Assembly: GCF_900129685.1 (NCBI RefSeq)
Contig: NZ_FQWM01000001.1
Coordinates: 62,001-126,000 of the forward strand
Reading direction: 5' to 3'
Length of the DNA: 64,000 bases
Source of the DNA: Cognatishimia maritima
Lineage (GTDB): Bacteria; Pseudomonadota; Alphaproteobacteria; Rhodobacterales; Rhodobacteraceae
Shown here: in pieces, positions 1 through 64,000 of the stretch
How the letters are laid out: each line of letters begins with the position of its first letter
Numbering within the stretch: position 1 is the stretch's first letter
Notes under the pieces: generated by a model
What the model saw: only the letters and a program-made list of their open reading frames with translations
Told to the model about the DNA's origin: nothing
The model's database searches: none
Translations under genes and position numbers: made by a program

Positions 1-1
1 G

Positions 2-1381
2 GAAACGGTGCTGGAAGAAATCGGGGTTGAGTTCCCAAGCAACCCGCGCGCCCTAGAGCGCTGGAAAGCCGCTGGGGCCAGCATTGATGGCACGCGGGTG
101 CGTATTCCGCGTGGACTGGCGCGCGACCTCTGCAAGACTGCGCCAAGCAAATTCACGCAACACGCACGCAACCCAGAAAAATCGGTTGAGATCGGTGGTA
201 ACACATTGGTTTGCGCGCCTGTCTATGGTCCGCCCTTTGTGCGCGACGAAAACGGTGGCCGTCGCTATGCAACAATGGATGATTTCCACAAGTTCGTGAA
301 ACTTGGCTACATGAGCAAATGGCTGCACCATTCTGGCGGCACGGTTTGTGAACCAACCGATGTGGCCGTGAACAAACGCCACCTTGATATGCTGCTTGCC
401 CATATGACGCTGTCTGACAAGCCTTTCATGGGCTCTGTGACCGCACCAAGCCGCGCGCAGGATTCGGTGGATATGTGCAAAATCCTCTTTGGAGAGGAGT
501 TTGTGCAAAATAACACCGTGATGACCTCGCTCATCAACATCAACTCGCCCTTGACCTTTGACGACATCATGATGGGTGCGCTGGAGGTCTATGCCGAAAA
601 CAACCAAGCCTGCATCGTTTCGCCGTTTATCGTAGGTGGCGCGATGGCACCGGTGTCTGTCGCCGGTACGCTGACGCAGGTATTTGCAGAGGTTCTGGCG
701 GGCATCGCTTACAGCCAATTGGTCCGCCCCGGTGCGCCGGTGATTTTTGGGGCCTTTGTGACCTCGATTGATATGGGGTCTGGCGCGCCGACCTTTGGCA
801 CTCCGGAAGCCAGCCAAATCCTGTACGGTGCGGGGCAATTGGCGCGTCGCATGAACTTACCGTTCCGCTCTGGCGGTGGGCTATGCGGGTCGAAATTGCC
901 TGATGCGCAAGCGGCCTATGAGACCGCGCACACACATAACGCAGCCCTTCTGGGTGGTGTGAACTTTATGCTGCACAGCTGTGGTTGGCTGGAAGGCGGT
1001 TTGGTGGCGTCCTTTGAGAAATTCGTGATGGATGCCGACCAGCTTGGTATTCTGCATAAGTTTGCCGCTGGTATTCCCATTGATGAAAACGGGCAGGGCA
1101 TGGATGCGCTGCGCGAAGTGGGGCCGGGTGGTCACTATCTGGGTTGTGCCCATACGCAGGCGAATTATCAGACGGCGTTCTGGCGGACCGAGGTTCTGGA
1201 TTACAAACCGTTTGAAACCTGGCAGGACGAAGGCGCGCGCGATACGCAAACTTTGGCGGCAAAGCGGGTTAATACGCTGCTGGATGCGTATCAGCGTCCG
1301 GCCATCGATCCGGCGATTGAAACCGCGTTGATTGCTTTTGTCACTGAAAAGAAAGCATCGATGCCTGACGCGTTGGAATAA
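2..1381 (+). CDS. MttB-like trimethylamine/betaine methyltransferase family protein (5' end cut)
   Basis: The reading frame is open from the window edge, so the true start lies upstream; about 459 residues are visible, close to the family's full length of roughly 500. Sequence features fit the MttB superfamily, for example SGGGLCGSKLPDAQ in the region where archaeal MttB carries pyrrolysine, and the C-terminal GGHYLGCAHT block. There is no in-frame amber codon, so this is the non-pyrrolysine type. Characterised members of that type demethylate quaternary amines such as glycine betaine and pass the methyl group to a corrinoid protein. The substrate cannot be told from sequence. The only corrinoid protein in the window lies 37 kb away and need not be its partner. 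An inverted repeat follows the stop. Confidence 0.85.
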   Translation, partial: ETVLEEIGVEFPSNPRALERWKAAGASIDGTRVRIPRGLARDLCKTAPSKFTQHARNPEKSVEIGGNTLVCAPVYGPPFVRDENGGRRYATMDDFHKFVKLGYMSKWLHHSGGTVCEPTDVAVNKRHLDMLLAHMTLSDKPFMGSVTAPSRAQDSVDMCKILFGEEFVQNNTVMTSLININSPLTFDDIMMGALEVYAENNQACIVSPFIVGGAMAPVSVAGTLTQVFAEVLAGIAYSQLVRPGAPVIFGAFVTSIDMGSGAPTFGTPEASQILYGAGQLARRMNLPFRSGGGLCGSKLPDAQAAYETAHTHNAALLGGVNFMLHSCGWLEGGLVASFEKFVMDADQLGILHKFAAGIPIDENGQGMDALREVGPGGHYLGCAHTQANYQTAFWRTEVLDYKPFETWQDEGARDTQTLAAKRVNTLLDAYQRPAIDPAIETALIAFVTEKKASMPDALE

Positions 1382-1389
1382 GACCAAAG

Positions 1390-1419
1390 GCGGCAGGTTA
1401 GCGTTTGCTGACCTGCCGC
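1390..1419. terminator. inverted repeat between convergent mttB-like and DUF6477 genes
   Basis: GCGGCAGGT at 1390-1398 pairs with ACCTGCCGC at 1411-1419, a 9-bp stem with a 12-nt loop. It covers the last codons of the minus-strand DUF6477 gene and the tail of the plus-strand gene. Neither side has a strong T-tract, so termination efficiency is doubtful. Confidence 0.4.
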
Positions 1420-1709
1420 TCATTTGCGCGGGCATCGTGCCAATGGCGCGCCTCACCGATGATGGCGGCCAGAACATTGATGTGGTCGGTCAGCGAGTAA
1501 TCCAGATCAGCCCTTTGACGCATTGCGTTCTGCTGCTGCTCCACCTCCATCAATTCCAATATCGCCGCCCCATGGCTGGGCAGCCACGATGATTTCAGAA
1601 ACGGCGTCAGGTGACGTTCGCGGTGATAGGCTTCCGCTGCGAGTTTGGCGGTGCGCGCCAAGAGCCGTGGCCGGTTAAGACCGGAAAGCCGTGTCGCAAT
1701 ATCCTGCAT
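1398..1709 (-). CDS. DUF6477 family protein
   Basis: A 103-residue soluble protein starting MQDIATRLSGLNRPRLLARTA. From memory it matches the small Rhodobacteraceae family DUF6477, whose function is unknown. An AGGAGG Shine-Dalgarno sequence sits 7 bases before the ATG, which supports this start. It contains many Arg, His and Gln residues (ELMEVEQQQNAMRQRADLDY) and is probably all helical. There is no signal peptide or membrane segment. It is divergent from the DUF6456 regulator, with 235 bases between the two starts. Confidence 0.8.
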   Translation of the reverse strand: MQDIATRLSGLNRPRLLARTAKLAAEAYHRERHLTPFLKSSWLPSHGAAILELMEVEQQQNAMRQRADLDYSLTDHINVLAAIIGEARHWHDARANERQVSKR

Positions 1710-1899
1710 CTTGCATCCTCCTGAGAAAGATCAGAGGCGCAGCATGGCACAACCTTTGGGGGTGTTGCGTTGCGACCCGACACAGCGCACGGCGGATTTT
1801 TGACCTGTTTAAGTTTCCCGCGCAAACTCGCTTGGGCCGACAGATGTTAATATATGGGTAACCATTTGCGACCTTGGCCTTCTTTCATTTTCCGGGGGC

Positions 1900-1927
1900 A
1901 TCTGTGGGCATGGACCATGAAACAGAT
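1900..1927. promoter_or_regulatory. nested inverted repeat upstream of the DUF6456 gene
   Basis: ATCTGT (1900-1905) pairs with ACAGAT (1922-1927), and inside it CATGG-A-CCATG (1909-1919) forms a second palindrome. It ends 17 bases before the ATG of the HTH-DUF6456 gene. It could be an operator, possibly for that DNA-binding protein itself, or an mRNA hairpin near the ribosome site. This is inference only. Confidence 0.3.
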
Positions 1928-1944
1928 ACCCATCGGGGGCAGGA

Positions 1945-3021
1945 ATGACAAAACATTGGCGGGCGGAGGCGTCCCTTTGCCGCGTACCGAACTGGGTGCC
2001 GCAATTTGCGTTGCGCTACCTTGCTCATACGGAAAAAGGTATTTCTATCAGAGAATTGGCGCGCAGTTCTGATGTGCATGCCTCGACGGTTTTACGACAG
2101 ATCAGGCGGGTGGAATCCAAACGTGACGATCCTTTGATCGACGAAGCGCTTGTACGGTTGGGCGCAGTGGTCGGAGAGGACACCAAAGGCGGTGGTGATT
2201 CCGATTTGGCGTCTGAAAGACGAGACACCTCTGAAAGCTACCTCAATGACGAGGCCCTTGATCAGGCGGCGGGTCTGATCCTCTGTAAGTTGAATGTCGC
2301 GGGCGCGGTCTTGGCTGTGGCGCAAGACATGGACAAAGCCGTTGTTGCGCGCGATGGGGCAGATGGCAGGACGCGGCGCACCGCAGTGGTGGACCGCGAA
2401 GTCGCCCAAGCCATGGCCCTGCAGGATTGGATCAGTTGCAGCGCCAAGGGGCGCATATCGCGGTACAAGATCACGGCTGCCGGACAGGCGAAACTGGCCG
2501 AGCTGATGCAAAGCGGTGTTTCGTTTGAGGACGAGAATTCCGAAACAAAGCCCACTCATGCGGAACCAAAGCTGCGCCGCACGCGGTTCAGCACAAACGA
2601 CGGGCCGGTTCTGACCCTTGCACGTCGAAAAGATCGCGATGGCAATCCTTATCTGACGCCGGACCTTGTCAGCGCTGCAGAACGCCTGCGCGAAGACTTT
2701 GAACTGAGCCAATTGGGCCCGATCATTGGCCAGAATTGGAACAATTTCCTCACTCCGGGAACGCGGGTCGCACCCGGAATGGGCCACAACGGCCCCGGCA
2801 GCGCGGCGCGTCAACGATTTGAGGCCGCTTTTGAGGCCTTAACCGACGATCTGGCGGGCGCGGCACTCTGGTGTTGTTGTCATCAGGAAGGATTGGAAAG
2901 CGTAGAGCGCCGTTTTGGTTGGCCTGCGCGCTCTGGCAAGGTTGTTCTTCGGATCGCGCTTGAGTACCTCAGCAAGCATTATGGCGAAACACGCGACGAC
3001 AGCCGCGACATGATTGGATGA
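1945..3021 (+). CDS. helix-turn-helix DUF6456 domain protein
   Basis: A 358-residue putative DNA-binding protein. Residues about 31-56 (GISIRELARSSDVHASTVLR) form a helix-turn-helix. A variable, charged middle section follows. The C-terminal 120 residues (AAERLREDFELSQLGPIIGQ onward, then GHNGPGSAARQRFEAAF and CCHQEGLESVERRFGWPARS) match DUF6456, a domain found in Rhodobacterales. The target genes are unknown. The start is an ATG preceded by GGGGGCAGGA. It is convergent with peroxiredoxin, with two hairpins between the two 3' ends. The two halves suggest a regulator with an unidentified sensing or oligomerisation domain. Confidence 0.82.
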   Translation: MTKHWRAEASLCRVPNWVPQFALRYLAHTEKGISIRELARSSDVHASTVLRQIRRVESKRDDPLIDEALVRLGAVVGEDTKGGGDSDLASERRDTSESYLNDEALDQAAGLILCKLNVAGAVLAVAQDMDKAVVARDGADGRTRRTAVVDREVAQAMALQDWISCSAKGRISRYKITAAGQAKLAELMQSGVSFEDENSETKPTHAEPKLRRTRFSTNDGPVLTLARRKDRDGNPYLTPDLVSAAERLREDFELSQLGPIIGQNWNNFLTPGTRVAPGMGHNGPGSAARQRFEAAFEALTDDLAGAALWCCCHQEGLESVERRFGWPARSGKVVLRIALEYLSKHYGETRDDSRDMIG

Positions 3022-3050
3022 TTGCGGTTGCCTAACAACAATTGCCGCAA

Positions 3051-3079
3051 AAAACTGTGTCCCTGTATGCGCGGGACAC
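3051..3079 (-). terminator. second terminator-like hairpin downstream of peroxiredoxin
   Basis: On the minus strand GTGTCCC and GGGACAC (3057-3063 and 3073-3079 in plus coordinates) form a 7-bp stem followed by AGTTTTTT. It lies in tandem behind the stronger hairpin at 3081-3121. Confidence 0.55.
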
Positions 3080-3080
3080 A

Positions 3081-3121
3081 AAAAGACCCGGCAAGTAGGG
3101 ATACCGCCGGGCCTCTGATTT
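3081..3121 (-). terminator. rho-independent terminator of peroxiredoxin
   Basis: On the minus strand GGCCCGGC and GCCGGGTC (plus coordinates 3106-3113 and 3085-3092) form a GC-rich stem followed by a run of Ts at 3080-3084. It begins about 16 bases after the peroxiredoxin stop codon. Confidence 0.75.
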
Positions 3122-3136
3122 TTAGCGAAGTGGGTC

Positions 3137-3685
3137 TTATGCCGCTGCTTCTGCCTTCGCGGCTTTCAGCGCCTTCAGAACGTTCTCTGGGGAGCTTTCG
3201 CCATATGGGTCTTCTGGGTGGTTGTCGTCGCGGCCTGGCTCTTCGAACCATGCTTCTACAACACCGTCATTTACGATGGCCGCGTAGCGCCAAGAGCGCA
3301 TGCCGAAACCGACGTTGTCTTTGTCGACCAGCATGCCAACTTTACGGGTGAATTCGCCAGAGCCGTCTGGGATCACTTTGACGTTTTTGATGCCCTGCGC
3401 TTCGGCCCATTTGTTCATGACAAAGCTGTCGTTCACGGACATGCAGTAGATCGCGTCGATGCCTTCGGCTGCGAAATCTTCAAAACCGTTTTCAAAACCC
3501 GGCAATTGGTAGGTCGAACAAGTCGGTGTGAAGGCACCCGGCAGAGAGAAAAGCACAACGCGCTTGCCGGCGAAATATTCATCGGTGGTCATGTCCTGCC
3601 AGCGGAATGGGTTTGGTCCTTCGATGCTTTCATCACGTACTCGGGTGCGGAAAGTTACTTTGGGCAGTTTTTGGCCTGCAAACAT
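3137..3685 (-). CDS. peroxiredoxin (Prx5/AhpE-like)
   Basis: A 182-residue thiol peroxidase that reduces hydrogen and alkyl peroxides in the cytoplasm. The peroxidatic cysteine is Cys56 within LPGAFTPTCSTYQLPGF, the Prx5 signature. The downstream blocks VNDSFVMNKWAEAQG and DGSGEFTRKVGML are also typical. The ATG at 3685 is chosen over an upstream TTG at 3712 because GAGGA lies 7 bases before it and MFAGQKLPKV is the usual family start. The gene is monocistronic, with two terminator hairpins behind it, and is divergent from lipA. I saw no clear OxyR site. Confidence 0.95.
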   Translation of the reverse strand: MFAGQKLPKVTFRTRVRDESIEGPNPFRWQDMTTDEYFAGKRVVLFSLPGAFTPTCSTYQLPGFENGFEDFAAEGIDAIYCMSVNDSFVMNKWAEAQGIKNVKVIPDGSGEFTRKVGMLVDKDNVGFGMRSWRYAAIVNDGVVEAWFEEPGRDDNHPEDPYGESSPENVLKALKAAKAEAAA

Positions 3686-3907
3686 TTTGGTATCCTCAAT
3701 CGTTGGGTTCAACTCGACCTGCGATTTAAAATGATTCTAATGTGCCCGCAACGTGGGAATTGGGATATCAGGTCTTGCAAAGGCCGAGGGCAGGAAATTG
3801 CCTGCAATCGCATCACATTGCATAGCGGGAATGCACCTCTGGCACTGGTTTTGTTCTGTCGCTATGTTAAGCAGTATTGACGCAATTGATGTGCAAGGAA
3901 GACCCGC

Positions 3908-4858
3908 GTGCGAGATTTGAAGATCCCTGAACAGCGCCACCCCGAAAAGGCGCACCGCCCGGACAACGCTCAGCCGAAAAAGCCAAAGTGGATTCGCGTC
4001 AAAGCGCCGACGGGCGAGGGCTATAACGCGACCAAAAAGATCATGCGCGAAAACAAGCTGGTCACGGTTTGCGAAGAGGCGGGTTGCCCGAACGCGGGTG
4101 AATGCTGGAGTCAGGGTCATGCCACCATGATGATCATGGGCGATATCTGTACGCGTGGTTGCACGTTCTGCAATATCGCGACGGGCCGCCCGGATGATCT
4201 GGACGTGTTTGAACCGGGCCGCGTGGCGGATGCGGTGCAGAAGCTGGGGTTGAACCACGTTGTGATCACCTCGGTTGATCGGGACGATCTGGCAGATGGC
4301 GGGGCCGAGCATTTCGCGCAGACCATTCGCGCGGTGCGGCATCGCTCGCCAAAAACGACAATTGAGATTCTCACACCGGACTTCCTCAAATGCGCGCCGT
4401 CGGTGCTGGAAACCGTGGTGGAAGCAAAGCCAGACGTCTTTAACCACAACCTTGAAACCGTGCCGGGCCTTTATCCCGAGGTGCGCCCCGGCGCGCGGTA
4501 TTTCCACAGCCTGCGCCTGTTGCAGCGTGTGAAGGAACTTGATCCGACGATCTTTACCAAATCTGGCATCATGGTCGGGTTGGGTGAAGACCGTCAGTCG
4601 GTTTTGCAAGTTATGGATGACGCGCGCGCTGCGGATGTGGATTTCCTGACCATCGGCCAGTATCTGCAACCAACGCCGAAACACCACGGTGTTGATCGTT
4701 TTGTGACTCCAGAGGAATTCGCGAGCTACGAGAAAGCCGCCTATGGCAAGGGATTCCTGATGGTGTCGGCCACACCGCTGACTCGCAGTTCCTACCACGC
4801 CGGCGATGATTTCGCGAAGCTGCGCGATGCACGGATGAAGAAGCTGGGACAGGCTTAA
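3908..4858 (+). CDS. lipA: lipoyl synthase LipA
   Basis: A 316-residue radical SAM enzyme that inserts two sulfur atoms into the octanoyl chain on lipoyl domains. The auxiliary iron-sulfur cluster ligands are Cys55, Cys60 and Cys66 ([13 protein letters not shown]). The SAM cluster ligands are Cys81, Cys85 and Cys88 (CTRGCTFC). The C-terminal RSSY motif that supplies the serine ligand is present. The start is GTG, with AGGAAG about 8 bases upstream. Length is normal. A TTCG-loop terminator follows at 4883. No lipB is in the window. Confidence 0.97.
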
Positions 4859-4882
4859 TCGTCGATCGTTTTGATGGAATAG

Positions 4883-4911
4883 CGGCACCTTCGGGTGCCG
4901 TTTCTATTTTG
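4883..4911 (+). terminator. lipA terminator with TTCG loop
   Basis: CGGCACC-TTCG-GGTGCCG is followed by TTTCTATTTT on the plus strand. It lies between convergent lipA and the dihaem cytochrome gene, and its T-tract overlaps the end of the latter. Confidence 0.75.
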
Positions 4912-5785
4912 CCAAAGCTTTCAAATAAGCGGCAATCGCTTCGCGATCTTCTGCGGGCAGTTGGGACATGTTTTCAATGACATGCACCATTGCGCCGCCG
5001 GAACTGTCAAAATCAGGCGTAAAACCTGTTTCCAGATAGAAGGCGATGTCCTTTTCCGCCCAATCTAGACTTGTTGGATCAATACCAGGGACTTTGCCTT
5101 CACCGGGCACCACGGCCCCGGTCATCCACGCATCGGTCTTTAGCCCGCCCAGTACATTGCGGGGCGTATGGCATTCGGCACAATGGGCCTGCGCCTCGAC
5201 CAGATAGCGGCCTCGGATTAATTCAGGGGTGTCCGCATCCTGCAAGACCCAATCGGTTCCGGCAAAGAGGATTTTCCAGGCACCCAACGTTCGGCGGATG
5301 CTGAATGGAAACCCAACGTCATGGGCTTGGCTGGGGGTATCGCTGGCGGGCAGGGCATCTATGAAGGCCTTTAGATCGGCAATGTCCTGATCCGCCATGC
5401 GGGCATAGGCCGTGTAGGGAAAGACCGGGTAATAATGCGCGCCATCGGGCGATATCCCGCGCTTTACGGCATTGGCGAATTCAACAAGGCTCCAGCCGCC
5501 GATGCCTTGTGTGGTGCTAGGCGAGATATTGGGGGCAATGAAGGTTCCGAAGTCCGAAGGGAATTGCCGCCCGCCTTCCAAAACTGGCTCTGTGGAAAAA
5601 TCCGTTTTGGGTGCTGTGTGGCAAGAGGCGCAGCCAGCGGCATGAAAGGCTGAAGCACCCCGGTTGGCATCGCCTGTTAGCCCGGCAAAGCGGGCTTCAT
5701 CCACACCGCGCGGCATGGTTAGAACGTAGAACGCCCCAAGGCCTGCAATCAGCAGAAAGATACTCCATCTGACCAATGCGACCAT
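4904..5785 (-). CDS. dihaem c-type cytochrome
   Basis: A 293-residue membrane-anchored periplasmic cytochrome. The N-terminal hydrophobic segment (about residues 5-23) should act as an uncleaved anchor or signal. There are two haem c sites: CASCH at 52-56 and CAECH at 202-206. The two domains each resemble single-haem class I modules (NRGASAFHAAGCASCH and RGRYLVEAQAHCAECH), as in the cytochrome subunits of alcohol or aldehyde dehydrogenases. No dehydrogenase gene is adjacent, so the electron donor is unknown. The next minus-strand gene upstream encodes cytochrome c', 35 bases away, so the pair may be co-transcribed. Confidence 0.9.
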   Translation of the reverse strand: MVALVRWSIFLLIAGLGAFYVLTMPRGVDEARFAGLTGDANRGASAFHAAGCASCHTAPKTDFSTEPVLEGGRQFPSDFGTFIAPNISPSTTQGIGGWSLVEFANAVKRGISPDGAHYYPVFPYTAYARMADQDIADLKAFIDALPASDTPSQAHDVGFPFSIRRTLGAWKILFAGTDWVLQDADTPELIRGRYLVEAQAHCAECHTPRNVLGGLKTDAWMTGAVVPGEGKVPGIDPTSLDWAEKDIAFYLETGFTPDFDSSGGAMVHVIENMSQLPAEDREAIAAYLKALAK

Positions 5786-5820
5786 GCGGCGTCCTGTTTT
5801 GTTAAAGCGAAGCGCGCGGC

Positions 5821-6291
5821 TTAACGGCTGCGATACTCTTTGTGGCAGTCGTTGCAGGCCGCACCAACAGGCCCAAGGGCTGCTTGCATGGCTTCCTTGC
5901 CGTCACCAGCGACGGCAGCCAGCGCTGCAGTGGTTTCCTGCATAGTGCCGAGTTTCGCAAACACATCTGGGAAATTGGCCCAGATCTCTGCCTTCGCACG
6001 TGTGCCTTCAACGCTGCTGGCGTCCGACCCTTGGGGCCACATGGCACCGCCATTCAGGTTCGCCATGGCAACCAGATTGTCGGCCGCCGCTTGAGCCGCC
6101 TCAGCGTTATATTCGATGTCGCCTTTTGCCATGCCAAACAGGGCGCCAACGTTCAGCTGGTTGATATTCATCTGGCCCTGCCGCGCCTTGATCGCTGCTT
6201 GAATGGCGCTGTCTGCGTGGCCATCGGCAAACGTAAGCCCTGTGCCCAAGGTCAAAATCAGAGCTGCGGTCATCGTTACCTTTGTCTTCAT
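5821..6291 (-). CDS. cytochrome c'
   Basis: A 156-residue periplasmic protein with a signal peptide (residues 1-22, cut after TFA). It has the family's C-terminal haem-binding motif CNDCH at 146-150, followed by KEYR. An N-terminal KARQGQM and a four-helix-bundle pattern fit cytochrome c', a high-spin haem protein known to bind nitric oxide. In this family the motif lies near the C-terminus, unlike class I cytochromes. It precedes the dihaem cytochrome gene and follows a spacer of about 110 bases after the small hpt-linked membrane protein. Confidence 0.92.
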   Translation of the reverse strand: MKTKVTMTAALILTLGTGLTFADGHADSAIQAAIKARQGQMNINQLNVGALFGMAKGDIEYNAEAAQAAADNLVAMANLNGGAMWPQGSDASSVEGTRAKAEIWANFPDVFAKLGTMQETTAALAAVAGDGKEAMQAALGPVGAACNDCHKEYRSR

Positions 6292-6399
6292 CGTTATCTC
6301 CCTGTTCTCATTTTGGCATTGAGATTCACTTTATGGGTTGGCGCTGCAAAACGAAGCACTGAATCTCGCGGGTTGTTCACGATTAGTTGAACAGCCGCC

Positions 6400-6582
6400 T
6401 TACTGGCGCAGCCCCCGGTTGCCGATTTTCTCGACCGTTAGCGCCTCTGGCCAACCGAAATATTGCTCGATTCCATACAGAATGGCTGTGCAGACCACAG
6501 CAAATACCACGATCTGGATACGTCGCTTAGATGGAGGATTGCGCGCCCAAAGCGCCATGCGCATCAACCAACGCGGGTTCAT
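6400..6582 (-). CDS. small conserved single-pass membrane protein
   Basis: A 60-residue protein with one membrane helix ([20 protein letters not shown], about residues 22-41), a basic N-terminus ([20 protein letters not shown]) and a C-terminal [14 protein letters not shown] recall similar short proteins next to hpt in other Rhodobacteraceae, but know no function. Its ATG overlaps the hpt stop as ATGA, so translation is probably coupled. The positive-inside rule places the N-terminus in the cytoplasm. Confidence 0.75.
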
Positions 6583-7118
6583 TCCGGGAACCTGACCTTG
6601 CCAATGAAGGGCAGGTTCCGGTTGCGCTGTGCGTAGTCGATGCCATAGCCCACGACAAATTCGTCTGGGATTTCAAAGCCGATCCAATCTGCGCGCACAT
6701 CCGCCTCACGTCGGGTGGGTTTGTCGAGCAGGGCAATGGTTTTCATCCGGCGCGGTTCGCGGCTTTCCAGCAGGTGTTTGACGTGATGCAGCGTGTGGCC
6801 GGTGTCGACAATATCCTCGACCACCAGAACATCGCGCCCCTGAATTTCGCCGCGCAGATCTTTGAGAATACGCACCTCGCGACTGCTTTCCATGCTGTTG
6901 CCATAAGAAGATGCCTCAAGGAAATCGACCTCAACCGGCAGATCAAGTTCGCGCACCAAGTCGGCAATAAACACAAAGGAGCCGCGCAAAAGGCCGACGA
7001 CCACCAGCTTTTCGGTGTCCGAAAACTCCTCTCGGATATCGTGACACAGGTCTTCGATACGGGCGGCGATGCTTTTAGCCGAGATCATCTGGTCGATCAC
7101 ATAGTCAGGCTGTGTCAT
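6579..7118 (-). CDS. hpt: hypoxanthine phosphoribosyltransferase
   Basis: A 179-residue purine salvage enzyme that converts hypoxanthine (and guanine) with PRPP to IMP (GMP). The PRPP-binding motif [14 protein letters not shown] is at residues 97-110. [12 protein letters not shown] and the C-terminal KVRFPE also fit. The ATG at 7118 is preferred to an upstream in-frame start at 7202 because an AGGGGGC ribosome site precedes it and MTQPDYVID is the usual family start. It is divergent from the RatA-like gene and coupled by a 4-base overlap to the downstream small membrane protein. Confidence 0.95.
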
Positions 7119-7190
7119 GCTGCCCCCTTGATTTTCCGCGCCCAGCATACGAAATGGGCGCCCACTGTCCATTTGAATTTCGGGAAGATC

Positions 7191-7634
7191 ATGCCGACCC
7201 ACTCAGAAACCAAGCGGCTGCCCTATTCGGCGCAGCAAATGTACGATCTGGTGGCCGATGTGGCGTCCTATCCCGATTTTTTGCCATGGTGCGCCGCGGC
7301 CCGCATCCGGTCGCGCGAGGCGGAAGGCGATGCAGAGCTGATGCTGGCCGATCTGGTGATATCGTTCAAAGTGTTCCGCGAGCGGTTCGGATCGAAAGTG
7401 CTGCTGCATCCGGCAGAGAAAAGCATCGACACAGAATATCTGGATGGTCCCTTTAAGTTCCTGAAATCCACATGGGATTTTAAAGACGTGGAAGGTGGCT
7501 GTGAGGTGGCGTTTTATGTCGACTTCGAGTTCAAGAACGCGATCCTTCAGGGGATCATTGGCGTGGTGTTCAATGAAGCGATGCACCGGATCGTGAGGGC
7601 GTTTGAGAGCCGGGCGGCGGACCTTTACGGCTAA
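7191..7634 (+). CDS. RatA/Coq10-type START-like protein
   Basis: A 147-residue START-fold protein. [24 protein letters not shown] and the terminal [16 protein letters not shown] are family hallmarks. Mitochondrial homologues (Coq10) bind ubiquinone and help respiration; the E. coli homologue was named RatA. Ubiquinone binding is the likelier role in an alphaproteobacterium, by homology only. The ATG at 7191 is chosen because the upstream frame is antisense to hpt and the family starts with MPTH-type residues. GGGAAG lies before it. Confidence 0.88.
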
Positions 7635-7652
7635 CCGCTGTTGGGCGACAGG

Positions 7653-7719
7653 CGTAGGCCGGGCTTCAGCCCGGCGCCGTAAGCCAGACTGCGATTGCCG
7701 GGCTAAAGCCCGGCCTACG
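7653..7719. repeat. REP-like pair of GCCGGGC hairpins
   Basis: Two hairpins lie in tandem: GCCGGGC-TTCA-GCCCGGC (7658-7675) and GCCGGGC-TAAA-GCCCGGC (7697-7714). The outer arms CGTAGGCCGGGC and GCCCGGCCTACG are perfect 12-base inverted repeats, so the whole unit is also a large palindrome, as in paired REP elements. The second hairpin recurs exactly at 34917-34934. It sits just after the RatA-like gene. Confidence 0.75.
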
Positions 7720-7726
7720 AAATGAC

Positions 7727-7757
7727 AGAAAGAAAAGGGGCGGCCCTTGGGCCGCCC
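7727..7757 (-). terminator. terminator of the ammonium transporter gene
   Basis: On the minus strand GGGCGGCCC and GGGCCGCCC (7738-7757) form a strong GC stem followed by CTTTTCTTTCT. It starts about 25 bases past the amtB stop codon. Confidence 0.75.
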
Positions 7758-7782
7758 AGTTCAGGAAGAAAATTTGATACGA

Positions 7783-8964
7783 CTACGAACGTATGTCGTA
7801 AGCGCGTTCGCCGTGCACAGCGAGGTCCAGACCGTTGGTTTCTGTTTCCTCATCCACGCGCAACGGGGTGACAAGTTTCACCACATAAATCAGCACCAAA
7901 GTTACAACCACGGTGAAGACACCCACAATAACAAGCGATCCAAGCTGTGCAGCCCATGCGCCGGCACCAAAGACAGCAATCATAATTGTGCCGAAGATAC
8001 CGCCGACGCCGTGCACCGCGAACACATCCAGGGTGTCGTCGATTTTCAGCCCGTTGCGGATCAGGTTCACGGCCTCTTGGCACAGGATACCGGCGATGGC
8101 CCCGATGATCAGCGCTTCAACCGGGCCGACAAAACCTGAGGCCGGGGTGATGGACGCGAGGCCGGCGATGGTGCCGGTGACCATGCCCACCAAGGACGCT
8201 TTGCCGTATTTGATCTTTTCCCAAATGGCCCATGTCAATGAGGCCGTTGCAGCAGAGATATGGGTCACGGTCAAAGCCATCGCCGCGCCGCCGTCTGCCG
8301 CCAGCTGAGAGCCGCCATTAAAGCCGAACCAGCCAACCCACAGCATCGCGGCACCAATCATCACCATCCATGGCGCGTGCGGCGGCGTGGTTTTGTTTTT
8401 GCGCGGGCCAAGCACGACAGCAATCAGCAACGCCGCAATCCCTGCGGTTTCGTGCACGACGATGCCGCCAGCGAAATCTCTGACGCCGGTGTCACCGAAG
8501 ATGCCACCGTCAGCCAGCATGCCGCCGCCCCAGACCCAATGCACAACTGGCGCGTAGCACAGCAGCATCCAAAGGCCTGAGAAGAGCAGGACAAAGCCAA
8601 AGCCGATGCGTTCCACATAGGCACCCACGATCAGCGCCGGGGTGATGATGGCAAAGGTCATTTGGAAGGCAAAGAACAGAACTTCGGGCAGGGTGCCTGA
8701 CAGGCTGTCAACGGTGACGCCCGACAGGAACATCTTGTCCAGACCGCCCCAGAACCCGCTTTCCCCGCCGCCAAAGGCGATGGAATAGCCAAATATGAAC
8801 CAAAGCACGCTCATCAGGCAGGCAATGGCGTAGCAGTGCATAAAGACGCTCAGTACATTGCGCGCGCGCACAAGGCCGCCGTAGAAAAGCGCGAGCCCCG
8901 GTAGGGTCATAAACAGCACAAGCGCTGTTGCGACGATTATCCAAGCGGTATCCGCTCCGTTCAT
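7783..8964 (-). CDS. amtB: ammonium transporter Amt
   Basis: A 393-residue inner-membrane ammonium channel with about 11 helices. The twin pore histidines are His171 (FAGGIVVHETAG) and His318 (FAVHGVGGIFGT). Other signatures are LPGLALFYGGLVR near the N-terminus and the C-terminal tail GLDLAVHGERAYDI, which contacts GlnK in homologues. There is no cleaved signal peptide, and no glnK gene is adjacent, which is unusual since the two are commonly paired. The 156 bases upstream show no convincing -24/-12 sigma-54 promoter. The gene stands alone on the minus strand. Confidence 0.96.
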   Translation of the reverse strand: MNGADTAWIIVATALVLFMTLPGLALFYGGLVRARNVLSVFMHCYAIACLMSVLWFIFGYSIAFGGGESGFWGGLDKMFLSGVTVDSLSGTLPEVLFFAFQMTFAIITPALIVGAYVERIGFGFVLLFSGLWMLLCYAPVVHWVWGGGMLADGGIFGDTGVRDFAGGIVVHETAGIAALLIAVVLGPRKNKTTPPHAPWMVMIGAAMLWVGWFGFNGGSQLAADGGAAMALTVTHISAATASLTWAIWEKIKYGKASLVGMVTGTIAGLASITPASGFVGPVEALIIGAIAGILCQEAVNLIRNGLKIDDTLDVFAVHGVGGIFGTIMIAVFGAGAWAAQLGSLVIVGVFTVVVTLVLIYVVKLVTPLRVDEETETNGLDLAVHGERAYDIRS

Positions 8965-9120
8965 TGTCCCATCCTTTCCAAATATTTTGGTTGGAAGGGG
9001 TGAACCCTATGCGGACTGCAAAACAAAGCGGCATTGCCGCGAATGAGCGCCTAAAGATTGCGCAAGTTTGTTAATGATTAAAAAATAGGCGTATGCTGGT
9101 GGTGTTTGATTATTTTTATA

Positions 9121-9594
9121 TCACTTTGTCGAAAGCGCCTGATGCAGAAGCGATAAAGCATGATCGCGCGCCGATTCTCGCACCATTTTGCGGCCCAAAG
9201 CGCCGAATTCGACGGTTTCGGTGTGTGTATCTGTTCCAAAAGTGATGCCAAAACAGACGCGGCCTTCGGGCTTATGCTCTGATCCCCCGGGGCCAGCAAT
9301 CCCCGTGATCGAAACCGCAAGCTGCGCTTTGCTGTTAGCGCGGGCGCCTTCTGCCATCTCTTTGGCCACTTGTTCCGACACGGCACCATGCGCGGCCAAA
9401 GTGGCGGACGATACTCCAAGCATCTCTTGTTTGGCGTCATTTGTGTAGGTCACAAAGCCGCGATCCATGACGGCGGAGGAGCCAGCGATGTCTGTCAGGG
9501 CCGCGAAGACCATTCCGCCGGTGCAGCTTTCGGCGGTGGCGATCATCACACCTTTTTCTTTGGCGCGGGTCAGGACATCGGCGGCGAGGCTCAC
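9121..9594 (-). CDS. pncC: CinA-family nicotinamide-nucleotide amidohydrolase PncC
   Basis: A 157-residue cytoplasmic enzyme expected to deamidate nicotinamide mononucleotide to nicotinate mononucleotide for NAD recycling. It contains only the C-terminal CinA domain. The motif TAESCTGG lies at 20-27 and TGIAGPGG near 95. It is last in a minus-strand operon ispDF-pgpA-pncC, and its start overlaps the pgpA stop by 4 bases (ATGA), implying translational coupling. I see no clear terminator after it. Confidence 0.93.
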   Translation of the reverse strand: MSLAADVLTRAKEKGVMIATAESCTGGMVFAALTDIAGSSAVMDRGFVTYTNDAKQEMLGVSSATLAAHGAVSEQVAKEMAEGARANSKAQLAVSITGIAGPGGSEHKPEGRVCFGITFGTDTHTETVEFGALGRKMVRESARDHALSLLHQALSTK

Positions 9595-10079
9595 AGGATC
9601 ACCAGATGAAAAAGCGCGGCGAGGGCTGCAGTCGCCATCGCGGCATAAATCCCAGCGATGATATCATCCAGCATCACACCCAAAGCGTCTCCGCGCCGGT
9701 CGGCCCAGCCGATGAGGTTCGGTTTGGTGATGTCAAACAGCCGAAACAGCAGGAAACCCGCGATCCAGCCAGGATAAAGCGCCAGCGGGTCAGCGCCCAT
9801 GCGCCATGCGCCATAACTTGTGACAAGTAGGGCAATCCATTGGCCCGCAACTTCATCAATCACAACCTCACTTGGATCGTGATTTTCGCTGCCAGCAGTG
9901 TAATTGGCCGTGGCCCACCAGCCGACCGGAAAAACAAGGAGCGTGGCAAGCGCGAGGAGGGGGAAGCCACCTGCGTAGTGAAGTGCCAGTGCAAGAAGCA
10001 CAGCGACCGCTGACCCCCAAGTGCCGGGCGCAGGGCGCAAAAAGCCGACGCCGCCGACCGTCGCAATCAGGCGGCTCAT
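9591..10079 (-). CDS. pgpA: phosphatidylglycerophosphatase A
   Basis: A 162-residue inner-membrane enzyme that dephosphorylates phosphatidylglycerophosphate to phosphatidylglycerol. PgpA landmarks are [12 protein letters not shown] near the N-terminus, [14 protein letters not shown] with acidic metal ligands, [16 protein letters not shown] and a terminal [17 protein letters not shown]. About four membrane segments are visible. It overlaps ispDF upstream and pncC downstream by 4 bases each, so all three products should be made at linked levels. Confidence 0.95.
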
Positions 10080-11209
10080 GCGGACACCAGCGTGGCTGTT
10101 GCAATTGCGGCGATGCCTTCTTCGCGTCCGGTAAAGCCAAGTCGTTCAGAGGTTGTTGCCTTAATCGAAATCCGGTCAACAGACAGCCCCATGATCTCTG
10201 CCATACGGGCGCGCATAGCATCTGCATGCGGGCCGATCTTGGGTCGTTCGCAAATCAGCGTGCAATCAATGTTTGAGAACGAGAACCCTTTTTGCCCTGC
10301 CAAATCAACAGCATGCTTTAGGAATATCGCGCTGTCGACATCTTTCCACTCCATCTCACTGGGCGGGAAATGGCGACCTATGTCGCCTTCGGCCAAAGCG
10401 CCGTAGATGGCATCGGTTACCGCATGCATCCCAACATCCGCATCGGAATGACCTTTCAGCGCTTTGCTGTGTGGGATTTTGACGCCACAGAGGATGACAT
10501 GGTCGCCCTCTTCAAAAGCATGTACGTCGTACCCATTGCCCAACCGAATATCCATGTGACCTCTTAGTATGTGCTCCGCCCGCGCGAAGTCTTCGGCGGT
10601 GGTGATTTTCAAATTTTCTTCGGCGCCGGGGGTGATTGTGACCTCAAGGCCCGCGGCGCGGGCAACTTCGACATCATCCGCTGCCGTGCTTTTGTGGGCG
10701 CGATGGGCGCTTAGGATAGCGTCAAAATGAAACCCTTGCGGGGTTTGCGCGCGATAGAGCCCGTCGCGGGCTTGCGTGCCTTTGACTTGGCCGTTCTCTC
10801 CACGCCAAAGCGCATCGGTGACCGGGAGCGCAGGGGCCGCGCCCAGCGCATGATCCAACGCATCAACCACGTCTTGGATGCACTGGGCGGGCACGGTCGC
10901 GCGGGCGACATCGTGGATCAGCACTTTGCCAAAACCGCGCCCTTCCAGCGCCAGCAAGCCGTTTTTCACGGACTGATCTCGGGTCTCGCCGCCAAAAACG
11001 GTTTCAATATCAAGCGATTGGAAATGCGGCGCATCGTCGGGGTTTACGACCAATAGGATGTGATCAATGGCGGGGTGCGATGCAAATCGTGCAATCGTCC
11101 AATCCGCCACGCGCTTTCCGGCCAAAATCCGCCATTGTTTTGGAAGCCCTGCACCCGCGCGGGTGCCGCGCCCGGCTGCGACGATCAAAACCGCTGTTTT
11201 TTGAGACAT
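10076..11209 (-). CDS. ispDF: bifunctional IspD/IspF of the MEP isoprenoid pathway
   Basis: A fused enzyme of about 377 residues. Residues 1-220 are IspD (4-diphosphocytidyl-2-C-methylerythritol synthase: [16 protein letters not shown], and HDVARATVP). Residues from about 220 are IspF (2-C-methylerythritol 2,4-cyclodiphosphate synthase: [11 protein letters not shown] with the Asp and His metal ligands, [16 protein letters not shown], and the C-terminal [17 protein letters not shown]). The fusion is common in alphaproteobacteria. The ATG at 11209 or one at 11218 (adding MYG) could be used; neither has a good ribosome site. It is first in an operon with pgpA and pncC and divergent from nifR3. 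Confidence 0.96.
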
Positions 11210-11322
11210 TCCATACATGTACGCTGTCTAAGTCTTGCCGCCCAAAGACGCAATCTCCCCCTTTTGATTGCCTATTTATTGAGCATCTGCATATTTCTGA
11301 AACAAAAAACGCGCCAGATTCG

Positions 11323-11351
11323 TTGAGAGAGTCCCGAATCCCCCGTAATTT
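11323..11351 (+). promoter_or_regulatory. predicted sigma-70-type promoter of the nifR3-ntrBC operon
   Basis: TTGAGA (11323-11328) and TAATTT (11346-11351) are separated by 17 bases and lie 27 bases before the nifR3 TTG start. This fits the housekeeping promoter pattern. Confidence 0.45.
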
Positions 11352-11377
11352 AGGCGCAATAGACAAGGATTAGACGT

Positions 11378-12397
11378 TTGAGCATTCGCCTCGGAAACTT
11401 GACCCTGGACCCGCCGGTGTTTTTGGCACCGCTTGCGGGGATAACGGACCTGCCGTTTCGCGAACTTGTCGCGCGATTCGGCGCGGGTCTGGTTGTGTCA
11501 GAGATGATTGCCTCGCAGGATTTGCTGAACGCAAAGCCGGGTGTTCGAGAGAAGGCCGAGCTTGGGTTTGGAATAGAAGGCACCGCGGTTCAAATTGCCG
11601 GTTGCGAGGCCCATTGGATGGCCGAGGCCGCGCGCTTTGCGGAGGCCAGCGGCGCGAAAATAATCGACATCAACATGGGGTGCCCCGCGAAGAAGGTCAC
11701 CAGTTCCAGCGGGGCCGGTGCCTCTGGGTCGGCTTTGCTGCGCGATTTGGATCATGCGCTGAGCTTGATTGAGGCGGTGGTTGGCGCTGTCGATGTCCCG
11801 GTCACCTTGAAAACGCGGCTTGGCTGGGATGATGCCTTGCTGAATGCACCGGAATTGGCCGTGCGGGCAGAAGCAGCGGGCATCCAAATGATCACGATCC
11901 ATGGGCGGACACGGTGCCAGTTTTACAAAGGTGCTGCCGATTGGCGTGCCATTCGTCGCGTCAAAGATTCTGTACGTATCCCGGTCATCGCCAACGGTGA
12001 CATTGTCGATACGTGCACCGCGCGGACCGCTCTAGAGCAGTCCGGCGCGGACGGAGTGATGCTTGGCCGTGGTGTTCAGGGGCGTCCTTGGATGCCCGCC
12101 TTGGTTGCTTCGGACCTATTTGGCTCGAAAGCGCCAAATATCCCCCAGGATGATGACTTTATCGCCATGGTTTCATATCATTACGAGGCAATCCTAAAGT
12201 TCTACGGCAATGACCTAGGAGTACGGGTCGCCCGCAAACACCTTGGCTGGTATATGGATCACCTAGGAACAGAGAAAACCATTAGAAATCAAATACTCAC
12301 CTGCAAGACTTCAGAGGAAACATTCGCACTTTTGCCGGACATGCTGTGTCAGGCACATGACGGCGTCAAAGCCATTGACGGAAGGGCGGCCGCATGA
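11378..12397 (+). CDS. dusB: tRNA-dihydrouridine synthase (NifR3/DusB)
   Basis: A 339-residue flavoprotein that reduces uridine to dihydrouridine in tRNA. Landmarks are PPVFLAPLAGITDLPFR, INMGCPAKKV with the catalytic cysteine, TIHGRTRCQFYKG, and VIANGDI with the FMN-phosphate site GVMLGRGVQGRPW. The start is TTG with AAGGA upstream. It is the first gene of the ntr block, as in Rhodobacter capsulatus, where it was named nifR3. Its stop overlaps the ntrB ATG by 4 bases. Any nitrogen role is by context only. Confidence 0.95.
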   Translation: MSIRLGNLTLDPPVFLAPLAGITDLPFRELVARFGAGLVVSEMIASQDLLNAKPGVREKAELGFGIEGTAVQIAGCEAHWMAEAARFAEASGAKIIDINMGCPAKKVTSSSGAGASGSALLRDLDHALSLIEAVVGAVDVPVTLKTRLGWDDALLNAPELAVRAEAAGIQMITIHGRTRCQFYKGAADWRAIRRVKDSVRIPVIANGDIVDTCTARTALEQSGADGVMLGRGVQGRPWMPALVASDLFGSKAPNIPQDDDFIAMVSYHYEAILKFYGNDLGVRVARKHLGWYMDHLGTEKTIRNQILTCKTSEETFALLPDMLCQAHDGVKAIDGRAAA

Positions 12398-13473
12398 TCG
12401 AAAACGCTGCGCTATGGTCCTCGCTTCCGGTGCCTGCGATCCAAGTCGATGCAAATGATGCTATCGTCGACATCAATGGTGTTGCAGAAGTCTTTCTGAA
12501 TGCGTCTGCAAAATCTTTACGCGGCGTGCCGGTCTGGGACAAGATCGCTGTGGATGCGCCTTTGGAAGAGGCGTTTGATCGCGCCCGGCGCACGGGTACG
12601 CCGTTGTTTGTGAATGACGTCGATGTTGGCACGGGCAATGCGCCGCCGATGCAATGTAACGTTCAGATCGCCGAAATTGTGGACAGCGAAGGCGAGATGA
12701 TCATCCTGATCTCTCCGCGTGAATTGGCCAGCCGGGTCAGCAATTCAGTCACTGTCAAAAGCGCTGCAAAGTCTGCCATCGGTATGGCCGAAATGCTTGC
12801 GCATGAAATCAAAAACCCATTGGCCGGTATCACTGGCGCAGCGCAGCTTTTGTCGATGAATCTTCCTACTGAAGAGCTGGAATTGACCGATCTGATCGTC
12901 GAAGAAAGCCGCCGGATCGTTAAATTGCTGGAACAGGTCGAGCAATTTGGCAACCTGCAACCGCCCGCGAAACAGGCAGTAAATATTCACGACATTCTGG
13001 ATCGCGCGCGTCGGTCCGCTCTGTTGGGTTTTGGCGCGCATATGGAGATCATTGAAAACTATGATCCGTCGCTGCCCTATGCCTGTGGCGACAGCGACCA
13101 ATTGCTGCAAGTTATTCTGAACCTTCTGAAAAACGCGTCCGAAGCCGCTGGAAAAACCGGCACCATACGCATCCGCAGCTATTTTGAACACAGCTTCAAA
13201 CTGCGCCGCAGCGATGGCACTGGCCATTCGCTTCCGCTGCAGATCGAGATCACCGACGACGGGCCGGGCCTGCCGCAGGACATCAAGGGCGACATCTTTG
13301 ACCCCTTTGTATCCGGTAAGGAAAATGGCACCGGCCTTGGCTTGGCGCTGGTCAGCAAGATTATCTCGGACCACGGCGGCTGGATTTCAGTCGATTCCGT
13401 GCCCGGCCGCACCGTATTTCGTATTTCATTACCAAGGGCCCCCAAGGACCTACTTCCCCCAGAGGAGACATAA
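12394..13473 (+). CDS. ntrB: nitrogen regulation sensor kinase NtrB
   Basis: A 359-residue cytoplasmic histidine kinase with no membrane segment. An N-terminal PAS domain covers about residues 8-110. The phosphoacceptor is His137 (LAHEIKNPLAGITGA). The ATPase domain shows QVILNLLKNASEAAG (N box), DDGPGLP and GTGLGLALVSKI. Known NtrB proteins phosphorylate or dephosphorylate NtrC according to the PII protein. It overlaps nifR3 by 4 bases and ends 3 bases before ntrC. Confidence 0.95.
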   Translation: MIENAALWSSLPVPAIQVDANDAIVDINGVAEVFLNASAKSLRGVPVWDKIAVDAPLEEAFDRARRTGTPLFVNDVDVGTGNAPPMQCNVQIAEIVDSEGEMIILISPRELASRVSNSVTVKSAAKSAIGMAEMLAHEIKNPLAGITGAAQLLSMNLPTEELELTDLIVEESRRIVKLLEQVEQFGNLQPPAKQAVNIHDILDRARRSALLGFGAHMEIIENYDPSLPYACGDSDQLLQVILNLLKNASEAAGKTGTIRIRSYFEHSFKLRRSDGTGHSLPLQIEITDDGPGLPQDIKGDIFDPFVSGKENGTGLGLALVSKIISDHGGWISVDSVPGRTVFRISLPRAPKDLLPPEET

Positions 13474-13476
13474 GTC

Positions 13477-14841
13477 ATGGACGGTACAGTTCTCGTCGCT
13501 GATGACGATCGCACCATTCGCACCGTACTCACGCAGGCGTTGACGCGGGCAGGGTGCAAAGTGCATGCGACCAGTTCGCTGACAACGCTGATGCGATGGG
13601 TTGGCGAGGGCAAAGGGGATGTGGTGATCACCGACGTCGCGATGCCGGATGGCAACGGACTGGAAATGTTGCCTAAAATTTCCAAAGACCGCCCCGGGCT
13701 GCCGGTGATTGTCATTTCGGCGCAGAATACAATTATGACGGCCATTCAGGCGGCAGAGGCGGATGCCTATGATTATCTGCCGAAACCCTTTGATTTACCC
13801 GACTTGATGAAGCGTACCGGTAAGGCGTTAAGCCAAAAGCGGACGTTGTCACCACAGTCGTCAACGGAAAAAGAGCGCCCGGATGAGCTGCCTTTGGTGG
13901 GACGCACACCGGTAATGCAGCAGCTTTATCGCGTGGTCGCGCGGGTGATGAACACCGATCTGCCGGTTTTGATTTCAGGAGAGTCCGGCACGGGTAAGTC
14001 GCTCATCGCGAAGGAAATTCACGATTTCTCTGACCGCCGCAGCTTGCCGTTTGTGACGGTCACGAAGTCAGACATAAGCGATATCGAAGGTCCCGCGCGA
14101 ATATTCGCGCGCGCGAAGGGCGGTACGATCCTCTTTGATGAGGTCAGCGATTTTGACGATGTCGATCAGGCGCGACTGGTGCGGATGATCGACAATCCGG
14201 GCGAACACGGGCCAAGGTTTATGGCGACAAGTCAGCAAGACCTTATGGAACTGGTCGAAAAGGGCAAAGTACGTCAGGACCTGTTCTACCGGCTCAACGG
14301 CGCGGGTCTACATGTGCCGAGCCTCCGCGAGCGGGTTGATGACATTCCGCTGCTGATCGAACACTTTCTGAATCGCACCGAACGCGACGGCGCACCGTTG
14401 CGTTTGTTCTCTGCGGATGCGCGCGAACTTTTCCGTGCTTACAGTTGGCCGGGCAACGTGCGTCAGTTGGAAAACGCGGTGAAGCGGCTGGTTTTGACCG
14501 CGCGGGGCGAGGAAATCACACGATCTGAGGCTGAATCCGTTCTGGGCAGCCAACCTGAGGCGGTGCCGCTCTTGGGCGGTGGCGAAAGTGAAAAGCTCTC
14601 TGGCGCGGTTGAACGCCACCTTCGGCGCTACTTTGATCTGCATGGCAACATCCTGCCTCCGCCCGGCCTTTACGGGCGTATTCTGCGTGAGATCGAACTG
14701 CCGCTGATTGAAATTGCACTGGATGCGACGGGCGGGAATCAGGCGAAATGTGCTGATCTTTTGGGGATCAATCGAAATACTTTGCGCAAGAAGATCACTG
14801 ACCTTGATATTCACGTGACACGTCGTCGTAAGTTGATGTAA
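13477..14841 (+). CDS. ntrC: nitrogen response regulator NtrC lacking the GAFTGA loop
   Basis: A 454-residue regulator. The receiver has phosphoacceptor Asp53 ([11 protein letters not shown]). The AAA+ domain has Walker A GESGTGKS (168-175) and Walker B TILFDEV (217-223). Between them, where sigma-54 activators carry GAFTGA, there is only [19 protein letters not shown], so the loop is absent. C-terminal Fis-type [23 protein letters not shown]. Rhodobacter capsulatus NtrC also lacks this loop and is known to activate the sigma-70 enzyme, so the same is expected here. It follows ntrB by 3 bases. Confidence 0.95.
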
Positions 14842-14941
14842 AACTGCCACAGGTCGTGGCGGTTGCGCCGCATATACCTTTGAAACCACACGATCTGGCA
14901 GAGAATCGCCCATCGGGCACTACATCAATTGGGGGCAACGG

Positions 14942-17188
14942 GTGGTCACCCGGGCAAAAACATCACATTGGGTTCGTCTGCAGCGCCTGCGCCGACAGCG
15001 CCGTGCGCAGAATTTCGCCACTTTCGGGCTGGTTGTGCTTGGACCGATTCTGGCGGCGCTGACCTATTATGTGTTTGGTCCGCTGCAGCAGGGCAGTTCG
15101 TCCATTTCGCTGCGCTCCATTCTGCTGGCCGATCTGGTTTACGTTCTTCTGATTGCCGCGCTGGTCTTGCAGCGCGTGGTGCGTGTCATTGCATCGCGTC
15201 GCGCGCAATCGGCCGGGTCGCGGTTGCATCTGCGCCTGACGGGGGCATTTGCGCTGATGGCGCTTGCGCCCGCTGTCACAATGGCGATTTTTGCGGGTCT
15301 CACAATCAATATCGGGCTTGAGGGCTGGTTCTCTGACCGGGTTAGCAAAGTGGTCGGCAGTTCAGTGGCCGCCGCCGAAGCCTATGAAGCCGAGCATGTC
15401 AGCGCGCTGGAAACCGACGCATTGGCGGTCGCGGCCTATATCAATGCGAACCGTTCGACCGGGGGGCGGATATTCCTGACCGGCGACTTCAGAACGCTTC
15501 TCAGCCAAGCCCAGTCGCGCATTCAGCGTGGCCTGCGTGAGGCGTATATCGTGAACGGCTCGGGCGATTTGCTCGCCCGTGGAGATCGGTCCTACCTTTT
15601 TGATTTTGAACAGCCAAGTGCCGAGCAAATTGCCGAAGCGACGGAAAATGGCGTGCTGGTGATCCGTGACTTGGAACAAAGCGAGTTGCGTGCGCTGGTG
15701 CAACTTGACGGCTTTGTGGATCGTTACCTCTATATTAGCCGCTCGGTCGATGCCTCGATCTTTAGCCTGTTGGATGAAACCAAAGAAACCGCGAAACTTT
15801 ATGCTCAGTTGGAAAACGAGCGGGGTGAGGTATTGATCCGCTTTGGCCTGATCTACATGGGATTTGCCGCGATTTTGATCCTTGCGGCAACGTGGCTGGG
15901 TCTTTTGTTTGCCGAACGGTTGTCGCGTCCTGTCGGGCGGTTGACGGATGCCGCGCAGCAGGTTGGCGCCGGGGATCTGGACGTGCAGGTCATCGAAGAA
16001 GACGGTGATGACGAAATCGCCATGCTTGGGCGCTACTTCAACCAGATGACGCGCCAGCTAAAAGGCCAACGGCAAGCGCTGCTGGAAAACACCGATCAAA
16101 TCGAACGCCGCCGCCGCTTGTTTGATTCTGTTCTTGGGTCGGTCACGTCCGGCGTGATTGGCTTGGACCCTCTGGGGCGGATCACCTTCCTTAATCGCTC
16201 GGCGGAACATGTGCTTGAATCAGATCAGCACGACGCTTTGGTGCCGCTGGCTGTGGCGATTCCTGAGTTCACCGCTATTTTTGAAGATCTGCGCCAGTCG
16301 GGTGCTGAAGTCGCGCAGGAGGAAATCAAAGTGCTGCGCGACGGTCAGTTGGAAAGCTTACTGGTGCGCATATCGCCACGGCGCAGTGAGGCAGGAGCTT
16401 TGGAAGGTTACGTGGTTGCCTTTGACGAGGTGACTGACCTGGTGACGGCGCAACGTATGGCGGCTTGGGGTGATGTCGCCCGCAGGATCGCACATGAAAT
16501 CAAGAATCCGCTGACGCCGATTCAACTGTCTGCGGAACGGATCAAACGCAAGTTTGCGCCACGTGTCGGGGATGACTCTGACAAACTGGAACAGATGACC
16601 GATGTGATCGTGCGCCAGACAAATGACCTGCGCCGGATTGTCGATGAGTTCTCAAAATTCGCGCGCATGCCCGAACCAGAGCGGCGTGATGTTGACCTGG
16701 TGCAATTGGTGAAAGACGCGGTTCTTTTGCAGGAGTCTGGCCAGCCAGAAGTGCGGTTTAGAACTGACATTCCGGATCGCGTTGTGCAGGGCTTTGCAGA
16801 TGAAACCATGCTGAGTCAGGCCTTGACAAACCTAATTAAGAACGCAGGGGAAGCCATTGAAAGCCTTGCGCAAAAAGGTGAAGTTGAATCGCTGAAACCT
16901 GAAATTTGGGTGAGCGTAAAAGTCACAGATGGCGACTGCGTGATCTGCGTCGCCGACAATGGCATCGGCCTGCCAGAAGATCGCGCCAAACTGTTTGAGC
17001 CCTATGTCACCACACGTGACAAGGGCACCGGTTTGGGGCTTCCGATTGTGAAAAAGATTATCGAAGAACACGGCGGCACTTTGGCCTTGCTGGATGCACC
17101 TGTGTTCGAAGGAAATGCCCATTTCGGGGCAATGGCGGAAATTACGTTACCAGTAACTGCAGCGGCACAGCCCGCGGGTGAAGCTTAA
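14942..17188 (+). CDS. ntrY: membrane sensor kinase NtrY
   Basis: A 748-residue histidine kinase. Three membrane segments lie in the first 130 residues and a fourth near residue 305, enclosing a periplasmic domain. HAMP (LSRPVGRLTDAAQQVGAGDL) is at about 325-375, a PAS domain at about 390-500, and the phosphoacceptor His near 517 (RRIAHEIKNPLTPIQLSAER). The ATPase domain carries NLIKNAGEAIE and GTGLGLPIVKKI. GTG start with GGGGG upstream. It pairs with NtrX in redox, envelope or nitrogen responses in alphaproteobacteria; the signal sensed here is not evident. It lies 100 bases after ntrC. Confidence 0.95.
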   Translation: MVTRAKTSHWVRLQRLRRQRRAQNFATFGLVVLGPILAALTYYVFGPLQQGSSSISLRSILLADLVYVLLIAALVLQRVVRVIASRRAQSAGSRLHLRLTGAFALMALAPAVTMAIFAGLTINIGLEGWFSDRVSKVVGSSVAAAEAYEAEHVSALETDALAVAAYINANRSTGGRIFLTGDFRTLLSQAQSRIQRGLREAYIVNGSGDLLARGDRSYLFDFEQPSAEQIAEATENGVLVIRDLEQSELRALVQLDGFVDRYLYISRSVDASIFSLLDETKETAKLYAQLENERGEVLIRFGLIYMGFAAILILAATWLGLLFAERLSRPVGRLTDAAQQVGAGDLDVQVIEEDGDDEIAMLGRYFNQMTRQLKGQRQALLENTDQIERRRRLFDSVLGSVTSGVIGLDPLGRITFLNRSAEHVLESDQHDALVPLAVAIPEFTAIFEDLRQSGAEVAQEEIKVLRDGQLESLLVRISPRRSEAGALEGYVVAFDEVTDLVTAQRMAAWGDVARRIAHEIKNPLTPIQLSAERIKRKFAPRVGDDSDKLEQMTDVIVRQTNDLRRIVDEFSKFARMPEPERRDVDLVQLVKDAVLLQESGQPEVRFRTDIPDRVVQGFADETMLSQALTNLIKNAGEAIESLAQKGEVESLKPEIWVSVKVTDGDCVICVADNGIGLPEDRAKLFEPYVTTRDKGTGLGLPIVKKIIEEHGGTLALLDAPVFEGNAHFGAMAEITLPVTAAAQPAGEA

Positions 17189-17203
17189 GGTTTGGGGGAA
17201 GAT

Positions 17204-18604
17204 ATGGGCGATATTCTAATTGTAGATGACGAACGCGACATCCGGGAGCTGGTGTCCGATATTCTTGAGGATGAGGGCTATACCACCCGTCTGGCAGGCA
17301 CCAGCGATGAGGCCATGCAGCAGGTCACTTCAGAACAGCCGGCGCTGATGATCCTCGATATCTGGCTGAAAGACAGCAATATGGATGGGATCGACATCCT
17401 GAAGGTCGTCAAACGCGACTACCCTGACGTGCCGGTTGTCATCATCTCGGGCCACGGGAATATCGAAATCGCGGTCGCTGCGATCAAACAGGGGGCATAC
17501 GATTTCATCGAAAAGCCCTTCAATATTGACCAGCTTCTGGTGGTGATCCGCCGTGCGATGGAAACCAGTCGTCTGCGGCAGGAAAATCAGGCGTTGCGCC
17601 GTCAGGACAGCAAACCGACTGAGATGATTGGGCAAAGTGCGTCGTTCCGAGCGCTAATTTCACAACTCGATAAGGTCACAAAGTCCAATGGTCGCGTGAT
17701 GCTATGCGGCCCGGCGGGCGCAGGCAAAGAGGTCGCCGCGCGCTACATTCACGCGCATTCCAACCGTGCGAATGCGCCTTTTGTGACGGTGAATTGCGCG
17801 GGCGTTGAACCTGACCGTATGGAAGAGGTTCTGTTTGGCCGAGAAAGCCCAGAACGCGGGATCGAACAGGGCCTTCTGGAGAAGGCCAACGGCGGTGTCG
17901 TTTACTTTGATGAAGTTGCGGATATGCCTTTGGGTACGCAATCCAAGATCCTGCGCGTATTGGTGGATCAAAGTTTCAGTCGTGTCGGCAGCACCGATGC
18001 TCAGAAAGTCGATCTGAGGGTCATTTCCTCAACCAGCAAAGACCTTGCCCTTGAAATCGCCGCCGAACGGTTCCGGCAAGAGCTTTATCACCGGCTGAAT
18101 GTGGTGCCGATTGACGTGCCCTCTTTGGAAGACCGGCGCGAAGATATCCCGACCTTGGCCGAACACTTTATCGCCGAACTCAATGACACGCAGGGGCTGC
18201 CTTTGCGGAAACTGTCGGACGAGGCCATTGCCTTGATGCAGACCATGTCTTGGCCGGGTAACGTGCGCCAGTTGAAGAACCTGATTGAACGCGTGCTGAT
18301 CCTTGGAGATGGGACCGGAGAGATTCTGGCCAAAGAACTGCCGGGCAACGACATAGCAGGCGAAGAAGAGGGGCGCGTGGTGCTGTCTGGCGCATTGGCC
18401 ACATTGCCTCTGCGTGAGGCGCGTGAGGCATTTGAACGCGAATACCTGCTGACGCAAATCAATCGTTTCGGTGGAAATATCAGTCGCACCGCCAATTTTG
18501 TGGGCATGGAACGCTCTGCCTTGCACCGCAAACTCAAGTCTCTGGGGGTTGTGACCTCTAGCAAACAAGGTGCTCGCGTGGCGCGTGTAGATGAAGTTGA
18601 CTAA
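17204..18604 (+). CDS. ntrX: response regulator NtrX lacking the GAFTGA loop
   Basis: A 466-residue NtrC-family regulator. The receiver's phosphoacceptor is Asp52 (LMILDIWLKDSNMDG). Walker A reads GPAGAGKE (169-176) and Walker B VVYFDE (232-237). Where GAFTGA is expected the sequence is LFGRESPERGIEQGLLEKA, so the sigma-54 contact loop is missing. C-terminal HTH: GNISRTANFVGMERSALHRK. The ATG at 17204 is chosen over a TTG at 17192 because GGGGGAAG precedes it and MGDILIVDDE is the normal start. It follows ntrY by 15 bases and forms its partner. Confidence 0.95.
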   Translation: MGDILIVDDERDIRELVSDILEDEGYTTRLAGTSDEAMQQVTSEQPALMILDIWLKDSNMDGIDILKVVKRDYPDVPVVIISGHGNIEIAVAAIKQGAYDFIEKPFNIDQLLVVIRRAMETSRLRQENQALRRQDSKPTEMIGQSASFRALISQLDKVTKSNGRVMLCGPAGAGKEVAARYIHAHSNRANAPFVTVNCAGVEPDRMEEVLFGRESPERGIEQGLLEKANGGVVYFDEVADMPLGTQSKILRVLVDQSFSRVGSTDAQKVDLRVISSTSKDLALEIAAERFRQELYHRLNVVPIDVPSLEDRREDIPTLAEHFIAELNDTQGLPLRKLSDEAIALMQTMSWPGNVRQLKNLIERVLILGDGTGEILAKELPGNDIAGEEEGRVVLSGALATLPLREAREAFEREYLLTQINRFGGNISRTANFVGMERSALHRKLKSLGVVTSSKQGARVARVDEVD

Positions 18605-18694
18605 GGGCTGCGGCCTAGGATGCGGGTGCAGCAATGAATTGACGCCTGCGCTGCGGTCTGCCACACCAAGGGCCTGACGAATGCGGAGGCATGC

Positions 18695-20074
18695 ATGAAG
18701 GTCATCATTTGCGGCGCAGGGCAGGTGGGCTGGCAAATCGCCCGCCATTTGGCCAATGAGCTCAACGATGTCACGGTGGTCGACAACAATCCCGATTTGG
18801 TGCGCAGTGCGACGGACACCTTGGATGTTCAGGGTGTGGCTGGGTTTGCAAGTTACCCGGATGTGCTGGACCGGGCTGGCGCGCGCGATGCCGATATGAT
18901 CATCGCCGCCACCCATTCGGATGAGGTCAATATGGTCACCTGTCAGGTGGCGCATTCGGTGTTCAACATTCCGCGCAAGATCGCGCGCCTGCGGGCGCAG
19001 TCCTATCTGGACGCGATTTATTCTGACCTTTACCGCCGCGAACACATGCCGATTGAGGTCGTCATTAGCCCGGAACGCGAAGTTGCGGCAGCCGCACTGA
19101 AACGTCTGGCGGCCTCTGCGGCTTTTGACACCGAATTCTTTCTGGACGGTAAGCTGCAGTTGATTGGCATTGTGCTGGATGAAGACTGCCCTGTCGTGAA
19201 CACGCCTTTGCGGCAGTTGTCTGATTTGTTCTCCACGTTGCGGGCCGTAGTTGTTGGTGTGCGCCGTGATGGCACGCTTTTCGCCCCGGAACCCGGCGAC
19301 CAGCTTTTTGTTGGCGACGATATCTACGTGATGGTGGATGTGCGCGACACGCAGCGCACGCTTGAGATTTTTGGCAAAACTACACGCAAACAGGAACGCG
19401 TTGTTTTGATCGGTGGCGGCAACGTGGGGCGGATGGTGGCCCAGGAACTTGAGGCACTGCCGGGTCGCGCGATCCGCGCCAAAATCATCGAGCGCGACCG
19501 CGCAACCGCTGAAGCAGCAGCCGATGCGTTGGAACGGACGATTGTGTTGAACGGAGACGGAATGGATGCCGCGCTGTTGCGCGAGGCGGGGATTTCGCGC
19601 GCAGACGCCGTGCTTGCTGTGACCGATGACGACAAGACCAATATTCTGACCGCGGTGCGCGCCAAATCCCAAGGCTGCCCGCTGGCCATTGCCCTGATCA
19701 ATGATCCAACTTTGGTGCCATTGATGGCCCCCTTGGGCATCGACGCCCATATCAACCCGCGCGGAACAACTGTATCCTCGATCCTGCGTCACATCCGCCA
19801 TGGCCGCGTGCGCGATGTCTATTCGTTGGGCGATGCCGAGGCAGAGATCATTGAAGCAGAGGTTCTGTCAACGTCACCCATCGCGGGCCGTCTGCTGCGC
19901 GACGTGGATTTTCCCGAAGGCGTTTTGCTGGGTGGCATCCTAAAAGACGGAGAGATGATCAAGCCCCAGGGCGACACGCAGATCGAGGAAGGTGACATTA
20001 TCGCCCTGTTCGCGCTGTCTAAGGACGTCGGCGAAGTCGAGCGCCTGCTGCAGGTCTCGATTGATTTCTTCTAG
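18695..20074 (+). CDS. trkA: Trk potassium uptake regulator TrkA
   Basis: A 459-residue peripheral membrane protein that gates TrkH by nucleotide binding. It has two Rossmann RCK modules: IICGAGQVGWQIARHLA at the N-terminus and LIGGGNVGRMVAQELE near residue 234. Each is followed by a TrkA-C domain (LQLIGIVLDEDCPVVNTPLR and the C-terminal VLLGGILKDGEMIKPQGD). GGAGGC precedes the ATG. It lies 90 bases after ntrX and 6 bases before trkH, in an operon. Confidence 0.96.
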   Translation: MKVIICGAGQVGWQIARHLANELNDVTVVDNNPDLVRSATDTLDVQGVAGFASYPDVLDRAGARDADMIIAATHSDEVNMVTCQVAHSVFNIPRKIARLRAQSYLDAIYSDLYRREHMPIEVVISPEREVAAAALKRLAASAAFDTEFFLDGKLQLIGIVLDEDCPVVNTPLRQLSDLFSTLRAVVVGVRRDGTLFAPEPGDQLFVGDDIYVMVDVRDTQRTLEIFGKTTRKQERVVLIGGGNVGRMVAQELEALPGRAIRAKIIERDRATAEAAADALERTIVLNGDGMDAALLREAGISRADAVLAVTDDDKTNILTAVRAKSQGCPLAIALINDPTLVPLMAPLGIDAHINPRGTTVSSILRHIRHGRVRDVYSLGDAEAEIIEAEVLSTSPIAGRLLRDVDFPEGVLLGGILKDGEMIKPQGDTQIEEGDIIALFALSKDVGEVERLLQVSIDFF

Positions 20075-20080
20075 GGCCAG

Positions 20081-21601
20081 ATGAAGGGCTTTTTCCAAAA
20101 CATGCCCTTGTTGCTGCAATTCTCTGGGATTGCGGCGCTCTTGATGTTTCTGCCCGCAATTTATGCGTTGCGGCTGGAAGACTTTGAAATTGCCCGGTCA
20201 TTTTTTTATGCAGGTTTGCTGACGCTTTTTGCGACCGTGTTGATCTCGATTGCAATGTCCAAAGCCGAGGGGCGGCAATTGCGGCTGCAGCGCTACCTGC
20301 TTGCGCTGTTTGCGGCCTATACATTGCTGCCAGCGGTGCTGGCGCTGCCATTCCATGAATCGCTGCGCACGACGAGTTTTCTGAACGCCTATCTGGAGAT
20401 GGTCAGTTGCCTGACCACCACCGGATTGATCCTTTTTGACGATCCGGGTCGTCTTCCGCCGGCGCTGCACCTGTGGCGCGCCATTGTCGGCTGGATGGGG
20501 GGCATGATGATGTGGGTGGCGGCTGTCGCGGTGTTTTCGCCTTTGAACCTTGGTGGATTTGAGGTTTCTGCCCGCAGCGATTTTGGTCAGTTCCACGATC
20601 ATGGGCAGCGTCTTGGCCGATTGGATGCGGGGCGACGTTGGCGGCGGGCGGCCTATCACCTGATACCGATTTACGCTGGGCTCACGCTTGTTCTGTGGAT
20701 CTTATTGATGGTGGTCGGAGAGCGGTCTTTGACCGCGCTGACCCATGCTATGTCGGTCATGGCCACAAGCGGCATCTCGAACGTGGGCGGAATGGAGGGC
20801 ACCACAACGGGCTTGCCCGGAGAGATTTTGATTTTCCTCTTTCTGCTTTTTGCGCTGTCCCGCCAGACGTTTTCAGCCGACTGGGGGGCAACCCGCCGCG
20901 AAAGCCTGTTTGAGGACCCGGAGTTCCGCTTTGGCCTGTTCTTGATCTTCATTGTGCCGACGCTTTTATTGCTGCGGCATTGGTTCGGCGCGATTGAGGT
21001 CGACGAAGAATACAATCTGACCGCGGCCTTCCGCGCGGCTTGGGGATCGGTCTTTACGATTTTGTCGTTCCTGTCGACCACAGGATTTGAAAGCGCTGAA
21101 TGGCAGACAGCGCAGAACTGGTCGGGGCTTAGTACGCCTGGCTTGATCCTTTTGGGTCTGGCGATGATCGGCGGTGGCGTCGCCACCACCGCAGGTGGCG
21201 TGAAATTGTTGCGCGTCTATGCGCTTTATCTACAAGGGCTGCGCGAGATGGAGCGCCTTGTGCATCCCAGTTCGGTCAGTCGCTCGGGCAGTACATTGCG
21301 CCGAATCCGGCGACAGGGCGCATTGATCGCTTGGGTTTTCTTTATGCTGTTTGCGCTATCGCTGACGGCGGTTACGCTGATGTTGACGGGATTGGGGATT
21401 GGATTTCAGGACGGGCTGGTGCTGGCGATTGCCACGTTGTCAACCACAGGCCCCTTGGCACAAAGCGCGGTTGAGGTGCCCATCGACATCTTATCTGCGA
21501 GTGCAGCCGTCAAGGTTGTATTGTCTGTCGCGATGGTGCTGGGGCGTCTGGAAACCCTAGCCATCATCGCGCTTTTGTCGCCAAACCTTTGGCGCAGTTG
21601 A
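20081..21601 (+). CDS. trkH: Trk potassium transporter channel subunit TrkH
   Basis: A 506-residue membrane protein with about ten helices. All four pore-loop motifs of the TrkH/KtrB fold are visible: SCLTTTGLIL, VMATSGISNVGG, SFLSTTGFESAEW and ATLSTTGPLAQSA. It follows trkA by 6 bases and forms the potassium pathway gated by it. Length is normal. Confidence 0.95.
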   Translation: MKGFFQNMPLLLQFSGIAALLMFLPAIYALRLEDFEIARSFFYAGLLTLFATVLISIAMSKAEGRQLRLQRYLLALFAAYTLLPAVLALPFHESLRTTSFLNAYLEMVSCLTTTGLILFDDPGRLPPALHLWRAIVGWMGGMMMWVAAVAVFSPLNLGGFEVSARSDFGQFHDHGQRLGRLDAGRRWRRAAYHLIPIYAGLTLVLWILLMVVGERSLTALTHAMSVMATSGISNVGGMEGTTTGLPGEILIFLFLLFALSRQTFSADWGATRRESLFEDPEFRFGLFLIFIVPTLLLLRHWFGAIEVDEEYNLTAAFRAAWGSVFTILSFLSTTGFESAEWQTAQNWSGLSTPGLILLGLAMIGGGVATTAGGVKLLRVYALYLQGLREMERLVHPSSVSRSGSTLRRIRRQGALIAWVFFMLFALSLTAVTLMLTGLGIGFQDGLVLAIATLSTTGPLAQSAVEVPIDILSASAAVKVVLSVAMVLGRLETLAIIALLSPNLWRS

Positions 21602-21724
21602 CAGATACAGACGCCACGACACAAAATATCGCAGTTTTAGGGGGTGGAATCTTTTCACGCATCGTTTCATACTCTCTGACGAATACTTCAACCGTGGCAC
21701 AACAAGAATAAAGGCGAACAAGCA

Positions 21725-21964
21725 ATGGCTTCGGATCGACAGAACCTTCAGGATGCATTCCTGAACCATGTCCGTAAGACAAAGGTTCCGGTAACTATCT
21801 TCCTCATCAACGGCGTGAAACTGCAGGGTGTTATCACTTGGTTTGACAACTTCTGTGTGCTGCTGCGCCGCGATGGTCAAAGCCAGCTGGTGTATAAGCA
21901 CGCGATTTCCACGATCATGCCTGCGCAACCCATCAGCCTCTATGAGGGCGAAGACGCCCAGTAA
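21725..21964 (+). CDS. hfq: RNA chaperone Hfq
   Basis: A 79-residue hexameric RNA-binding protein that pairs small RNAs with mRNAs. It has Sm1 ([27 protein letters not shown], shown here only as boundaries QDAF to KLQG) and Sm2 (YKHAIS). The C-terminal tail is short ([14 protein letters not shown]), as is usual in alphaproteobacteria. AAAGGCGAA precedes the ATG. It lies 123 bases after trkH and 9 bases before hflX, the usual hfq-hflX pair. Confidence 0.97.
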
Positions 21965-21973
21965 TTATCCCCA

Positions 21974-23248
21974 ATGATGGAACATGATACGCACGTCACC
22001 CGCGCTTGGGTGCTGCGTCCAGAAGTGAAATCGGCAGATCAAAAACGCGACGCCTCCTCCGCCTTGGAAGAGGCGATTGCGCTTGCGGCTGCTTTGCCCA
22101 ACCTTGATGTGGTTGGCGCCGATGTCGTGCGCCTGCAAAAGATCCAGCCGGGTCAGCTGTTTGGATCGGGTAAGATCGAAGAACTCAAGGCGAAGCTAAA
22201 GGCCGAAGAGGTCGAATTGGTGCTGATCGACGGCCCTGTGTCGCCTGTGCAGCAACGCAACCTTGAAAAGGAATGGAAGGTCAAACTTCTGGACCGCACC
22301 GGGTTGATCCTGGAAATCTTTTCGGATCGCGCGCGCACCCGCGAGGGTGTTTTGCAGGTTGAGATGGCTGCGCTGTCCTATCAGCGCACGCGGCTGGTGC
22401 GGGCTTGGACCCACCTTGAGCGGCAACGCGGTGGATTGGGCTTTGTCGGTGGTCCCGGTGAAACCCAGATCGAGGCCGACCGCCGCGCGATTGACGAACA
22501 GCTTGTGCGTTTGCGTCGCCAATTGGCGAAGGTTGTTAAAACCCGCGAATTGCACCGTGGTGCGCGCGCCAAAGTGCCTTATCCGATTGTTGCCCTTGTG
22601 GGCTATACCAACGCTGGTAAGTCCACACTGTTTAACCGCGTCACCGGGGCTGAGGTTCTGGCCAAGGATATGCTGTTTGCAACGCTTGACCCAACGATGC
22701 GGCGGCTCGAATTGGCGGATGGGCCAGAGGTTATTCTATCAGACACCGTGGGTTTCATTTCCGATCTGCCGACAGAACTTGTCGCGGCGTTCCGCGCCAC
22801 GCTGGAAGAGGTGCTGGCCGCCGACATCATCCTGCACGTGCGGGACATTTCGCATGCCGAAACCGAAAATCAGGCAGAGGATGTGAACACCATCCTGACG
22901 CAGCTTGGCGTGTCAGAGGACATTCCGCAGTTGGAAGTCTGGAACAAGATCGACCTGCTGGACGACGGTGATATCAGCGCAATGCATGCCAAGGCTGCAC
23001 GCAGCGAAGACATCTATGCGATCTCTGCCATCACAGGCGAAGGCATTGACGCGCTGCTGCACGAGGTGACGCGCCGCCTGCAAGGGGATGTCACCATCGA
23101 AACCCTCAGCTTGCCATTTTCGGCAGGCAAAGAACGCGCTTGGCTTTTTGCGGAAAACATTGTCGAGGCCGAAACCCAAACCGATCAAGGCTTTGATATC
23201 ACCGTCAAATGGACGCCGCGCCAAGCGGCGAAGTTCAAAACGCTCTGA
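21974..23248 (+). CDS. hflX: GTPase HflX
   Basis: A 424-residue ribosome-associated GTPase; in other bacteria it splits stalled ribosomes after stress. The N-terminal HflX domain carries FGSGKIEELK and the glycine-rich GGLGFVGGPGETQIEADRR. The G domain has VGYTNAGKSTLF (G1), DTVGFISDLP (G3) and NKIDLLD (G4). The start could be either of two adjacent ATGs (21974 or 21977); there is no clear ribosome site, so translation may depend on hfq 9 bases upstream. A 12-bp hairpin follows the gene. Confidence 0.95.
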   Translation: MMEHDTHVTRAWVLRPEVKSADQKRDASSALEEAIALAAALPNLDVVGADVVRLQKIQPGQLFGSGKIEELKAKLKAEEVELVLIDGPVSPVQQRNLEKEWKVKLLDRTGLILEIFSDRARTREGVLQVEMAALSYQRTRLVRAWTHLERQRGGLGFVGGPGETQIEADRRAIDEQLVRLRRQLAKVVKTRELHRGARAKVPYPIVALVGYTNAGKSTLFNRVTGAEVLAKDMLFATLDPTMRRLELADGPEVILSDTVGFISDLPTELVAAFRATLEEVLAADIILHVRDISHAETENQAEDVNTILTQLGVSEDIPQLEVWNKIDLLDDGDISAMHAKAARSEDIYAISAITGEGIDALLHEVTRRLQGDVTIETLSLPFSAGKERAWLFAENIVEAETQTDQGFDITVKWTPRQAAKFKTL

Positions 23249-23274
23249 TCTTCTTATTGGTCTCAAAACCTAGG

Positions 23275-23304
23275 GCATTGCGAGGGGTTTGCCCCCTCGC
23301 AATG
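23275..23304. terminator. strong hairpin between convergent hflX and penicillin acylase genes
   Basis: CATTGCGAGGGG pairs with CCCCTCGCAATG around a 5-nt loop, followed on the plus strand by TTTGCCTTT. The stem is perfect over 12 bp. It could serve both convergent genes. Its core also resembles the GGGG-TTTG-CCCC hairpin of the intergenic repeat at 60107. Confidence 0.6.
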
Positions 23305-23311
23305 TTTGCCT

Positions 23312-25771
23312 TTACGGCAAGAGACGTGTGATCCCGACCGCTGCCGCGCGCGCCAGTTCTTCGTCCAGCGACATCGGAACATATTCGCCGCGCCGCCAAA
23401 GCTGTGCCATGTCGTCATAGTAGCGGCTTAGGAAGTGGCCGGATTGCCCGGTTGCAATCACAAAAACCGAACTGTCGGGATCCGCAAAATCATAGACCCC
23501 GCGATAGCCCGCCGCATGCCCACTGAGGAACGGATCAGGTCCGCGCCCAATGGTTTTGCCACGCTGCAATGTGTTGTCACCGCCGCTGGTCGATTGGCGA
23601 ATATTCACAAAATTCTTCAGCAACGGCACTTCGCCCAGAACCTGGTGGTCATGGGTCGCTTGGTGGGCATCTCCCCATCGTAGGCTTTCAAGGTTGCGGC
23701 CGTATTTCTCATCAATCCAAATCAGAGCATCATCCAATGCAAGCCGCGCCATGTCTGCGCAGGTTTCCTTGGCAGAACTTTGGATCACATCGCACCATGT
23801 TGCCGCGCCATCAACATCGCGGAACACGCGTTCGATAAAGAGCGGTTCAAGATGGGTGAATTCTGGTTCCAGCGGCCCCAACTCGTCTTTGATGATCCGG
23901 GTCTGCAAAGCGCGCATCCACGCGGAATAGATCAAGGGTTCCGGCAAATGTTCGTTCATCTCGCCGTTCCATTCCGCCAACAAAGCCAGCGCGCGTTGGC
24001 GTTGGCGTTCGGGCGTGCCTTCTGGCGCGGATTCTCCGGTGAACCACAGATCAGCGGCGACCAAAGGCAGCAGGCTGCGGGCGGTGAAGCTGACAGTATC
24101 CAGTTGCGCTTCGATAAAACTGTCGCGCGTATGGACCTGACGGCCTTGCATCAAACGCTCCCAGCGATGGATGCGTTGCGTGTCACCCCAAGTGAAGGAC
24201 ATATGCAGCGGAAAGGCGCGGTCGACGGTTTTGTTGTTGGTGTTGCCCAGAATGCCGCCGATGGGGGCGACAAATTCCGGGTTCGAAGCATAGGGCAAGC
24301 GGCCCTGCCACCGGTTTTCCCGTCTCCAGCCGAGGCTTGGCATACGCCCTTGGGATTGATGCAGCGCCGCCCGGCGCGGGTTCGCACCAACTGTTTTGAA
24401 GCCAATGGTTTCGCGGTCAACCAGCATTAGGTTTATGGCGGGGGAAACGTATTTCTCTGCCGCATCAATGGCGTCTCGGACGTTGTCTGCGTACATCAAT
24501 CCAATGGCGGCTTCCATCGAGGTGTCGTTGGGGCTGAGGGCGGTCCAACTGACAGCGGCCACATGGCCATTGGGTGTGACGGTTTTCAGATCGAAAAACC
24601 GCCCCGGTAGGATCGGGCCATTGTCAGACCACCGCAGGGTCAGGGTGATCGGCTCAGAATCTTTGATATTGATGATCGAATTGCGGCTGCGGAATTCTTT
24701 GAAGCCGTCGGGCGTGCGGTATTCGTTTGGATTGGCCGTGTTCAACTCTTCGATCAGAACGTCCTGATCATCCAGATGGGCTGCCGTCAGCCCCCAACCA
24801 AGCCGCGCGCTGCGCCCGGTCAGGATTGCTGGAATGCCGGGAATGGTGCCGCCGATGACGCCGCCAGAAGACAATTCCATTCGCGCGAGATACCAAATCC
24901 CCGGCGCGCTGAGTTCCAAGTGCGGGTCATTGGCCAAAAGCGTTCCACCGGCGGCGGAGCGTGAAGGCGCAGCCGCCCAAGCGTTTGATGCGCCTGCCAG
25001 ACCGCGCGGCTTGAAAGGGGACAGCGGGTGCGGCTCGTAGTCTGCGGTTTGGATAAATGACGGATTGCCCGGCACGAGTGCTGCGTATTCGGGCAGGGCG
25101 GTGATGCCTTTGCCAGGTTCATCCGGCATGATGTCAGACAGGCGTTTTTCATCCGGGATCAACAGCGAGACGCGCGCGCGCAGCACTTCATCCTCCAGGT
25201 GACCGGCCAGTTGCAACGCCATAACGCGTTGTATGGCAAGGGAATCTGCCATACGCCAAGGGGCAACCGGGGCGTTGAACAGGAACATCTCTGGCGCACC
25301 CCGGCCAAGGGCTTCTGTGTTCACCTCATTGATCCGGGCGTTCACGCCATTGGCGTAGGCCGTCATCATGGCGCGGGTGTGATCGGACAGGGATTCGACG
25401 GATTGGACTGACAGCGGGTAGATGTCTAAACGGCGGATCAGCTGGTCGATATCAACGGTGCGGGTGCCAAAGACCTCGGACAAACGCCCCTGCGCGGTGC
25501 GCCGCATGGTGACCATTTGCCAAAGCCGATCTTGCGCGTGCGCGTAGCCCAAGCCAAAGAACACGTCCTCGTCCCGCTCGCCAAAAATATGCGGCACATT
25601 GGCATTGTTGCGCACAATTTCGACCGGGGCGCTGACGTAGCCTGTACGCAAGTCTTTGCTGTATTCGGGCAGGGACCGCGACGCGAAAAAATAGATCAGG
25701 GCGACAGCCAGACCAGAAAGGATCAGTAGGCCACTGACGATTCGCAGGAGCCATTTGAAGATTAACGCCAT
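23312..25771 (-). CDS. penicillin acylase family N-terminal nucleophile hydrolase
   Basis: An 819-residue secreted or membrane-anchored precursor. A hydrophobic segment (residues 8-29) directs it to the periplasm. It should self-cleave before Ser262 in GASNAWAAAPS, giving an alpha chain and a beta chain whose new N-terminal serine is the nucleophile. NDPHLEL follows, as in the family. Members hydrolyse amides, including penicillins and acyl-homoserine lactones; the natural substrate here is unknown. It is divergent from the hydroxyacid dehydrogenase gene and stands alone. Confidence 0.92.
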   Translation of the reverse strand: MALIFKWLLRIVSGLLILSGLAVALIYFFASRSLPEYSKDLRTGYVSAPVEIVRNNANVPHIFGERDEDVFFGLGYAHAQDRLWQMVTMRRTAQGRLSEVFGTRTVDIDQLIRRLDIYPLSVQSVESLSDHTRAMMTAYANGVNARINEVNTEALGRGAPEMFLFNAPVAPWRMADSLAIQRVMALQLAGHLEDEVLRARVSLLIPDEKRLSDIMPDEPGKGITALPEYAALVPGNPSFIQTADYEPHPLSPFKPRGLAGASNAWAAAPSRSAAGGTLLANDPHLELSAPGIWYLARMELSSGGVIGGTIPGIPAILTGRSARLGWGLTAAHLDDQDVLIEELNTANPNEYRTPDGFKEFRSRNSIINIKDSEPITLTLRWSDNGPILPGRFFDLKTVTPNGHVAAVSWTALSPNDTSMEAAIGLMYADNVRDAIDAAEKYVSPAINLMLVDRETIGFKTVGANPRRAALHQSQGRMPSLGWRRENRWQGRLPYASNPEFVAPIGGILGNTNNKTVDRAFPLHMSFTWGDTQRIHRWERLMQGRQVHTRDSFIEAQLDTVSFTARSLLPLVAADLWFTGESAPEGTPERQRQRALALLAEWNGEMNEHLPEPLIYSAWMRALQTRIIKDELGPLEPEFTHLEPLFIERVFRDVDGAATWCDVIQSSAKETCADMARLALDDALIWIDEKYGRNLESLRWGDAHQATHDHQVLGEVPLLKNFVNIRQSTSGGDNTLQRGKTIGRGPDPFLSGHAAGYRGVYDFADPDSSVFVIATGQSGHFLSRYYDDMAQLWRRGEYVPMSLDEELARAAAVGITRLLP

Positions 25772-25849
25772 GTCTTGCCTTTATTCGCCTTGCATCTCGG
25801 TATGTTGCGCGGGCAAGTATTACTGCGAAACGCAAGAAGGGGAAAGCAC

Positions 25850-26722
25850 ATGGCGAAGGTTGCATTTTTGGGTCTGGGTGTGATGGGATTCCCGATGGCG
25901 GGGCACCTTCAAGCCGCGGGGCATGAGGTTACGGTTTACAACCGCACAGCCGCCAAGGCCGAAGCATGGGTGGCCCAGCATGGCGGTGCCATGGGGCTGA
26001 CGCCAGCGGCGGCTGTCGATGGGGCGGACTTTGTCATGGCTTGCGTCGGAAACGATGATGACTTGCGTCAGGTCTGTACGGGCGCAAACGGCGCGTTTTC
26101 TGGCATGAAAGACGGTGCGATTTTTGTCGATCACACTACGGTTTCTGCCAAGGTCACAGCTGACCTCTATGAGGCTGCAAAGGCGCAGGGTTTGAATTTT
26201 GTGGATGCGCCTATTTCCGGCGGGCAGGCGGGGGCTGAAAATGGCGTTTTGTCGATCATGTGCGGCGGTGACGCAGCGGCCTATGAGGCGGCGGAACCTG
26301 TCATGCAGGCCTACGCGCGCATTTGCCGCCGGATTGGCGAAAGCGGCGCAGGCCAGATGACCAAGATGTGCAACCAGATCGCCATCGCGGGGTTGGTTCA
26401 GGGCCTGTCGGAGGCACTGCATTTTGCCGAAAAGGCCGGGCTTGATGGGCGTGCTGTCGTCGAAGTGATCTCGCAAGGGGCGGCGGGCAGCTGGCAGATG
26501 CAGAACCGCCATGAAACCATGCTGGATGATGAATTTGACCACGGTTTTGCCGTCGACTGGATGCGCAAAGATTTGGGCATCTGCTTGGCGACGGCGGATG
26601 AAACCGGGGCAAGCCTGCCGGTGACCGCGCTGGTGGATCAATTCTACAAAGACGTTCAGAAAATGGGCGGCAGCCGTTGGGATACCTCAAGCCTCATCAA
26701 GCGCCTGCGCGCGCTTGGCTGA
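25850..26722 (+). CDS. NAD(P)-dependent beta-hydroxyacid dehydrogenase
   Basis: A 290-residue member of the 3-hydroxyisobutyrate/6-phosphogluconate dehydrogenase-like family. The nucleotide-binding motif FLGLGVMGFPMAGHL is at residues 6-20. The substrate motif DAPISGGQAGAENG and the catalytic lysine in GQMTKMCNQ are present. Candidate substrates are 3-hydroxyisobutyrate, tartronate semialdehyde or similar acids; sequence does not decide. The ATG at 25850 is preferred over an upstream frame extension, with AGAAGGGGAAAG before it. It ends directly against the convergent GST gene; the two stops form TGATCA. Confidence 0.92.
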   Translation: MAKVAFLGLGVMGFPMAGHLQAAGHEVTVYNRTAAKAEAWVAQHGGAMGLTPAAAVDGADFVMACVGNDDDLRQVCTGANGAFSGMKDGAIFVDHTTVSAKVTADLYEAAKAQGLNFVDAPISGGQAGAENGVLSIMCGGDAAAYEAAEPVMQAYARICRRIGESGAGQMTKMCNQIAIAGLVQGLSEALHFAEKAGLDGRAVVEVISQGAAGSWQMQNRHETMLDDEFDHGFAVDWMRKDLGICLATADETGASLPVTALVDQFYKDVQKMGGSRWDTSSLIKRLRALG

Positions 26723-27760
26723 TCATTTCCCAGCCAATTCCGGGTGCCCATAGGCCTCTGGGTAAGGCATGGGGCGCAACGGCCCCAAAGGCACAACATT
26801 GTTCCACGAGCGTCCAAAATACCCCTGTCGGCAGTGGATCAACGACCCACTGTCGGCCACGCCGGGCAGGGCATAAACCCGACACAGCCAGCGCCAGAGG
26901 TGCGGGTAGTCTAGAATGCGCGCACTATTCAATTTCATGCGCAGAAAGTAGACCGGATCATGGCGATACAGCGTTGGAAAGAGACGCAGGTCAGCTTCGG
27001 TAAAGCGGTCTCCGGTCAGGAAGGCGCGATCGTCTGAAAGCCGGGTTTCCAGATCATCGAGTGTGTCAAAATATGCTTTGAAAGCATGGGCGTAGACCTC
27101 TTGGTTCGACGAAAACCCGGCCTTATACGCCCCGTTGTTGATTGTGACATAAATCTGCTCGTTCAAGGCGTCGATGTCTGCGCGCAGGTCAGCGTTGTCC
27201 CGCCCTTGTGGATAGAGGTCGGGTCTTTCAGCGCGCACCAACGCGCTGCCAAGTGCCTCGGCCTGTGCGTCTAACATGCGAATGATATCGGCGCTTTCGT
27301 TGGTCACAATGCGTTGCGTTTTTTTGTCAAAGAGGACTGGGACGGATTTTTCGGTTGATCCTTCGGCTTCGTAAAACTCTTTCACAAGCCGCAGCCCCTG
27401 ACCGGTGGCGGTTTCATGGGTGCATTCGGGCAGTGTTGCATCGGTCAAGGTAGCCACTTTGTCCGGCGCAAATTCCCATTGGTTCGGACCGGCGGGATCG
27501 TCATCACCTGTGCGGTTGGGAAAGACCACGTCCATCGAGATACTGTCCTGCAGGCCCAGCGCATTGCGCGTCAGTGTTACGCGGTGGCACCACGGGCAAT
27601 TCAGCGCAACAATCAGGTGGTAGCGATTGGGTTCGGCTGGAAATTCTGCTGTTTCCCCAATGACCGCGCGAAATCCACTGACGCCGCGCACGAACTCTCC
27701 GCTAGCGCGGCGCTTGGCGGCGTCTTGCTGGTTTTCTTCTGTGGCTTTTTCGGGCATCAC
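26723..27760 (-). CDS. glutathione S-transferase, glutathionyl-hydroquinone reductase type
   Basis: A 345-residue cytoplasmic protein of the Xi class (YqjG/PcpF-like). The active-site motif NCPWCHR places the catalytic Cys at 55 and a second Cys at 58. RIVTNESADIIRML binds glutathione, and the C-terminal helical domain ends with NVVPLGPLRPMPYP. Such enzymes reduce glutathionyl-hydroquinones with glutathione. Two adjacent ATGs (27760, 27757) are possible starts. It has no terminator room downstream because its stop abuts the convergent dehydrogenase stop. Confidence 0.92.
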   Translation of the reverse strand: MMPEKATEENQQDAAKRRASGEFVRGVSGFRAVIGETAEFPAEPNRYHLIVALNCPWCHRVTLTRNALGLQDSISMDVVFPNRTGDDDPAGPNQWEFAPDKVATLTDATLPECTHETATGQGLRLVKEFYEAEGSTEKSVPVLFDKKTQRIVTNESADIIRMLDAQAEALGSALVRAERPDLYPQGRDNADLRADIDALNEQIYVTINNGAYKAGFSSNQEVYAHAFKAYFDTLDDLETRLSDDRAFLTGDRFTEADLRLFPTLYRHDPVYFLRMKLNSARILDYPHLWRWLCRVYALPGVADSGSLIHCRQGYFGRSWNNVVPLGPLRPMPYPEAYGHPELAGK

Positions 27761-27852
27761 GCTCTCCTTCTTTGGTCAACAACATGCGGCATTTGATTTG
27801 GTTGGGCCAGTCCACCAGCGCACAGCGCCTCTGCAATGGTGCAGGCCCCAAC

Positions 27853-27886
27853 AAAAAAAAGCCCGACCAAATTGGGCCGGGCTTTG
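27853..27886 (-). terminator. terminator of the SYLF lipoprotein gene
   Basis: On the minus strand AAAGCCCG and CGGGCTTT flank a short AT-rich loop region and run into eight Ts. It begins about 25 bases past the stop codon at 27909. Confidence 0.8.
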
Positions 27887-27908
27887 AAAATCTGCGATAT
27901 GGATGCGA

Positions 27909-28469
27909 TCAGGGAATGATGCGCGTGTATTTTGTGCCTTCCAACGTCGCGCCAACGCGCAGCCCGGCGCGGCCAAAGACCACGGCCAAAACTGGCGCGG
28001 TGAGGGTTGTTGTCTCTGTCGCGAGGCTGTCGCCTACATCCGAGAAGACATATTCCAGATCAGCCCCCGCGGCCCAGCCACTGGACCGACGGAAGTTGTA
28101 AAGCGCGTCTTGGGTCATAAAGAACAAGACGTGGGCATATTGCTGAGCGCCGATCTGTAGGCCGAAATTAGCTTTGGCCGTCGAGTAGTAATCGACCGTC
28201 GTGTCTTCCACCAGCAACGCGCCGCGCCCATATGCGCCGCCAAAGCCAAGACCGGCTTCTGTCACCAGAGGCATGACCAGCATGCCAGCGGCCTTGTTTT
28301 TCAGGTCCAGCGTATTGGGGTAGGTGCTGTACATATGCGAGAGCGTGGTCTGCACGCGCGCGTCAATTGCTGCGCTGCCGTTGCCGCCAATGCCGTTGCC
28401 GCAAGCGGCGGTCATGGATGCGCCTGCAAGGGCTGTCATCGCAAAGGTGCGTCTGTTCATCTGTGTCAT
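27909..28469 (-). CDS. SYLF-domain lipoprotein
   Basis: A 186-residue protein with a lipoprotein signal: residues 1-24 end in MTAAC, a lipobox, and include NRRTFAM, a Tat-like twin-arginine motif. The mature part is a SYLF (Ysc84-type) domain: KNKAAGMLVMPLVTEAGLGFGGAYG and ANFGLQIGAQQYAHVLFFM. SYLF domains bind lipids in characterised eukaryotic cases. The cellular role here is unknown, and an outer-membrane or periplasmic lipid-related job is inferred. The ATG at 28469 is chosen because the signal begins there; an in-frame upstream extension has no signal. Confidence 0.88.
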   Translation of the reverse strand: MTQMNRRTFAMTALAGASMTAACGNGIGGNGSAAIDARVQTTLSHMYSTYPNTLDLKNKAAGMLVMPLVTEAGLGFGGAYGRGALLVEDTTVDYYSTAKANFGLQIGAQQYAHVLFFMTQDALYNFRRSSGWAAGADLEYVFSDVGDSLATETTTLTAPVLAVVFGRAGLRVGATLEGTKYTRIIP

Positions 28470-28589
28470 GGTTTTGCCTGTCACTAAGGTCACTGCTGAA
28501 TGTCGCCTAATGGCGATCTTGGCGTCACTATAGCTGAGCTTTACCGGGCTGTCATCCAAAGGCGGCCCAGTGTCGTATGATTTGGGCGA

Positions 28590-29594
28590 TTAGACGCCTT
28601 TTGCTGTCAACGCGGCGACTTCAGGGGCGAAATAAGTCAATATCCCGTCACAGCCTGCGCGTTTGAAGGCCATCAGGCTTTCAATCATGGCTTTTTCGCC
28701 GTCGATCCAGCCGTTTTGCGCGGCGGCTTTGATCATCGCGTATTCGCCGGACACCTGATAGGCGAAGGTCGGCACGCCAAAGGTGGTTTTGACTCGTGTG
28801 CAAATGTCCAGATAGGGCATGCCCGGTTTGACCATGACCATATCCGCGCCTTCTTGTAGATCGCGTTCGACCAGTCGCAGTGCCTCGTCCGAATTGGCCG
28901 GGTTCATTTGATAGGTCTTTTTATCACCTTTCAGCGCGCCCGACGCCCCAACGGCGTCGCGGAATGGGCCATAAAAGGCGCTGGCGTATTTGGCCGAGTA
29001 GCTCATCAACATCGTGTCTTTGTGTCCAGCGCCTTCAAGGGCCGCGCGTATGGCACCGATGCGGTTGTCCATCATGTCAGAGGGGCCAATGATGTCTGCG
29101 CCAGCTTCGGCCTGACTTAGCGCCTGTTTCACGAGCGCCTCAACCGTGCGGTCGTTCACAATCTCGCCGTTATCGACAAATCCGTCATGACCGTTGATAT
29201 TGTAAGGATCAAGCGCGACGTCGGTCATCACGGCGATGCCTGGCACTGCGGCTTTGATGGCGCGTGTGGCGCGATTTGACAGGTTTTCAGGGTTCCAAGC
29301 TTCGGTACAATCTACGGTTTTCAGGGCAGGGTCGGTGTATGGGAAGAGGCAGATCACCGGGATGCCCAGATCATGCGCGCGTTTTGCGGCCTCTACGGCG
29401 CGATCAACGGAATAGCGCACCACACCCGGCATGCTGGAAATCGGTTCTTCGACGCCCTCGCCATCGCGCAGAAAGATTGGCCAGATCAGGTCAGCCGCAC
29501 TGAGGTGGTTTTCCTGTACAAGCGCGCGAATGGCACCGGATTGGCGCGTGCGGCGCAGGCGTGCGGCGGGAAAGGGGGCAACGATTGGGCGCAT
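28590..29594 (-). CDS. hemB: delta-aminolevulinic acid dehydratase (porphobilinogen synthase), magnesium type
   Basis: A 334-residue enzyme that condenses two 5-aminolevulinates into porphobilinogen for haem and corrinoids. The Schiff-base lysines lie in MSYSAKYASAFYGPFRDA and MVKPGMPYLD. The active-site metal loop reads DVALDPYNINGHDG, with aspartates instead of the cysteine triad of zinc enzymes, so this is the magnesium or alkali-metal dependent form. The ATG at 29594 (MRPIVAPFPAARLRR) has GAGG 6 bases upstream; another in-frame ATG is at 29606. It is divergent from the next gene. Confidence 0.96.
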   Translation of the reverse strand: MRPIVAPFPAARLRRTRQSGAIRALVQENHLSAADLIWPIFLRDGEGVEEPISSMPGVVRYSVDRAVEAAKRAHDLGIPVICLFPYTDPALKTVDCTEAWNPENLSNRATRAIKAAVPGIAVMTDVALDPYNINGHDGFVDNGEIVNDRTVEALVKQALSQAEAGADIIGPSDMMDNRIGAIRAALEGAGHKDTMLMSYSAKYASAFYGPFRDAVGASGALKGDKKTYQMNPANSDEALRLVERDLQEGADMVMVKPGMPYLDICTRVKTTFGVPTFAYQVSGEYAMIKAAAQNGWIDGEKAMIESLMAFKRAGCDGILTYFAPEVAALTAKGV

Positions 29595-29707
29595 CTTCGA
29601 CCTCATAATCTTTGTCTTTCAGTTGCCATGGATATTCCTTGGCGACAAGGGTAGGAATTGGCGATTTGACGCGCTATGTGGAAGCATCGTGCAGAAGGAC
29701 ACCCCCC

Positions 29708-30232
29708 TTGGAATGGTTTGAGATCATATACGAGCTTATTGATTTCCGCAGTTTTTCGAACCTGTGGTTCTGGATCATGCTGGCCGCCATATGGTCCACC
29801 GCCGCACATTGGGTGCTGGGGGTGCCTTATGATCTGGTGCTGCGCGCCCGGCGCAAAGGCGGTCGACATGAAGAAGATTTCGAGGACCTCGTGCGGATCA
29901 ACGTTGGGCGCATCCTGTTCATTTCGCGCACCTCTGGGTTATGGATGACGTCGTTTGGATGTTTTTGCCTCAGTGTCGCGGCGGTCCTTGGTTTTTATTA
30001 CAACTACGAGTTTGCGCAGGCGGTCTTTTTGATCATCTTCCCGCTGGCATTTGTCTGGCTGATCACGCTAAGCACCGCGCGCTATATCGAAGCGAATGAA
30101 AGCGTCGGCGAAGACCTCTATAGGCGCGTCGCGCGTCATCGGGTCTATGTGCAACTCATTGGTGTGCTTGCGATTTTTGTCACGTCGCTTTGGGGCATGT
30201 ATCAGAATTTCCAGCTCTCTCCGCTGAATTAA
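29708..30232 (+). CDS. conserved alphaproteobacterial membrane protein
   Basis: A 174-residue protein with about four membrane helices (WFWIMLAAIWSTAAHWVLG, FGCFCLSVAAVLGFYY, AVFLIIFPLAFVWLI, VQLIGVLAIFVTSLW). I recall related proteins being labelled 'component of SufBCD complex' in Roseobacter genomes, but nothing in the sequence or context here supports that: no suf genes are present. The TTG at 29708 (starting LEWFEIIYELIDFRS) is chosen because AAGGA lies 8 bases before it and the upstream frame overlaps the hemB leader. It lies 12 bases before mfd and is probably co-transcribed. Confidence 0.75.
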   Translation: MEWFEIIYELIDFRSFSNLWFWIMLAAIWSTAAHWVLGVPYDLVLRARRKGGRHEEDFEDLVRINVGRILFISRTSGLWMTSFGCFCLSVAAVLGFYYNYEFAQAVFLIIFPLAFVWLITLSTARYIEANESVGEDLYRRVARHRVYVQLIGVLAIFVTSLWGMYQNFQLSPLN

Positions 30233-30244
30233 CGGGATCGTCCA

Positions 30245-33200
30245 ATGCAGAACACGCATGTCACCATCGGCGGTGCGCCAGAAGGCTATGATGCCAAGCT
30301 GATCTTGGATGAAGTCGGCAAATCCGCGGGCCCGGTGATCCATGTTGCACGTGATGACAAACGCCTAGCCGCCATGAAAGCGGCGTTGGCGTTCTTTCAG
30401 CCCGACATGCCTGTCATTACCTTTCCGGGGTGGGATTGCCTGCCCTATGACCGCGTTTCGCCGAATGCCGATATTTCAGCGGCACGCATGGCGACTTTGG
30501 CAGGGTTGCTGCATGGGGCTTTGCCTGAACAGTTTGTGCTCCTGACAACTCTGAATGCCGCGACACAACGGGTTCCGGCGCGGGATGTGTTGAAAGACGC
30601 CGTGTTCCGCGCGCAGGTCGACTACCGCATGGATGAGGCCGCATTGCGCGCGTTTCTGGTGCGTATGGGCTTTACCCAAGCACCGACGGTGATGGAACCG
30701 GGCGACTACGCCGTGCGTGGGGGTATCATTGACATCTTCCCACCGGGCGAAACCGGGCCGGTGCGCTTGGATTTATTCGGCGACGTGTTGGACGGGGCGC
30801 GACGCTTTGATCCTGTGTCCCAACGGACAACGGAAAAGCTGGATCTCATCGAACTTGCGCCAGTGTCTGAGGTTATCTTGGATGAGGCGGCGATCACGCG
30901 GTTTCGCCAGAACTACCGGATCGAGTTCGGGGCCGCTGGTACGGATGACCCGCTTTATGAGGCGGTCTCTGCCGGGCGCAAGCATCAGGGGGTGGAACAT
31001 TGGTTGCCGTTCTTCCATGAGCGGCTTGAGACACTCTTTGACTACCTGCCTGATGCAGCGATCACCTTGGATGATCAGACAGAAGCGATGCGGCTTGCAC
31101 GCTGGGCATCAATTGCGGACCAATACGAAACGCGCAAACACGCGCTTGCCCAGAAAAAGCGGTTGGACAGTGTTTATAAACCCGTGCCGCCGGAGCAGCT
31201 TTATCTGGATGACGCTGCGTGGCAATCGGCGGTTGCCGGTAAGCGCGTCCTGAATTTCAAACCTTTGCCACAAGCCTCTGGTCCCGGAGCCATCGACAGT
31301 ATGGGGCGCATCGGGCGGAATTTCTCACCGGAGCGGCAGCAGGAAAACATTAGCCTTTTTGGTGCTTTGGCGGATCACATTAAAGCGAAACTTCAAGTTG
31401 GACCGGTGGTGATCGCGTCATATTCTGAAGGCGCGCGAGAACGACTTTCTGGTTTGATCGAAGACGAAGGTCTTGCCGAGACGATCCTAATCAAGAACGC
31501 GAAATCCATAGGAAAGTCAGGGCTTTACCTGACGGTATGGGCACTGGAAAACGGGTTCGAAGCCCCCGGTCTGACGGTGATTTCAGAACAGGACGTGCTG
31601 GGTGACCGGCTGATCCGCGCGCCGAAGAAAAAGCGCCGCGCTGAAAACTTTCTGACCGAGACGCAATCGCTCTCTCCGGGTGACTTGGTGGTGCATGTTG
31701 ATCACGGCATCGGGCGGTATCACGGGATGGAAGTGATCACCGCCGCCGGGGCGGCGCATGAATGTCTGAGCCTTGAGTATGCCGAAAACGCCCGGCTGTA
31801 TTTGCCGGTCGAAAACATCGAGCTGCTGACCAAATACGGCCATGACGAAGGTCTGCTTGATAAACTGGGCGGCGGGGCATGGCAGGCGAAAAAGGCCAAG
31901 CTGAAAGAGCGCATCCGCGAGATGGCGGATAAGCTGATCCGTGTCGCGGCAGAACGTGCCTTGCGCAAAGCACCTGTTCTGGAAGCACCGCATCACGCGT
32001 GGGAGAGTTTTTCGGCCCGATTCCCATATCAGGAAACCGACGACCAATTACGCGCCATCGAAGATGTGCTGGGCGATCTGACGGCCGGTCAACCCATGGA
32101 TCGTTTGGTCTGCGGCGATGTGGGCTTTGGCAAGACCGAAGTTGCCATGCGCGCAGCCTTTGTGGCCGCAATGACCGGGGTGCAGGTCGCGGTGATTGCG
32201 CCGACGACCTTGTTGGCACGGCAGCACCTGAAGAGCTTTAAAGACCGGTTTCGGGGCTTCCCGCTGGAGGTGCGCGGGCTGTCGCGATTCATCTCTGCCA
32301 AAGAGGCTGAGAAAACGCGCGAAGGACTGGGGCGCGGCACGGTCGATATTGTCGTGGGCACCCATGCTTTGTTGGCAAAGTCTGTGCGTTTCAAGAACCT
32401 AGGTTTGCTGATCGTAGACGAAGAACAGCATTTTGGTGTGGGCCACAAAGAGCGGCTGAAGCAAATGCGCTCTGACATTCACGTTCTGACCCTGACCGCG
32501 ACGCCGATCCCGCGCACGCTACAACTGAGCCTGTCGGGCGTGCGCGATCTCTCGATCATTGGAACGCCGCCGGTGGACCGCTTGGCGATCCGCACCTATG
32601 TCAGTGAATTTGATGCGATAACGATCCGTGAGGCGCTGCTGCGCGAACACTATCGTGGCGGCCAAAGCTTTTATGTTGTGCCGCGCATTTCTGACCTGCC
32701 CGAAATCGAAGAGTTCCTGAAAGAACAACTGCCAGAGCTGACCTATGTGGTCGCCCATGGGCAGATGGCGGCGGGGGAACTGGATGACCGCATGAATGCC
32801 TTTTATGACGGTAAGTACGATGTGCTGCTGGCGACCACCATCGTTGAATCGGGCCTTGATATTCCGACAGCCAACACGATGGTCGTGCATCGGGCGGATA
32901 TGTTTGGGCTGTCGCAGCTGTATCAAATCCGCGGGCGTGTCGGTCGCTCTAAAACCCGCGCCTATGCCTACCTGACGACGCAGCCGCGCAAGAAGCTGAC
33001 AGCCACGGCGGAAAAACGTCTGCGCGTGCTTGGCTCTCTTGATACCTTGGGTGCTGGCTTTACGTTGGCCAGCCAAGACCTCGACATTCGCGGGGCGGGC
33101 AACCTTTTGGGCGAAGAACAGTCCGGCCAGATGCGCGATGTGGGCTATGAACTTTATCAGTCCATGCTGGAAGACGCGATTGCCAAGATCAAATCGGGCG

Positions 33201-33685
33201 AAATGGAAGGTTTGTCAGAGACCGACGATCAATGGGCGCCGCAGATCAACCTTGGTGTGCCGGTTCTGATTCCCGAGAAATTCGTGCCCGATCTGGATGT
33301 GCGCCTTGGGCTTTACCGTCGCCTGAGCGGATTGACCACCAAGGTCGAACTGGAAGGTTTTGCCGCCGAACTGATCGACCGGTTCGGGAAATTGCCACGC
33401 GAGGTCAACACATTGCTACTGGTCGTTCGGATCAAGGCCATGTGTAAGAAGGCGGGCATCGCGAAGTTGGATGGCGGGCCAAAAGGCGCGACCATTCAGT
33501 TCCACAACGACAAGTTCAAATCACCCAAAGGTCTGGTTGAGTTCATTACAGAGCAAAAGGGTTTGGCCAAGATCAAAGACAACAAAATCGTTGTGCGCCG
33601 CGACTGGAAAAACGATGCGGACAAGATCAAAGGTGCTTTTGCGATTGCCCGTGATCTTGCCCATAAAGCGCGGGTGGAAAGCTAG
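30245..33685 (+). CDS. mfd: transcription-repair coupling factor Mfd
   Basis: A 1146-residue DNA translocase that removes stalled RNA polymerase at lesions and recruits UvrA. Domains in order: UvrB-like N-terminal region (to about 350), the RNA polymerase interaction domain (about 470-540, LSPGDLVVHVDHGIGRYHGM), a RecG-like helicase core with Walker A DVGFGKTE near residue 624 and DEEQHFGVGHKERLK near 724, motif VI QIRGRVGRSKTRAYAYL, and the C-terminal TRCF domain. Full length. Its TAG stop shares CTAG with the stop of the convergent MFS gene. Confidence 0.97.
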   Translation: MQNTHVTIGGAPEGYDAKLILDEVGKSAGPVIHVARDDKRLAAMKAALAFFQPDMPVITFPGWDCLPYDRVSPNADISAARMATLAGLLHGALPEQFVLLTTLNAATQRVPARDVLKDAVFRAQVDYRMDEAALRAFLVRMGFTQAPTVMEPGDYAVRGGIIDIFPPGETGPVRLDLFGDVLDGARRFDPVSQRTTEKLDLIELAPVSEVILDEAAITRFRQNYRIEFGAAGTDDPLYEAVSAGRKHQGVEHWLPFFHERLETLFDYLPDAAITLDDQTEAMRLARWASIADQYETRKHALAQKKRLDSVYKPVPPEQLYLDDAAWQSAVAGKRVLNFKPLPQASGPGAIDSMGRIGRNFSPERQQENISLFGALADHIKAKLQVGPVVIASYSEGARERLSGLIEDEGLAETILIKNAKSIGKSGLYLTVWALENGFEAPGLTVISEQDVLGDRLIRAPKKKRRAENFLTETQSLSPGDLVVHVDHGIGRYHGMEVITAAGAAHECLSLEYAENARLYLPVENIELLTKYGHDEGLLDKLGGGAWQAKKAKLKERIREMADKLIRVAAERALRKAPVLEAPHHAWESFSARFPYQETDDQLRAIEDVLGDLTAGQPMDRLVCGDVGFGKTEVAMRAAFVAAMTGVQVAVIAPTTLLARQHLKSFKDRFRGFPLEVRGLSRFISAKEAEKTREGLGRGTVDIVVGTHALLAKSVRFKNLGLLIVDEEQHFGVGHKERLKQMRSDIHVLTLTATPIPRTLQLSLSGVRDLSIIGTPPVDRLAIRTYVSEFDAITIREALLREHYRGGQSFYVVPRISDLPEIEEFLKEQLPELTYVVAHGQMAAGELDDRMNAFYDGKYDVLLATTIVESGLDIPTANTMVVHRADMFGLSQLYQIRGRVGRSKTRAYAYLTTQPRKKLTATAEKRLRVLGSLDTLGAGFTLASQDLDIRGAGNLLGEEQSGQMRDVGYELYQSMLEDAIAKIKSGEMEGLSETDDQWAPQINLGVPVLIPEKFVPDLDVRLGLYRRLSGLTTKVELEGFAAELIDRFGKLPREVNTLLLVVRIKAMCKKAGIAKLDGGPKGATIQFHNDKFKSPKGLVEFITEQKGLAKIKDNKIVVRRDWKNDADKIKGAFAIARDLAHKARVES

Positions 33686-34893
33686 ACCGTCAGCTCGACC
33701 GGCTGAACCCGAGGGCCAAGGCGCAGCATCAGCAACAGCGCTGTCGTTTCAAAGATCAGCACGCCAATCAGCAGCGACAGAGGCGTCCCATCAAAGCTAA
33801 GGCTGATTGGGATTGCCAACAGGGCCGCACAGACCGCGCCAACCGCGCCGCTGATTGAGGCGGCCGAGCCCGCGATATGGCCCAAAGGCTCCATAGCCAA
33901 GGCATTCAGATTGCCAAAAACGAAGCCGACAGAGACAAAGATACACGTCGCCCAAGCGAAGAACACCCAGACGTTCATAACACCTGAAAGCCAAGCGATA
34001 AGTCCGAGGCTGGAAGTTATGACAATACCAAACAAGGCCGATTTGATCATCACGCGCATTCCAAACCGCATCACCAGCTTGGCGTTGATCACGCTGGCAG
34101 GCATCGAGATCAGCGCAGAAGCCGCAAAAAACAATGGGAAACTTTCTGCCTTGTCAAAGGTCTGCGCATAGACTGGCTGCACCGTTGAGACCAAGGAAAA
34201 TAGCGCTGAATAGACAGCCACTTGTGTTGCAACGGAATAAAAGAAGACGCGGTTGCCAAAGCATTCTTTGACCGCCCGGCCAACTGCGGCAACCGACAGC
34301 TTATTGCGCGCCTCAGGCAGGTGCGTTTCTGGTTGTCGGAGGCCGACCCAAAGTGACGCCAGCAGCGCGAAAATCGCGAAGGCAAAGAAAATAGCTCGCC
34401 AGCCAAAGCCAAGCAGGATGACTTGGCCAAGTGATGGCGCAAGCGCAGGCACCAAAGCAAAGACCGTCATGGCAAATGACATGATCGAGGCCATTTTCTC
34501 GCCCTGATAAAGATCACGCACAAGCGCCACGCAGGCGACACGCGGCCCGGCAATGGCAAGCCCCTGCAGGAAGCGCCCCATAAGGACGCCGTCAAGGTCA
34601 CTTGCAGACCCCGCCCAAAGCGCGCCAAGGGTATAGATGGCAAATCCAACCAGTATCACCGGCTTTCGGCCATAGGCATCTGACAGTGGCCCTGCAAAAA
34701 ACGTACCGATCCCCATACCCATCACAAAGATGCCCACGACCAACGTGGCGCGTTCCGGGTTTTCCGGGCTAAGGTCCTGACCCATCTGGGTAAGGGCGGG
34801 CAGCATGGCGTCAATCGAAAGCGCGATTGTCGAAAAAAGCATCGCGATCAACGCAATGAATTCTGGCTGCGCAAGGCGGCGCGTTACGGGCAT
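33682..34893 (-). CDS. Bcr/CflA-family MFS drug exporter
   Basis: A 403-residue inner-membrane proton antiporter with 12 predicted helices. It has the Bcr/CflA pattern IDAMLPALTQMGQDL in the first loop and motif A GPLSDAYGRKPVILVG in the loop between helices 2 and 3. RFLQGLAIAGPRVACVALVRDLYQG matches the family's helix 4-5 region. Substrates cannot be read off. The stop codon overlaps the mfd stop as a shared CTAG. A REP-like hairpin lies upstream of the start. Confidence 0.92.
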   Translation of the reverse strand: MPVTRRLAQPEFIALIAMLFSTIALSIDAMLPALTQMGQDLSPENPERATLVVGIFVMGMGIGTFFAGPLSDAYGRKPVILVGFAIYTLGALWAGSASDLDGVLMGRFLQGLAIAGPRVACVALVRDLYQGEKMASIMSFAMTVFALVPALAPSLGQVILLGFGWRAIFFAFAIFALLASLWVGLRQPETHLPEARNKLSVAAVGRAVKECFGNRVFFYSVATQVAVYSALFSLVSTVQPVYAQTFDKAESFPLFFAASALISMPASVINAKLVMRFGMRVMIKSALFGIVITSSLGLIAWLSGVMNVWVFFAWATCIFVSVGFVFGNLNALAMEPLGHIAGSAASISGAVGAVCAALLAIPISLSFDGTPLSLLIGVLIFETTALLLMLRLGPRVQPVELTV

Positions 34894-34916
34894 TAATCTA
34901 TCCTGAATATAAATGG

Positions 34917-34934
34917 GCCGGGCTAAAGCCCGGC
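34917..34934. repeat. single REP-like hairpin
   Basis: GCCGGGCTAAAGCCCGGC is identical over 18 bases to the second hairpin of the pair at 7697-7714. It lies between the MFS start and the DsbA-like stop, both minus strand. It could also end transcription from the DsbA-like gene, since CCATTTATATT follows on the minus strand. Confidence 0.7.
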
Positions 34935-34983
34935 AACCTCTGCGTAACCTAAAGTCTCAGTTCGAGATTACAAGCGGCTTTGG

Positions 34984-35634
34984 CTAGGCGTTTTGGGCCT
35001 GTTGCTCTCGTAGCTCAGCGATCACTTTTTGCCACAGTTCCGGTGGTTGCGCGCCGGGGACAGCGTGCCGTCCACCGACGATAAAGGTCGGGACGGAATT
35101 CACCCCCATCTCGCGCGCGGCTTCATCGCGCTTTTTGATTTCATCCAGGTCCGCATCGCTTTTCAGAAGGCGTTGCACCACCGCGGCATCCATGCCGACA
35201 CTATCGGCAACATCAGCCAACACCTCATGGTCGCCAATGTCGCGGCCTTCGATGAAATAGGCTTTGAACAGGCTATCGACCACGGCGTTTTGTTTGCCTT
35301 CGATGCGCGCCCAGGTGATCAGGCGATGGGCGTCCAGGGTGTTTGGCGTGCGTTTGATCGCGGCGACATCGAGTTTGATATTGGCCTTTTCGGCATGTTC
35401 AACGATCTGAGAATAAACACGCACGGCATTCTCTTTCCCGCCGAATTTCTTTTCCAGATACTCTGCGCGATCCATGCCGCCTGCGGGCATGTCAGGGTTC
35501 AGTTGAAAAGGATGCCACTCGATCAAGAATGGGTGGTCGCCTTCTTGTTCCAGCGCGCGGTCCAGAAGGGTCTTGCCGATATAGCACCATGGGCAAATCG
35601 GGTCTGACATGATGTCGAGCTTAATCGGATCCAT
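34984..35634 (-). CDS. DsbA-family oxidoreductase (FrnE/2-hydroxychromene-2-carboxylate isomerase-like)
   Basis: A 216-residue cytoplasmic thioredoxin-fold protein without a signal peptide. The redox motif CPWC lies at 14-17 (DPICPWCYIG). EWHPFQLNPDMP and the cis-proline motif GVNSVPTFIVGG follow, as in FrnE-type proteins. The role is likely disulfide exchange or isomerisation on small molecules. It overlaps the 3' end of the acyl-CoA synthetase gene by 14 bases and is presumably in the same transcript. Confidence 0.92.
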   Translation of the reverse strand: MDPIKLDIMSDPICPWCYIGKTLLDRALEQEGDHPFLIEWHPFQLNPDMPAGGMDRAEYLEKKFGGKENAVRVYSQIVEHAEKANIKLDVAAIKRTPNTLDAHRLITWARIEGKQNAVVDSLFKAYFIEGRDIGDHEVLADVADSVGMDAAVVQRLLKSDADLDEIKKRDEAAREMGVNSVPTFIVGGRHAVPGAQPPELWQKVIAELREQQAQNA

Positions 35635-37150
35635 TTGAACTGGCCTCGTATGCGGCGCGCAGCCGCTTGCGGTTCAGCTTGCCGTTCGGATTGGTTGGCA
35701 GGCTGCTTACCTTGATGAAAAGTCGGGGCTGCTTGTAACGCGCCAAGACCGATTTAGCAAAAGCTTCGATGCTTTCGATGGTCACACTGTCGTCAGCAAT
35801 GAAAAATGCGGCGATCACGTGGGTGTCAGCTTTGATTTCAACCTCGGTAACGGCGATCTGGTGCAGGCCCGGCATTGTGGAAAGCGCTTGCTCTACTTCT
35901 ACGGGGGAAACGCGAAAACCACCGGCATTCATCATGTCGTCTGCGCGGCCTTGGTAATGGATGCAGCCGTTTTTGGCCATGCAGCCAAGGTCGCCCGTTA
36001 AGAACCAGTCGCCCTTAAAGCGGGCTTCCGTTTCTGCAGGTGCGTTGACATAGCCCAGCATCAGGCCGGGATCATCGCGATGCACGGCGATTTGGCCAAT
36101 ATCACCAAGGGGCACGGGGCCGCCGCTGGTGACGATGGCGACCTTACGGCCTGTCTGTGGGTGTCCAAGTGATGCGGGGTCGCTGGCAACATGAGGGGCT
36201 TGCGATATGAAGGTGGAACATTCCGACATGCCAAAAGCTTCGTAGATGTTGGTGCCTGTGCGCCTTTGCCATTGTTCCCTTTGACGCGCCGGGAGTTTTT
36301 CCCCCGCTGACAGCGCATGGCGGAGATCCGGCAGGGTCAAAGCCCCTTCGGTTTGAAGCAGTTTTCGGAAGACCCCGGGCGCTGCCGCGAAAAGCGTTGC
36401 ACGGTGTTGACGGAGGATATCTGGCAAGTCTGCCAAGTCCGTACCCGGTGCAAGGATCAGGCTGGTGGCCCCGACGCTCCATGGGTCCAATAGGCCGGTG
36501 CCCATGGTGAACGTCCAGTTGAAGGCCCCAGCATGCAGCAGACGGTCAGTCGATTTCAGGTCATACCAATCGCGGATCATCATCTGCCGTGCCCAAATCG
36601 CACGATGCGCATGCATCACGGCGCGCGGCTGACCCGATGTGCCCGAAGTATAGACGATATAGGCTGGCCTATTTGCATCGCCCATGTGGAATTGCGCAGG
36701 CGGGCGCTTCTTGAGCGAAACAAGGTCGGTCTCTGTAAGCACAGGGCAGGGCGGGTTGCCCAGGGCAACGCCTTCGCAATGCAAGACAAGCGCCGGATCA
36801 AGGTCGGCGTATATCTTATTAACTTCTGGGTCCGTCAATTGGCTTGAGGTCGGAACGGACACCATACCTGCCGCTATGGCTGCCAGATGGGCAATCGGAT
36901 AGTCCGCCGTATTGCCAAGCCGCAGAACGATAAGATCGCCGGGATTTAATCCCTGTTCAAGAAACCCTTGAGCAAGACCCAGCACCGCCGACGTCAACTC
37001 GCCGTAAGTCATTGATGTTTCAGAACCACCACCGATGACGGACAGCGCAACCTTCTCTGCGCAGTCTTCGGCGCGTCGCAGCACATGCGCCGCCATATTG
37101 AAGGGCACAGGGCAGGGCAAAAAAGGGCCTTTATCGAACACAGACAGCAT
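35621..37150 (-). CDS. AMP-forming acyl-CoA synthetase-like enzyme
   Basis: A 509-residue class I adenylate-forming enzyme. Core motifs: YIVYTSGTSGQPRAVMHAHR (phosphate loop, about 162-182), YEAFGMSE (about 295), TGDLGCMAKNGCIHYQGRAD, and the C-terminal lysine motif NPNGKLNRKRL. The expected reaction activates a carboxylic acid with ATP and CoA. The acid is unknown; acetate- or benzoate-like substrates are candidates. It is divergent from the XRE-cupin regulator, 111 bases away, which may control it. Confidence 0.9.
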   Translation of the reverse strand: MLSVFDKGPFLPCPVPFNMAAHVLRRAEDCAEKVALSVIGGGSETSMTYGELTSAVLGLAQGFLEQGLNPGDLIVLRLGNTADYPIAHLAAIAAGMVSVPTSSQLTDPEVNKIYADLDPALVLHCEGVALGNPPCPVLTETDLVSLKKRPPAQFHMGDANRPAYIVYTSGTSGQPRAVMHAHRAIWARQMMIRDWYDLKSTDRLLHAGAFNWTFTMGTGLLDPWSVGATSLILAPGTDLADLPDILRQHRATLFAAAPGVFRKLLQTEGALTLPDLRHALSAGEKLPARQREQWQRRTGTNIYEAFGMSECSTFISQAPHVASDPASLGHPQTGRKVAIVTSGGPVPLGDIGQIAVHRDDPGLMLGYVNAPAETEARFKGDWFLTGDLGCMAKNGCIHYQGRADDMMNAGGFRVSPVEVEQALSTMPGLHQIAVTEVEIKADTHVIAAFFIADDSVTIESIEAFAKSVLARYKQPRLFIKVSSLPTNPNGKLNRKRLRAAYEASSNGSD

Positions 37151-37261
37151 GATCTCGTGCTAGTCAGGCTTTACCCCAAAGGCAAGGCCAGCCACCCCTT
37201 GGGCTTATTTACATGGTTGATCTGGCTTGATGTTTTTTTGGCGAAGGCCTAGAGACTTTTC

Positions 37262-37885
37262 ATGGCAGGACAGACACCAAAATCACTTATTCAAGTTGCC
37301 CGCGAAAACGGCGCGCAAGAAGCGGCAGAACCTTTGGATCTGGGCGTGCGCGTGCGCGAGTTGCGGAAGGCACGCAATTGGACGTTGGAACAGGCCGCAA
37401 ATCAGGCAGGTTTGGCGCGCTCGACTTTGTCAAAGATCGAAAATGGGCAAATGTCCCCGACCTATGACGCGCTGAAAAAACTGGCGGAGGGGCTGGAAAT
37501 TTCCGTGCCGCAGCTTTTCACGCCGCCTGTCAAAGGCCAGATCAATGGGCGCTTGGCGGTGACCAAACAGGGCGAAGGCGCAAGCCGACCGACCGCGACT
37601 TATGAACACGAACTGCTGGCTGAAAACCTGACCAAGAAAAACATGCTGCCTTATCGCGCGCGCGTTCGCGCCCGCAAGATGGAAGAATTTGACGGATGGG
37701 TGCGCCATGATGGCGAAGAATTCCTTTATGTTCTGACAGGCGTCATCAAGCTTTACACGGAATTCTACGAACCCATCGAAATGCGGCGCGGTGACAGCGC
37801 CTATTACGACAGCTCCATGGGGCACAATGTCATTTCTGTCAGCGAAGAAGACGCCAGCATCCTTTGGGTGACATCGCTGGTTTAA
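37262..37885 (+). CDS. XRE-family regulator with cupin domain
   Basis: A 207-residue regulator. The HTH_3 domain covers about residues 22-80 (LGVRVRELRKARNWTLEQAA, then GLARSTLSKIENGQMSPTYD). The C-terminal cupin lies at about 130-205 (DGWVRHDGEEFLYVLTGVIK, then GDSAYYDSSMGHNV). Such proteins usually sense a small ligand, often in amine, polyamine or sulfur metabolism. It is divergent from the acyl-CoA synthetase and convergent with the DUF1638 gene; the two stops share TTAA. Confidence 0.93.
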   Translation: MAGQTPKSLIQVARENGAQEAAEPLDLGVRVRELRKARNWTLEQAANQAGLARSTLSKIENGQMSPTYDALKKLAEGLEISVPQLFTPPVKGQINGRLAVTKQGEGASRPTATYEHELLAENLTKKNMLPYRARVRARKMEEFDGWVRHDGEEFLYVLTGVIKLYTEFYEPIEMRRGDSAYYDSSMGHNVISVSEEDASILWVTSLV

Positions 37886-38541
37886 CGATTTGCCAGCGAT
37901 TTGAGGCTCGTGGCCAGATCGCCGTATCCTGTAAACCGATGTTCAAAGGTCAGGCCCAGCCGGTCTGCGCAATCCTTGGCTTTTGCGACCAATGCCGGGT
38001 CATCTGTCTGCGCCTGATAGACCAGCTTTTCATAGTTACCAAAAATCATGTCGCGCAGTTCAGGATGCCGGTCCAACCCCATGGGTTTCCAGACAAAAGC
38101 ATCAAATTGCCGGACCAAAAAGTCGGTCAGATAGAAGCTGGTGAATTCGGTTTCGGACAGTTCGGCGAACCGGTCATTGCCTTCGTAGAAGCTATAGCAA
38201 TGCGGGCCGGAGACCATTTCGACACCAAGGTCTTTGCAAGTGGTTTGCAATAGCCCGCCCGTACCGCAATCGGCGTAGACAACGAAGATGTCGTCATAGT
38301 TTCCACGTTCACGGGTCACTACCTCGCGCACAGCTTCGGGGATTTTCTCAGGACGGATGTGGTAAATCGCAGGAAGGCAGGTCAGAACCATATGGTCCCA
38401 GCCATTGGCCTCTTTCAAGGCCAAGATTTCACGCGCCAGCGCCCCGCAGGCCAAGAGGAGAATGCGCCCGGTCTCGGACGTAGCTTCCAACCCCCGATCG
38501 GTCAGGTGTTCATCGCTGATATTCTGCAAAGTCTCGCTCAT
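37882..38541 (-). CDS. DUF1638 domain protein, probable methionine synthase accessory
   Basis: A 219-residue soluble protein of family DUF1638. Conserved-looking Cys and His occur at Cys32 (LLACGALAREI), Cys92 (VYADCGTGGLL), Cys102 and HC at 114-115 (GPHCYSFYEG), which could bind a metal or cofactor; that is inference. DUF1638 genes are often near corrinoid methyltransferases. I recall genetic evidence in Phaeobacter that a DUF1638 protein is needed for a split methionine synthase. It follows the corrinoid gene by 69 bases with an intrinsic terminator between them. ATG at 38541 or 38544. Confidence 0.88.
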   Translation of the reverse strand: MSETLQNISDEHLTDRGLEATSETGRILLLACGALAREILALKEANGWDHMVLTCLPAIYHIRPEKIPEAVREVVTRERGNYDDIFVVYADCGTGGLLQTTCKDLGVEMVSGPHCYSFYEGNDRFAELSETEFTSFYLTDFLVRQFDAFVWKPMGLDRHPELRDMIFGNYEKLVYQAQTDDPALVAKAKDCADRLGLTFEHRFTGYGDLATSLKSLANR

Positions 38542-38552
38542 CATTCCCTCAA

Positions 38553-38585
38553 ACAAAAAAGCCTGCGCATTTCAGGCGCAGGCTC
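38553..38585 (-). terminator. intrinsic terminator between the corrinoid protein and DUF1638 genes
   Basis: On the minus strand AGCCTGCGC and GCGCAGGCT form a 9-bp stem with a 7-nt loop, followed by six Ts. The T-tract ends only 12 bases before the DUF1638 ATG, so transcripts reaching DUF1638 must read through it or start within it. Confidence 0.8.
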
Positions 38586-38610
38586 TTGTGTCGTGATGTC
38601 TGACAAAAGA

Positions 38611-39309
38611 TCAGGCGCTTAGTGCGTTGTGCTTGCGGCCCATGAACTCTTTGGCGGTTTCCACTGCAACCGCAGCGTCACGGCAATAGGCATCGGCCCC
38701 GATGGCCTTGCCAAATTCTTCGTTCAACGGCGCGCCGCCAACCAAAACAATGTAGTCGTCGCGCAGGCCTTTTTCGACAAGCGTGTCGATCACGACTTTC
38801 ATGTAAGGCATTGTCGTGGTCAGCAGGGCCGACATGCCAAGAATGTCAGGCTGTTCGCTTTCCAGTGCGTCCAGATAGCTTTCCACGGCGTTGTTGATGC
38901 CCAGATCAACCACTTCGAAACCCGCGCCTTCCATCATCATGCCAACAAGGTTCTTGCCGATGTCGTGAATGTCACCTTTGACGGTGCCAATGACCATCTT
39001 GCCGACACGCGGTGCGCCGGTTTCCACCAGCAATGGTTTCAAAATCGCCATGCCACCTTTCATGGCGTTCGCGGCCAAAAGAACCTCTGGCACAAACAGG
39101 ATACCGTCGCGGAAATCGTGGCCCACGATGGTCATGCCGCCCACAAGCGCTTCGGTCAGAATGCGGTAAGGTGACCACCCGCGTTCGAGAAGGATGTTCA
39201 CACCTTCCTCGATTTCCTCTTTGAGACCATCGTAAAGGTCGTCAAACATCTGATCGACAAGCTCTTCGTCGTTCAGTTCCGACAGGATGATTTCTTCTTC
39301 GTCTGACAT
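38611..39309 (-). CDS. corrinoid (cobalamin-binding) protein of a split methionine synthase
   Basis: A 232-residue cytoplasmic protein. Residues about 10-100 form the helical cap domain (GMTIVGHDFRDGILFVPEVL, AANAMKGGMAILKPL). Residues 103-232 are the B12-binding Rossmann domain with GDIHDIGKN (His115 is the lower cobalt ligand), GMSALLTTTMPYM and LVGGAPL. It carries methyl groups between methyltransferases. The homocysteine methyltransferase module lies nearby at 40600, so a split MetH is the best reading; a methylamine- or betaine-type partner is the alternative. A terminator follows. Confidence 0.93.
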   Translation of the reverse strand: MSDEEEIILSELNDEELVDQMFDDLYDGLKEEIEEGVNILLERGWSPYRILTEALVGGMTIVGHDFRDGILFVPEVLLAANAMKGGMAILKPLLVETGAPRVGKMVIGTVKGDIHDIGKNLVGMMMEGAGFEVVDLGINNAVESYLDALESEQPDILGMSALLTTTMPYMKVVIDTLVEKGLRDDYIVLVGGAPLNEEFGKAIGADAYCRDAAVAVETAKEFMGRKHNALSA

Positions 39310-39379
39310 TCAACTGTTCCTAGGGGTGGCTTTTATGTGCCGTCTTCATCTCATTTTCTCGCCGAAAGTCATGGTTTAA

Positions 39380-39407
39380 TTCCGACCTCGGCGCGTTCAG
39401 TTCCGAC
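39380..39407. promoter_or_regulatory. direct repeats TTCCGAC spaced 21 bp in the divergent corrinoid/radical SAM region
   Basis: TTCCGAC occurs at 39380-39386 and 39401-39407, two helical turns apart. The second abuts a minus-strand TATAAG (39407-39412) that could be a -10 element for the corrinoid gene, although no matching -35 is clear. This spacing suits two dimers or half-sites of a regulator. The 193-base region shows no cobalamin-riboswitch box. Confidence 0.3.
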
Positions 39408-39502
39408 TTATAGACTGGTTTCACAGGGAATGCTTTTGAAAAAAATTCATTGAGATCATGTGAGGAATTGCATTTGTTCTCTTTTTGTTCCAGATTTATC
39501 TC

Positions 39503-40591
39503 ATGTCTGCCAATGATGAGATCACAATCGAACAGAAACGCCGCCGTGCACGCGGGGCCATCAGCAATGCAAGCGGTCGATATGAAACCGCAGAGCGGGT
39601 TGAAACGCATGACGGTTGGGACATTGCAGAAGATCGGGCCAGCTTTGTCACCCATGTTGTGGAAGAACATGCCAAGTCGATCATCACCCGGAATACTTCG
39701 CCCGATTTGCCGTTTGATCGGTCCATCAACATGTACCGTGGCTGCGAACATGGTTGCATCTATTGTTTTGCGCGCCCGACGCACGCCTATCTGGGGTATT
39801 CGCCCGGCCTTGATTTTGAAACGCGATTGATCGCCAAGGTCAATGCCGCGGCGCTGCTGGACAATGAGTTGCGCAAAAGGGGTTATGGGGTGGCTCCGAT
39901 AGCGATTGGTACCAATACTGACCCCTATCAGCCGATCGATAAATCGCTGCAATTGATGCGGGAATGCCTTTCGGTCTTGCAGAATTTCCATCACCCGGTG
40001 GCGATTGTCACCAAAGGCACTCTGATAGAACGGGACATTGATATACTGTCTGACATGGCGGCGCAGGGGCTTGTGCATGTGGGAGTGTCTGTCACCTCGC
40101 TTGACAATCGCACCTCGCGGCTGATGGAGCCTCGGGCGCCGGTTCCTGCGCGGCGGCTGGCCTTGATCGAAAGGTTGTCAAAGGCGGGCATCCCGGTGCG
40201 TGTGATGCTGGCGCCGATTGTGCCGGGCATCAACGATCACGAAATTGAACGTATCTTTGGATCTGCCGCGCAAGCCGGGGCCAAGGCGGCCAGTTGGATT
40301 GCGCTTCGGTTGCCGCTTGAGGTGTCGGACCTGTTTCAAGAGTGGCTGAAGGCTCATTTCCCGGATCGCGCGGGTAAAGTGATGAAGCAAGTCTGCGACA
40401 TGCATGGCGGTCAACCCTACGACCCCGAATGGGGCAAACGCATGCGCGGAGAGGGGCATTACGCCGAAATCATGGCCCATCGTGCAGCGCTTGCGATGCG
40501 CAAAAACGGGTTGGTGAAACACCTACCAGCCCTGCGCACCGATCTTTTTGCGGTGCCCTATGAACAGGGCAACCAACTGAGTTTGTTCTGA
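39503..40591 (+). CDS. PA0069-family radical SAM protein
   Basis: A 362-residue protein with the radical SAM cluster motif in YRGCEHGCIYCFARPTH (CxxxCxxC). Further family blocks are IAIGTNTDPYQPID, VTKGTLIERDIDIL and LAPIVPGINDHEIE. It is of the spore-photoproduct-lyase-like type; the substrate is not known. ATG at 39503 (MSANDEITIEQKRRRARG). It lies between the corrinoid gene and the homocysteine methyltransferase gene on the opposite strand; I recall the same order in other Roseobacters. Confidence 0.9.
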   Translation: MSANDEITIEQKRRRARGAISNASGRYETAERVETHDGWDIAEDRASFVTHVVEEHAKSIITRNTSPDLPFDRSINMYRGCEHGCIYCFARPTHAYLGYSPGLDFETRLIAKVNAAALLDNELRKRGYGVAPIAIGTNTDPYQPIDKSLQLMRECLSVLQNFHHPVAIVTKGTLIERDIDILSDMAAQGLVHVGVSVTSLDNRTSRLMEPRAPVPARRLALIERLSKAGIPVRVMLAPIVPGINDHEIERIFGSAAQAGAKAASWIALRLPLEVSDLFQEWLKAHFPDRAGKVMKQVCDMHGGQPYDPEWGKRMRGEGHYAEIMAHRAALAMRKNGLVKHLPALRTDLFAVPYEQGNQLSLF

Positions 40592-40599
40592 GTTTCCGA

Positions 40600-41610
40600 T
40601 TAGCCCCGGCGACGGCGACGGCGTTTTGGTGCGTCTCCGCCTTCTTCGGTGCCGTCCTGCGCGGAAGAAAAACCGCCGAGGGCTTCGGTGATCTTTTCTA
40701 GCGATGGGCGATCCGATTTTTCGCGTGTTTCCAGCGCTTCTTTCATGGCCACCAGATGCTCACCCTTGGTGCCACAGCAGCCGCCGATGATCGTTGCACC
40801 TGCATCGCGCGCCATGACAGCATATTCCGCCATCAGGGGCGGTGTGCCGTCATAATGAATGTGCCCGTCTTCATATTTCGGGATGCCCGCATTGCCTTTG
40901 GAAATAATCGGGCGCTCTGTGCCTTGTGCCGAAAAGCCCAAAACTGTGCGCAGCAAATCAGACGCGCCTACGCCGCAGTTTGCGCCAAAGCCAATTGGTG
41001 GATTGGGCAGGTCTTCGACCAGTTTCACAAGATCAGCAGAGGTCACACCCATCATGGTGCGCCCTGCGGTATCAAAACTCATTGTGCCACACCAAGGCAT
41101 GCCAGCCAGCGCAAAACCTTCAGCGGCGGCGCGGAATTCTTCGGGGGCCGAAATGGTTTCCAGCCACAGCACGTCTGCGCCGCCTTCTTTCAGCCCCTCA
41201 GCCTGTTCATGGAACATCTCAACCGCGCTCTCATGGGACAGAGACCCGACAGGCTGCATGATTTCGCCGGTCGGGCCGACTGAGCCAGCAACGACAACTG
41301 TACGACCAGAGGCGTCAGCAACTTCGCGGCCAAGCTCTGCGGCGATGCGGTTCAATTCTCGCACGCGCTTTTCTGCATTGTGTAGTTTCAGACGCGAGGC
41401 ATTGCCGCCAAAAGAATTGGTCAGGAAAAGGTCGCTCCCTGCATCCACGGCGATCCGATAAAGCGCCTTGATCTTTTCAGGTTCATCGACATTCCAAAGC
41501 TCTGGGGCATCGCCTGACATCAAGCCCATGTTGAACAGGTTGGTGCCAGTTGCGCCGTCTGCCAACAGCCAGTCGCGTGTTTCCAGCAGGCGGGTCAGTG
41601 CGTTTGTCAT
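40600..41610 (-). CDS. bmt: homocysteine S-methyltransferase module (split methionine synthase or betaine type)
   Basis: A 336-residue Hcy-binding TIM barrel. The zinc ligands are Cys212 (FGANCGVG) and the CysCys pair 278-279 (GGCCG). It starts DWLLADGATGTNLF, as in MetH and BHMT. It lacks pterin and B12 domains. Databases commonly call such proteins betaine-homocysteine methyltransferase. Its place beside a corrinoid protein and DUF1638 favours the homocysteine subunit of a split cobalamin-dependent methionine synthase. ATG at 41610 has AAGGA 8 bases upstream. An odd KRRRRRRG tail ends the protein. Confidence 0.9.
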   Translation of the reverse strand: MTNALTRLLETRDWLLADGATGTNLFNMGLMSGDAPELWNVDEPEKIKALYRIAVDAGSDLFLTNSFGGNASRLKLHNAEKRVRELNRIAAELGREVADASGRTVVVAGSVGPTGEIMQPVGSLSHESAVEMFHEQAEGLKEGGADVLWLETISAPEEFRAAAEGFALAGMPWCGTMSFDTAGRTMMGVTSADLVKLVEDLPNPPIGFGANCGVGASDLLRTVLGFSAQGTERPIISKGNAGIPKYEDGHIHYDGTPPLMAEYAVMARDAGATIIGGCCGTKGEHLVAMKEALETREKSDRPSLEKITEALGGFSSAQDGTEEGGDAPKRRRRRRG

Positions 41611-41700
41611 GGTCGGGTCCTTTGCGGGAGTCGTCATCGTGATTTGCGTCCCCCATGACACGACCGCGCGCGAAGGACAAATGCAATCTCTTCACGATGA

Positions 41701-43590
41701 TTATGAGGGCAGGGTGGTCACCTGCGACGATGCCAACGCGAATGCGGGGCGAAGTGGTTTCGCGCGCCTCACGGACCGGATCAGATCAAGCGCCGCCAGC
41801 AACAGCTGAGCGCGGCCAGGCGCTGCCAGATAAAGCGGCTGCCATCGCGGGTGAAAACTGGCCTTGAATTGGCGCAGACCTGGGCCACCAGCCTTTGCAA
41901 AGAATTTTGAACGCAGCCATTTTTCAAAGCCGCAATGCCAGCCCAAAGCGCCGGCTGGGGTGGCGGCCAATGAAACGCAAGGAACAAGGTTTTTATGTGC
42001 GGTTTCAATCGCTTGCTGAACAAGCATATGCATGGTTCCATCCTGCGCGTCTGGTCGTGCGCGCATCAGATCGAGACACCATTCATGTGACGTTTTGTGC
42101 AGGGTGATAAAGCCAATCAGTCGGTCATTGTCATAAGCCAGAAACACGGCCTGACGCGCGACATAAGTCTCTTCGAATTGCCCCATCGACAGGCCGCGCG
42201 CGCCGCCGTGGCTGTTTTCCCAGAGTTTTGAAACCTCCGCCATTGCGCCAAGCGGCAGGTGATCTGTGGCATGAGTTATTTTCACGCCGGATTTCTCGGC
42301 CTGTCGCAGCTTGCGCCGCAGTTGCCGAAAGTTTGAACCGGCAAGTTTGGACGTAACATGCGTTTCAGTGGAAATCAGCGCTTCGTCGGATATGTGCACA
42401 ACGCTCCAGCCCGCGCGCCGCGCGTGAACCGCGTGGCGTTTGGTGATTTTGTATTTGCAGACGATCCGGTTTTGCTCTTTTGCAATCCGCTTCAAAGAGG
42501 AGACCAGATCAGAAGTTTGCCCCATCACCGGATCAAAGAGGGCGGTCAGTGTTTGCCCCGTGCGCACCACACCGCAGGCACCCGCCGTGCAATGCAGGAT
42601 CGCACCGCCGTTCTGGCGTACGACACCCAATTCAGCGCGGGCGGTCATCTGGCTTAGGGCAGAGTCAATACAGCCATCCACGCTGAGCGCCCAATCGTCG
42701 CCTTTGCGCGCCATGGGCCGCAATAGGGCGATGCCGCCCAGGATTGCAGGGATGGCATAATAGACAATGCGAAACGCGAGGATTGCAGCCATCAGCTCTG
42801 TTTCGGGCAGATGGGGTAACAGGGCCAGCACGGTCAGTTCAAAAGGACCAACACCGCCGGGCGTACCAGACAGGATCGCAGCACCGAGCGCAATCAGATA
42901 GACCGGCAAAAGCTGTGCAATCGTGAGGTCAAGCCCCGCAGGCAACAGCGCCCAAAAGGCGACGCATGCAGCGACGACATCCAACAAACAGAAGCCGGCC
43001 AGCGCAGCGATTGCAGGCAGCGTGGGCAGTTCAAACGTGCGTCCCGCGCGGTTGAGAACGGGCTTTAGAAAAGCAAGCGCCAGCACCCCGGTCGAAATGG
43101 CAAGGACAGAGCAAGGGATGGCGAGATGAACACCCGAATTTGGCACGATCAATACGGCAGCGGATGTAATTGCAGCCCAACAGGCTAAGAAGCTGATTGT
43201 GACAAAGGCAGTAATTTTGGCGCTGGTGACAAGGCTTTGCCCCGACTGCATACGCCAGCGTATAAAAGTGCCTACCACTGCACCGGCACCGGTGGTCTGC
43301 CCAATTGCGATGGCTGTGGCACCCGTGATCGTGGCGCGATGCACTGGGGTTCCGGTCCGAAAATGGCGGTGGGCAATCACATCATATCGCGCAATGGCCC
43401 AGAAGCTGACCATGGTGGCGCAAAGCGCCATGACCCAATGCAATGGATGAACGGCGAGAACGGCAGTCCAAAGCTGTGCAAAGTCGATATGCTGGAGTTG
43501 ATCGTAAAGTGCAAAACAGCAAATCGCCCCGATACCAATCGGAATGAGATGCCGCAGCACAGTTCTTGTGCGACGGAGAGCCTGCCCCAA
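41701..43590 (-). CDS. MprF-like phosphatidylglycerol lysyltransferase/flippase
   Basis: A 629-residue membrane protein. The N-terminal half has about eight helices of the flippase type (ISFLACWAAITSAAVLIVP, GTPGGVGPFELTVLALLP). The C-terminal half from about residue 310 is a GNAT-like DUF2156 synthase domain (FRQLRRKLRQAEKSGVKI, and the terminal KASFHPRWQPLYLA). MprF proteins move an amino acid from aminoacyl-tRNA to phosphatidylglycerol and flip the product, lowering negative surface charge. The amino acid used here is unknown. It is a single gene upstream of DUF1476, with 176 bases between. Confidence 0.88.
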   Translation of the reverse strand: MGQALRRTRTVLRHLIPIGIGAICCFALYDQLQHIDFAQLWTAVLAVHPLHWVMALCATMVSFWAIARYDVIAHRHFRTGTPVHRATITGATAIAIGQTTGAGAVVGTFIRWRMQSGQSLVTSAKITAFVTISFLACWAAITSAAVLIVPNSGVHLAIPCSVLAISTGVLALAFLKPVLNRAGRTFELPTLPAIAALAGFCLLDVVAACVAFWALLPAGLDLTIAQLLPVYLIALGAAILSGTPGGVGPFELTVLALLPHLPETELMAAILAFRIVYYAIPAILGGIALLRPMARKGDDWALSVDGCIDSALSQMTARAELGVVRQNGGAILHCTAGACGVVRTGQTLTALFDPVMGQTSDLVSSLKRIAKEQNRIVCKYKITKRHAVHARRAGWSVVHISDEALISTETHVTSKLAGSNFRQLRRKLRQAEKSGVKITHATDHLPLGAMAEVSKLWENSHGGARGLSMGQFEETYVARQAVFLAYDNDRLIGFITLHKTSHEWCLDLMRARPDAQDGTMHMLVQQAIETAHKNLVPCVSLAATPAGALGWHCGFEKWLRSKFFAKAGGPGLRQFKASFHPRWQPLYLAAPGRAQLLLAALDLIRSVRRAKPLRPAFALASSQVTTLPS

Positions 43591-43675
43591 ATTCGTGTCC
43601 TCAGTATATTAGGTCCCGTCGTATCCATTCTGGTCGACAGGTTGGAAGGAACCATAACTGGGGCTGATTTAAAGC

Positions 43676-43714
43676 AGGTTTAAAACGAGCGGCATGCGAC
43701 ACATATTCCGCTCG
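43676..43714 (-). terminator. terminator of the ATPase zeta-subunit gene
   Basis: On the minus strand CGAGCGG and CCGCTCG (plus 43708-43714 and 43686-43692) form a 7-bp stem with a 15-nt loop, followed by TTTTAAA. It starts about 50 bases past the stop codon at 43767. Confidence 0.6.
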
Positions 43715-43766
43715 CTTTGTGGGTGTTTTTGCAACAGGTGACCGAGGTCACGCATCCGTAAAGGGA

Positions 43767-44087
43767 TTACGCGTTTGGATCAGCCGCCAATTGACCTTTG
43801 GCTTGCAGCAAGCATTCGCGGCGTTTGGCGCGGATGGTGTCAGATGGCACTTTGCCCTCAAGGTCAGCCGTGACCTTGCGGATCACGTCTTCGTCGCCAG
43901 CTTCTTCAAAGTCAGCCACGATGACAGATTTTGCATAGGCAGCGGCATCATCGCCTGTTTTGCCCATCAGCTCTGCGGCCCAAAGGCCAAGCAATTTGTT
44001 TGCTCGTGCCTCTGCTTTAAAGTTCATTTCTTCATCATGTGCGAATTTTGCTTCAAAGCTCTTTTCGCGATCGTCAAACGTGTTCAT
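43767..44087 (-). CDS. DUF1476 protein, F1Fo-ATPase inhibitor zeta subunit
   Basis: A 106-residue, mostly helical cytoplasmic protein. The N-terminus NTFDDREKSFEAKFAHDEEM is the family signature; in Paracoccus the zeta subunit's N-terminus enters the F1 rotor and blocks ATP hydrolysis. Four helices are predicted. It is divergent from purC, 156 bases apart. ATP synthase genes are not in the window, as is normal for this family. Confidence 0.92.
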   Translation of the reverse strand: MNTFDDREKSFEAKFAHDEEMNFKAEARANKLLGLWAAELMGKTGDDAAAYAKSVIVADFEEAGDEDVIRKVTADLEGKVPSDTIRAKRRECLLQAKGQLAADPNA

Positions 44088-44143
44088 GGCCTACCTCTTG
44101 GAATTTAACGCGTTTCCTTAATGATATGCGCAGATCGCGCAGA

Positions 44144-44173
44144 TGTCGCAAGGGGTAAGCTTATCTTGCGACA
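44144..44173. promoter_or_regulatory. 9-bp inverted repeat between the zeta-subunit gene and purC
   Basis: TGTCGCAAG (44144-44152) and CTTGCGACA (44165-44173) form a perfect inverted repeat with half-site centres 21 bp apart and a 12-base spacer. It lies 70 bases before purC. It could be an operator for either divergent gene, or a leader hairpin of purC. No T-tract follows, so it is not a terminator. Confidence 0.4.
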
Positions 44174-44243
44174 TTTCAATGCATGGATTAAGAGGGCGCC
44201 AAGAAGCGGGGAGTCGGTTCCTGCCCATCTAGAAAGTTCTCTC

Positions 44244-45005
44244 ATGGCACGCGGAAAGAAAATCTACGAAGGTAAAGCCAAGGTCCTTTATGAAGGCCCA
44301 GAGCCAGGCACAATCGTGCAATACTTCAAGGATGACGCGACCGCGTTCAACGCCGAGAAGAAAGACGTGATCGACGGCAAAGGCGTGCTGAACAACCGCC
44401 TGAGCGAGTTTTTCATGCTGGGACTGGGTCAGATTGGTGTACCGACGCACTTTCTGAAGCGCCTGAACATGCGTGAACAGCTTGTGCGTTCATGCGAGAT
44501 CATTCCGCTGGAAGTCATCGTGCGCAATTTTGCCGCAGGGTCGATGGCCAAGCGTCTGGGACTGGAAGAAGGCACGCAATTGTCGCGTCCTGTTGTGGAA
44601 TATAGCTACAAAGACGACGCGCTTGGCGATCCGCTGGTGCCAGAAGAATATATTGCTGCCTTTGGCTGGGCCAGCCCGCAGGACATGGAAGATATTCTAA
44701 GCATCGCTTTGCGCGTGAATGATTTCCTGTCTGGTGTGATGTATGGCGTTGGCATCAAGCTGATCGACTTCAAGATCGAGATCGGCCGCGTCTATGATGG
44801 CGATTTCCAACGTCTTGTGGTTGCGGATGAGATTTCTCCAGACAGCTGCCGCCTGTGGGATATCGAAACTGGTCGCAAGCTGGACAAAGACGTCTTCCGC
44901 CGCGATCTGGGCAATCTGACCGATGCCTATTCAGAGGTCGCGCGCCGTTTGGGTGTTCTGCCAAAGAACGCGACGCCCATCACCAAACCGACCCTGATCA
45001 ACTAA
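44244..45005 (+). CDS. purC: phosphoribosylaminoimidazole-succinocarboxamide synthase
   Basis: A 253-residue enzyme of purine synthesis that joins aspartate to CAIR with ATP, giving SAICAR. Landmarks are [13 protein letters not shown] at the start, [28 protein letters not shown], and [10 protein letters not shown] with [12 protein letters not shown]. The ATG at 44244 ([10 protein letters not shown]) is the usual start; the longer frame upstream lacks homology. It heads purC-purS-purQ; purL is not present next to them. Confidence 0.97.
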
Positions 45006-45034
45006 GAGATCGCCCTGCCGCTGGTGGGGCGTTT

Positions 45035-45056
45035 GAGTATTTTTGGAAAGATGAAG
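45035..45056. repeat. intergenic repeat with GAGTATTTTTG core (copy 1)
   Basis: GAGTATTTTTG followed by GAAAGATGAAG lies in the purC-purS gap. A near-identical string recurs at 60134-60156 before the patatin gene. From memory, elements with this consensus are scattered between genes in Rhodobacteraceae. Confidence 0.5.
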
Positions 45057-45096
45057 CCGGGGACTGGGCTTCTATACCGAGCTGGAGAAAAACGAC

Positions 45097-45327
45097 ATGA
45101 AAGCACGTGTCTATGTGATGCTGAAAAACGGTGTTCTGGACCCACAGGGCGAAGCGGTGCGTCACGCACTCGGCTCTTTGGGGTTTGACGGCGTTGAGGG
45201 CGTGCGTCAGGGCAAAGTGATCGAACTTGATCTGGCAGAGGGCACCACCGAGGCGACCGTGACAGACATGTGCGAAAAGCTGTTGGCGAACACCGTGATC
45301 GAAAGCTACCGCGTGGAGCTGAACTGA
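45097..45327 (+). CDS. purS: phosphoribosylformylglycinamidine synthase subunit PurS
   Basis: A 76-residue structural subunit that links PurL and PurQ in the FGAM synthase complex. [20 protein letters not shown] and [15 protein letters not shown] are family blocks. GGAGAAAA precedes the ATG. The stop overlaps the purQ ATG (TGATG), so the two are coupled. Confidence 0.96.
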
Positions 45328-45995
45328 TGAAGGCAGCGGTTGTCGTTTTTCCGGGGTCCAACTGTGACCGCGACCTTGCGGTGGCCTTTGAACGGGCAGG
45401 CGCAGAGGTCAGCATGGTCTGGCACAAGGAAACCGCGCTGCCAGAAGGCGTTGACATCGTCGGCGTGCCAGGTGGCTTTTCCTATGGCGACTATCTGCGC
45501 TGTGGCGCGATTGCCGCCAATTCCCCAATCTGCCGCGCTGTTGTAAAACATGCCGAGGCCGGTGGGTTTGCTTTGGGCGTTTGCAACGGTTTTCAGATCC
45601 TGACGGAAACCGGTCTTTTGCCTGGCGCACTGCGTCGCAATGCAGGCTTGAAATACATCTGCCGCACCATTGGTCTGAAAGTAGAAACAACAGAGACCGC
45701 CTTTACCGCAGGCTATGCCAAAGGCGATGTGATCGATATTCCAATCGCGCACCATGATGGCAACTATTTCGCTGATGAAGACGTACTTGCGCGCCTGAAA
45801 GGTGAAGACCGTATCGCCTTCACGTACACCGACAACCCCAACGGGTCGGTTGCGGATATCGCAGGTGTTCTGTCGGCCAACAAACGTGTGCTTGGCATGA
45901 TGCCGCACCCGGAACGCGCGGCGGATTCCGGCCATGGCGGCACCGACGGAACGGCAATGTTTAGCGCATTGGTAGAGCAGGTCGTGTCTGCCTGA
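45327..45995 (+). CDS. purQ: phosphoribosylformylglycinamidine synthase subunit PurQ
   Basis: A 222-residue class I glutamine amidotransferase that supplies ammonia to PurL. The nucleophile is the Cys in GVCNGFQIL (about residue 86). The His and Glu of the triad lie in MMPHPERA near the C-terminus. [11 protein letters not shown] opens the protein. Translation is coupled to purS by a one-base overlap. No terminator is evident before dctB, 36 bases on. Confidence 0.97.
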
Positions 45996-46031
45996 CTTGA
46001 GTGCGCCGCAAGAGCGGCGTACCCTGACCCC

Positions 46032-47795
46032 ATGAGCGGGGAAAACGTGACTACTGGATCAACAAATCGATTGCGCACGGTCTCTTGGCGGGTGCGCGCG
46101 GCCCTCCTTGTGCTTTGCGTGATTGCAGGTACGGTGATCTGGGTCACAAACTCGCTTTTGACAGATCGTTTCACGCAAAACACCAGCAACCGGGCTGAAC
46201 TGCGGCTGGCGCTCTATTCCGGCAACCTACTATCGGAACTGCGCCGCAGCGCCATCGTGCCGCAACTTTTGGCACGTGATCCAGAATTGATCCGAGCGCT
46301 GGAAACCGGCGACTATAGCCAATCCACCGCACGCTTGATTTCTTTTGTCGAAGAAATTGGCGCGGCGTCCTTGGTCCTTTTGGATGCCGATGCCCGCACG
46401 GTGGCGGCGACCGATCGCAATCGATTGGGCGAAAGCCACCGTCAATCCGCCCATTTCGTTGAGGCGATGCGCTCTAACGCGACGGTTTTCACGGTCGAGC
46501 CGCGAGACAGCGCGGGTTACACTTTTACCTATTCGCGCAAAATGGATGACCTGAATGTCCCGCTTGGGGTCATTGTGGTTGAGGTCGACCTGCAGAAATT
46601 TGAACGCGCCTGGGCTGGGATTTCCGATGCGGTTCTGGTGACGGACTCAGAAGGGACGATCATCTTGGCAACAGAGCCACGTTGGCGCGGCCTGACCGAA
46701 GATGCGGCCCTTGTGCGTCAACCGCCGCAAGGGGCCATTGAGCGCGCCATTCAGGCGACATCCGATTGGACAGCGCTGTCAGCTGATGCCTATTTGCAAG
46801 GCGAGGCGGTGATGCGCAAAGAGGCGCGCATTCCATTTCGTGGCTGGCAAATCGCCAGTTTTACCGCCTACACCAATGTACGTGAGCGCGTGAATGCCGT
46901 CCTTGCGCTCGAGATCATGGGATTCGCAATCCTATTGGCGCTGGCGTTCTATTTTCTTAGTCGAAAGAACGCCTTGCGCATGGCCTTGTTTCAGCGAGAG
47001 TCGGCAAGCCTTCGCGCATTGAATACCCGGTTGCAGCGGGAAATTGCCGAGCGGGAACGCATGCAGGCAAGCCTTGAAGTGGCCGAACAAAGCCTCGCGC
47101 AGAGTTCGAAACTGGCCGCTCTGGGCGAGATGTCAGCGGCCGTTTCGCACGAGCTGAACCAACCTTTGGCGGCGATGAAAACATACCTCGCGGGTGCGCG
47201 GTTGCTGGTGCGTCGCAACCGCCCTGAAGAGGCCCTGACCTCCTTCACCCGGATCGACGATTTGATCGAACGGATGGGGGCCATCACCAAGCAGTTGAAA
47301 AGCTATGCCCGCAAAGGCGGAGAGGACTTTCGCCCTGTAGAACTTGGGCAAGCTTTGGGGTCTGCGCTCTCGATGATGGAACCGCAATTGCGGCAACGGC
47401 AGGTCAAGATCAGCCGTATCGTACCCGATGATCCGGTGCTTGTGATGGGCGATCAGGTGCGGATTGAGCAGGTCATGGTCAACCTATTGCGCAATGCTTT
47501 GGACGCCACTAAGGGCGAAGACGAGCCTGAGATCGAGGTGTTGCTGGCCGCGGGTGAAACCGCGACCCTGACGGTGCGCGACAATGGGCCGGGGATCGAA
47601 GATCTCGATAGCCTGTTTGAACCCTTCTACACCACCAAGCAGCCGGGCGACGGGGTTGGGCTGGGGCTTGCCATTTCCTCTGGGATCGTGAACGACCTAG
47701 GCGGTCGACTAACCGCCAGAAACGGTCAGGGGCGGGGGGCTGTATTTGAAATGCAGCTTCCTATCTTAACAGGTGAGATTGAAGCTGCGGAATAA
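46032..47795 (+). CDS. dctB: DctB-type membrane sensor histidine kinase
   Basis: A 587-residue kinase. Membrane helices at about 20-40 and 293-312 enclose a periplasmic double-PAS-like sensor region, as in C4-dicarboxylate sensor DctB. A coiled coil follows (REIAERERMQASLEVAEQ). The phosphoacceptor is His near 376 (AAVSHELNQPLAAMKTYLAG). The ATPase domain has NLLRNALDATKG, DNGPGIED and GVGLGLAISSGI. It pairs with dctD 14 bases downstream. No dct transporter genes are in the window, so the target is not local. Confidence 0.9.
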   Translation: MSGENVTTGSTNRLRTVSWRVRAALLVLCVIAGTVIWVTNSLLTDRFTQNTSNRAELRLALYSGNLLSELRRSAIVPQLLARDPELIRALETGDYSQSTARLISFVEEIGAASLVLLDADARTVAATDRNRLGESHRQSAHFVEAMRSNATVFTVEPRDSAGYTFTYSRKMDDLNVPLGVIVVEVDLQKFERAWAGISDAVLVTDSEGTIILATEPRWRGLTEDAALVRQPPQGAIERAIQATSDWTALSADAYLQGEAVMRKEARIPFRGWQIASFTAYTNVRERVNAVLALEIMGFAILLALAFYFLSRKNALRMALFQRESASLRALNTRLQREIAERERMQASLEVAEQSLAQSSKLAALGEMSAAVSHELNQPLAAMKTYLAGARLLVRRNRPEEALTSFTRIDDLIERMGAITKQLKSYARKGGEDFRPVELGQALGSALSMMEPQLRQRQVKISRIVPDDPVLVMGDQVRIEQVMVNLLRNALDATKGEDEPEIEVLLAAGETATLTVRDNGPGIEDLDSLFEPFYTTKQPGDGVGLGLAISSGIVNDLGGRLTARNGQGRGAVFEMQLPILTGEIEAAE

Positions 47796-47809
47796 CGCGG
47801 AGAGAATGT

Positions 47810-49144
47810 ATGGCTCAGGCAATGAAAATCGCGATCGTGGATGACGAGAAAGACATGCGTCAGTCCATTAGCCAATGGTTGGCGCTTTCGGGATATGACA
47901 CCGAAACCTTCGCCAGTGCCGAGGAGGCACTGAAGGTTCTGGGGCCGGAATATCCGGGCATTGTGATTTCTGACATCAAGATGCCGGGTATGGACGGCAT
48001 GCAGTTTTTGAAAAAGCTGATGGGGTCTGACAGCGCCCTGCCAGTGATTATGATCACCGGCCATGGCGATGTTCCCATGGCGGTAGAAGCCATGCGTGTC
48101 GGCGCGTTTGACTTCCTTGAAAAGCCTTTCAACCCCGACCGGATGAGCCAGCTTGCCAAAAAAGCGGCCAATGCGCGGCGTTTGACATTGGACAACCGTA
48201 TTCTGCGCAAAGAGCTGTCTGACGGCTCTCAGTTGATGAAAAAGCTGATTGGGTCCTCGCCCGTCGTATCGCGTTTGAAAGAGGATATCCTCGACCTGGG
48301 TCAAGCCGACGGCCACGTGTTGATTGATGGCGAAACCGGTACTGGGAAAACCCTGGTTGCCCATGCGTTACACGCTGTTGGCAGCCGGGCCGGGAAGAAA
48401 TTCGTTCTGGTCAGCTGTTCAGCCCTAGAAGAAGACGCCCTGACGAAACGCCTTTTTGGGCCAATGATGCCCGAGGACACACAACTGCCCGCCATCGAAG
48501 AGGCGCGCGGTGGTACCTTGGTTCTGGAAGATATCGAAGCGCTGTCTGATACCCTGCAGGCGCGGCTTCTGAGTGTGATCAACGATCAGGGCACACCCGC
48601 TGAAACTCGGATTGTGGCGATCTGTAATTTGCAGGAGCAGAACCGCACCTGCGAAGACGCGCTGCGGTCTGATCTGTTTTACCGCCTTGCCGCACTGCGC
48701 ATTACCGTGCCGCCGCTGCGTCAACGGGGCGAAGACATCCTAACGCTGTTCACCCGCCATGCGGAACAGTTTGCCGATGAATACGGCTGTGACGCGCCGC
48801 AAGTGTCCGCGCAGGAAGCGGCGCAATTGTTGCAAGCGCCTTGGCCCGGCAATGTGCGGCAGTTGATCAACCTCGCCGAACGCGCGGTGCTGCAATCGCG
48901 CCGGGGCGGCGGGACCATCGCCTCGCTCTTGATGAACGATCACGAGGAAATGCAACCCGTGATGACGACCGAGGGCAAGCCGCTGAAAGAATACGTCGAA
49001 GCTTTTGAACGCATGCTGATCGACAATACCATGCGGCGTCATCGTGGCTCCATCGCCTCTGTTATGGAAGAACTCTGTCTGCCGCGCCGGACCTTGAACG
49101 AGAAAATGGCGAAATACGGCCTGCAGCGCGCCGATTATCTATAG
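47810..49144 (+). CDS. dctD: DctD-type response regulator with degenerate AAA+ domain
   Basis: A 444-residue NtrC-family regulator. The receiver's phosphoacceptor is Asp55 (IVISDIKMPGMDG). Walker A is intact (GETGTGKT, 174-181). The region that should hold GAFTGA reads LFGPMMPEDTQLPAIEEARGG, so that loop is absent. Walker B reads TLVLEDIE (236-243) with the usual Asp-Glu swapped to Glu-Asp. The C-terminal HTH (HRGSIASVMEELCLPRRTLNEK) remains. Sigma-54 activation is therefore unlikely, and ATP hydrolysis doubtful. It follows dctB by 14 bases. ATG at 47810, or 47822. Confidence 0.9.
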   Translation: MAQAMKIAIVDDEKDMRQSISQWLALSGYDTETFASAEEALKVLGPEYPGIVISDIKMPGMDGMQFLKKLMGSDSALPVIMITGHGDVPMAVEAMRVGAFDFLEKPFNPDRMSQLAKKAANARRLTLDNRILRKELSDGSQLMKKLIGSSPVVSRLKEDILDLGQADGHVLIDGETGTGKTLVAHALHAVGSRAGKKFVLVSCSALEEDALTKRLFGPMMPEDTQLPAIEEARGGTLVLEDIEALSDTLQARLLSVINDQGTPAETRIVAICNLQEQNRTCEDALRSDLFYRLAALRITVPPLRQRGEDILTLFTRHAEQFADEYGCDAPQVSAQEAAQLLQAPWPGNVRQLINLAERAVLQSRRGGGTIASLLMNDHEEMQPVMTTEGKPLKEYVEAFERMLIDNTMRRHRGSIASVMEELCLPRRTLNEKMAKYGLQRADYL

Positions 49145-49161
49145 CCACTGCAATGTAGTGA

Positions 49162-49187
49162 CATGACAGGTGATCGTGGTGGTCATG
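49162..49187. promoter_or_regulatory. inverted repeat CATGAC...GTCATG after dctD
   Basis: CATGAC (49162-49167) and GTCATG (49182-49187) are separated by 14 bases, followed by a small hairpin GGATG-TTTA-CATCC. They lie between dctD and the HAD gene and may be an operator or a weak transcription end. Confidence 0.25.
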
Positions 49188-49242
49188 GGATGTTTACATC
49201 CAAGGTGTTAACCCGCTCCTATATGAATTTACGGAGTTTCCC

Positions 49243-49920
49243 ATGACATCTTACGCCGCGTATCTCTTTGATATGGATGGACTCCTGCTTGATACAGAGC
49301 GTCTCTTTATGGTGCCGCTTGTCACATTGGCCGCGCGTGAAGGGATCGATGCATCAGCAGCAGAGGCGTTTTATCTGGATCTGATCGGGACAAGCGTGGC
49401 CGAGACGTCTCGTCGGCTAGAGACCTTCTTGCCTCCGCATATTGATGTTTCAGCTTTTGAAGCAAATTGGCGGCTGGAGTACGATGCCCTTGTCGCAAAG
49501 CATGTTCCGCTGAGACCATATGCAAAAGAAGTGTTGGACGCGTTGAAGTCGCAGGGCGCGCGCATGGCCCTCGTGACGTCGACACATGGCGCTTCTGCCC
49601 GATCGAAACTGACCAAAGCCGGCATCATTGACTATTTTGAACTTATCAAAGCGGGCGATGAAGTCAGCGCCAATAAGCCCGATCCGGCTCCGTATCGAGA
49701 GGCCGCGAAGGGGTTGGGTGTTGATCCAAAGGACTGCGTCGCCTTTGAAGACAGTGATACAGGCACCACCTCGGCGATACGGGCAGGGTGTTTGACCTAT
49801 CAAATCCCGGATTTGCGCCCCATTGGGAAACCCTTGCCAAATCTGGGTCAGAAAATGGCGCAAACCCTATGGGAAGCGGCGCGAGACCTGGGGGTCATTA
49901 ATCCGGCATTGACGTCTTGA
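49243..49920 (+). CDS. HAD-superfamily hydrolase (beta-phosphoglucomutase-like)
   Basis: A 225-residue cytoplasmic HAD phosphatase. The nucleophile and acid are Asp10 and Asp12 (LFDMDGLLLDT). Motif II is LVTSTHGAS, the lysine lies in SANKPDPAPY, and the acidic motif is VAFEDSDTGTTSAI. The helical cap follows motif I, as in sugar phosphatases and phosphoglucomutases. The substrate is unknown. ATG has CGGAG upstream. Confidence 0.92.
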   Translation: MTSYAAYLFDMDGLLLDTERLFMVPLVTLAAREGIDASAAEAFYLDLIGTSVAETSRRLETFLPPHIDVSAFEANWRLEYDALVAKHVPLRPYAKEVLDALKSQGARMALVTSTHGASARSKLTKAGIIDYFELIKAGDEVSANKPDPAPYREAAKGLGVDPKDCVAFEDSDTGTTSAIRAGCLTYQIPDLRPIGKPLPNLGQKMAQTLWEAARDLGVINPALTS

Positions 49921-49944
49921 TTGTAGCTTGATGACGATTACCCA

Positions 49945-49974
49945 TTGTGTTTTCCACAGGCCTGCCCTTATGTA
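49945..49974 (+). promoter_or_regulatory. possible rne promoter
   Basis: TTGTGT (49945-49950) and TATGTA (49969-49974) are 18 bases apart, a moderate match to the housekeeping promoter pattern. A start near 49981 would give a leader of about 350 nt to the rne ATG. Confidence 0.3.
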
Positions 49975-49980
49975 GGGGTG

Positions 49981-50329
49981 ATGGATTGCGTAATTTGACG
50001 CACCGCATGAGTTTCGCTGGTTGAAGGCCGCGAAGGACGCTGAAGCGCCCGGATTTCAACCAGACCGATTATGCCCCTTGGTAACGCCAAGGTGCAAAAG
50101 AACCGCCCGGACCGCGACATCGCGACGGGTATGTAATTGGCGCCAGTAGGCGTCGGAGAAGAACCGCGATGAAGCGCGCGCTGACATATACAGACCGAGC
50201 AGAGGCCGCCAGCGGCCCTCTTGGCCGCGCGACTTACATTGCCACGACTAGACACTCCCCGCAAAGCAACGTTCCGCCCGGATTGACACCCCGGCGCGCG
50301 CAGCATTCGCGTGGGTGCACACGGAAAAC
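49981..50329 (+). ncRNA. long structured 5' leader of rne
   Basis: The 409-base gap between the HAD gene and rne holds no convincing gene. It contains a 9-bp stem CTGGTTGAA/TTCAACCAG (50017-50025 and 50055-50063), a hairpin CCTTGG-TAACG-CCAAGG (50076-50092), and further GC-rich short stems. RNase E mRNAs in enterobacteria have a long leader through which RNase E limits its own synthesis; a similar autoregulatory leader is inferred here, though the structure need not be homologous. Confidence 0.4.
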
Positions 50330-53230
50330 ATGGCTAAGAAAATGCTCATCGATGCCACCCACGCGGAAGAAACCCGCGTTGTGGTGGTCGACGGAAACAA
50401 GGTTGAGGAATTTGACTTTGAATCCGAAAACAAACGCCAGCTTGCTGGCAATATCTATCTAGCAAAAGTCACACGGGTTGAACCGTCTCTGCAGGCGGCC
50501 TTTGTAGACTATGGCGGCAACCGCCATGGCTTCCTCGCTTTTTCGGAAATTCATCCTGACTACTATCAGATCCCGGTCGCGGACCGCGAAGCCCTGATGG
50601 AAGAAGAACGCGCCTACGCTGAAGCACAGAAAGCGCGTGATGAAGAGGACGAAAAGCCCAAGCCAAAACGGGCGCGTCGTTCGCGCTCCAAGACCCGGAC
50701 CAAAAAGGCAGAGGCAACGCCAACTGTTGATCAGACTGCTGAGCCAGCAACCGATCAAATCGAAGGCATGGAAACCATTGACCTTGAGGATGGCAATGCC
50801 CCTCAGGACGATGCGCCTGCGCTGATCGAAGACACGGCTGCCGTTGCAAGCGACCCTGCGCCAGTCGCAGAGCCTGCTGTGGCAGATGACGCTGCACCTA
50901 TCGAGGCGACCGAACAGGTCGACACACCTGCAGAGGACTCTGCGGCGGAGATCGTCTCTGAAAAAACGACGGATACTGCCGACGCTTCAGATGAAGCAGA
51001 TGACGACAAGCCAGGCAAAACCATGGCTGCGAAGTCCGACGGCGATGAGAAAGACGCCGTAGCCACTCAGGACCCTGAGACGGGTGATGAAACCGTCAAG
51101 GATGCAGCCCCAGCTGCGAATGACGATGAGGACGCCGCCGAAGAAGACCCGGCTGCTGGCGCAGAAGAAGATGACGCCAAGCCGCGCAAACGGTCTAAGG
51201 CCAGCGAAAAAGACGAGACCATCGAATCTGTCGCCGATGATGATGACAGCGACGATATCCGTCCGCCCCGCAAGCCTCGTCCGCGACGCTACAAAATTCA
51301 GGAAGTGATCAAGGTTCGTCAGATCCTTCTGGTGCAGGTCGTTAAAGAAGAACGCGGCAACAAAGGCGCCGCGCTGACCACATATCTAAGCCTTGCAGGC
51401 CGCTACTGTGTTCTGATGCCAAACACCGCACGCGGTGGCGGTATCAGCCGCAAAATCACCAATGTCGCGGACCGCAAGAAGCTGAAAGAAATCGCGAATG
51501 AGATCGACGTGCCGTCGGGCGCAGGTCTGATTATTCGAACGGCCGGGGCGAAACGCACCAAATCCGAGATCAAGCGCGACTATGAATACCTGCAACGTCT
51601 GTGGGAACAAATCCGCGAACTGACGCTGAAATCCACAGCGCCAGCGAAGATCTACGAAGAGGGCGACCTGATCAAACGGTCGATCCGCGACCTTTATTCA
51701 CGCGAGATTGACGAGGTTCTGGTCGAAGGTGAACGCGGTTACCGCATCGCCAAGGACTTCATGAAAATGATCATGCCGTCCCACGCCAAGAACGTGAAAA
51801 ACTATCAGGACTCGCTGCCTTTGCTCGCGCGTTATCAGGTGGAAAGCTACCTTGGTGGCATGTTCAACCCGACCGTGCAGTTGAAATCCGGCGGCTACAT
51901 TGTGATTGGCGTGACCGAGGCGCTGGTGGCGATTGATGTGAACTCTGGTCGGGCGACCAAGGAAAGCTCCATCGAAGAGACCGCAACCAAGACCAACTTG
52001 GAAGCCGCCGAAGAAGTGGCACGCCAATTGCGCCTGCGTGACCTTGCGGGTCTGATCGTGATCGATTTCATCGACATGGACGAGCGCAAGAACAACCTGG
52101 CGGTTGAAAAGCGTCTGAAAGACAAGCTGAAAACGGACCGCGCGCGCATTCAAGTGGGTCGCATTTCGGGCTTTGGCTTGTTGGAAATGTCCCGTCAGCG
52201 TCTGCGTCCGGGTATGATCGAGGCGACGACACAGCCATGTCCGGCGTGTCACGGCACGGGCTTGATCCGCTCTGACGACAACCTTGCCCTGAACATCCTG
52301 CGCCAGATCGAAGAAGAAGGCACGCGCCGTCGCTCTCGTGAGGTTTTGGTCAAAGTACCGGTGGCGATTGCCAACTATCTGATGAACCAAAAGCGCGAGC
52401 ATATCGCACAGATCGAGGCCCGCTATGGTCTGTCGGTGCGTGTTGAAGCTGACCCGCATCTGGTTTCGCCTGATTTCTCGATTGAGAAGTTCAAAACGGC
52501 GACACGTGTTGTGCCAGAGCCAAGTGCAGCCGTTGTATCGGTTGATACAAACCTTATGGATCAGATCGATAACGACATCGAAGATGCCGAAATCGTTGAG
52601 GAAACGCCGACGGAAGAAGCGACATCTGAGGACGAGACCAAGCCAAAGAAACGTCGCCGCCGCCGGCGTCGGCGCAGCAAGTCCAAAACGGGCGATTATC
52701 AGAACGATGATCAGTCGCAGGACAACGATGAAAAGTCTGATGACAACGCGGAACAGTCTGCGCAGCCTGAAGACCCCAAATCTGATGAGGCTGTAGAAAG
52801 CGCCCCGAACGAGGTGGCTGAAGGAACTCAGGAAGGCGAAGCTGCTGAGGCGGAAGCCAAGACAGAAGAAAAGCCAAAACGCACACGCCGCAGCCGGTCT
52901 TCCAGCAAGTCCAAGAAAAAGGACGACGCGCCCAAGGCTGATGCACCAGTGGCTGACGATGCCGCAAAGGAAAACGCACCTGCTGAGACCCCAGCAGAAA
53001 CGCCCGCAGCGGAAACTTTGGCCGAAGCTGTCGAAGCAGAGCCAACCGCCGACAAACCAGCAGAGGTTGTTGCCGCAGCCAGCGAAGACGCGGGCGACGT
53101 TCAGGTGCTTGAGAAAGAAGCCGAGCCAGAGGTTGCAGTAGAGCCAGCAGCCGAGGCACCCAAACCCGAAGCGGCAAAGGCAGATGAACCTGCCAAGCCG
53201 AAACGACGCGGTTGGTGGTCAATCAAATAA
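50330..53230 (+). CDS. rne: ribonuclease E
   Basis: A 966-residue endoribonuclease for mRNA decay and rRNA processing. The S1 domain is split: its first half (NIYLAKVTRVEPSLQAAFVD to about residue 90) and second half (YKIQEVIKVRQILLVQVVKE from about 320) are separated by about 220 acidic, Glu/Asp/Ala-rich residues. The catalytic DNase-I-like core holds VAIDVNSGRATKES (about 531-544) and LIVIDFIDM. The zinc link is CPACHGTG near 635. The C-terminal third is a disordered scaffold with Arg-rich blocks (KKRRRRRRRRSKSK) ending PKRRGWWSIK. ATG at 50330. Confidence 0.96.
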   Translation: MAKKMLIDATHAEETRVVVVDGNKVEEFDFESENKRQLAGNIYLAKVTRVEPSLQAAFVDYGGNRHGFLAFSEIHPDYYQIPVADREALMEEERAYAEAQKARDEEDEKPKPKRARRSRSKTRTKKAEATPTVDQTAEPATDQIEGMETIDLEDGNAPQDDAPALIEDTAAVASDPAPVAEPAVADDAAPIEATEQVDTPAEDSAAEIVSEKTTDTADASDEADDDKPGKTMAAKSDGDEKDAVATQDPETGDETVKDAAPAANDDEDAAEEDPAAGAEEDDAKPRKRSKASEKDETIESVADDDDSDDIRPPRKPRPRRYKIQEVIKVRQILLVQVVKEERGNKGAALTTYLSLAGRYCVLMPNTARGGGISRKITNVADRKKLKEIANEIDVPSGAGLIIRTAGAKRTKSEIKRDYEYLQRLWEQIRELTLKSTAPAKIYEEGDLIKRSIRDLYSREIDEVLVEGERGYRIAKDFMKMIMPSHAKNVKNYQDSLPLLARYQVESYLGGMFNPTVQLKSGGYIVIGVTEALVAIDVNSGRATKESSIEETATKTNLEAAEEVARQLRLRDLAGLIVIDFIDMDERKNNLAVEKRLKDKLKTDRARIQVGRISGFGLLEMSRQRLRPGMIEATTQPCPACHGTGLIRSDDNLALNILRQIEEEGTRRRSREVLVKVPVAIANYLMNQKREHIAQIEARYGLSVRVEADPHLVSPDFSIEKFKTATRVVPEPSAAVVSVDTNLMDQIDNDIEDAEIVEETPTEEATSEDETKPKKRRRRRRRRSKSKTGDYQNDDQSQDNDEKSDDNAEQSAQPEDPKSDEAVESAPNEVAEGTQEGEAAEAEAKTEEKPKRTRRSRSSSKSKKKDDAPKADAPVADDAAKENAPAETPAETPAAETLAEAVEAEPTADKPAEVVAAASEDAGDVQVLEKEAEPEVAVEPAAEAPKPEAAKADEPAKPKRRGWWSIK

Positions 53231-53238
53231 AACTAAAG

Positions 53239-53264
53239 CGCCGGGTTCCTGACCCGGCGTTTTC
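53239..53264 (+). terminator. rne terminator
   Basis: CGCCGGGT-TCCTG-ACCCGGCG is followed by TTTTC on the plus strand, 8 bases after the rne stop. It lies between convergent rne and tusA and may act on both. Confidence 0.75.
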
Positions 53265-53271
53265 ATTTGGA

Positions 53272-53499
53272 TCAGCCTTTTTCGACAGTGAAATAAATCG
53301 CGCCAGCGTGTTCTTTACGTTCGATCAGGCGGTGGCCCTGTTCATTGCAAAAATGCGGCACATCCACGATGGAAGCCGGGTCATCAGCGATCAGAATAAT
53401 CCGTTCACCACCGCCAAGCGGCATCATGCGCTTGCGCAGCTTCAAAACGGGCAGGGGGCACAGCAACCCCAATGCATCGATTTCAGGCAAATCCGTCAT
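53272..53499 (-). CDS. TusA-family sulfurtransferase
   Basis: A 75-residue sulfur-carrier protein. The persulfide-forming residue is Cys14 in DALGLLCPLPVLKLRK. DDPASIVDVPHFCNEQGH is the second family block. TusA proteins relay sulfur for tRNA thiolation or molybdenum cofactor. The ATG at 53499 is preferred to a TTG at 53508. It is divergent from ccdA, 104 bases apart, and convergent with rne. Confidence 0.93.
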   Translation of the reverse strand: MTDLPEIDALGLLCPLPVLKLRKRMMPLGGGERIILIADDPASIVDVPHFCNEQGHRLIERKEHAGAIYFTVEKG

Positions 53500-53603
53500 A
53501 GCTGCCAATTAGCTGTGATGTTTCAACAAGTCCACAGGCTTGTGATAACACGTGTGCCCTTATGCCTCGTGACGGCTGGCCCAAGATCGCCTATGTGAAG
53601 CAT

Positions 53604-54353
53604 ATGTTTGGAATAGACATCATCGACGCCGCTTTGCTGCCGGCCATGGTCATCGCACTGATGGCGGGGTTTATCTCGTTTCTCAGCCCGTGCGTTTTAC
53701 CGATTGTGCCGCCTTATCTGGCGTATATGAGTGGCGTTTCTGTCACCGATCTGTCTGAGGGCAAGGCGCAGAACAAGGCGATATTGCCCGCGGTGTTTTT
53801 TGTTATGGGGCTGTCGACGGTATTCCTGTTTCTGGGGTTCACGGCCTCGGCCATTGGGACGCTGTTTCTGGAATATCAGCAATGGTTTAACTACCTTGCG
53901 GGTGGTCTTGTGATGATCTTTGGCGCGCATTTTGTGGGCGTCTACCGGATTGGGTTTCTGAACCGCGAGGCGCGCATTGATGTCGGAGACCGGGGCGGCA
54001 GTGCCTTTGGGGCCTACGTTCTGGGGCTAGCCTTTGCTTTTGGTTGGACGCCTTGCATCGGGCCGCAACTGGGGGCGATCTTGTCCATGGCGGCAACCGA
54101 GGCCTCTGTGACACGCGGCACGCTGTTGCTGGCAGTTTATGCCGCTGGGCTGGGTATACCGTTCCTTCTGGTCGCGGCTTTCTTGCCGCGTCTGACGGGC
54201 ATGATGGGCTGGATGAAACGCCATATGGAGCGGATTGAACGCGTGATGGGGCTGCTGCTGTGGACCATTGGGTTGATGATGATCACCGGCGGGTTCTCGG
54301 CCTTCTCTTACTGGCTGCTAGAGACATTCCCGGCCTTGGCGGTACTGGGCTAA
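53604..54353 (+). CDS. ccdA: cytochrome c biogenesis protein CcdA
   Basis: A 249-residue inner-membrane protein with six helices that moves reducing equivalents from thioredoxin to the periplasm. The redox cysteines are Cys30 (FISFLSPCVLPIVPPYLAYM) and one near residue 159 (FGWTPCIGPQLGAIL). The ATG at 53604 is chosen; an in-frame ATG at 53562 would add 14 residues, and neither has a strong ribosome site. It probably supports maturation of the c-type cytochromes, including those at 4904-6291. The next gene starts 15 bases later. Confidence 0.94.
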   Translation: MFGIDIIDAALLPAMVIALMAGFISFLSPCVLPIVPPYLAYMSGVSVTDLSEGKAQNKAILPAVFFVMGLSTVFLFLGFTASAIGTLFLEYQQWFNYLAGGLVMIFGAHFVGVYRIGFLNREARIDVGDRGGSAFGAYVLGLAFAFGWTPCIGPQLGAILSMAATEASVTRGTLLLAVYAAGLGIPFLLVAAFLPRLTGMMGWMKRHMERIERVMGLLLWTIGLMMITGGFSAFSYWLLETFPALAVLG

Positions 54354-54368
54354 GGCGCTAATCTGTCT

Positions 54369-55643
54369 GTGAACTGGCGTGCAGGGGATACGCCAGAGAC
54401 AAGAGTGGCCGAGCAGATGCCCGAAACAGCGCCAAAGCGTGCTTTCAGAACCGTGCGCAAGCGTCGGGTGTTCTACATCCCCGGCTATGACCCGATTCCT
54501 CCGCGTCGCTATCGCGAGCTCTATCGCAAGGAAGCTGCCGCGCAGGCCTTGATTTCCGGATACGAAATTGCCTTGAGGCCGAAGCAGCGCCAGGGCAACT
54601 TTGGCTGGTCGGTTACGGCAAAGATCGAAGGTGTCGCCACGGAAAGCGATGTCGAGGTGCTCGTCTGGTCCGATATCGTACGTGACAGCATGGATGTCGG
54701 CATTCTGGCGACGTACCAACAACTAGTCCGCACCGCATGGTGCTACATTCAAAGCGGCGCGCTTTGGCGATTGATGAGGTTACGCAAGGGGCCAGTCATC
54801 GCTGCGCTTTATCCGGTGCTTTTCCTACTGGTCCAACTGATCCTGTCGCTGTTTGCGGCCTATGGAATGGGGTGGTTGATCGCTCTGGTTTTGCCGTGGT
54901 GGGTTGGCTTGGCAGCGCTAGCCGTGGTGCCAATGTTGCTGGGCTGGTTTAAGAAACAAGACAGCAAGTTCTTTGCCTACTATTTGATGCACGACTATGC
55001 GTACTCGGCCTCTACCCGAGGAGCCAACCCGCCAGAATTGGACGCGCGGTTGCAGGAATTCACTGAAGCCATTTCCAAGGCGCTCCGGTCAGATGTGGAT
55101 GAGGTGCTTGTGGTGGGCCACAGTTCCGGCGCGCATTTGGCGGTGTCTGTGCTGGCGGAATTGATCCGGTCTGGGAAAACATCGCCAAAGGGTCCACAGC
55201 TTAGTTTCTTGTCGCTGGGGCAGGTCGTACCGATGGTTTCTTTTCTACCGGAAGCGCATCGATTAAGGGCGGATCTAAGGTATTTGTGCCAAAGAGAAGA
55301 ACTCGACTGGGTTGATGTCACAGCGCCCGGAGATGGCTGCGCCTTTGCGCTTTGTGATCCGGTCAGCGTCAGCGGGGTGGCGCCAAATCAGGGCAAACTC
55401 TGGCCACTGGTTTTGTCAGCAGCTTTCACCCAAACATTAAGCCCGGAACGCTGGCAAGAGTTGCGTTGGCGGTTTTTTCGCCTGCATTTTCAATACCTTT
55501 GCGCCTTTGATCGTCCCGGAGCCTATGATTATTTTCAAATCACCGCGGGGCCACGTACGCTTGGCGCGCGCTTTGAAGGCCGCGCGCCATCGGCCTCGCG
55601 GATCGAAACGCCGGTGAATAAATTCACCTCGGTGTCGCCATGA
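54369..55643 (+). CDS. unknown membrane protein with alpha/beta-hydrolase motif
   Basis: A 424-residue protein I do not recognise by name. The N-terminal part opens with RRVFYIPGYDPIPPRRYREL, like an alpha/beta-hydrolase strand. Two membrane helices lie at about 145-195 (AALYPVLFLLVQLILSLFAA, and GWLIALVLPWWVGLAALAVV). A nucleophile-elbow-like VVGHSSGAHLAVSVLAEL lies near residue 250, with Ser at the GxSxG centre, and HFQYLCAFDRPGAYDYFQ near the end. A membrane-bound esterase or lipase-like role is plausible but unproven. GTG start. It lies 15 bases after ccdA and overlaps the P450 start by 4 bases. Confidence 0.8.
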   Translation: MNWRAGDTPETRVAEQMPETAPKRAFRTVRKRRVFYIPGYDPIPPRRYRELYRKEAAAQALISGYEIALRPKQRQGNFGWSVTAKIEGVATESDVEVLVWSDIVRDSMDVGILATYQQLVRTAWCYIQSGALWRLMRLRKGPVIAALYPVLFLLVQLILSLFAAYGMGWLIALVLPWWVGLAALAVVPMLLGWFKKQDSKFFAYYLMHDYAYSASTRGANPPELDARLQEFTEAISKALRSDVDEVLVVGHSSGAHLAVSVLAELIRSGKTSPKGPQLSFLSLGQVVPMVSFLPEAHRLRADLRYLCQREELDWVDVTAPGDGCAFALCDPVSVSGVAPNQGKLWPLVLSAAFTQTLSPERWQELRWRFFRLHFQYLCAFDRPGAYDYFQITAGPRTLGARFEGRAPSASRIETPVNKFTSVSP

Positions 55644-56998
55644 CAAAGCGCCCGCCAAAACCGGCTTCGCGGCCTAACAATGTCTCGCTTTGGCGGTATG
55701 CACGGCTGTTTCGGCGTGATCTTTTATCAGCACAACCTGAACGGCTTTACCGCGCGTGGATGGCTGAGTTTAAGACGCCGTTCTTTCGATCCTACCTGTT
55801 GAACCAGCCCGATCTGGTGAAAACCGTGTTGAAGGATCGTCCGGATGACTTCCCAAAGTCTGGGCGGGTCTCAGAAGGGCTGCGCCCTTTGCTTGGAAAT
55901 TCGGTCTTTTTGACAAATGGCGACACCTGGAAGCGGCAGCGCCGGATCATAGACCCGGCTTTTGAAGGGGGGCGGTTAAAAGATACTTTTCCGGCCATGT
56001 GGGCGGCGGCAGAGGCGGCAGTTGCGCGCCTGACATTGCGCACTGGTGAAGACATCGAAATCGAAGAAGAAACCAGCCATGTCGCAGCGGATGTGATCTT
56101 TCGAACGCTGTTTTCCATTCCAATCGAACATGAGATTGCCAGTCAGGTCTTTTCCGAGTTCCGCGCCTATCAGCGCAGCCAGCCCATTTTAAACATCGCA
56201 GCCTTCGTGCCGCTGCCATATTGGGTGCCGCGCTTTTTTGGGCGCAAGACCAAGGCGGCGGCGGCGTCAATCCGGGCGCTGATTTCGCAGCTGACGCAGG
56301 CGCGCATGGCAGAGATCAAAGCCGGAACCACGCCGGATGATCTGGCGACCAAGATCATGACAACGGTCGATCCTGAGACAGGAGAAACCTTTACAGCTGA
56401 GGAAATGATTGATCAGGTTGCGATTTTTTTCCTCGCTGGCCATGAAACCAGCGCTTCGGCTTTGGCTTGGACGTTATACCTCGTGGCGATTTACCCAGGG
56501 TGGCAGGAACGCCTCGCAGAAGAAGCGCAGGCGCTGCAGGCGCCGGATTTTTCGGTGATGGCGCAGCTGAAACTTAGCCGCGATGTGTTTCGCGAAAGCC
56601 TGCGGCTATATCCGCCCGTGCCAATGATGGTCCGCGAAAACCAGTGCCCGGAACGTTTTCGTAAGCGGGACATACGCGCAGGCAGCCAGATGGTGCTGTC
56701 ACCCTGGCATCTGCATCGCCATGAACGGTTGTGGGACAACCCGGATGGGTTTGATCCCAGCCGTTGGCAGTCTGAGAACGGCAAGCAATGCATGCGCGAG
56801 GCCTTTATGCCGTTTTCTGCTGGGCCTCGGGTGTGCACAGGGGCAGGGTTTGCGATGGTCGAAGGGCCATTGATCTTGTCGATGATCCTGCGCAATTTCA
56901 AGGTTGAGGCGGTTGAAGACAAAGACCCAGTTCCCGTCGCCCATCTGACGGTGCGTAGTAAAGAGGGGATATGGTTGCGCCTGACAAAAAGACCTTAA
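55640..56998 (+). CDS. cytochrome P450
   Basis: A 452-residue soluble haem monooxygenase. The I-helix oxygen-binding motif is FFLAGHETSASALAW (about 260-275). ExxR is in FRESLRLYPP, and PERF follows in ENQCPERFRKRD. The haem-binding loop is FMPFSAGPRVCTGAGFA, with the Cys ligand near 397. It resembles bacterial fatty-acid or unspecific hydroxylases more than P450cam. No ferredoxin or reductase gene is nearby. Its ATG overlaps the upstream stop (ATGA), so it is coupled to the unknown hydrolase-like gene. Confidence 0.93.
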   Translation: MTKRPPKPASRPNNVSLWRYARLFRRDLLSAQPERLYRAWMAEFKTPFFRSYLLNQPDLVKTVLKDRPDDFPKSGRVSEGLRPLLGNSVFLTNGDTWKRQRRIIDPAFEGGRLKDTFPAMWAAAEAAVARLTLRTGEDIEIEEETSHVAADVIFRTLFSIPIEHEIASQVFSEFRAYQRSQPILNIAAFVPLPYWVPRFFGRKTKAAAASIRALISQLTQARMAEIKAGTTPDDLATKIMTTVDPETGETFTAEEMIDQVAIFFLAGHETSASALAWTLYLVAIYPGWQERLAEEAQALQAPDFSVMAQLKLSRDVFRESLRLYPPVPMMVRENQCPERFRKRDIRAGSQMVLSPWHLHRHERLWDNPDGFDPSRWQSENGKQCMREAFMPFSAGPRVCTGAGFAMVEGPLILSMILRNFKVEAVEDKDPVPVAHLTVRSKEGIWLRLTKRP

Positions 56999-57007
56999 AG
57001 CAACACA

Positions 57008-57032
57008 TAAAAAGAGGCGCCGAAGCGCCTCT
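57008..57032 (-). terminator. terminator of the SBP-entericidin transcript
   Basis: On the minus strand AGAGGCGC-TTCG-GCGCCTCT is followed by TTTTA. The TTCG tetraloop and 8-bp GC stem make it a strong terminator. It may also act on the convergent P450 gene. Confidence 0.85.
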
Positions 57033-57057
57033 GGTTTCTTGATTATTTGTGCTTGGG

Positions 57058-57174
57058 TTAAAACCAACTCGACACGCGCCGCGCGCCGCCAGAGATATCT
57101 TCGCCAACGCCTTCGACGGTTGCGCAGCCCGCCAATGCGGCGCAAAAAATCAGGGAAAGTGCAACTGCTTTCAT
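57058..57174 (-). CDS. entericidin-like small lipoprotein
   Basis: A 38-residue protein: a signal (MKAVALSLIFCAALA) and lipobox LAGC with lipidated Cys17, then ATVEGVGEDISGGARRV. The CxTVxGVGxDISGG pattern is the entericidin A/B signature. Entericidins are small outer-membrane-type lipoproteins of a toxin-antidote pair in E. coli; in alphaproteobacteria single copies are common and of unclear role. GAGGA lies 6 bases before the ATG, inside the last codons of the upstream binding-protein gene, so translation is probably coupled. A strong terminator follows 26 bases after. Confidence 0.85.
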   Translation of the reverse strand: MKAVALSLIFCAALAGCATVEGVGEDISGGARRVSSWF

Positions 57175-57175
57175 C

Positions 57176-58990
57176 TTATTCCTCATACCACCAAGTTTCC
57201 GGGGTCATCCAATAGCCTTCGCCGTAGATCGGCGTTTTCTTCGGGTAGCGCATTTCTTTGATATGGGCAATGCGGCCAACCGCGTAGTTCCAGAAGGGGA
57301 TGACATAGCGCCCGGCCATCAAGGTCCGATCCAGCGCCTTTGTGGCCGCGATAAAATCTTCTTGGCTTTCAGAGGTCAGCATCGTGTCGATCAACCCGTC
57401 AATTGCCGGGGATTTCACGCCCATCCAGTTGCGCGCGCTTTCCCGATCCGCGTATTCGCTGCCCCAATAGAGGTACTGTTCGTTTCCGGGGCTTAGCGAC
57501 AGGCCGCGACGGAACCACGCCAGGTCAAAATCATAGGCATTGGTGCGTTCGGTGTATTGCGGGCCATCCAGAACATCGATCTGAACGGTTACGCCAAGGC
57601 GGTCTAGCGCCTCTTTATAGATGTCGACCACGGTTTGGGTCTCGGTGTCCCCCTGACGCAGCACAATGTTGAATTCCAGCGGCTCACCTTCTTGGTTTTT
57701 CAGCACGCCGTCTTCGATGGTAAATCCGGCGTCAGAAAGCAGGCCAGCCGCTTTTACGATATTGGCGCGGTTGCGCGTGGTGCCGTCTGCGACCGGCAAG
57801 CTATATCCTTCGATTGCGCCTTCAGGCAGTGAGGCCGCATAGGGTTCAAGGAACTCAGCCACTTTGCCTTTGGCGCGTCCATGGTCCATGCCCAGCACAG
57901 AGTTGCTGAAATAGGAGGTAATGCGCGGCTGACGACCACCGGTGATTGTGTCGTTGATGAACTCGAAGTTGAACGCCTGGAGCAACGCCTCGCGCACCCG
58001 AATGTCATCCAGAGGTGCACGGCGGGTGTTCATCACCAGACCGGTCATGCCAGAGGGTTTTTCATGGGTGAATTCGCTTTTGACTACGTCGCCCGATTGC
58101 GCGCGCGGAAAGTCGTAATTTGTTTCCCATTTCTCGGCGTTGAATTCGCGAAGAAAACTGATTTCCCCGGCTTTGAAGGCCTCGTTCAAGACACCTGCGT
58201 CGCCGAAGAATTCGATGCGGATTTCATCAAAGTTATGGGTGCCTTTGCGGAAGGGCACGTCCTTGCCCCAATAATCCGGATTGCGAGTCAGGACGACATA
58301 GCGGTTGGCCTCAAAATCGGTGACCATATAGGGCGAGGTCCCCATGGGCACCTGTTGCAAGGTGCTGTCATTGATGTCCATTCCGTCCCATTGCGCCTTC
58401 TTCAGGATTGGGCGTAGCCCCGCAATCAGGGCGAGTTCGCGGTCCTCGACATTAAATGTCATCCGCACCGAATGTTCGCCGGTTTGTTCTATGGTTTCGA
58501 TCTTGTTCCAGAACCCGTGATAGCGCGGATGCCCCTCGGTTCCGAGGGTTTCATAAGACCAAATGACGTCTTCGACTGTGACAGGGGTGCCGTCCCAGAA
58601 TTTAGCCTCAGGTCGCAGGGTGAATTCAACCCATTCGCGATTCGGACCGGTTTCGATTGTTTCTGCCAGCAGACCATAAAGGGCGAAAGGTTCGTCTCGA
58701 TTGCGCCCCATCAAACTTTCGTAAGCGAAAAAGCGTAGCTGCCACGGGACTTTGCCCTTGCGCACGAAAGGATTAAGCGAATCGAATCCGCCATTATTGC
58801 CGGTCGCGATTCGACCACCTTTGGGTGCATCGGGGTTTGCGTAGGGCAGTGCGCTGTAATCTGCCGGTAAAGCGGGTTCGCCGTACATGGCGATCCCGTG
58901 TTTGGGTTCGGCCATCGCCGTTGCGCCCATGAAAATAAGCGTCATCGCGGCGCTTTTCTGTATAAAACTGCGGAAGCGAGTCAGTGCCAT
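57176..58990 (-). CDS. periplasmic oligopeptide/microcin C-type ABC transporter binding protein
   Basis: A 604-residue family 5 solute-binding protein (YejA-like). The signal peptide covers residues 1-27 (cut after TAMA). GIAMYGEPALPADYSALPYANP and ANPDAPKGGRI open the mature domain. WVEFTLRPEAKFWDGTPVTVEDV is the family signature. Permease and ATPase genes are absent here, so the cognate transporter is elsewhere or lost. The stop lies one base before the entericidin ATG. It is divergent from the candidate sRNA. Confidence 0.92.
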   Translation of the reverse strand: MALTRFRSFIQKSAAMTLIFMGATAMAEPKHGIAMYGEPALPADYSALPYANPDAPKGGRIATGNNGGFDSLNPFVRKGKVPWQLRFFAYESLMGRNRDEPFALYGLLAETIETGPNREWVEFTLRPEAKFWDGTPVTVEDVIWSYETLGTEGHPRYHGFWNKIETIEQTGEHSVRMTFNVEDRELALIAGLRPILKKAQWDGMDINDSTLQQVPMGTSPYMVTDFEANRYVVLTRNPDYWGKDVPFRKGTHNFDEIRIEFFGDAGVLNEAFKAGEISFLREFNAEKWETNYDFPRAQSGDVVKSEFTHEKPSGMTGLVMNTRRAPLDDIRVREALLQAFNFEFINDTITGGRQPRITSYFSNSVLGMDHGRAKGKVAEFLEPYAASLPEGAIEGYSLPVADGTTRNRANIVKAAGLLSDAGFTIEDGVLKNQEGEPLEFNIVLRQGDTETQTVVDIYKEALDRLGVTVQIDVLDGPQYTERTNAYDFDLAWFRRGLSLSPGNEQYLYWGSEYADRESARNWMGVKSPAIDGLIDTMLTSESQEDFIAATKALDRTLMAGRYVIPFWNYAVGRIAHIKEMRYPKKTPIYGEGYWMTPETWWYEE

Positions 58991-59067
58991 CTGCCGAACA
59001 ATCCCTCTGTGCCTTTGATTATTGTCGTCAGCGTAGCGGGGGATTCCTGCCTTATCAAACTTTTAGC

Positions 59068-59097
59068 TTGGACTCTCGGCGCGAGATTGCTTATAAA
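59068..59097 (+). promoter_or_regulatory. predicted promoter of the candidate sRNA
   Basis: TTGGAC (59068-59073) and TATAAA (59092-59097) are separated by 18 bases. The -10 matches five of six consensus bases. A start near 59104 is expected. No coding region follows before the terminator at 59152. Confidence 0.5.
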
Positions 59098-59103
59098 GAT
59101 GTC

Positions 59104-59179
59104 ACTGCTCGATAGGTTTCTTGCCTGTATGAAACCTGCCTCAATAACTATACGCCCGCCTTGTGCGGGCGTTTTTTTT
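59104..59179 (+). ncRNA. candidate small RNA of about 75 nt
   Basis: The 320-base gap between the binding-protein gene and the bdhA start holds a compact transcription unit: the promoter just upstream, a 5' hairpin AGGTTTC/GAAACCT (59114-59120 and 59131-59137), a single-stranded stretch GCCTCAATAACTATA, and a strong terminator ACGCCCGC-CTTGT-GCGGGCGT with eight Ts (59152-59179). The form is that of an Hfq-dependent sRNA. I do not recognise a known family. No peptide-coding frame fits between promoter and terminator. Confidence 0.55.
59152..59179 (+). terminator. strong orphan rho-independent terminator
   Basis: An 8-bp GC-rich stem with a 5-nt loop runs into eight Ts. No plus-strand gene lies immediately upstream: the region before it is the leader side of a minus-strand gene. 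This is the main evidence for the sRNA. Confidence 0.85.
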
Positions 59180-59250
59180 GGCAGACGCGATTTGCATGAC
59201 ATCCACGCAGTTGTGACCCCGTAGGACTACCCGCGGCGCATTTTCCCCTT

Positions 59251-59268
59251 ATGCTGCGATTGCAGCAT
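59251..59268. promoter_or_regulatory. PhaR-type operator upstream of bdhA
   Basis: ATGCTGC-GATT-GCAGCAT is a 7-bp palindrome containing CTGC-N4-GCAG (59254-59265). From memory, PhaR, the polyhydroxybutyrate-responsive repressor of Paracoccus and Rhodobacter, binds CTGC-N3/4-GCAG. It lies 43 bases before the ATG, just upstream of a possible -10 TATGCT (59271-59276), where a repressor would block transcription. Confidence 0.55.
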
Positions 59269-59310
59269 GATATGCTATGCACAACGGCGTTGAGGGATAG
59301 AGGATATCAA

Positions 59311-60084
59311 ATGACATTGCAGGGTAAGACAGCCATTATCACCGGTTCAAATTCCGGGATCGGTTTGGGAATTGCGCGTGAACTGGCGAAGGCGGGGGCG
59401 GATGTCGTCCTGAATTCTTTTACGGACCGCGACGAAGATCATGCATTGGCGGCGCAGATCGCCGAAGAGTTTGGCGTCACTGCGCGCTACATCAAGGCCG
59501 ATATGTCCAAGGGCGATGAATGCCGCGCATTGATCGAGAAGGCGGGTGGCTGCGATATTTTGGTGAACAACGCAGGCATTCAGCATGTAGCACCAATTGA
59601 TCAATTTCCGGTCGAGAAATGGGATGCAATCATAGCCATCAACATGAACTCTGCCTTCCACACCATGGCGGCTGCTTTGCCATCGATGCGCGAACGCGGC
59701 TGGGGCCGGATTGTGAATATCGCCTCGGCCCATGGTCTGACGGCCTCGCCTTATAAAGCGGCTTATATTGCCGCCAAACACGGCGTTGTTGGCATGACCA
59801 AGACCGTCGCACTGGAGACAGCCGAGGAACCGATCACATGTAACGCGATCTGTCCGGGCTATGTTTTGACACCGCTTGTTGAGGCGCAGATCCCCGACAC
59901 GATGAAGGAATACAACATGTCGCGCGAAGACGTTGTGAAAAACGTGATGTTGAAACGACAGCCTTCCAAGGAATTCGCGACGGTAGAGCAAATGGGCGGC
60001 ACAACCGTTTTCCTCTGCTCGGACGCGGCGGCACAGATCACCGGAACAACAATCAGCGTCGATGGCGGCTGGACAGCACTCTAA
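59311..60084 (+). CDS. bdhA: 3-hydroxybutyrate dehydrogenase
   Basis: A 257-residue short-chain dehydrogenase that oxidises (R)-3-hydroxybutyrate to acetoacetate with NAD. The cofactor motif TGSNSGIG is at 11-18, NNAG at 86-89, and the catalytic Ser139, Tyr152 and Lys156 in ASAHGLTASPYKAAYIAAKHG. QHVAPIDQFP and the C-terminal GTTISVDGGWTAL fit the family closely. ATG at 59311 has GAGGA 7 bases upstream; an extended upstream frame would swallow the operator. A PhaR-type site lies upstream. The patatin gene follows. Confidence 0.95.
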   Translation: MTLQGKTAIITGSNSGIGLGIARELAKAGADVVLNSFTDRDEDHALAAQIAEEFGVTARYIKADMSKGDECRALIEKAGGCDILVNNAGIQHVAPIDQFPVEKWDAIIAINMNSAFHTMAAALPSMRERGWGRIVNIASAHGLTASPYKAAYIAAKHGVVGMTKTVALETAEEPITCNAICPGYVLTPLVEAQIPDTMKEYNMSREDVVKNVMLKRQPSKEFATVEQMGGTTVFLCSDAAAQITGTTISVDGGWTAL

Positions 60085-60106
60085 CGCGTAGAGCGTGAAA
60101 CGAGAT

Positions 60107-60156
60107 GAGGGGCGTTGCCCCTCAAACTCCCCAGAGTATTTTTGCAAAGGTGAAAG
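60107..60156. repeat. intergenic repeat with hairpin and GAGTATTTTTG core (copy 2)
   Basis: A hairpin GAGGGGC-GTT-GCCCCTC (60107-60123) is followed by AAACTCCCCA and GAGTATTTTTGCAAAGGTGAAAG-like sequence (60134-60156). The core matches the copy at 45035. The tail AAAGGGGAACG supplies the ribosome site of the patatin gene, so the element forms part of its leader. Confidence 0.55.
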
Positions 60157-60165
60157 GGGAACGAT

Positions 60166-61191
60166 TTGGTTCGCATTAACCTCGCGCTGCAGGGCGGCGG
60201 CGCACATGGGGCTTTCACCTGGGGAGTATTGGATGTTCTGCTGCAAGACCCAGATATCGAGATTGCCGCGATTTCAGGGACCTCGGCAGGGGCACTGAAT
60301 GGTGCGGCATTGAAGGCCGGCCTGCTGGAAGGCGGCAGGGACGCCGCGCGTGTCAATCTTGACTGGCTTTGGGGCCGTATGGGCGCTTTGTCGGGGCCTG
60401 CGGCGATGCAGTGGATGGGGCCATGGAGCGCGGGCGCTATTTCCAAGACACTGGAATATTCGCTGCCTTTTATGATGGCGGATATGGCAAGCCGGATGAT
60501 GTCGCCCTATAGCTACGGGCCGTTTTATAGCCACCCTTTGAAGTCGATTGCTGAAAAGTTCCATTACGATAAGGTTTGCGCCGATGACGGGCCGCGTTTG
60601 TTTGTTTGCGCCACGAATGTGCGCACCGGCAAGGCGAGAGTATTCACGCGGGATGAGATCAGCACCGAGGTGATCCTTGCCTCTGCGTGTCTGCCAACGC
60701 TGTTTCAGGCGGTTGAAATCGATGACCCGAAAACCGGGCGGCGAGATGCGTTTTGGGATGGCGGCTATACGGGCAACCCGGCGCTTTGGCCGCTCTTTGA
60801 TCAGGCGCTACCGGATGACATTGTGATTGTGAATATCAATCCCATTGAACGCAGCGAAACGCCAACCTCTCCGCAGCAGATACAATCGCGCATGAATGAG
60901 ATCAGCTTTAATGCCTCATTGATGAGTGAGTTGCGTGCAATTTCCTTTGCCAAACGTCTGATCAAGGCAGGCGCGATCGCAGAGGGGGAGATGAAAGATG
61001 TCTATATTCACATGATCTCTGATGATGATCTGATGAATGACTTGTCGGTGGCGACCAAGATGGTGGCGGTGCCGTCCATCCTAGCGCGTTTGAAAGCAGC
61101 CGGTCAGGCGGCGGCAGAAGGTTTTATCGCCCAACACAAGGCGCAATTGGGGCAGGGCAACACCATCGACCTGCAGCGAATGTATAGCTAA
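60166..61191 (+). CDS. patatin-like phospholipase
   Basis: A 341-residue serine acyl hydrolase with a Ser-Asp dyad. The oxyanion loop is QGGGAHGAFTWG (about 9-20). The nucleophile is Ser40 in ISGTSAGALNG, and the Asp lies in FWDGGYTGNPAL. No signal peptide. The start is TTG with AAAGGGGAA upstream. It follows bdhA by 81 bases; a link to polyhydroxybutyrate granules or membrane lipids is suggested only by this neighbour. Confidence 0.9.
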   Translation: MVRINLALQGGGAHGAFTWGVLDVLLQDPDIEIAAISGTSAGALNGAALKAGLLEGGRDAARVNLDWLWGRMGALSGPAAMQWMGPWSAGAISKTLEYSLPFMMADMASRMMSPYSYGPFYSHPLKSIAEKFHYDKVCADDGPRLFVCATNVRTGKARVFTRDEISTEVILASACLPTLFQAVEIDDPKTGRRDAFWDGGYTGNPALWPLFDQALPDDIVIVNINPIERSETPTSPQQIQSRMNEISFNASLMSELRAISFAKRLIKAGAIAEGEMKDVYIHMISDDDLMNDLSVATKMVAVPSILARLKAAGQAAAEGFIAQHKAQLGQGNTIDLQRMYS

Positions 61192-61198
61192 CGGTCGC

Positions 61199-61963
61199 TT
61201 ATTCGGCAGCCTCGGACGGTTTGTCGACCGGCAAAGCAGCTGGTTTGCTGGGGTCTTTGGAGTTCGGGTAAACAAGCCCTGCCGAAATCACCAGTTTTGC
61301 AGCGTCTTCAACCGACATATCCAGTTCGATCACATCGCTTTTTGGGAAAAATAGCAGGAAGCCTGACGTTGGGTTCGGCGTCGTCGGGACAAAGATCGAC
61401 AAAAGCGGTTCTTCGGTCTCTGGCCGTTCATTGATTTCGCCCTTGGCATTGGTCGAGATAAACCCAACCGCCCAAATACCCTTGCGCGGATATTGCACGA
61501 GGCAGGCTTTTTCAAAGCTGCGCTCGGACTGCGCAAACACCGTTTCAGCAATCTGTTTGACGCCCGAATAGATCGACCGCACGACGGGCATACGGTCCAC
61601 AAGGTTTTCCGCGTAGCGGATCATGGACTTACCAAGCAGACCCTTAGCGATCCAACCAATGAAGATGGTGAACAGCAGGAAGAAGACCACGCCCACGCCA
61701 CGTATGTTGATGGCGTTTCCTTCGCCGATCCATGCGTTGTAGCGCTCTGGGCCGATCACATAGCGCACAAGGTTATCGGGCTGGTAGAATTCTGGCACAA
61801 ACGGCAGCACAAAGCTGTCGACCCAGCCAATGAATGTCCAGATCAGCCACAGCGTGAAAGCCACAGGCGCAATGACAACCAAACCCGTCAGAAACGAGGA
61901 GCGCATCCTAGAAAGGAAACCCGGCTTGGCCGGATGTGAGGTCTCGTCAAATGGTGTTGTCAT
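61199..61963 (-). CDS. DUF502 family membrane protein
   Basis: A 254-residue protein with two membrane helices: FLTGLVVIAPVAFTLWLIWTFIGW (about 24-47, family-typical) and GVGVVFFLLFTIFIGWIAKG (about 89-108). Between and after them are VDRMPVVRSIYSGVKQIAETV and FVPTTPNPTSGFLLF, the DUF502 signatures. Function is unknown; plant homologues (COV1) affect vascular patterning by trafficking. A predicted promoter lies 23 bases before the ATG. Confidence 0.92.
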   Translation of the reverse strand: MTTPFDETSHPAKPGFLSRMRSSFLTGLVVIAPVAFTLWLIWTFIGWVDSFVLPFVPEFYQPDNLVRYVIGPERYNAWIGEGNAINIRGVGVVFFLLFTIFIGWIAKGLLGKSMIRYAENLVDRMPVVRSIYSGVKQIAETVFAQSERSFEKACLVQYPRKGIWAVGFISTNAKGEINERPETEEPLLSIFVPTTPNPTSGFLLFFPKSDVIELDMSVEDAAKLVISAGLVYPNSKDPSKPAALPVDKPSEAAE

Positions 61964-61985
61964 CTTTGGCCCAGTTCATGTTGGC

Positions 61986-62014
61986 TAGATATGCCCTATA
62001 CTATACCGCTTCAA
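61986..62014 (-). promoter_or_regulatory. predicted promoter of the DUF502 gene
   Basis: On the minus strand TTGAAG (plus 62009-62014) and TATCTA (plus 61986-61991) are 17 bases apart. The expected start is about 16 bases before the ATG at 61963, giving a short leader. Confidence 0.45.
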
Positions 62015-62035
62015 TATCGCGGCAAATACGGGGCG

Positions 62036-62950
62036 TTAAGACTTGTGGTTCACCAACTCCGTGGCAATGGCAGCGGCAAGGCGGGCATTGTTTAAAACCA
62101 AGGCGATATTTGCCTCAAGCGACTTCCCATCTGTCAGTTCAAGAATGCGACCGAGGAGGAAAGGCGTGACGCCTTTGCCGGTGATCCCTTGAGCCTCTGC
62201 CTCGGCTGTCGCCTGCGCAATGATGGGGGCGAGTTGGTCAGCAGAAATTTCCGCCTCTTTGGGAATTGGGTTTGCAACCAGCTGCCCGCCGGGCAGACCC
62301 ATACGCGCGCGCATGGCGTGGCTCGCGGCAATTTCAGCCGCTGTATCGAGCCGCAATGGGGCGGCCAATTCTGACGTCTGAGACCAGAACGCCGGGAAGC
62401 TGTCTTGCCCATAGGCAATCACTGGCACGCCCTGGGTTTCCAGCACCTCAAGCGTTTTGGGCAGATCAAGGATCGCTTTGGCCCCGGCAGCCACAACGGT
62501 AACCGGCGTTGCCGCAAGTTCGGTCAGGTCAGCGGAAATATCAAAACTGGTCTCCGCACCTTTGTGCACGCCGCCGATTCCGCCCGTCGCAAAAACCGAG
62601 ATGCCCGCAAGATGCGCGCCGATCATAGTGGCGGCAACTGTTGTCGCGCCTGTGCGGCCTGTAGCCATGCAGACCGGCATATCAGCACGCGAGACCTTCA
62701 TCACGTCTTTAGCTGTCGCCAGCGCGTTTAATTGTGCATCATCCAGACCAATGTGCAGCGTGCCGTTCAGTACAGCGATTGTTGCTGGCGTTGCTCCGCT
62801 TTCGCGCACCGTGGCTTCGACCTGACGTGCGACCTCGACGTTTTGCGGGTAGGGCATACCATGGGTGATGATGGTGCTTTCCAGCGCCACGATGGGCGTG
62901 CCTGCGTCCTTGGCGGCTGCAACTTCTGGGGACATCACAAACAGTGTCAT
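62036..62950 (-). CDS. psuG: pseudouridine-5'-phosphate glycosidase
   Basis: A 304-residue enzyme that splits pseudouridine 5'-phosphate to uracil and ribose 5-phosphate, using a metal ion. Family blocks are PIVALESTIITHGMPYPQNV, ATGRTGATTVAATM, FATGGIGGVHKGAE and NPIPKEAEI. Its ATG overlaps the psuK stop by 4 bases, so kinase and glycosidase form a coupled pseudouridine catabolic operon. The pseudouridine importer is not seen. Confidence 0.96.
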   Translation of the reverse strand: MTLFVMSPEVAAAKDAGTPIVALESTIITHGMPYPQNVEVARQVEATVRESGATPATIAVLNGTLHIGLDDAQLNALATAKDVMKVSRADMPVCMATGRTGATTVAATMIGAHLAGISVFATGGIGGVHKGAETSFDISADLTELAATPVTVVAAGAKAILDLPKTLEVLETQGVPVIAYGQDSFPAFWSQTSELAAPLRLDTAAEIAASHAMRARMGLPGGQLVANPIPKEAEISADQLAPIIAQATAEAEAQGITGKGVTPFLLGRILELTDGKSLEANIALVLNNARLAAAIATELVNHKS

Positions 62951-63840
62951 TTCGGGCTTCCTCCGGACACATAGGTCGCAGCTGCGCGCAGGGCACGTTG
63001 CAGGCTTTCTTCGCGGTTGCTGCCTTCTTTCTCAGCGGCGATATGAGCGGCCATAAAGGTGTCGCCAGCACCGGTCACACGGGTGACCATGACCGAAGGC
63101 GGTGCCATCGTGATGACGCCATCTGCCGTTGCGTCGCTTGCGCTATTGCCGCCGTCCGTGACCAAAGCACGCCGCGCGCCGCGATCCAAAAGACCGGCTG
63201 CTGCGGCTTCAGATGACGTGAATTCTTTCTGGCAAAGCAATCCCGCTTCTTCGAGGTTCACATAAAGCGTGGCCCGGTCATGCACGAGGAACGGCAACAG
63301 CCGTTCGGCCTTGCCAGGACTTGCCGGTGCAACGCGCAGGTCAGCTTTGGCGAAGGCATCGCTGACCGCGATCTTTTCCAAAAGCCGCTGCGTGAGGTTG
63401 CCATCCAGCGCAATGAAGCCTTCATAGGGGGCGCTTTCGCTACCCAAGGTGCCATCGTTCAGCGCGCGCAGGATCTTGCTGCCTGCGGCCTCAAGCGAAT
63501 GGGCGTCGGCAATGGCCGCGATCAACCCATTGGCGCCTTCGACGGCCATGTAGCGGTCGGTGGGCAAGTCGTCAGAGCGATAGACATAGGCCGTGTCAAC
63601 GCCCAGTTCTTCGCAGGCTTCGATCAATTCATCGCCCTGCGTGTCGCGGCCAATGGCTGTCAGAAGCGACGGCTGCAGGCCAAAACGGGACAGCGTCATC
63701 GCGATGTTCATCGCAACCCCACCGGGGATACGCGTGATGCGTCCGGCCACATCGCTGCCTTGCCGCATGTGAACCGAAGATCGGCCGATGATGTCCCAAA
63801 GGACAGAGCCGATGCAAAGAATATCGTGTGATTTGGTCAT
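62947..63840 (-). CDS. psuK: pseudouridine kinase (PfkB family)
   Basis: A 297-residue ribokinase-like enzyme expected to phosphorylate pseudouridine with ATP. The substrate motif is IPGGVAMNIAMTLSRFG, and the anion-hole and catalytic motif VTRVTGAGDTFMAAHIA. Assignment as pseudouridine rather than another sugar kinase rests on the 4-base overlap with psuG. ATG at 63840. The upstream gene ends 45 bases earlier on the same strand. Confidence 0.93.
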   Translation of the reverse strand: MTKSHDILCIGSVLWDIIGRSSVHMRQGSDVAGRITRIPGGVAMNIAMTLSRFGLQPSLLTAIGRDTQGDELIEACEELGVDTAYVYRSDDLPTDRYMAVEGANGLIAAIADAHSLEAAGSKILRALNDGTLGSESAPYEGFIALDGNLTQRLLEKIAVSDAFAKADLRVAPASPGKAERLLPFLVHDRATLYVNLEEAGLLCQKEFTSSEAAAAGLLDRGARRALVTDGGNSASDATADGVITMAPPSVMVTRVTGAGDTFMAAHIAAEKEGSNREESLQRALRAAATYVSGGSPK

Positions 63841-63885
63841 GCCCTGCTTGTGGCGGGAAAGCGGGGCTAAGACAAGAGGCCCCCG

Positions 63886-64000
63886 CTATTCAGGGACGCC
63901 AAAAGTCAATGAGGCCCAGAGGCTTTCCCAATGCCAGCCTTGCTCCGTGGCAATGGCTGAGGTTGGACGCCGCAGCACGACCGCATCAATCAGGTAGTCA
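63886..64000 (-). CDS. C-terminal end of an unidentified protein (cut by window edge)
   Basis: An open minus-strand frame runs from the window edge to a TAG at 63886-63888. The visible 37 residues begin DYLIDAVVLRRPTSAIATEQ and end LWASLTFGVPE. Codon choice and spacing (45 bases before psuK) suggest a real gene in the same direction, possibly the same operon. I cannot name the family. Confidence 0.5.
   Translation of the reverse strand, partial: DYLIDAVVLRRPTSAIATEQGWHWESLWASLTFGVPE

Follow-up and report, generated by a model that had tools for sequence, protein, structure and literature searches.

A probable split cobalamin-dependent methionine synthase in Cognatishimia maritima, with arginine-rich enzyme tails that may dock on an acidic corrinoid protein

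A long-standing question about cobalamin-dependent methionine synthase (MetH) is how it selects between the homocysteine, folate and reactivation states. In Phaeobacter inhibens the enzyme is divided among separate PF02574, cap plus B12-binding and pterin-binding proteins, accompanied by a RamA-like protein and a DUF1638 protein and lacking the MetH activation domain PF02965, and mutants in the DUF1638, RamA-like and three split genes are rescued by methionine (Price et al., 2018; PMC5764234). The MtgBCDE proteins of Ruegeria pomeroyi were described as a dual methionine synthase and betaine methyltransferase that also serves betaine demethylation, and mtgC and mtgD mutants of strain DSS-3 are methionine auxotrophs that do not grow on betaine (Mausz et al., 2025; PMC12478193). 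In vitro, at 200 μM enzyme, purified P. inhibens Bmt, corresponding to MtgE, used betaine and DMSP to form methionine without folate or B12 (Narvaez-Barragan et al., 2025, FEBS J; PMC12366255). Neither arginine-rich tails nor docking is mentioned in the main text of Price et al. (2018; PMC5764234) or of Mausz et al. (2025; PMC12478193).

A comparable gene set is found in C. maritima, at 37882-41610 of the window, the whole 64-kb stretch of DNA that was analysed. A preliminary description of the window had placed there a cap plus B12-binding protein, a lone homocysteine methyltransferase, a DUF1638 protein and a PA0069-type radical SAM gene; every open reading frame was found where it had been placed, and profile matches confirm all four identities. 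The features discussed below are:

1..1381, plus strand: 3′ part of the gene for an MTTB-family methyltransferase (PF06253, 768 bits for the full-length gene; window ORF 8-1381)
37882..38541, minus strand: DUF1638 protein, 219 aa (PF07796, 107.8 bits, cut-off 27)
38611..39309, minus strand: MtgC, cap plus B12-binding corrinoid protein, 232 aa (PF02607, 63.4 bits; PF02310, 89.3 bits)
39250..39309, minus strand: acidic N-terminal extension of MtgC, proposed docking site (from its charge; conserved in relatives)
39485..40591, plus strand: PA0069-family radical SAM protein, 368 aa, an optional neighbour (NF033668, 500.5 bits, cut-off 360)
40600..41610, minus strand: MtgE (= Bmt), homocysteine S-methyltransferase module, 336 aa (PF02574 only, 199.6 bits)
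40603..40626, minus strand: arginine-rich C-terminal tail of MtgE, KRRRRRRG (from the sequence)

The DUF1638, mtgC and mtgE genes lie on the minus strand, the first two separated by 69 bases, and the radical SAM gene sits on the plus strand between mtgC and mtgE. MtgC carries the motif GDIHDIGKN at residues 112-120, and the radical SAM protein has a CxxxCxxC motif at residue 87. No riboswitch was detected in the window or in loci L050-L053 and L056 (Rfam, gathering threshold). The P. inhibens report (PMC5764234) gives the numbers c13340, c13350, c13360 and c13370 to the genes for DUF1638, the corrinoid protein, the radical SAM protein and the methyltransferase, respectively. Compared with the R. 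pomeroyi SZCCDBG043 proteins, MtgC shows 90% identity and DUF1638 70%, and mtgD and MTTB (pfam06253) genes are likewise present. In R. pomeroyi metF2 lies beside mtgD (PMC12478193); a gene adjoins mtgD here too, but neither Pfam nor NCBIfam gave it a match at the cut-offs applied.

The preliminary description had predicted that the pterin module and the reactivation protein lie elsewhere, and had called for a genome search for metH, metE, a lone pterin methyltransferase and a RACo-like reactivase; the first two were not found with the profiles given below and the last two were. MtgD, a stand-alone pterin-binding methyltransferase (NF005719, 395.8 bits), is encoded at C3:140374-141447, and a RACo/RamA-type reactivase with a 2Fe-2S domain at C3:247041-249113. 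Two MTTB-family (PF06253) proteins (C3:61837-63381 and C3:381266-382807) provide two copies of the partner by which an MtgBCD betaine demethylase is recognized; the MTTB gene at the window edge (L052:6838-8382) begins 164 bases before the window, outside which its basic N-terminus falls. The activation domain PF02965 has no match in the genome, which is 99.37% complete, and the same profile matches 7 of 14 control genomes. The only PF01717 protein is a 377-aa core-MetE-like protein matched in two stretches (55.8 bits together), and the PF01717 search found no full MetE; with PF02965, PF00809 and PF01717, neither an intact MetH nor a full MetE was found elsewhere in the genome. A second PF02574 protein is also encoded, and it and the core-MetE-like protein were counted against the split-synthase reading, as were the B12-free activity of purified P. 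inhibens Bmt and the residual growth of its mutant without methionine. A genome of the same genus (G008) is the mirror image, with a MetH containing PF02965 and without DUF1638, RACo, MTTB or a stand-alone pterin protein.

Profile searches of the genome thus place MtgC, MtgD, MtgE, RACo, DUF1638 and MTTB in separate genes, unlike canonical MetH, which has the same chemistry and domain families but joins the modules and includes PF02965. The cluster in all likelihood encodes the core components of a split, cobalamin-dependent methionine synthase, a reading given a probability of about 0.92 with the tail model discussed below left aside. The gene set is a further case of a system in print since 2018 and 2025, and the core finding is not new; the statement in the preliminary description of a split MetH that needs DUF1638 in Phaeobacter proved correct (Price et al., 2018; PMC5764234). 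The roles of the individual enzymes are predicted from family membership and from the published P. inhibens and R. pomeroyi genetics. MtgD would methylate the cob(I)alamin of MtgC with methyl-THF as donor; MtgE, with its three-Cys zinc homocysteine site, would then take the methyl group from MtgC and release methionine. Oxidized cobalamin would be reduced by the RACo/RamA-type protein through its 2Fe-2S domain, in a reactivation branch that would also require DUF1638, and the MTTB proteins (MtgB) probably pass methyl groups of betaine and related compounds to the same MtgC.

Residues Cys212, Cys278 and Cys279 of MtgE, which we take to be its zinc ligands, align with Cys residues of MetH homocysteine modules. 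In the PDB, MtgE scores highest with 1q7m, a homocysteine/folate fragment of MetH (126.4 bits); the best BHMT, with which it has the PF02574 fold in common, reaches 50.3 bits. Its closest solved relatives are MetH enzymes and not BHMTs, whereas the NCBIfam equivalog name says the opposite, betaine--homocysteine S-methyltransferase (NF005718, 603.3 bits; cut-off 338). The preliminary description foresaw this label and called it misleading, a judgement with which Mausz et al. (2025) agree but which is contested by the finding that the P. inhibens enzyme acts on betaine and DMSP in vitro (PMC12366255); that activity comes close to the direct use of betaine that the description had itself named as contrary evidence. 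Both the name and the activity would suit an MtgE that works alone, mainly as a true betaine (or DMSP):homocysteine methyltransferase, with the adjoining B12 genes serving other substrates. This is very unlikely given that loss of bmt makes P. inhibens a methionine auxotroph, with some residual growth without methionine, that R. pomeroyi mtgC and mtgD mutants are auxotrophs too (PMC12478193), that under standard conditions Bmt failed to substitute for DmdA in vivo (PMC12366255), that the sequence of MtgE is closer to MetH, and that the betaine-binding residues are missing in S. meliloti and other marine homologs, as stated by Mausz et al. (2025; PMC12478193).

Of the 57 named loci holding both mtgE and mtgC, 45 have the radical SAM gene between the two, and Thole et al. 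(cited in Price et al., 2018; PMC5764234) proposed a role in B12 activation. Its absence from that interval in the other 12 loci, and from the whole cluster in 6 of the 17 genomes compared, counts that concern the cluster only, together with the lack of a fitness effect in minimal medium or of a methionine phenotype in P. inhibens (PMC5764234), makes it hardly credible that the protein is a cobalamin reactivase or another essential part, and it was rejected as the reactivase on these grounds; its role, previously called open, is thereby partly answered. DUF1638 was found in 52 of the 53 RACo genomes among 398 genomes, leaving out five weak partial matches (27.7-43.3 bits; G058, G065, G101, G197 and G201), and when these are counted, 5 of 57 DUF1638 genomes are without RACo. 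This tight link points to DUF1638 as a partner of the RACo-type reactivase. Cys32, His61, Cys92 and Cys115 are invariant over 12 sequences, down to about 20% identity, and in the AlphaFold model (mean pLDDT 93.1) Cys32 ends the strand 27-32 and Cys92 lies four residues past the strand 84-88. Sequence and fold searches, PDB fold comparison included, gave no significant match (best E 0.033; best E 0.0071). The conserved set and the placement of Cys32 and Cys92 near strands would agree with a DUF1638 that serves in cobalamin loading or delivery, or in metal binding, and is not the electron-transfer partner of RACo; this is quite possible, if short of even odds, and the co-occurrence that ties the protein to RACo does not alone choose between the roles. 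Required in P. inhibens and tightly linked to RACo, DUF1638 is a clear target for functional study.

Three of the enzymes end in arginine-rich tails. Among sequences distinct by their last 60 residues, with L056 and five more distant loci (L184-L188) set apart beforehand, at least five K/R in the last 15 residues were found in MtgE (75/75), RACo (29/29) and MtgD (25/28), compared with 0/107 for DUF1638, 0/19 for the mtgD-adjoining protein, 0/71 for the radical SAM protein and 4/99 for MtgC; RACo of the distant loci, a control of five loci only, has no such tail (0/5). A stricter test (6 of the last 12) gave 15/15 for MtgE, 24/27 for RACo, 16/22 for MtgD and 3/475 for other, unverified ORFs. 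At a laxer cut of at least four K/R, 27/28 MtgD, 1/71 radical SAM and 1/2 distant DUF1638 sequences pass, as do 24/99 MtgC and the single distant MtgD (1/1, L187), the last two being counted against tail docking. Genome-wide, a five-CGN DNA pattern, which misses AGA/AGG or four-Arg tails such as those of RACo and MtgD in this genome, occurs at 8 places against 9 in the control, and the site in MtgE alone forms the in-frame 3′ end of an ORF at least 60 aa long; a permissive pattern of four Arg codons near a stop occurs at at least 419 places, against at least 441 in the reversed control. The catalytic domains are homologous to those of RACo (3zyy), D. hafniense MtgB (2qne, 9yce), MttB (7xcl) and MeTr (2yci), but alignments to these anaerobic corrinoid structures end before the tails and begin after the basic N-terminus; for RACo the alignment covers 19-656 of 690 residues, and 9 residues of 3zyy extend beyond it. 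In the case of 4yyc, an MTTB structure presumably from S. meliloti, the alignment starts at residue 7 and includes the basic stretch.

Among 15 proteins compared, the lowest pI is that of MtgC (4.28; net charge -24), and its first 40 residues carry a net charge of -15, the acidic N-terminus being conserved in relatives. Alignments to solved corrinoid proteins begin at residue 13 or later, and in a structure model of middling confidence (pLDDT 75.7, with residues 1-4 under 50) the very N-terminus is probably flexible. MTTB N-termini have a net charge of +4 to +8 from aligned positions (20/20, and 21/21 including the two of this genome), and a test for eight K/R in residues 2-26 picked out 3 of 17 MTTB1 sequences along with 18 of 475 other ORFs, the MTTB of the window genome having seven. 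Since a net charge of at least +4 in the first 40 residues is common in other ORFs (121/475, and 9/52 window ORFs), the MTTB charge alone is weak evidence. No report of the tails was found in the PMC full texts searched, and the arginine-rich tails of MtgE, RACo and MtgD and the conserved acidic N-terminus of MtgC are apparently new.

These features lead to the tentative proposal, held at clearly below even odds, that a charge code brings the split enzyme together, in which arginine-rich ends on the methyltransferases and the reactivase dock in turn on the acidic N-terminus of MtgC. Reversible docking by the tails of MtgE, MtgD and RACo, and perhaps by the basic MTTB N-terminus, would then replace the covalent linkers of MetH. 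The proposed docking partners MtgE, MtgD, RACo and MTTB each carry a net acidic charge of their own, and the total charge of the G008 MetH (-48) is more negative than that of MtgC (-24), observations that were also counted against docking. The tails might instead serve to bind nucleic acids (RNA or DNA), membranes or polyphosphate, or to form condensates, with no specific docking on MtgC, which we rate as a roughly one-in-three prospect. Tail sequence varies while the basic charge is kept, as such binding would allow, and tails such as GGRGRRGGGRRRRA are, we assume, similar to RG-rich polyanion-binding tails. Among the proteins compared, however, the tails are confined to enzymes acting on one acidic protein, and at the five distant loci where RACo is tail-less the corrinoid proteins, judged by eye, are without the acidic start.

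If docking on MtgC is correct, non-covalent tails would do the job of the interdomain linkers of MetH, and any protein with such an end could join the same methyl hub. Separate partners with similar terminal tails would make partner choice testable by the removal of a dozen residues. Should these ends be a signature of MtgC clients, the many MTTB-family methyltransferases of aerobic bacteria that have no assignment might also become easier to classify.

The four genes that the preliminary description assigned to a split cobalamin-dependent methionine synthase lie at the positions it gave, and Pfam and NCBIfam profiles confirm their domains:

37882-38541, minus strand, DUF1638 gene
38611-39309, minus strand, gene for the cap plus B12-binding corrinoid protein (MtgC)
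39485-40591, plus strand, PA0069-family radical SAM gene, between the cap plus B12 and homocysteine methyltransferase genes
40600-41610, minus strand, homocysteine methyltransferase gene (MtgE, or Bmt)

As had been proposed, PF02574 is the sole domain of MtgE, and its Cys212, Cys278, and Cys279 align with the homocysteine modules of MetH. An HTH-cupin regulator gene (37262-37885) converges on the DUF1638 gene with a 4-base overlap; it adjoins DUF1638 in the eight g1 genomes examined and in 4 of 80 named loci. The assignment to a split MetH that needs DUF1638 was right: a three-part synthase requiring RamA-like and DUF1638 proteins was shown in P. inhibens (Price et al., 2018, PMC5764234). Mausz et al. 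(2025, PMC12478193), who named the homocysteine module MtgE, showed that MtgC and the pterin methyltransferase MtgD of R. pomeroyi work in betaine demethylation as well as in methionine synthesis. The further point that a betaine-homocysteine methyltransferase label would mislead is contested in print, where purified Bmt (200 µM, 2 h) is reported to form methionine from betaine and DMSP in vitro (Narvaez-Barragan et al., 2025, PMC12366255). According to the same paper, the P. inhibens bmt mutant is a methionine auxotroph that retains some growth without methionine, even though a core-MetE-like gene is present. Given these three publications, the split synthase of the window is a correctly observed, already known system.

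The window spans C3:62001-126000 of a 3.28-Mb genome (G000) that is 99.37% complete, and the methyltetrahydrofolate module and reactivase expected elsewhere are both found there. One of two PF00809 matches, at C8:112994, we take from its score to be dihydropteroate synthase; the other is a stand-alone 357-aa methyltetrahydrofolate:corrinoid methyltransferase (MtgD; C3:140374-141447; NF005719, 395.8 bits). The position held by metF2 in R. pomeroyi, immediately upstream of mtgD, is occupied in G000 by a gene for a 323-aa protein (C3:141457-142428; L050:3458-4429 of a fetched stretch) that matches nothing in Pfam or NCBIfam at the thresholds applied and is kept beside mtgD in most relatives examined. 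The single PF14574 match is a 690-aa RACo-type reactivase with 2Fe-2S, linker, middle, and C-terminal domains. Full-length MetH was looked for through its activation domain, PF02965, which has no match in G000; of MetE, PF01717 retrieved only a core-MetE-like protein of 377 aa (55.8 bits). A second PF02574 protein (C4:64626; L055:2121-3059), which lacks an arginine tail, could provide another methionine route. The MTTB methyltransferase family (PF06253) is matched twice, one gene starting 164 bases before the window and ending at window position 1381. Within the second, which contains no in-frame TAG, the Rfam pyrrolysine insertion element PYLIS_3 scores above threshold (L053:2817-2916), probably through coding-sequence homology.

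Among 30 genomes (G000 and relatives), DUF1638 occurs in 17, RACo in 19, and MTTB in the same 19; all 17 DUF1638 genomes contain RACo and 14 of them lack PF02965, while RACo without DUF1638 was seen in G016 (82% complete) and G024 (93% complete, 810 contigs, partial match). Across 398 genomes of the phylum, full-length DUF1638 is present in 52 of 53 RACo genomes, and five further genomes have weak partial DUF1638 matches only and no RACo. These counts come from genomes that share kinship and are not independent events, and they agree with the profile over 158 genomes described by Price et al. (PMC5764234). A genome of the window's own genus (G008) encodes MetH as two adjacent, overlapping ORFs with PF02965 (L056:4872-8698), one for a homocysteine module of 366 aa and the other for a protein of 909 aa that unites the pterin, B12, and activation parts; profile searches of this genome found no DUF1638, RACo, MTTB, or stand-alone pterin protein. 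Several other relatives have PF02574 and PF00809 on open reading frames that differ in length.

The radical SAM gene is a frequent but optional neighbour, being part of the cluster in 11 of the 17 genomes examined (G000 included) and separating mtgE from mtgC in 45 of the 57 named loci that hold both; in P. inhibens, Price et al. (2018, PMC5764234) saw no fitness effect of the gene. DUF1638 is modelled confidently by AlphaFold (pLDDT 93.1, pTM 0.87), and neither sequence nor fold search returned a significant solved relative. Twelve sequences, among them two that share no more than 20-21% identity with the window protein, all keep its Cys32, His61, Cys92, and Cys115; a metal or corrinoid role is our guess. 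Since DUF1638 is also found close to RACo and a corrinoid protein at two loci without the arginine-rich tails described below (L184, L185), its role seems tied to reactivation in general. The best 80 of 580 DUF1638 relatives are by title Rhodobacteraceae or Rhodobacterales, apart from two MAGs given no finer name than Alphaproteobacteria (L203, L236) and a MAG chromosome titled Exiguobacterium profundum (L240), whose DUF1638 gene is 72% identical to that of the window and whose title looks like a misnomer.

Arginine-rich C-terminal ends on MtgE, MtgD, and RACo are apparently a new observation. In G000 these proteins end in KRRRRRRG, GGRGRRGGGRRRRA, and NRRRRRRG, respectively. With a tail scored as at least five K/R within the last 15 residues of distinct sequences, it is present in 75/75 MtgE, 29/29 RACo, and 25/28 MtgD, against 0/107 DUF1638, 0/19 of the protein beside mtgD, 0/71 radical SAM, and 4/99 MtgC; a laxer cut of at least four gives 27/28 for MtgD and 24/99 for MtgC. 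Tails persist at GC contents of 0.48 (L171) and 0.67 (L175), and in 74 distinct MtgE the preceding stretch has 3% K/R versus 4-8 K/R in the last 10 residues. At least six K/R in the last 12 residues occur in one of 52 putative ORFs picked in the window, MtgE itself, and in 3 of 475 other putative ORFs of the fetched stretches. The tail is absent from more distant RACo at five control loci (L184-L188), where the sole distant MtgD (L187) has four K/R, and from the ends of the G008 MetH proteins; it lies beyond the part that aligns with solved anaerobic homologs. The locus L187, from an alphaproteobacterial-class genome (G219), combines this tail-less RACo with a corrinoid protein and a pterin methyltransferase and lacks DUF1638.

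Because MtgC is the common partner of the tailed proteins, the simplest reading of these sequences is that the tails of MtgE, MtgD, and RACo would dock on its acidic N-terminal end. Of the 15 proteins compared, none has a pI as low as that of MtgC (4.28, net charge -24), although in total charge the 909-aa G008 MetH protein is more negative. The first 25 residues of MtgC carry a net charge of at most -8 in all but one of 117 rows, in which some loci are counted twice; the exception is a truncated ORF. Alignments of MtgC to solved corrinoid proteins begin at residue 13 or later, and the corrinoid proteins of L184-L188 show by eye no acidic start. The tails may instead bind nucleic acid or form condensates. 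Docking on MtgC might extend to MTTB, whose G000 protein running into the window begins MGEAPTRRRSRSGGGAARRAER. The N-terminal net charge is +4 to +8 in 20/20 further paralogs, which come from five genomes and share 26-84% identity with the G000 pair, and in 21/21 of another count that includes this pair. A net charge of +4 or more over the first 40 residues is, however, shared by 121 of 475 other ORFs, so this charge alone is not telling, and the case for docking is weaker for MTTB than for the C-terminal tails. The better argument is a recurring pattern, recognized by eye in many of these MTTB proteins though not in every one, of an R-rich run, G, and then ARR.xR, fitted more loosely by L314, L315, L319, and L321. 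The arginine-rich ends offer a possibly new structural feature of this methionine synthase system, and one that is easily testable.
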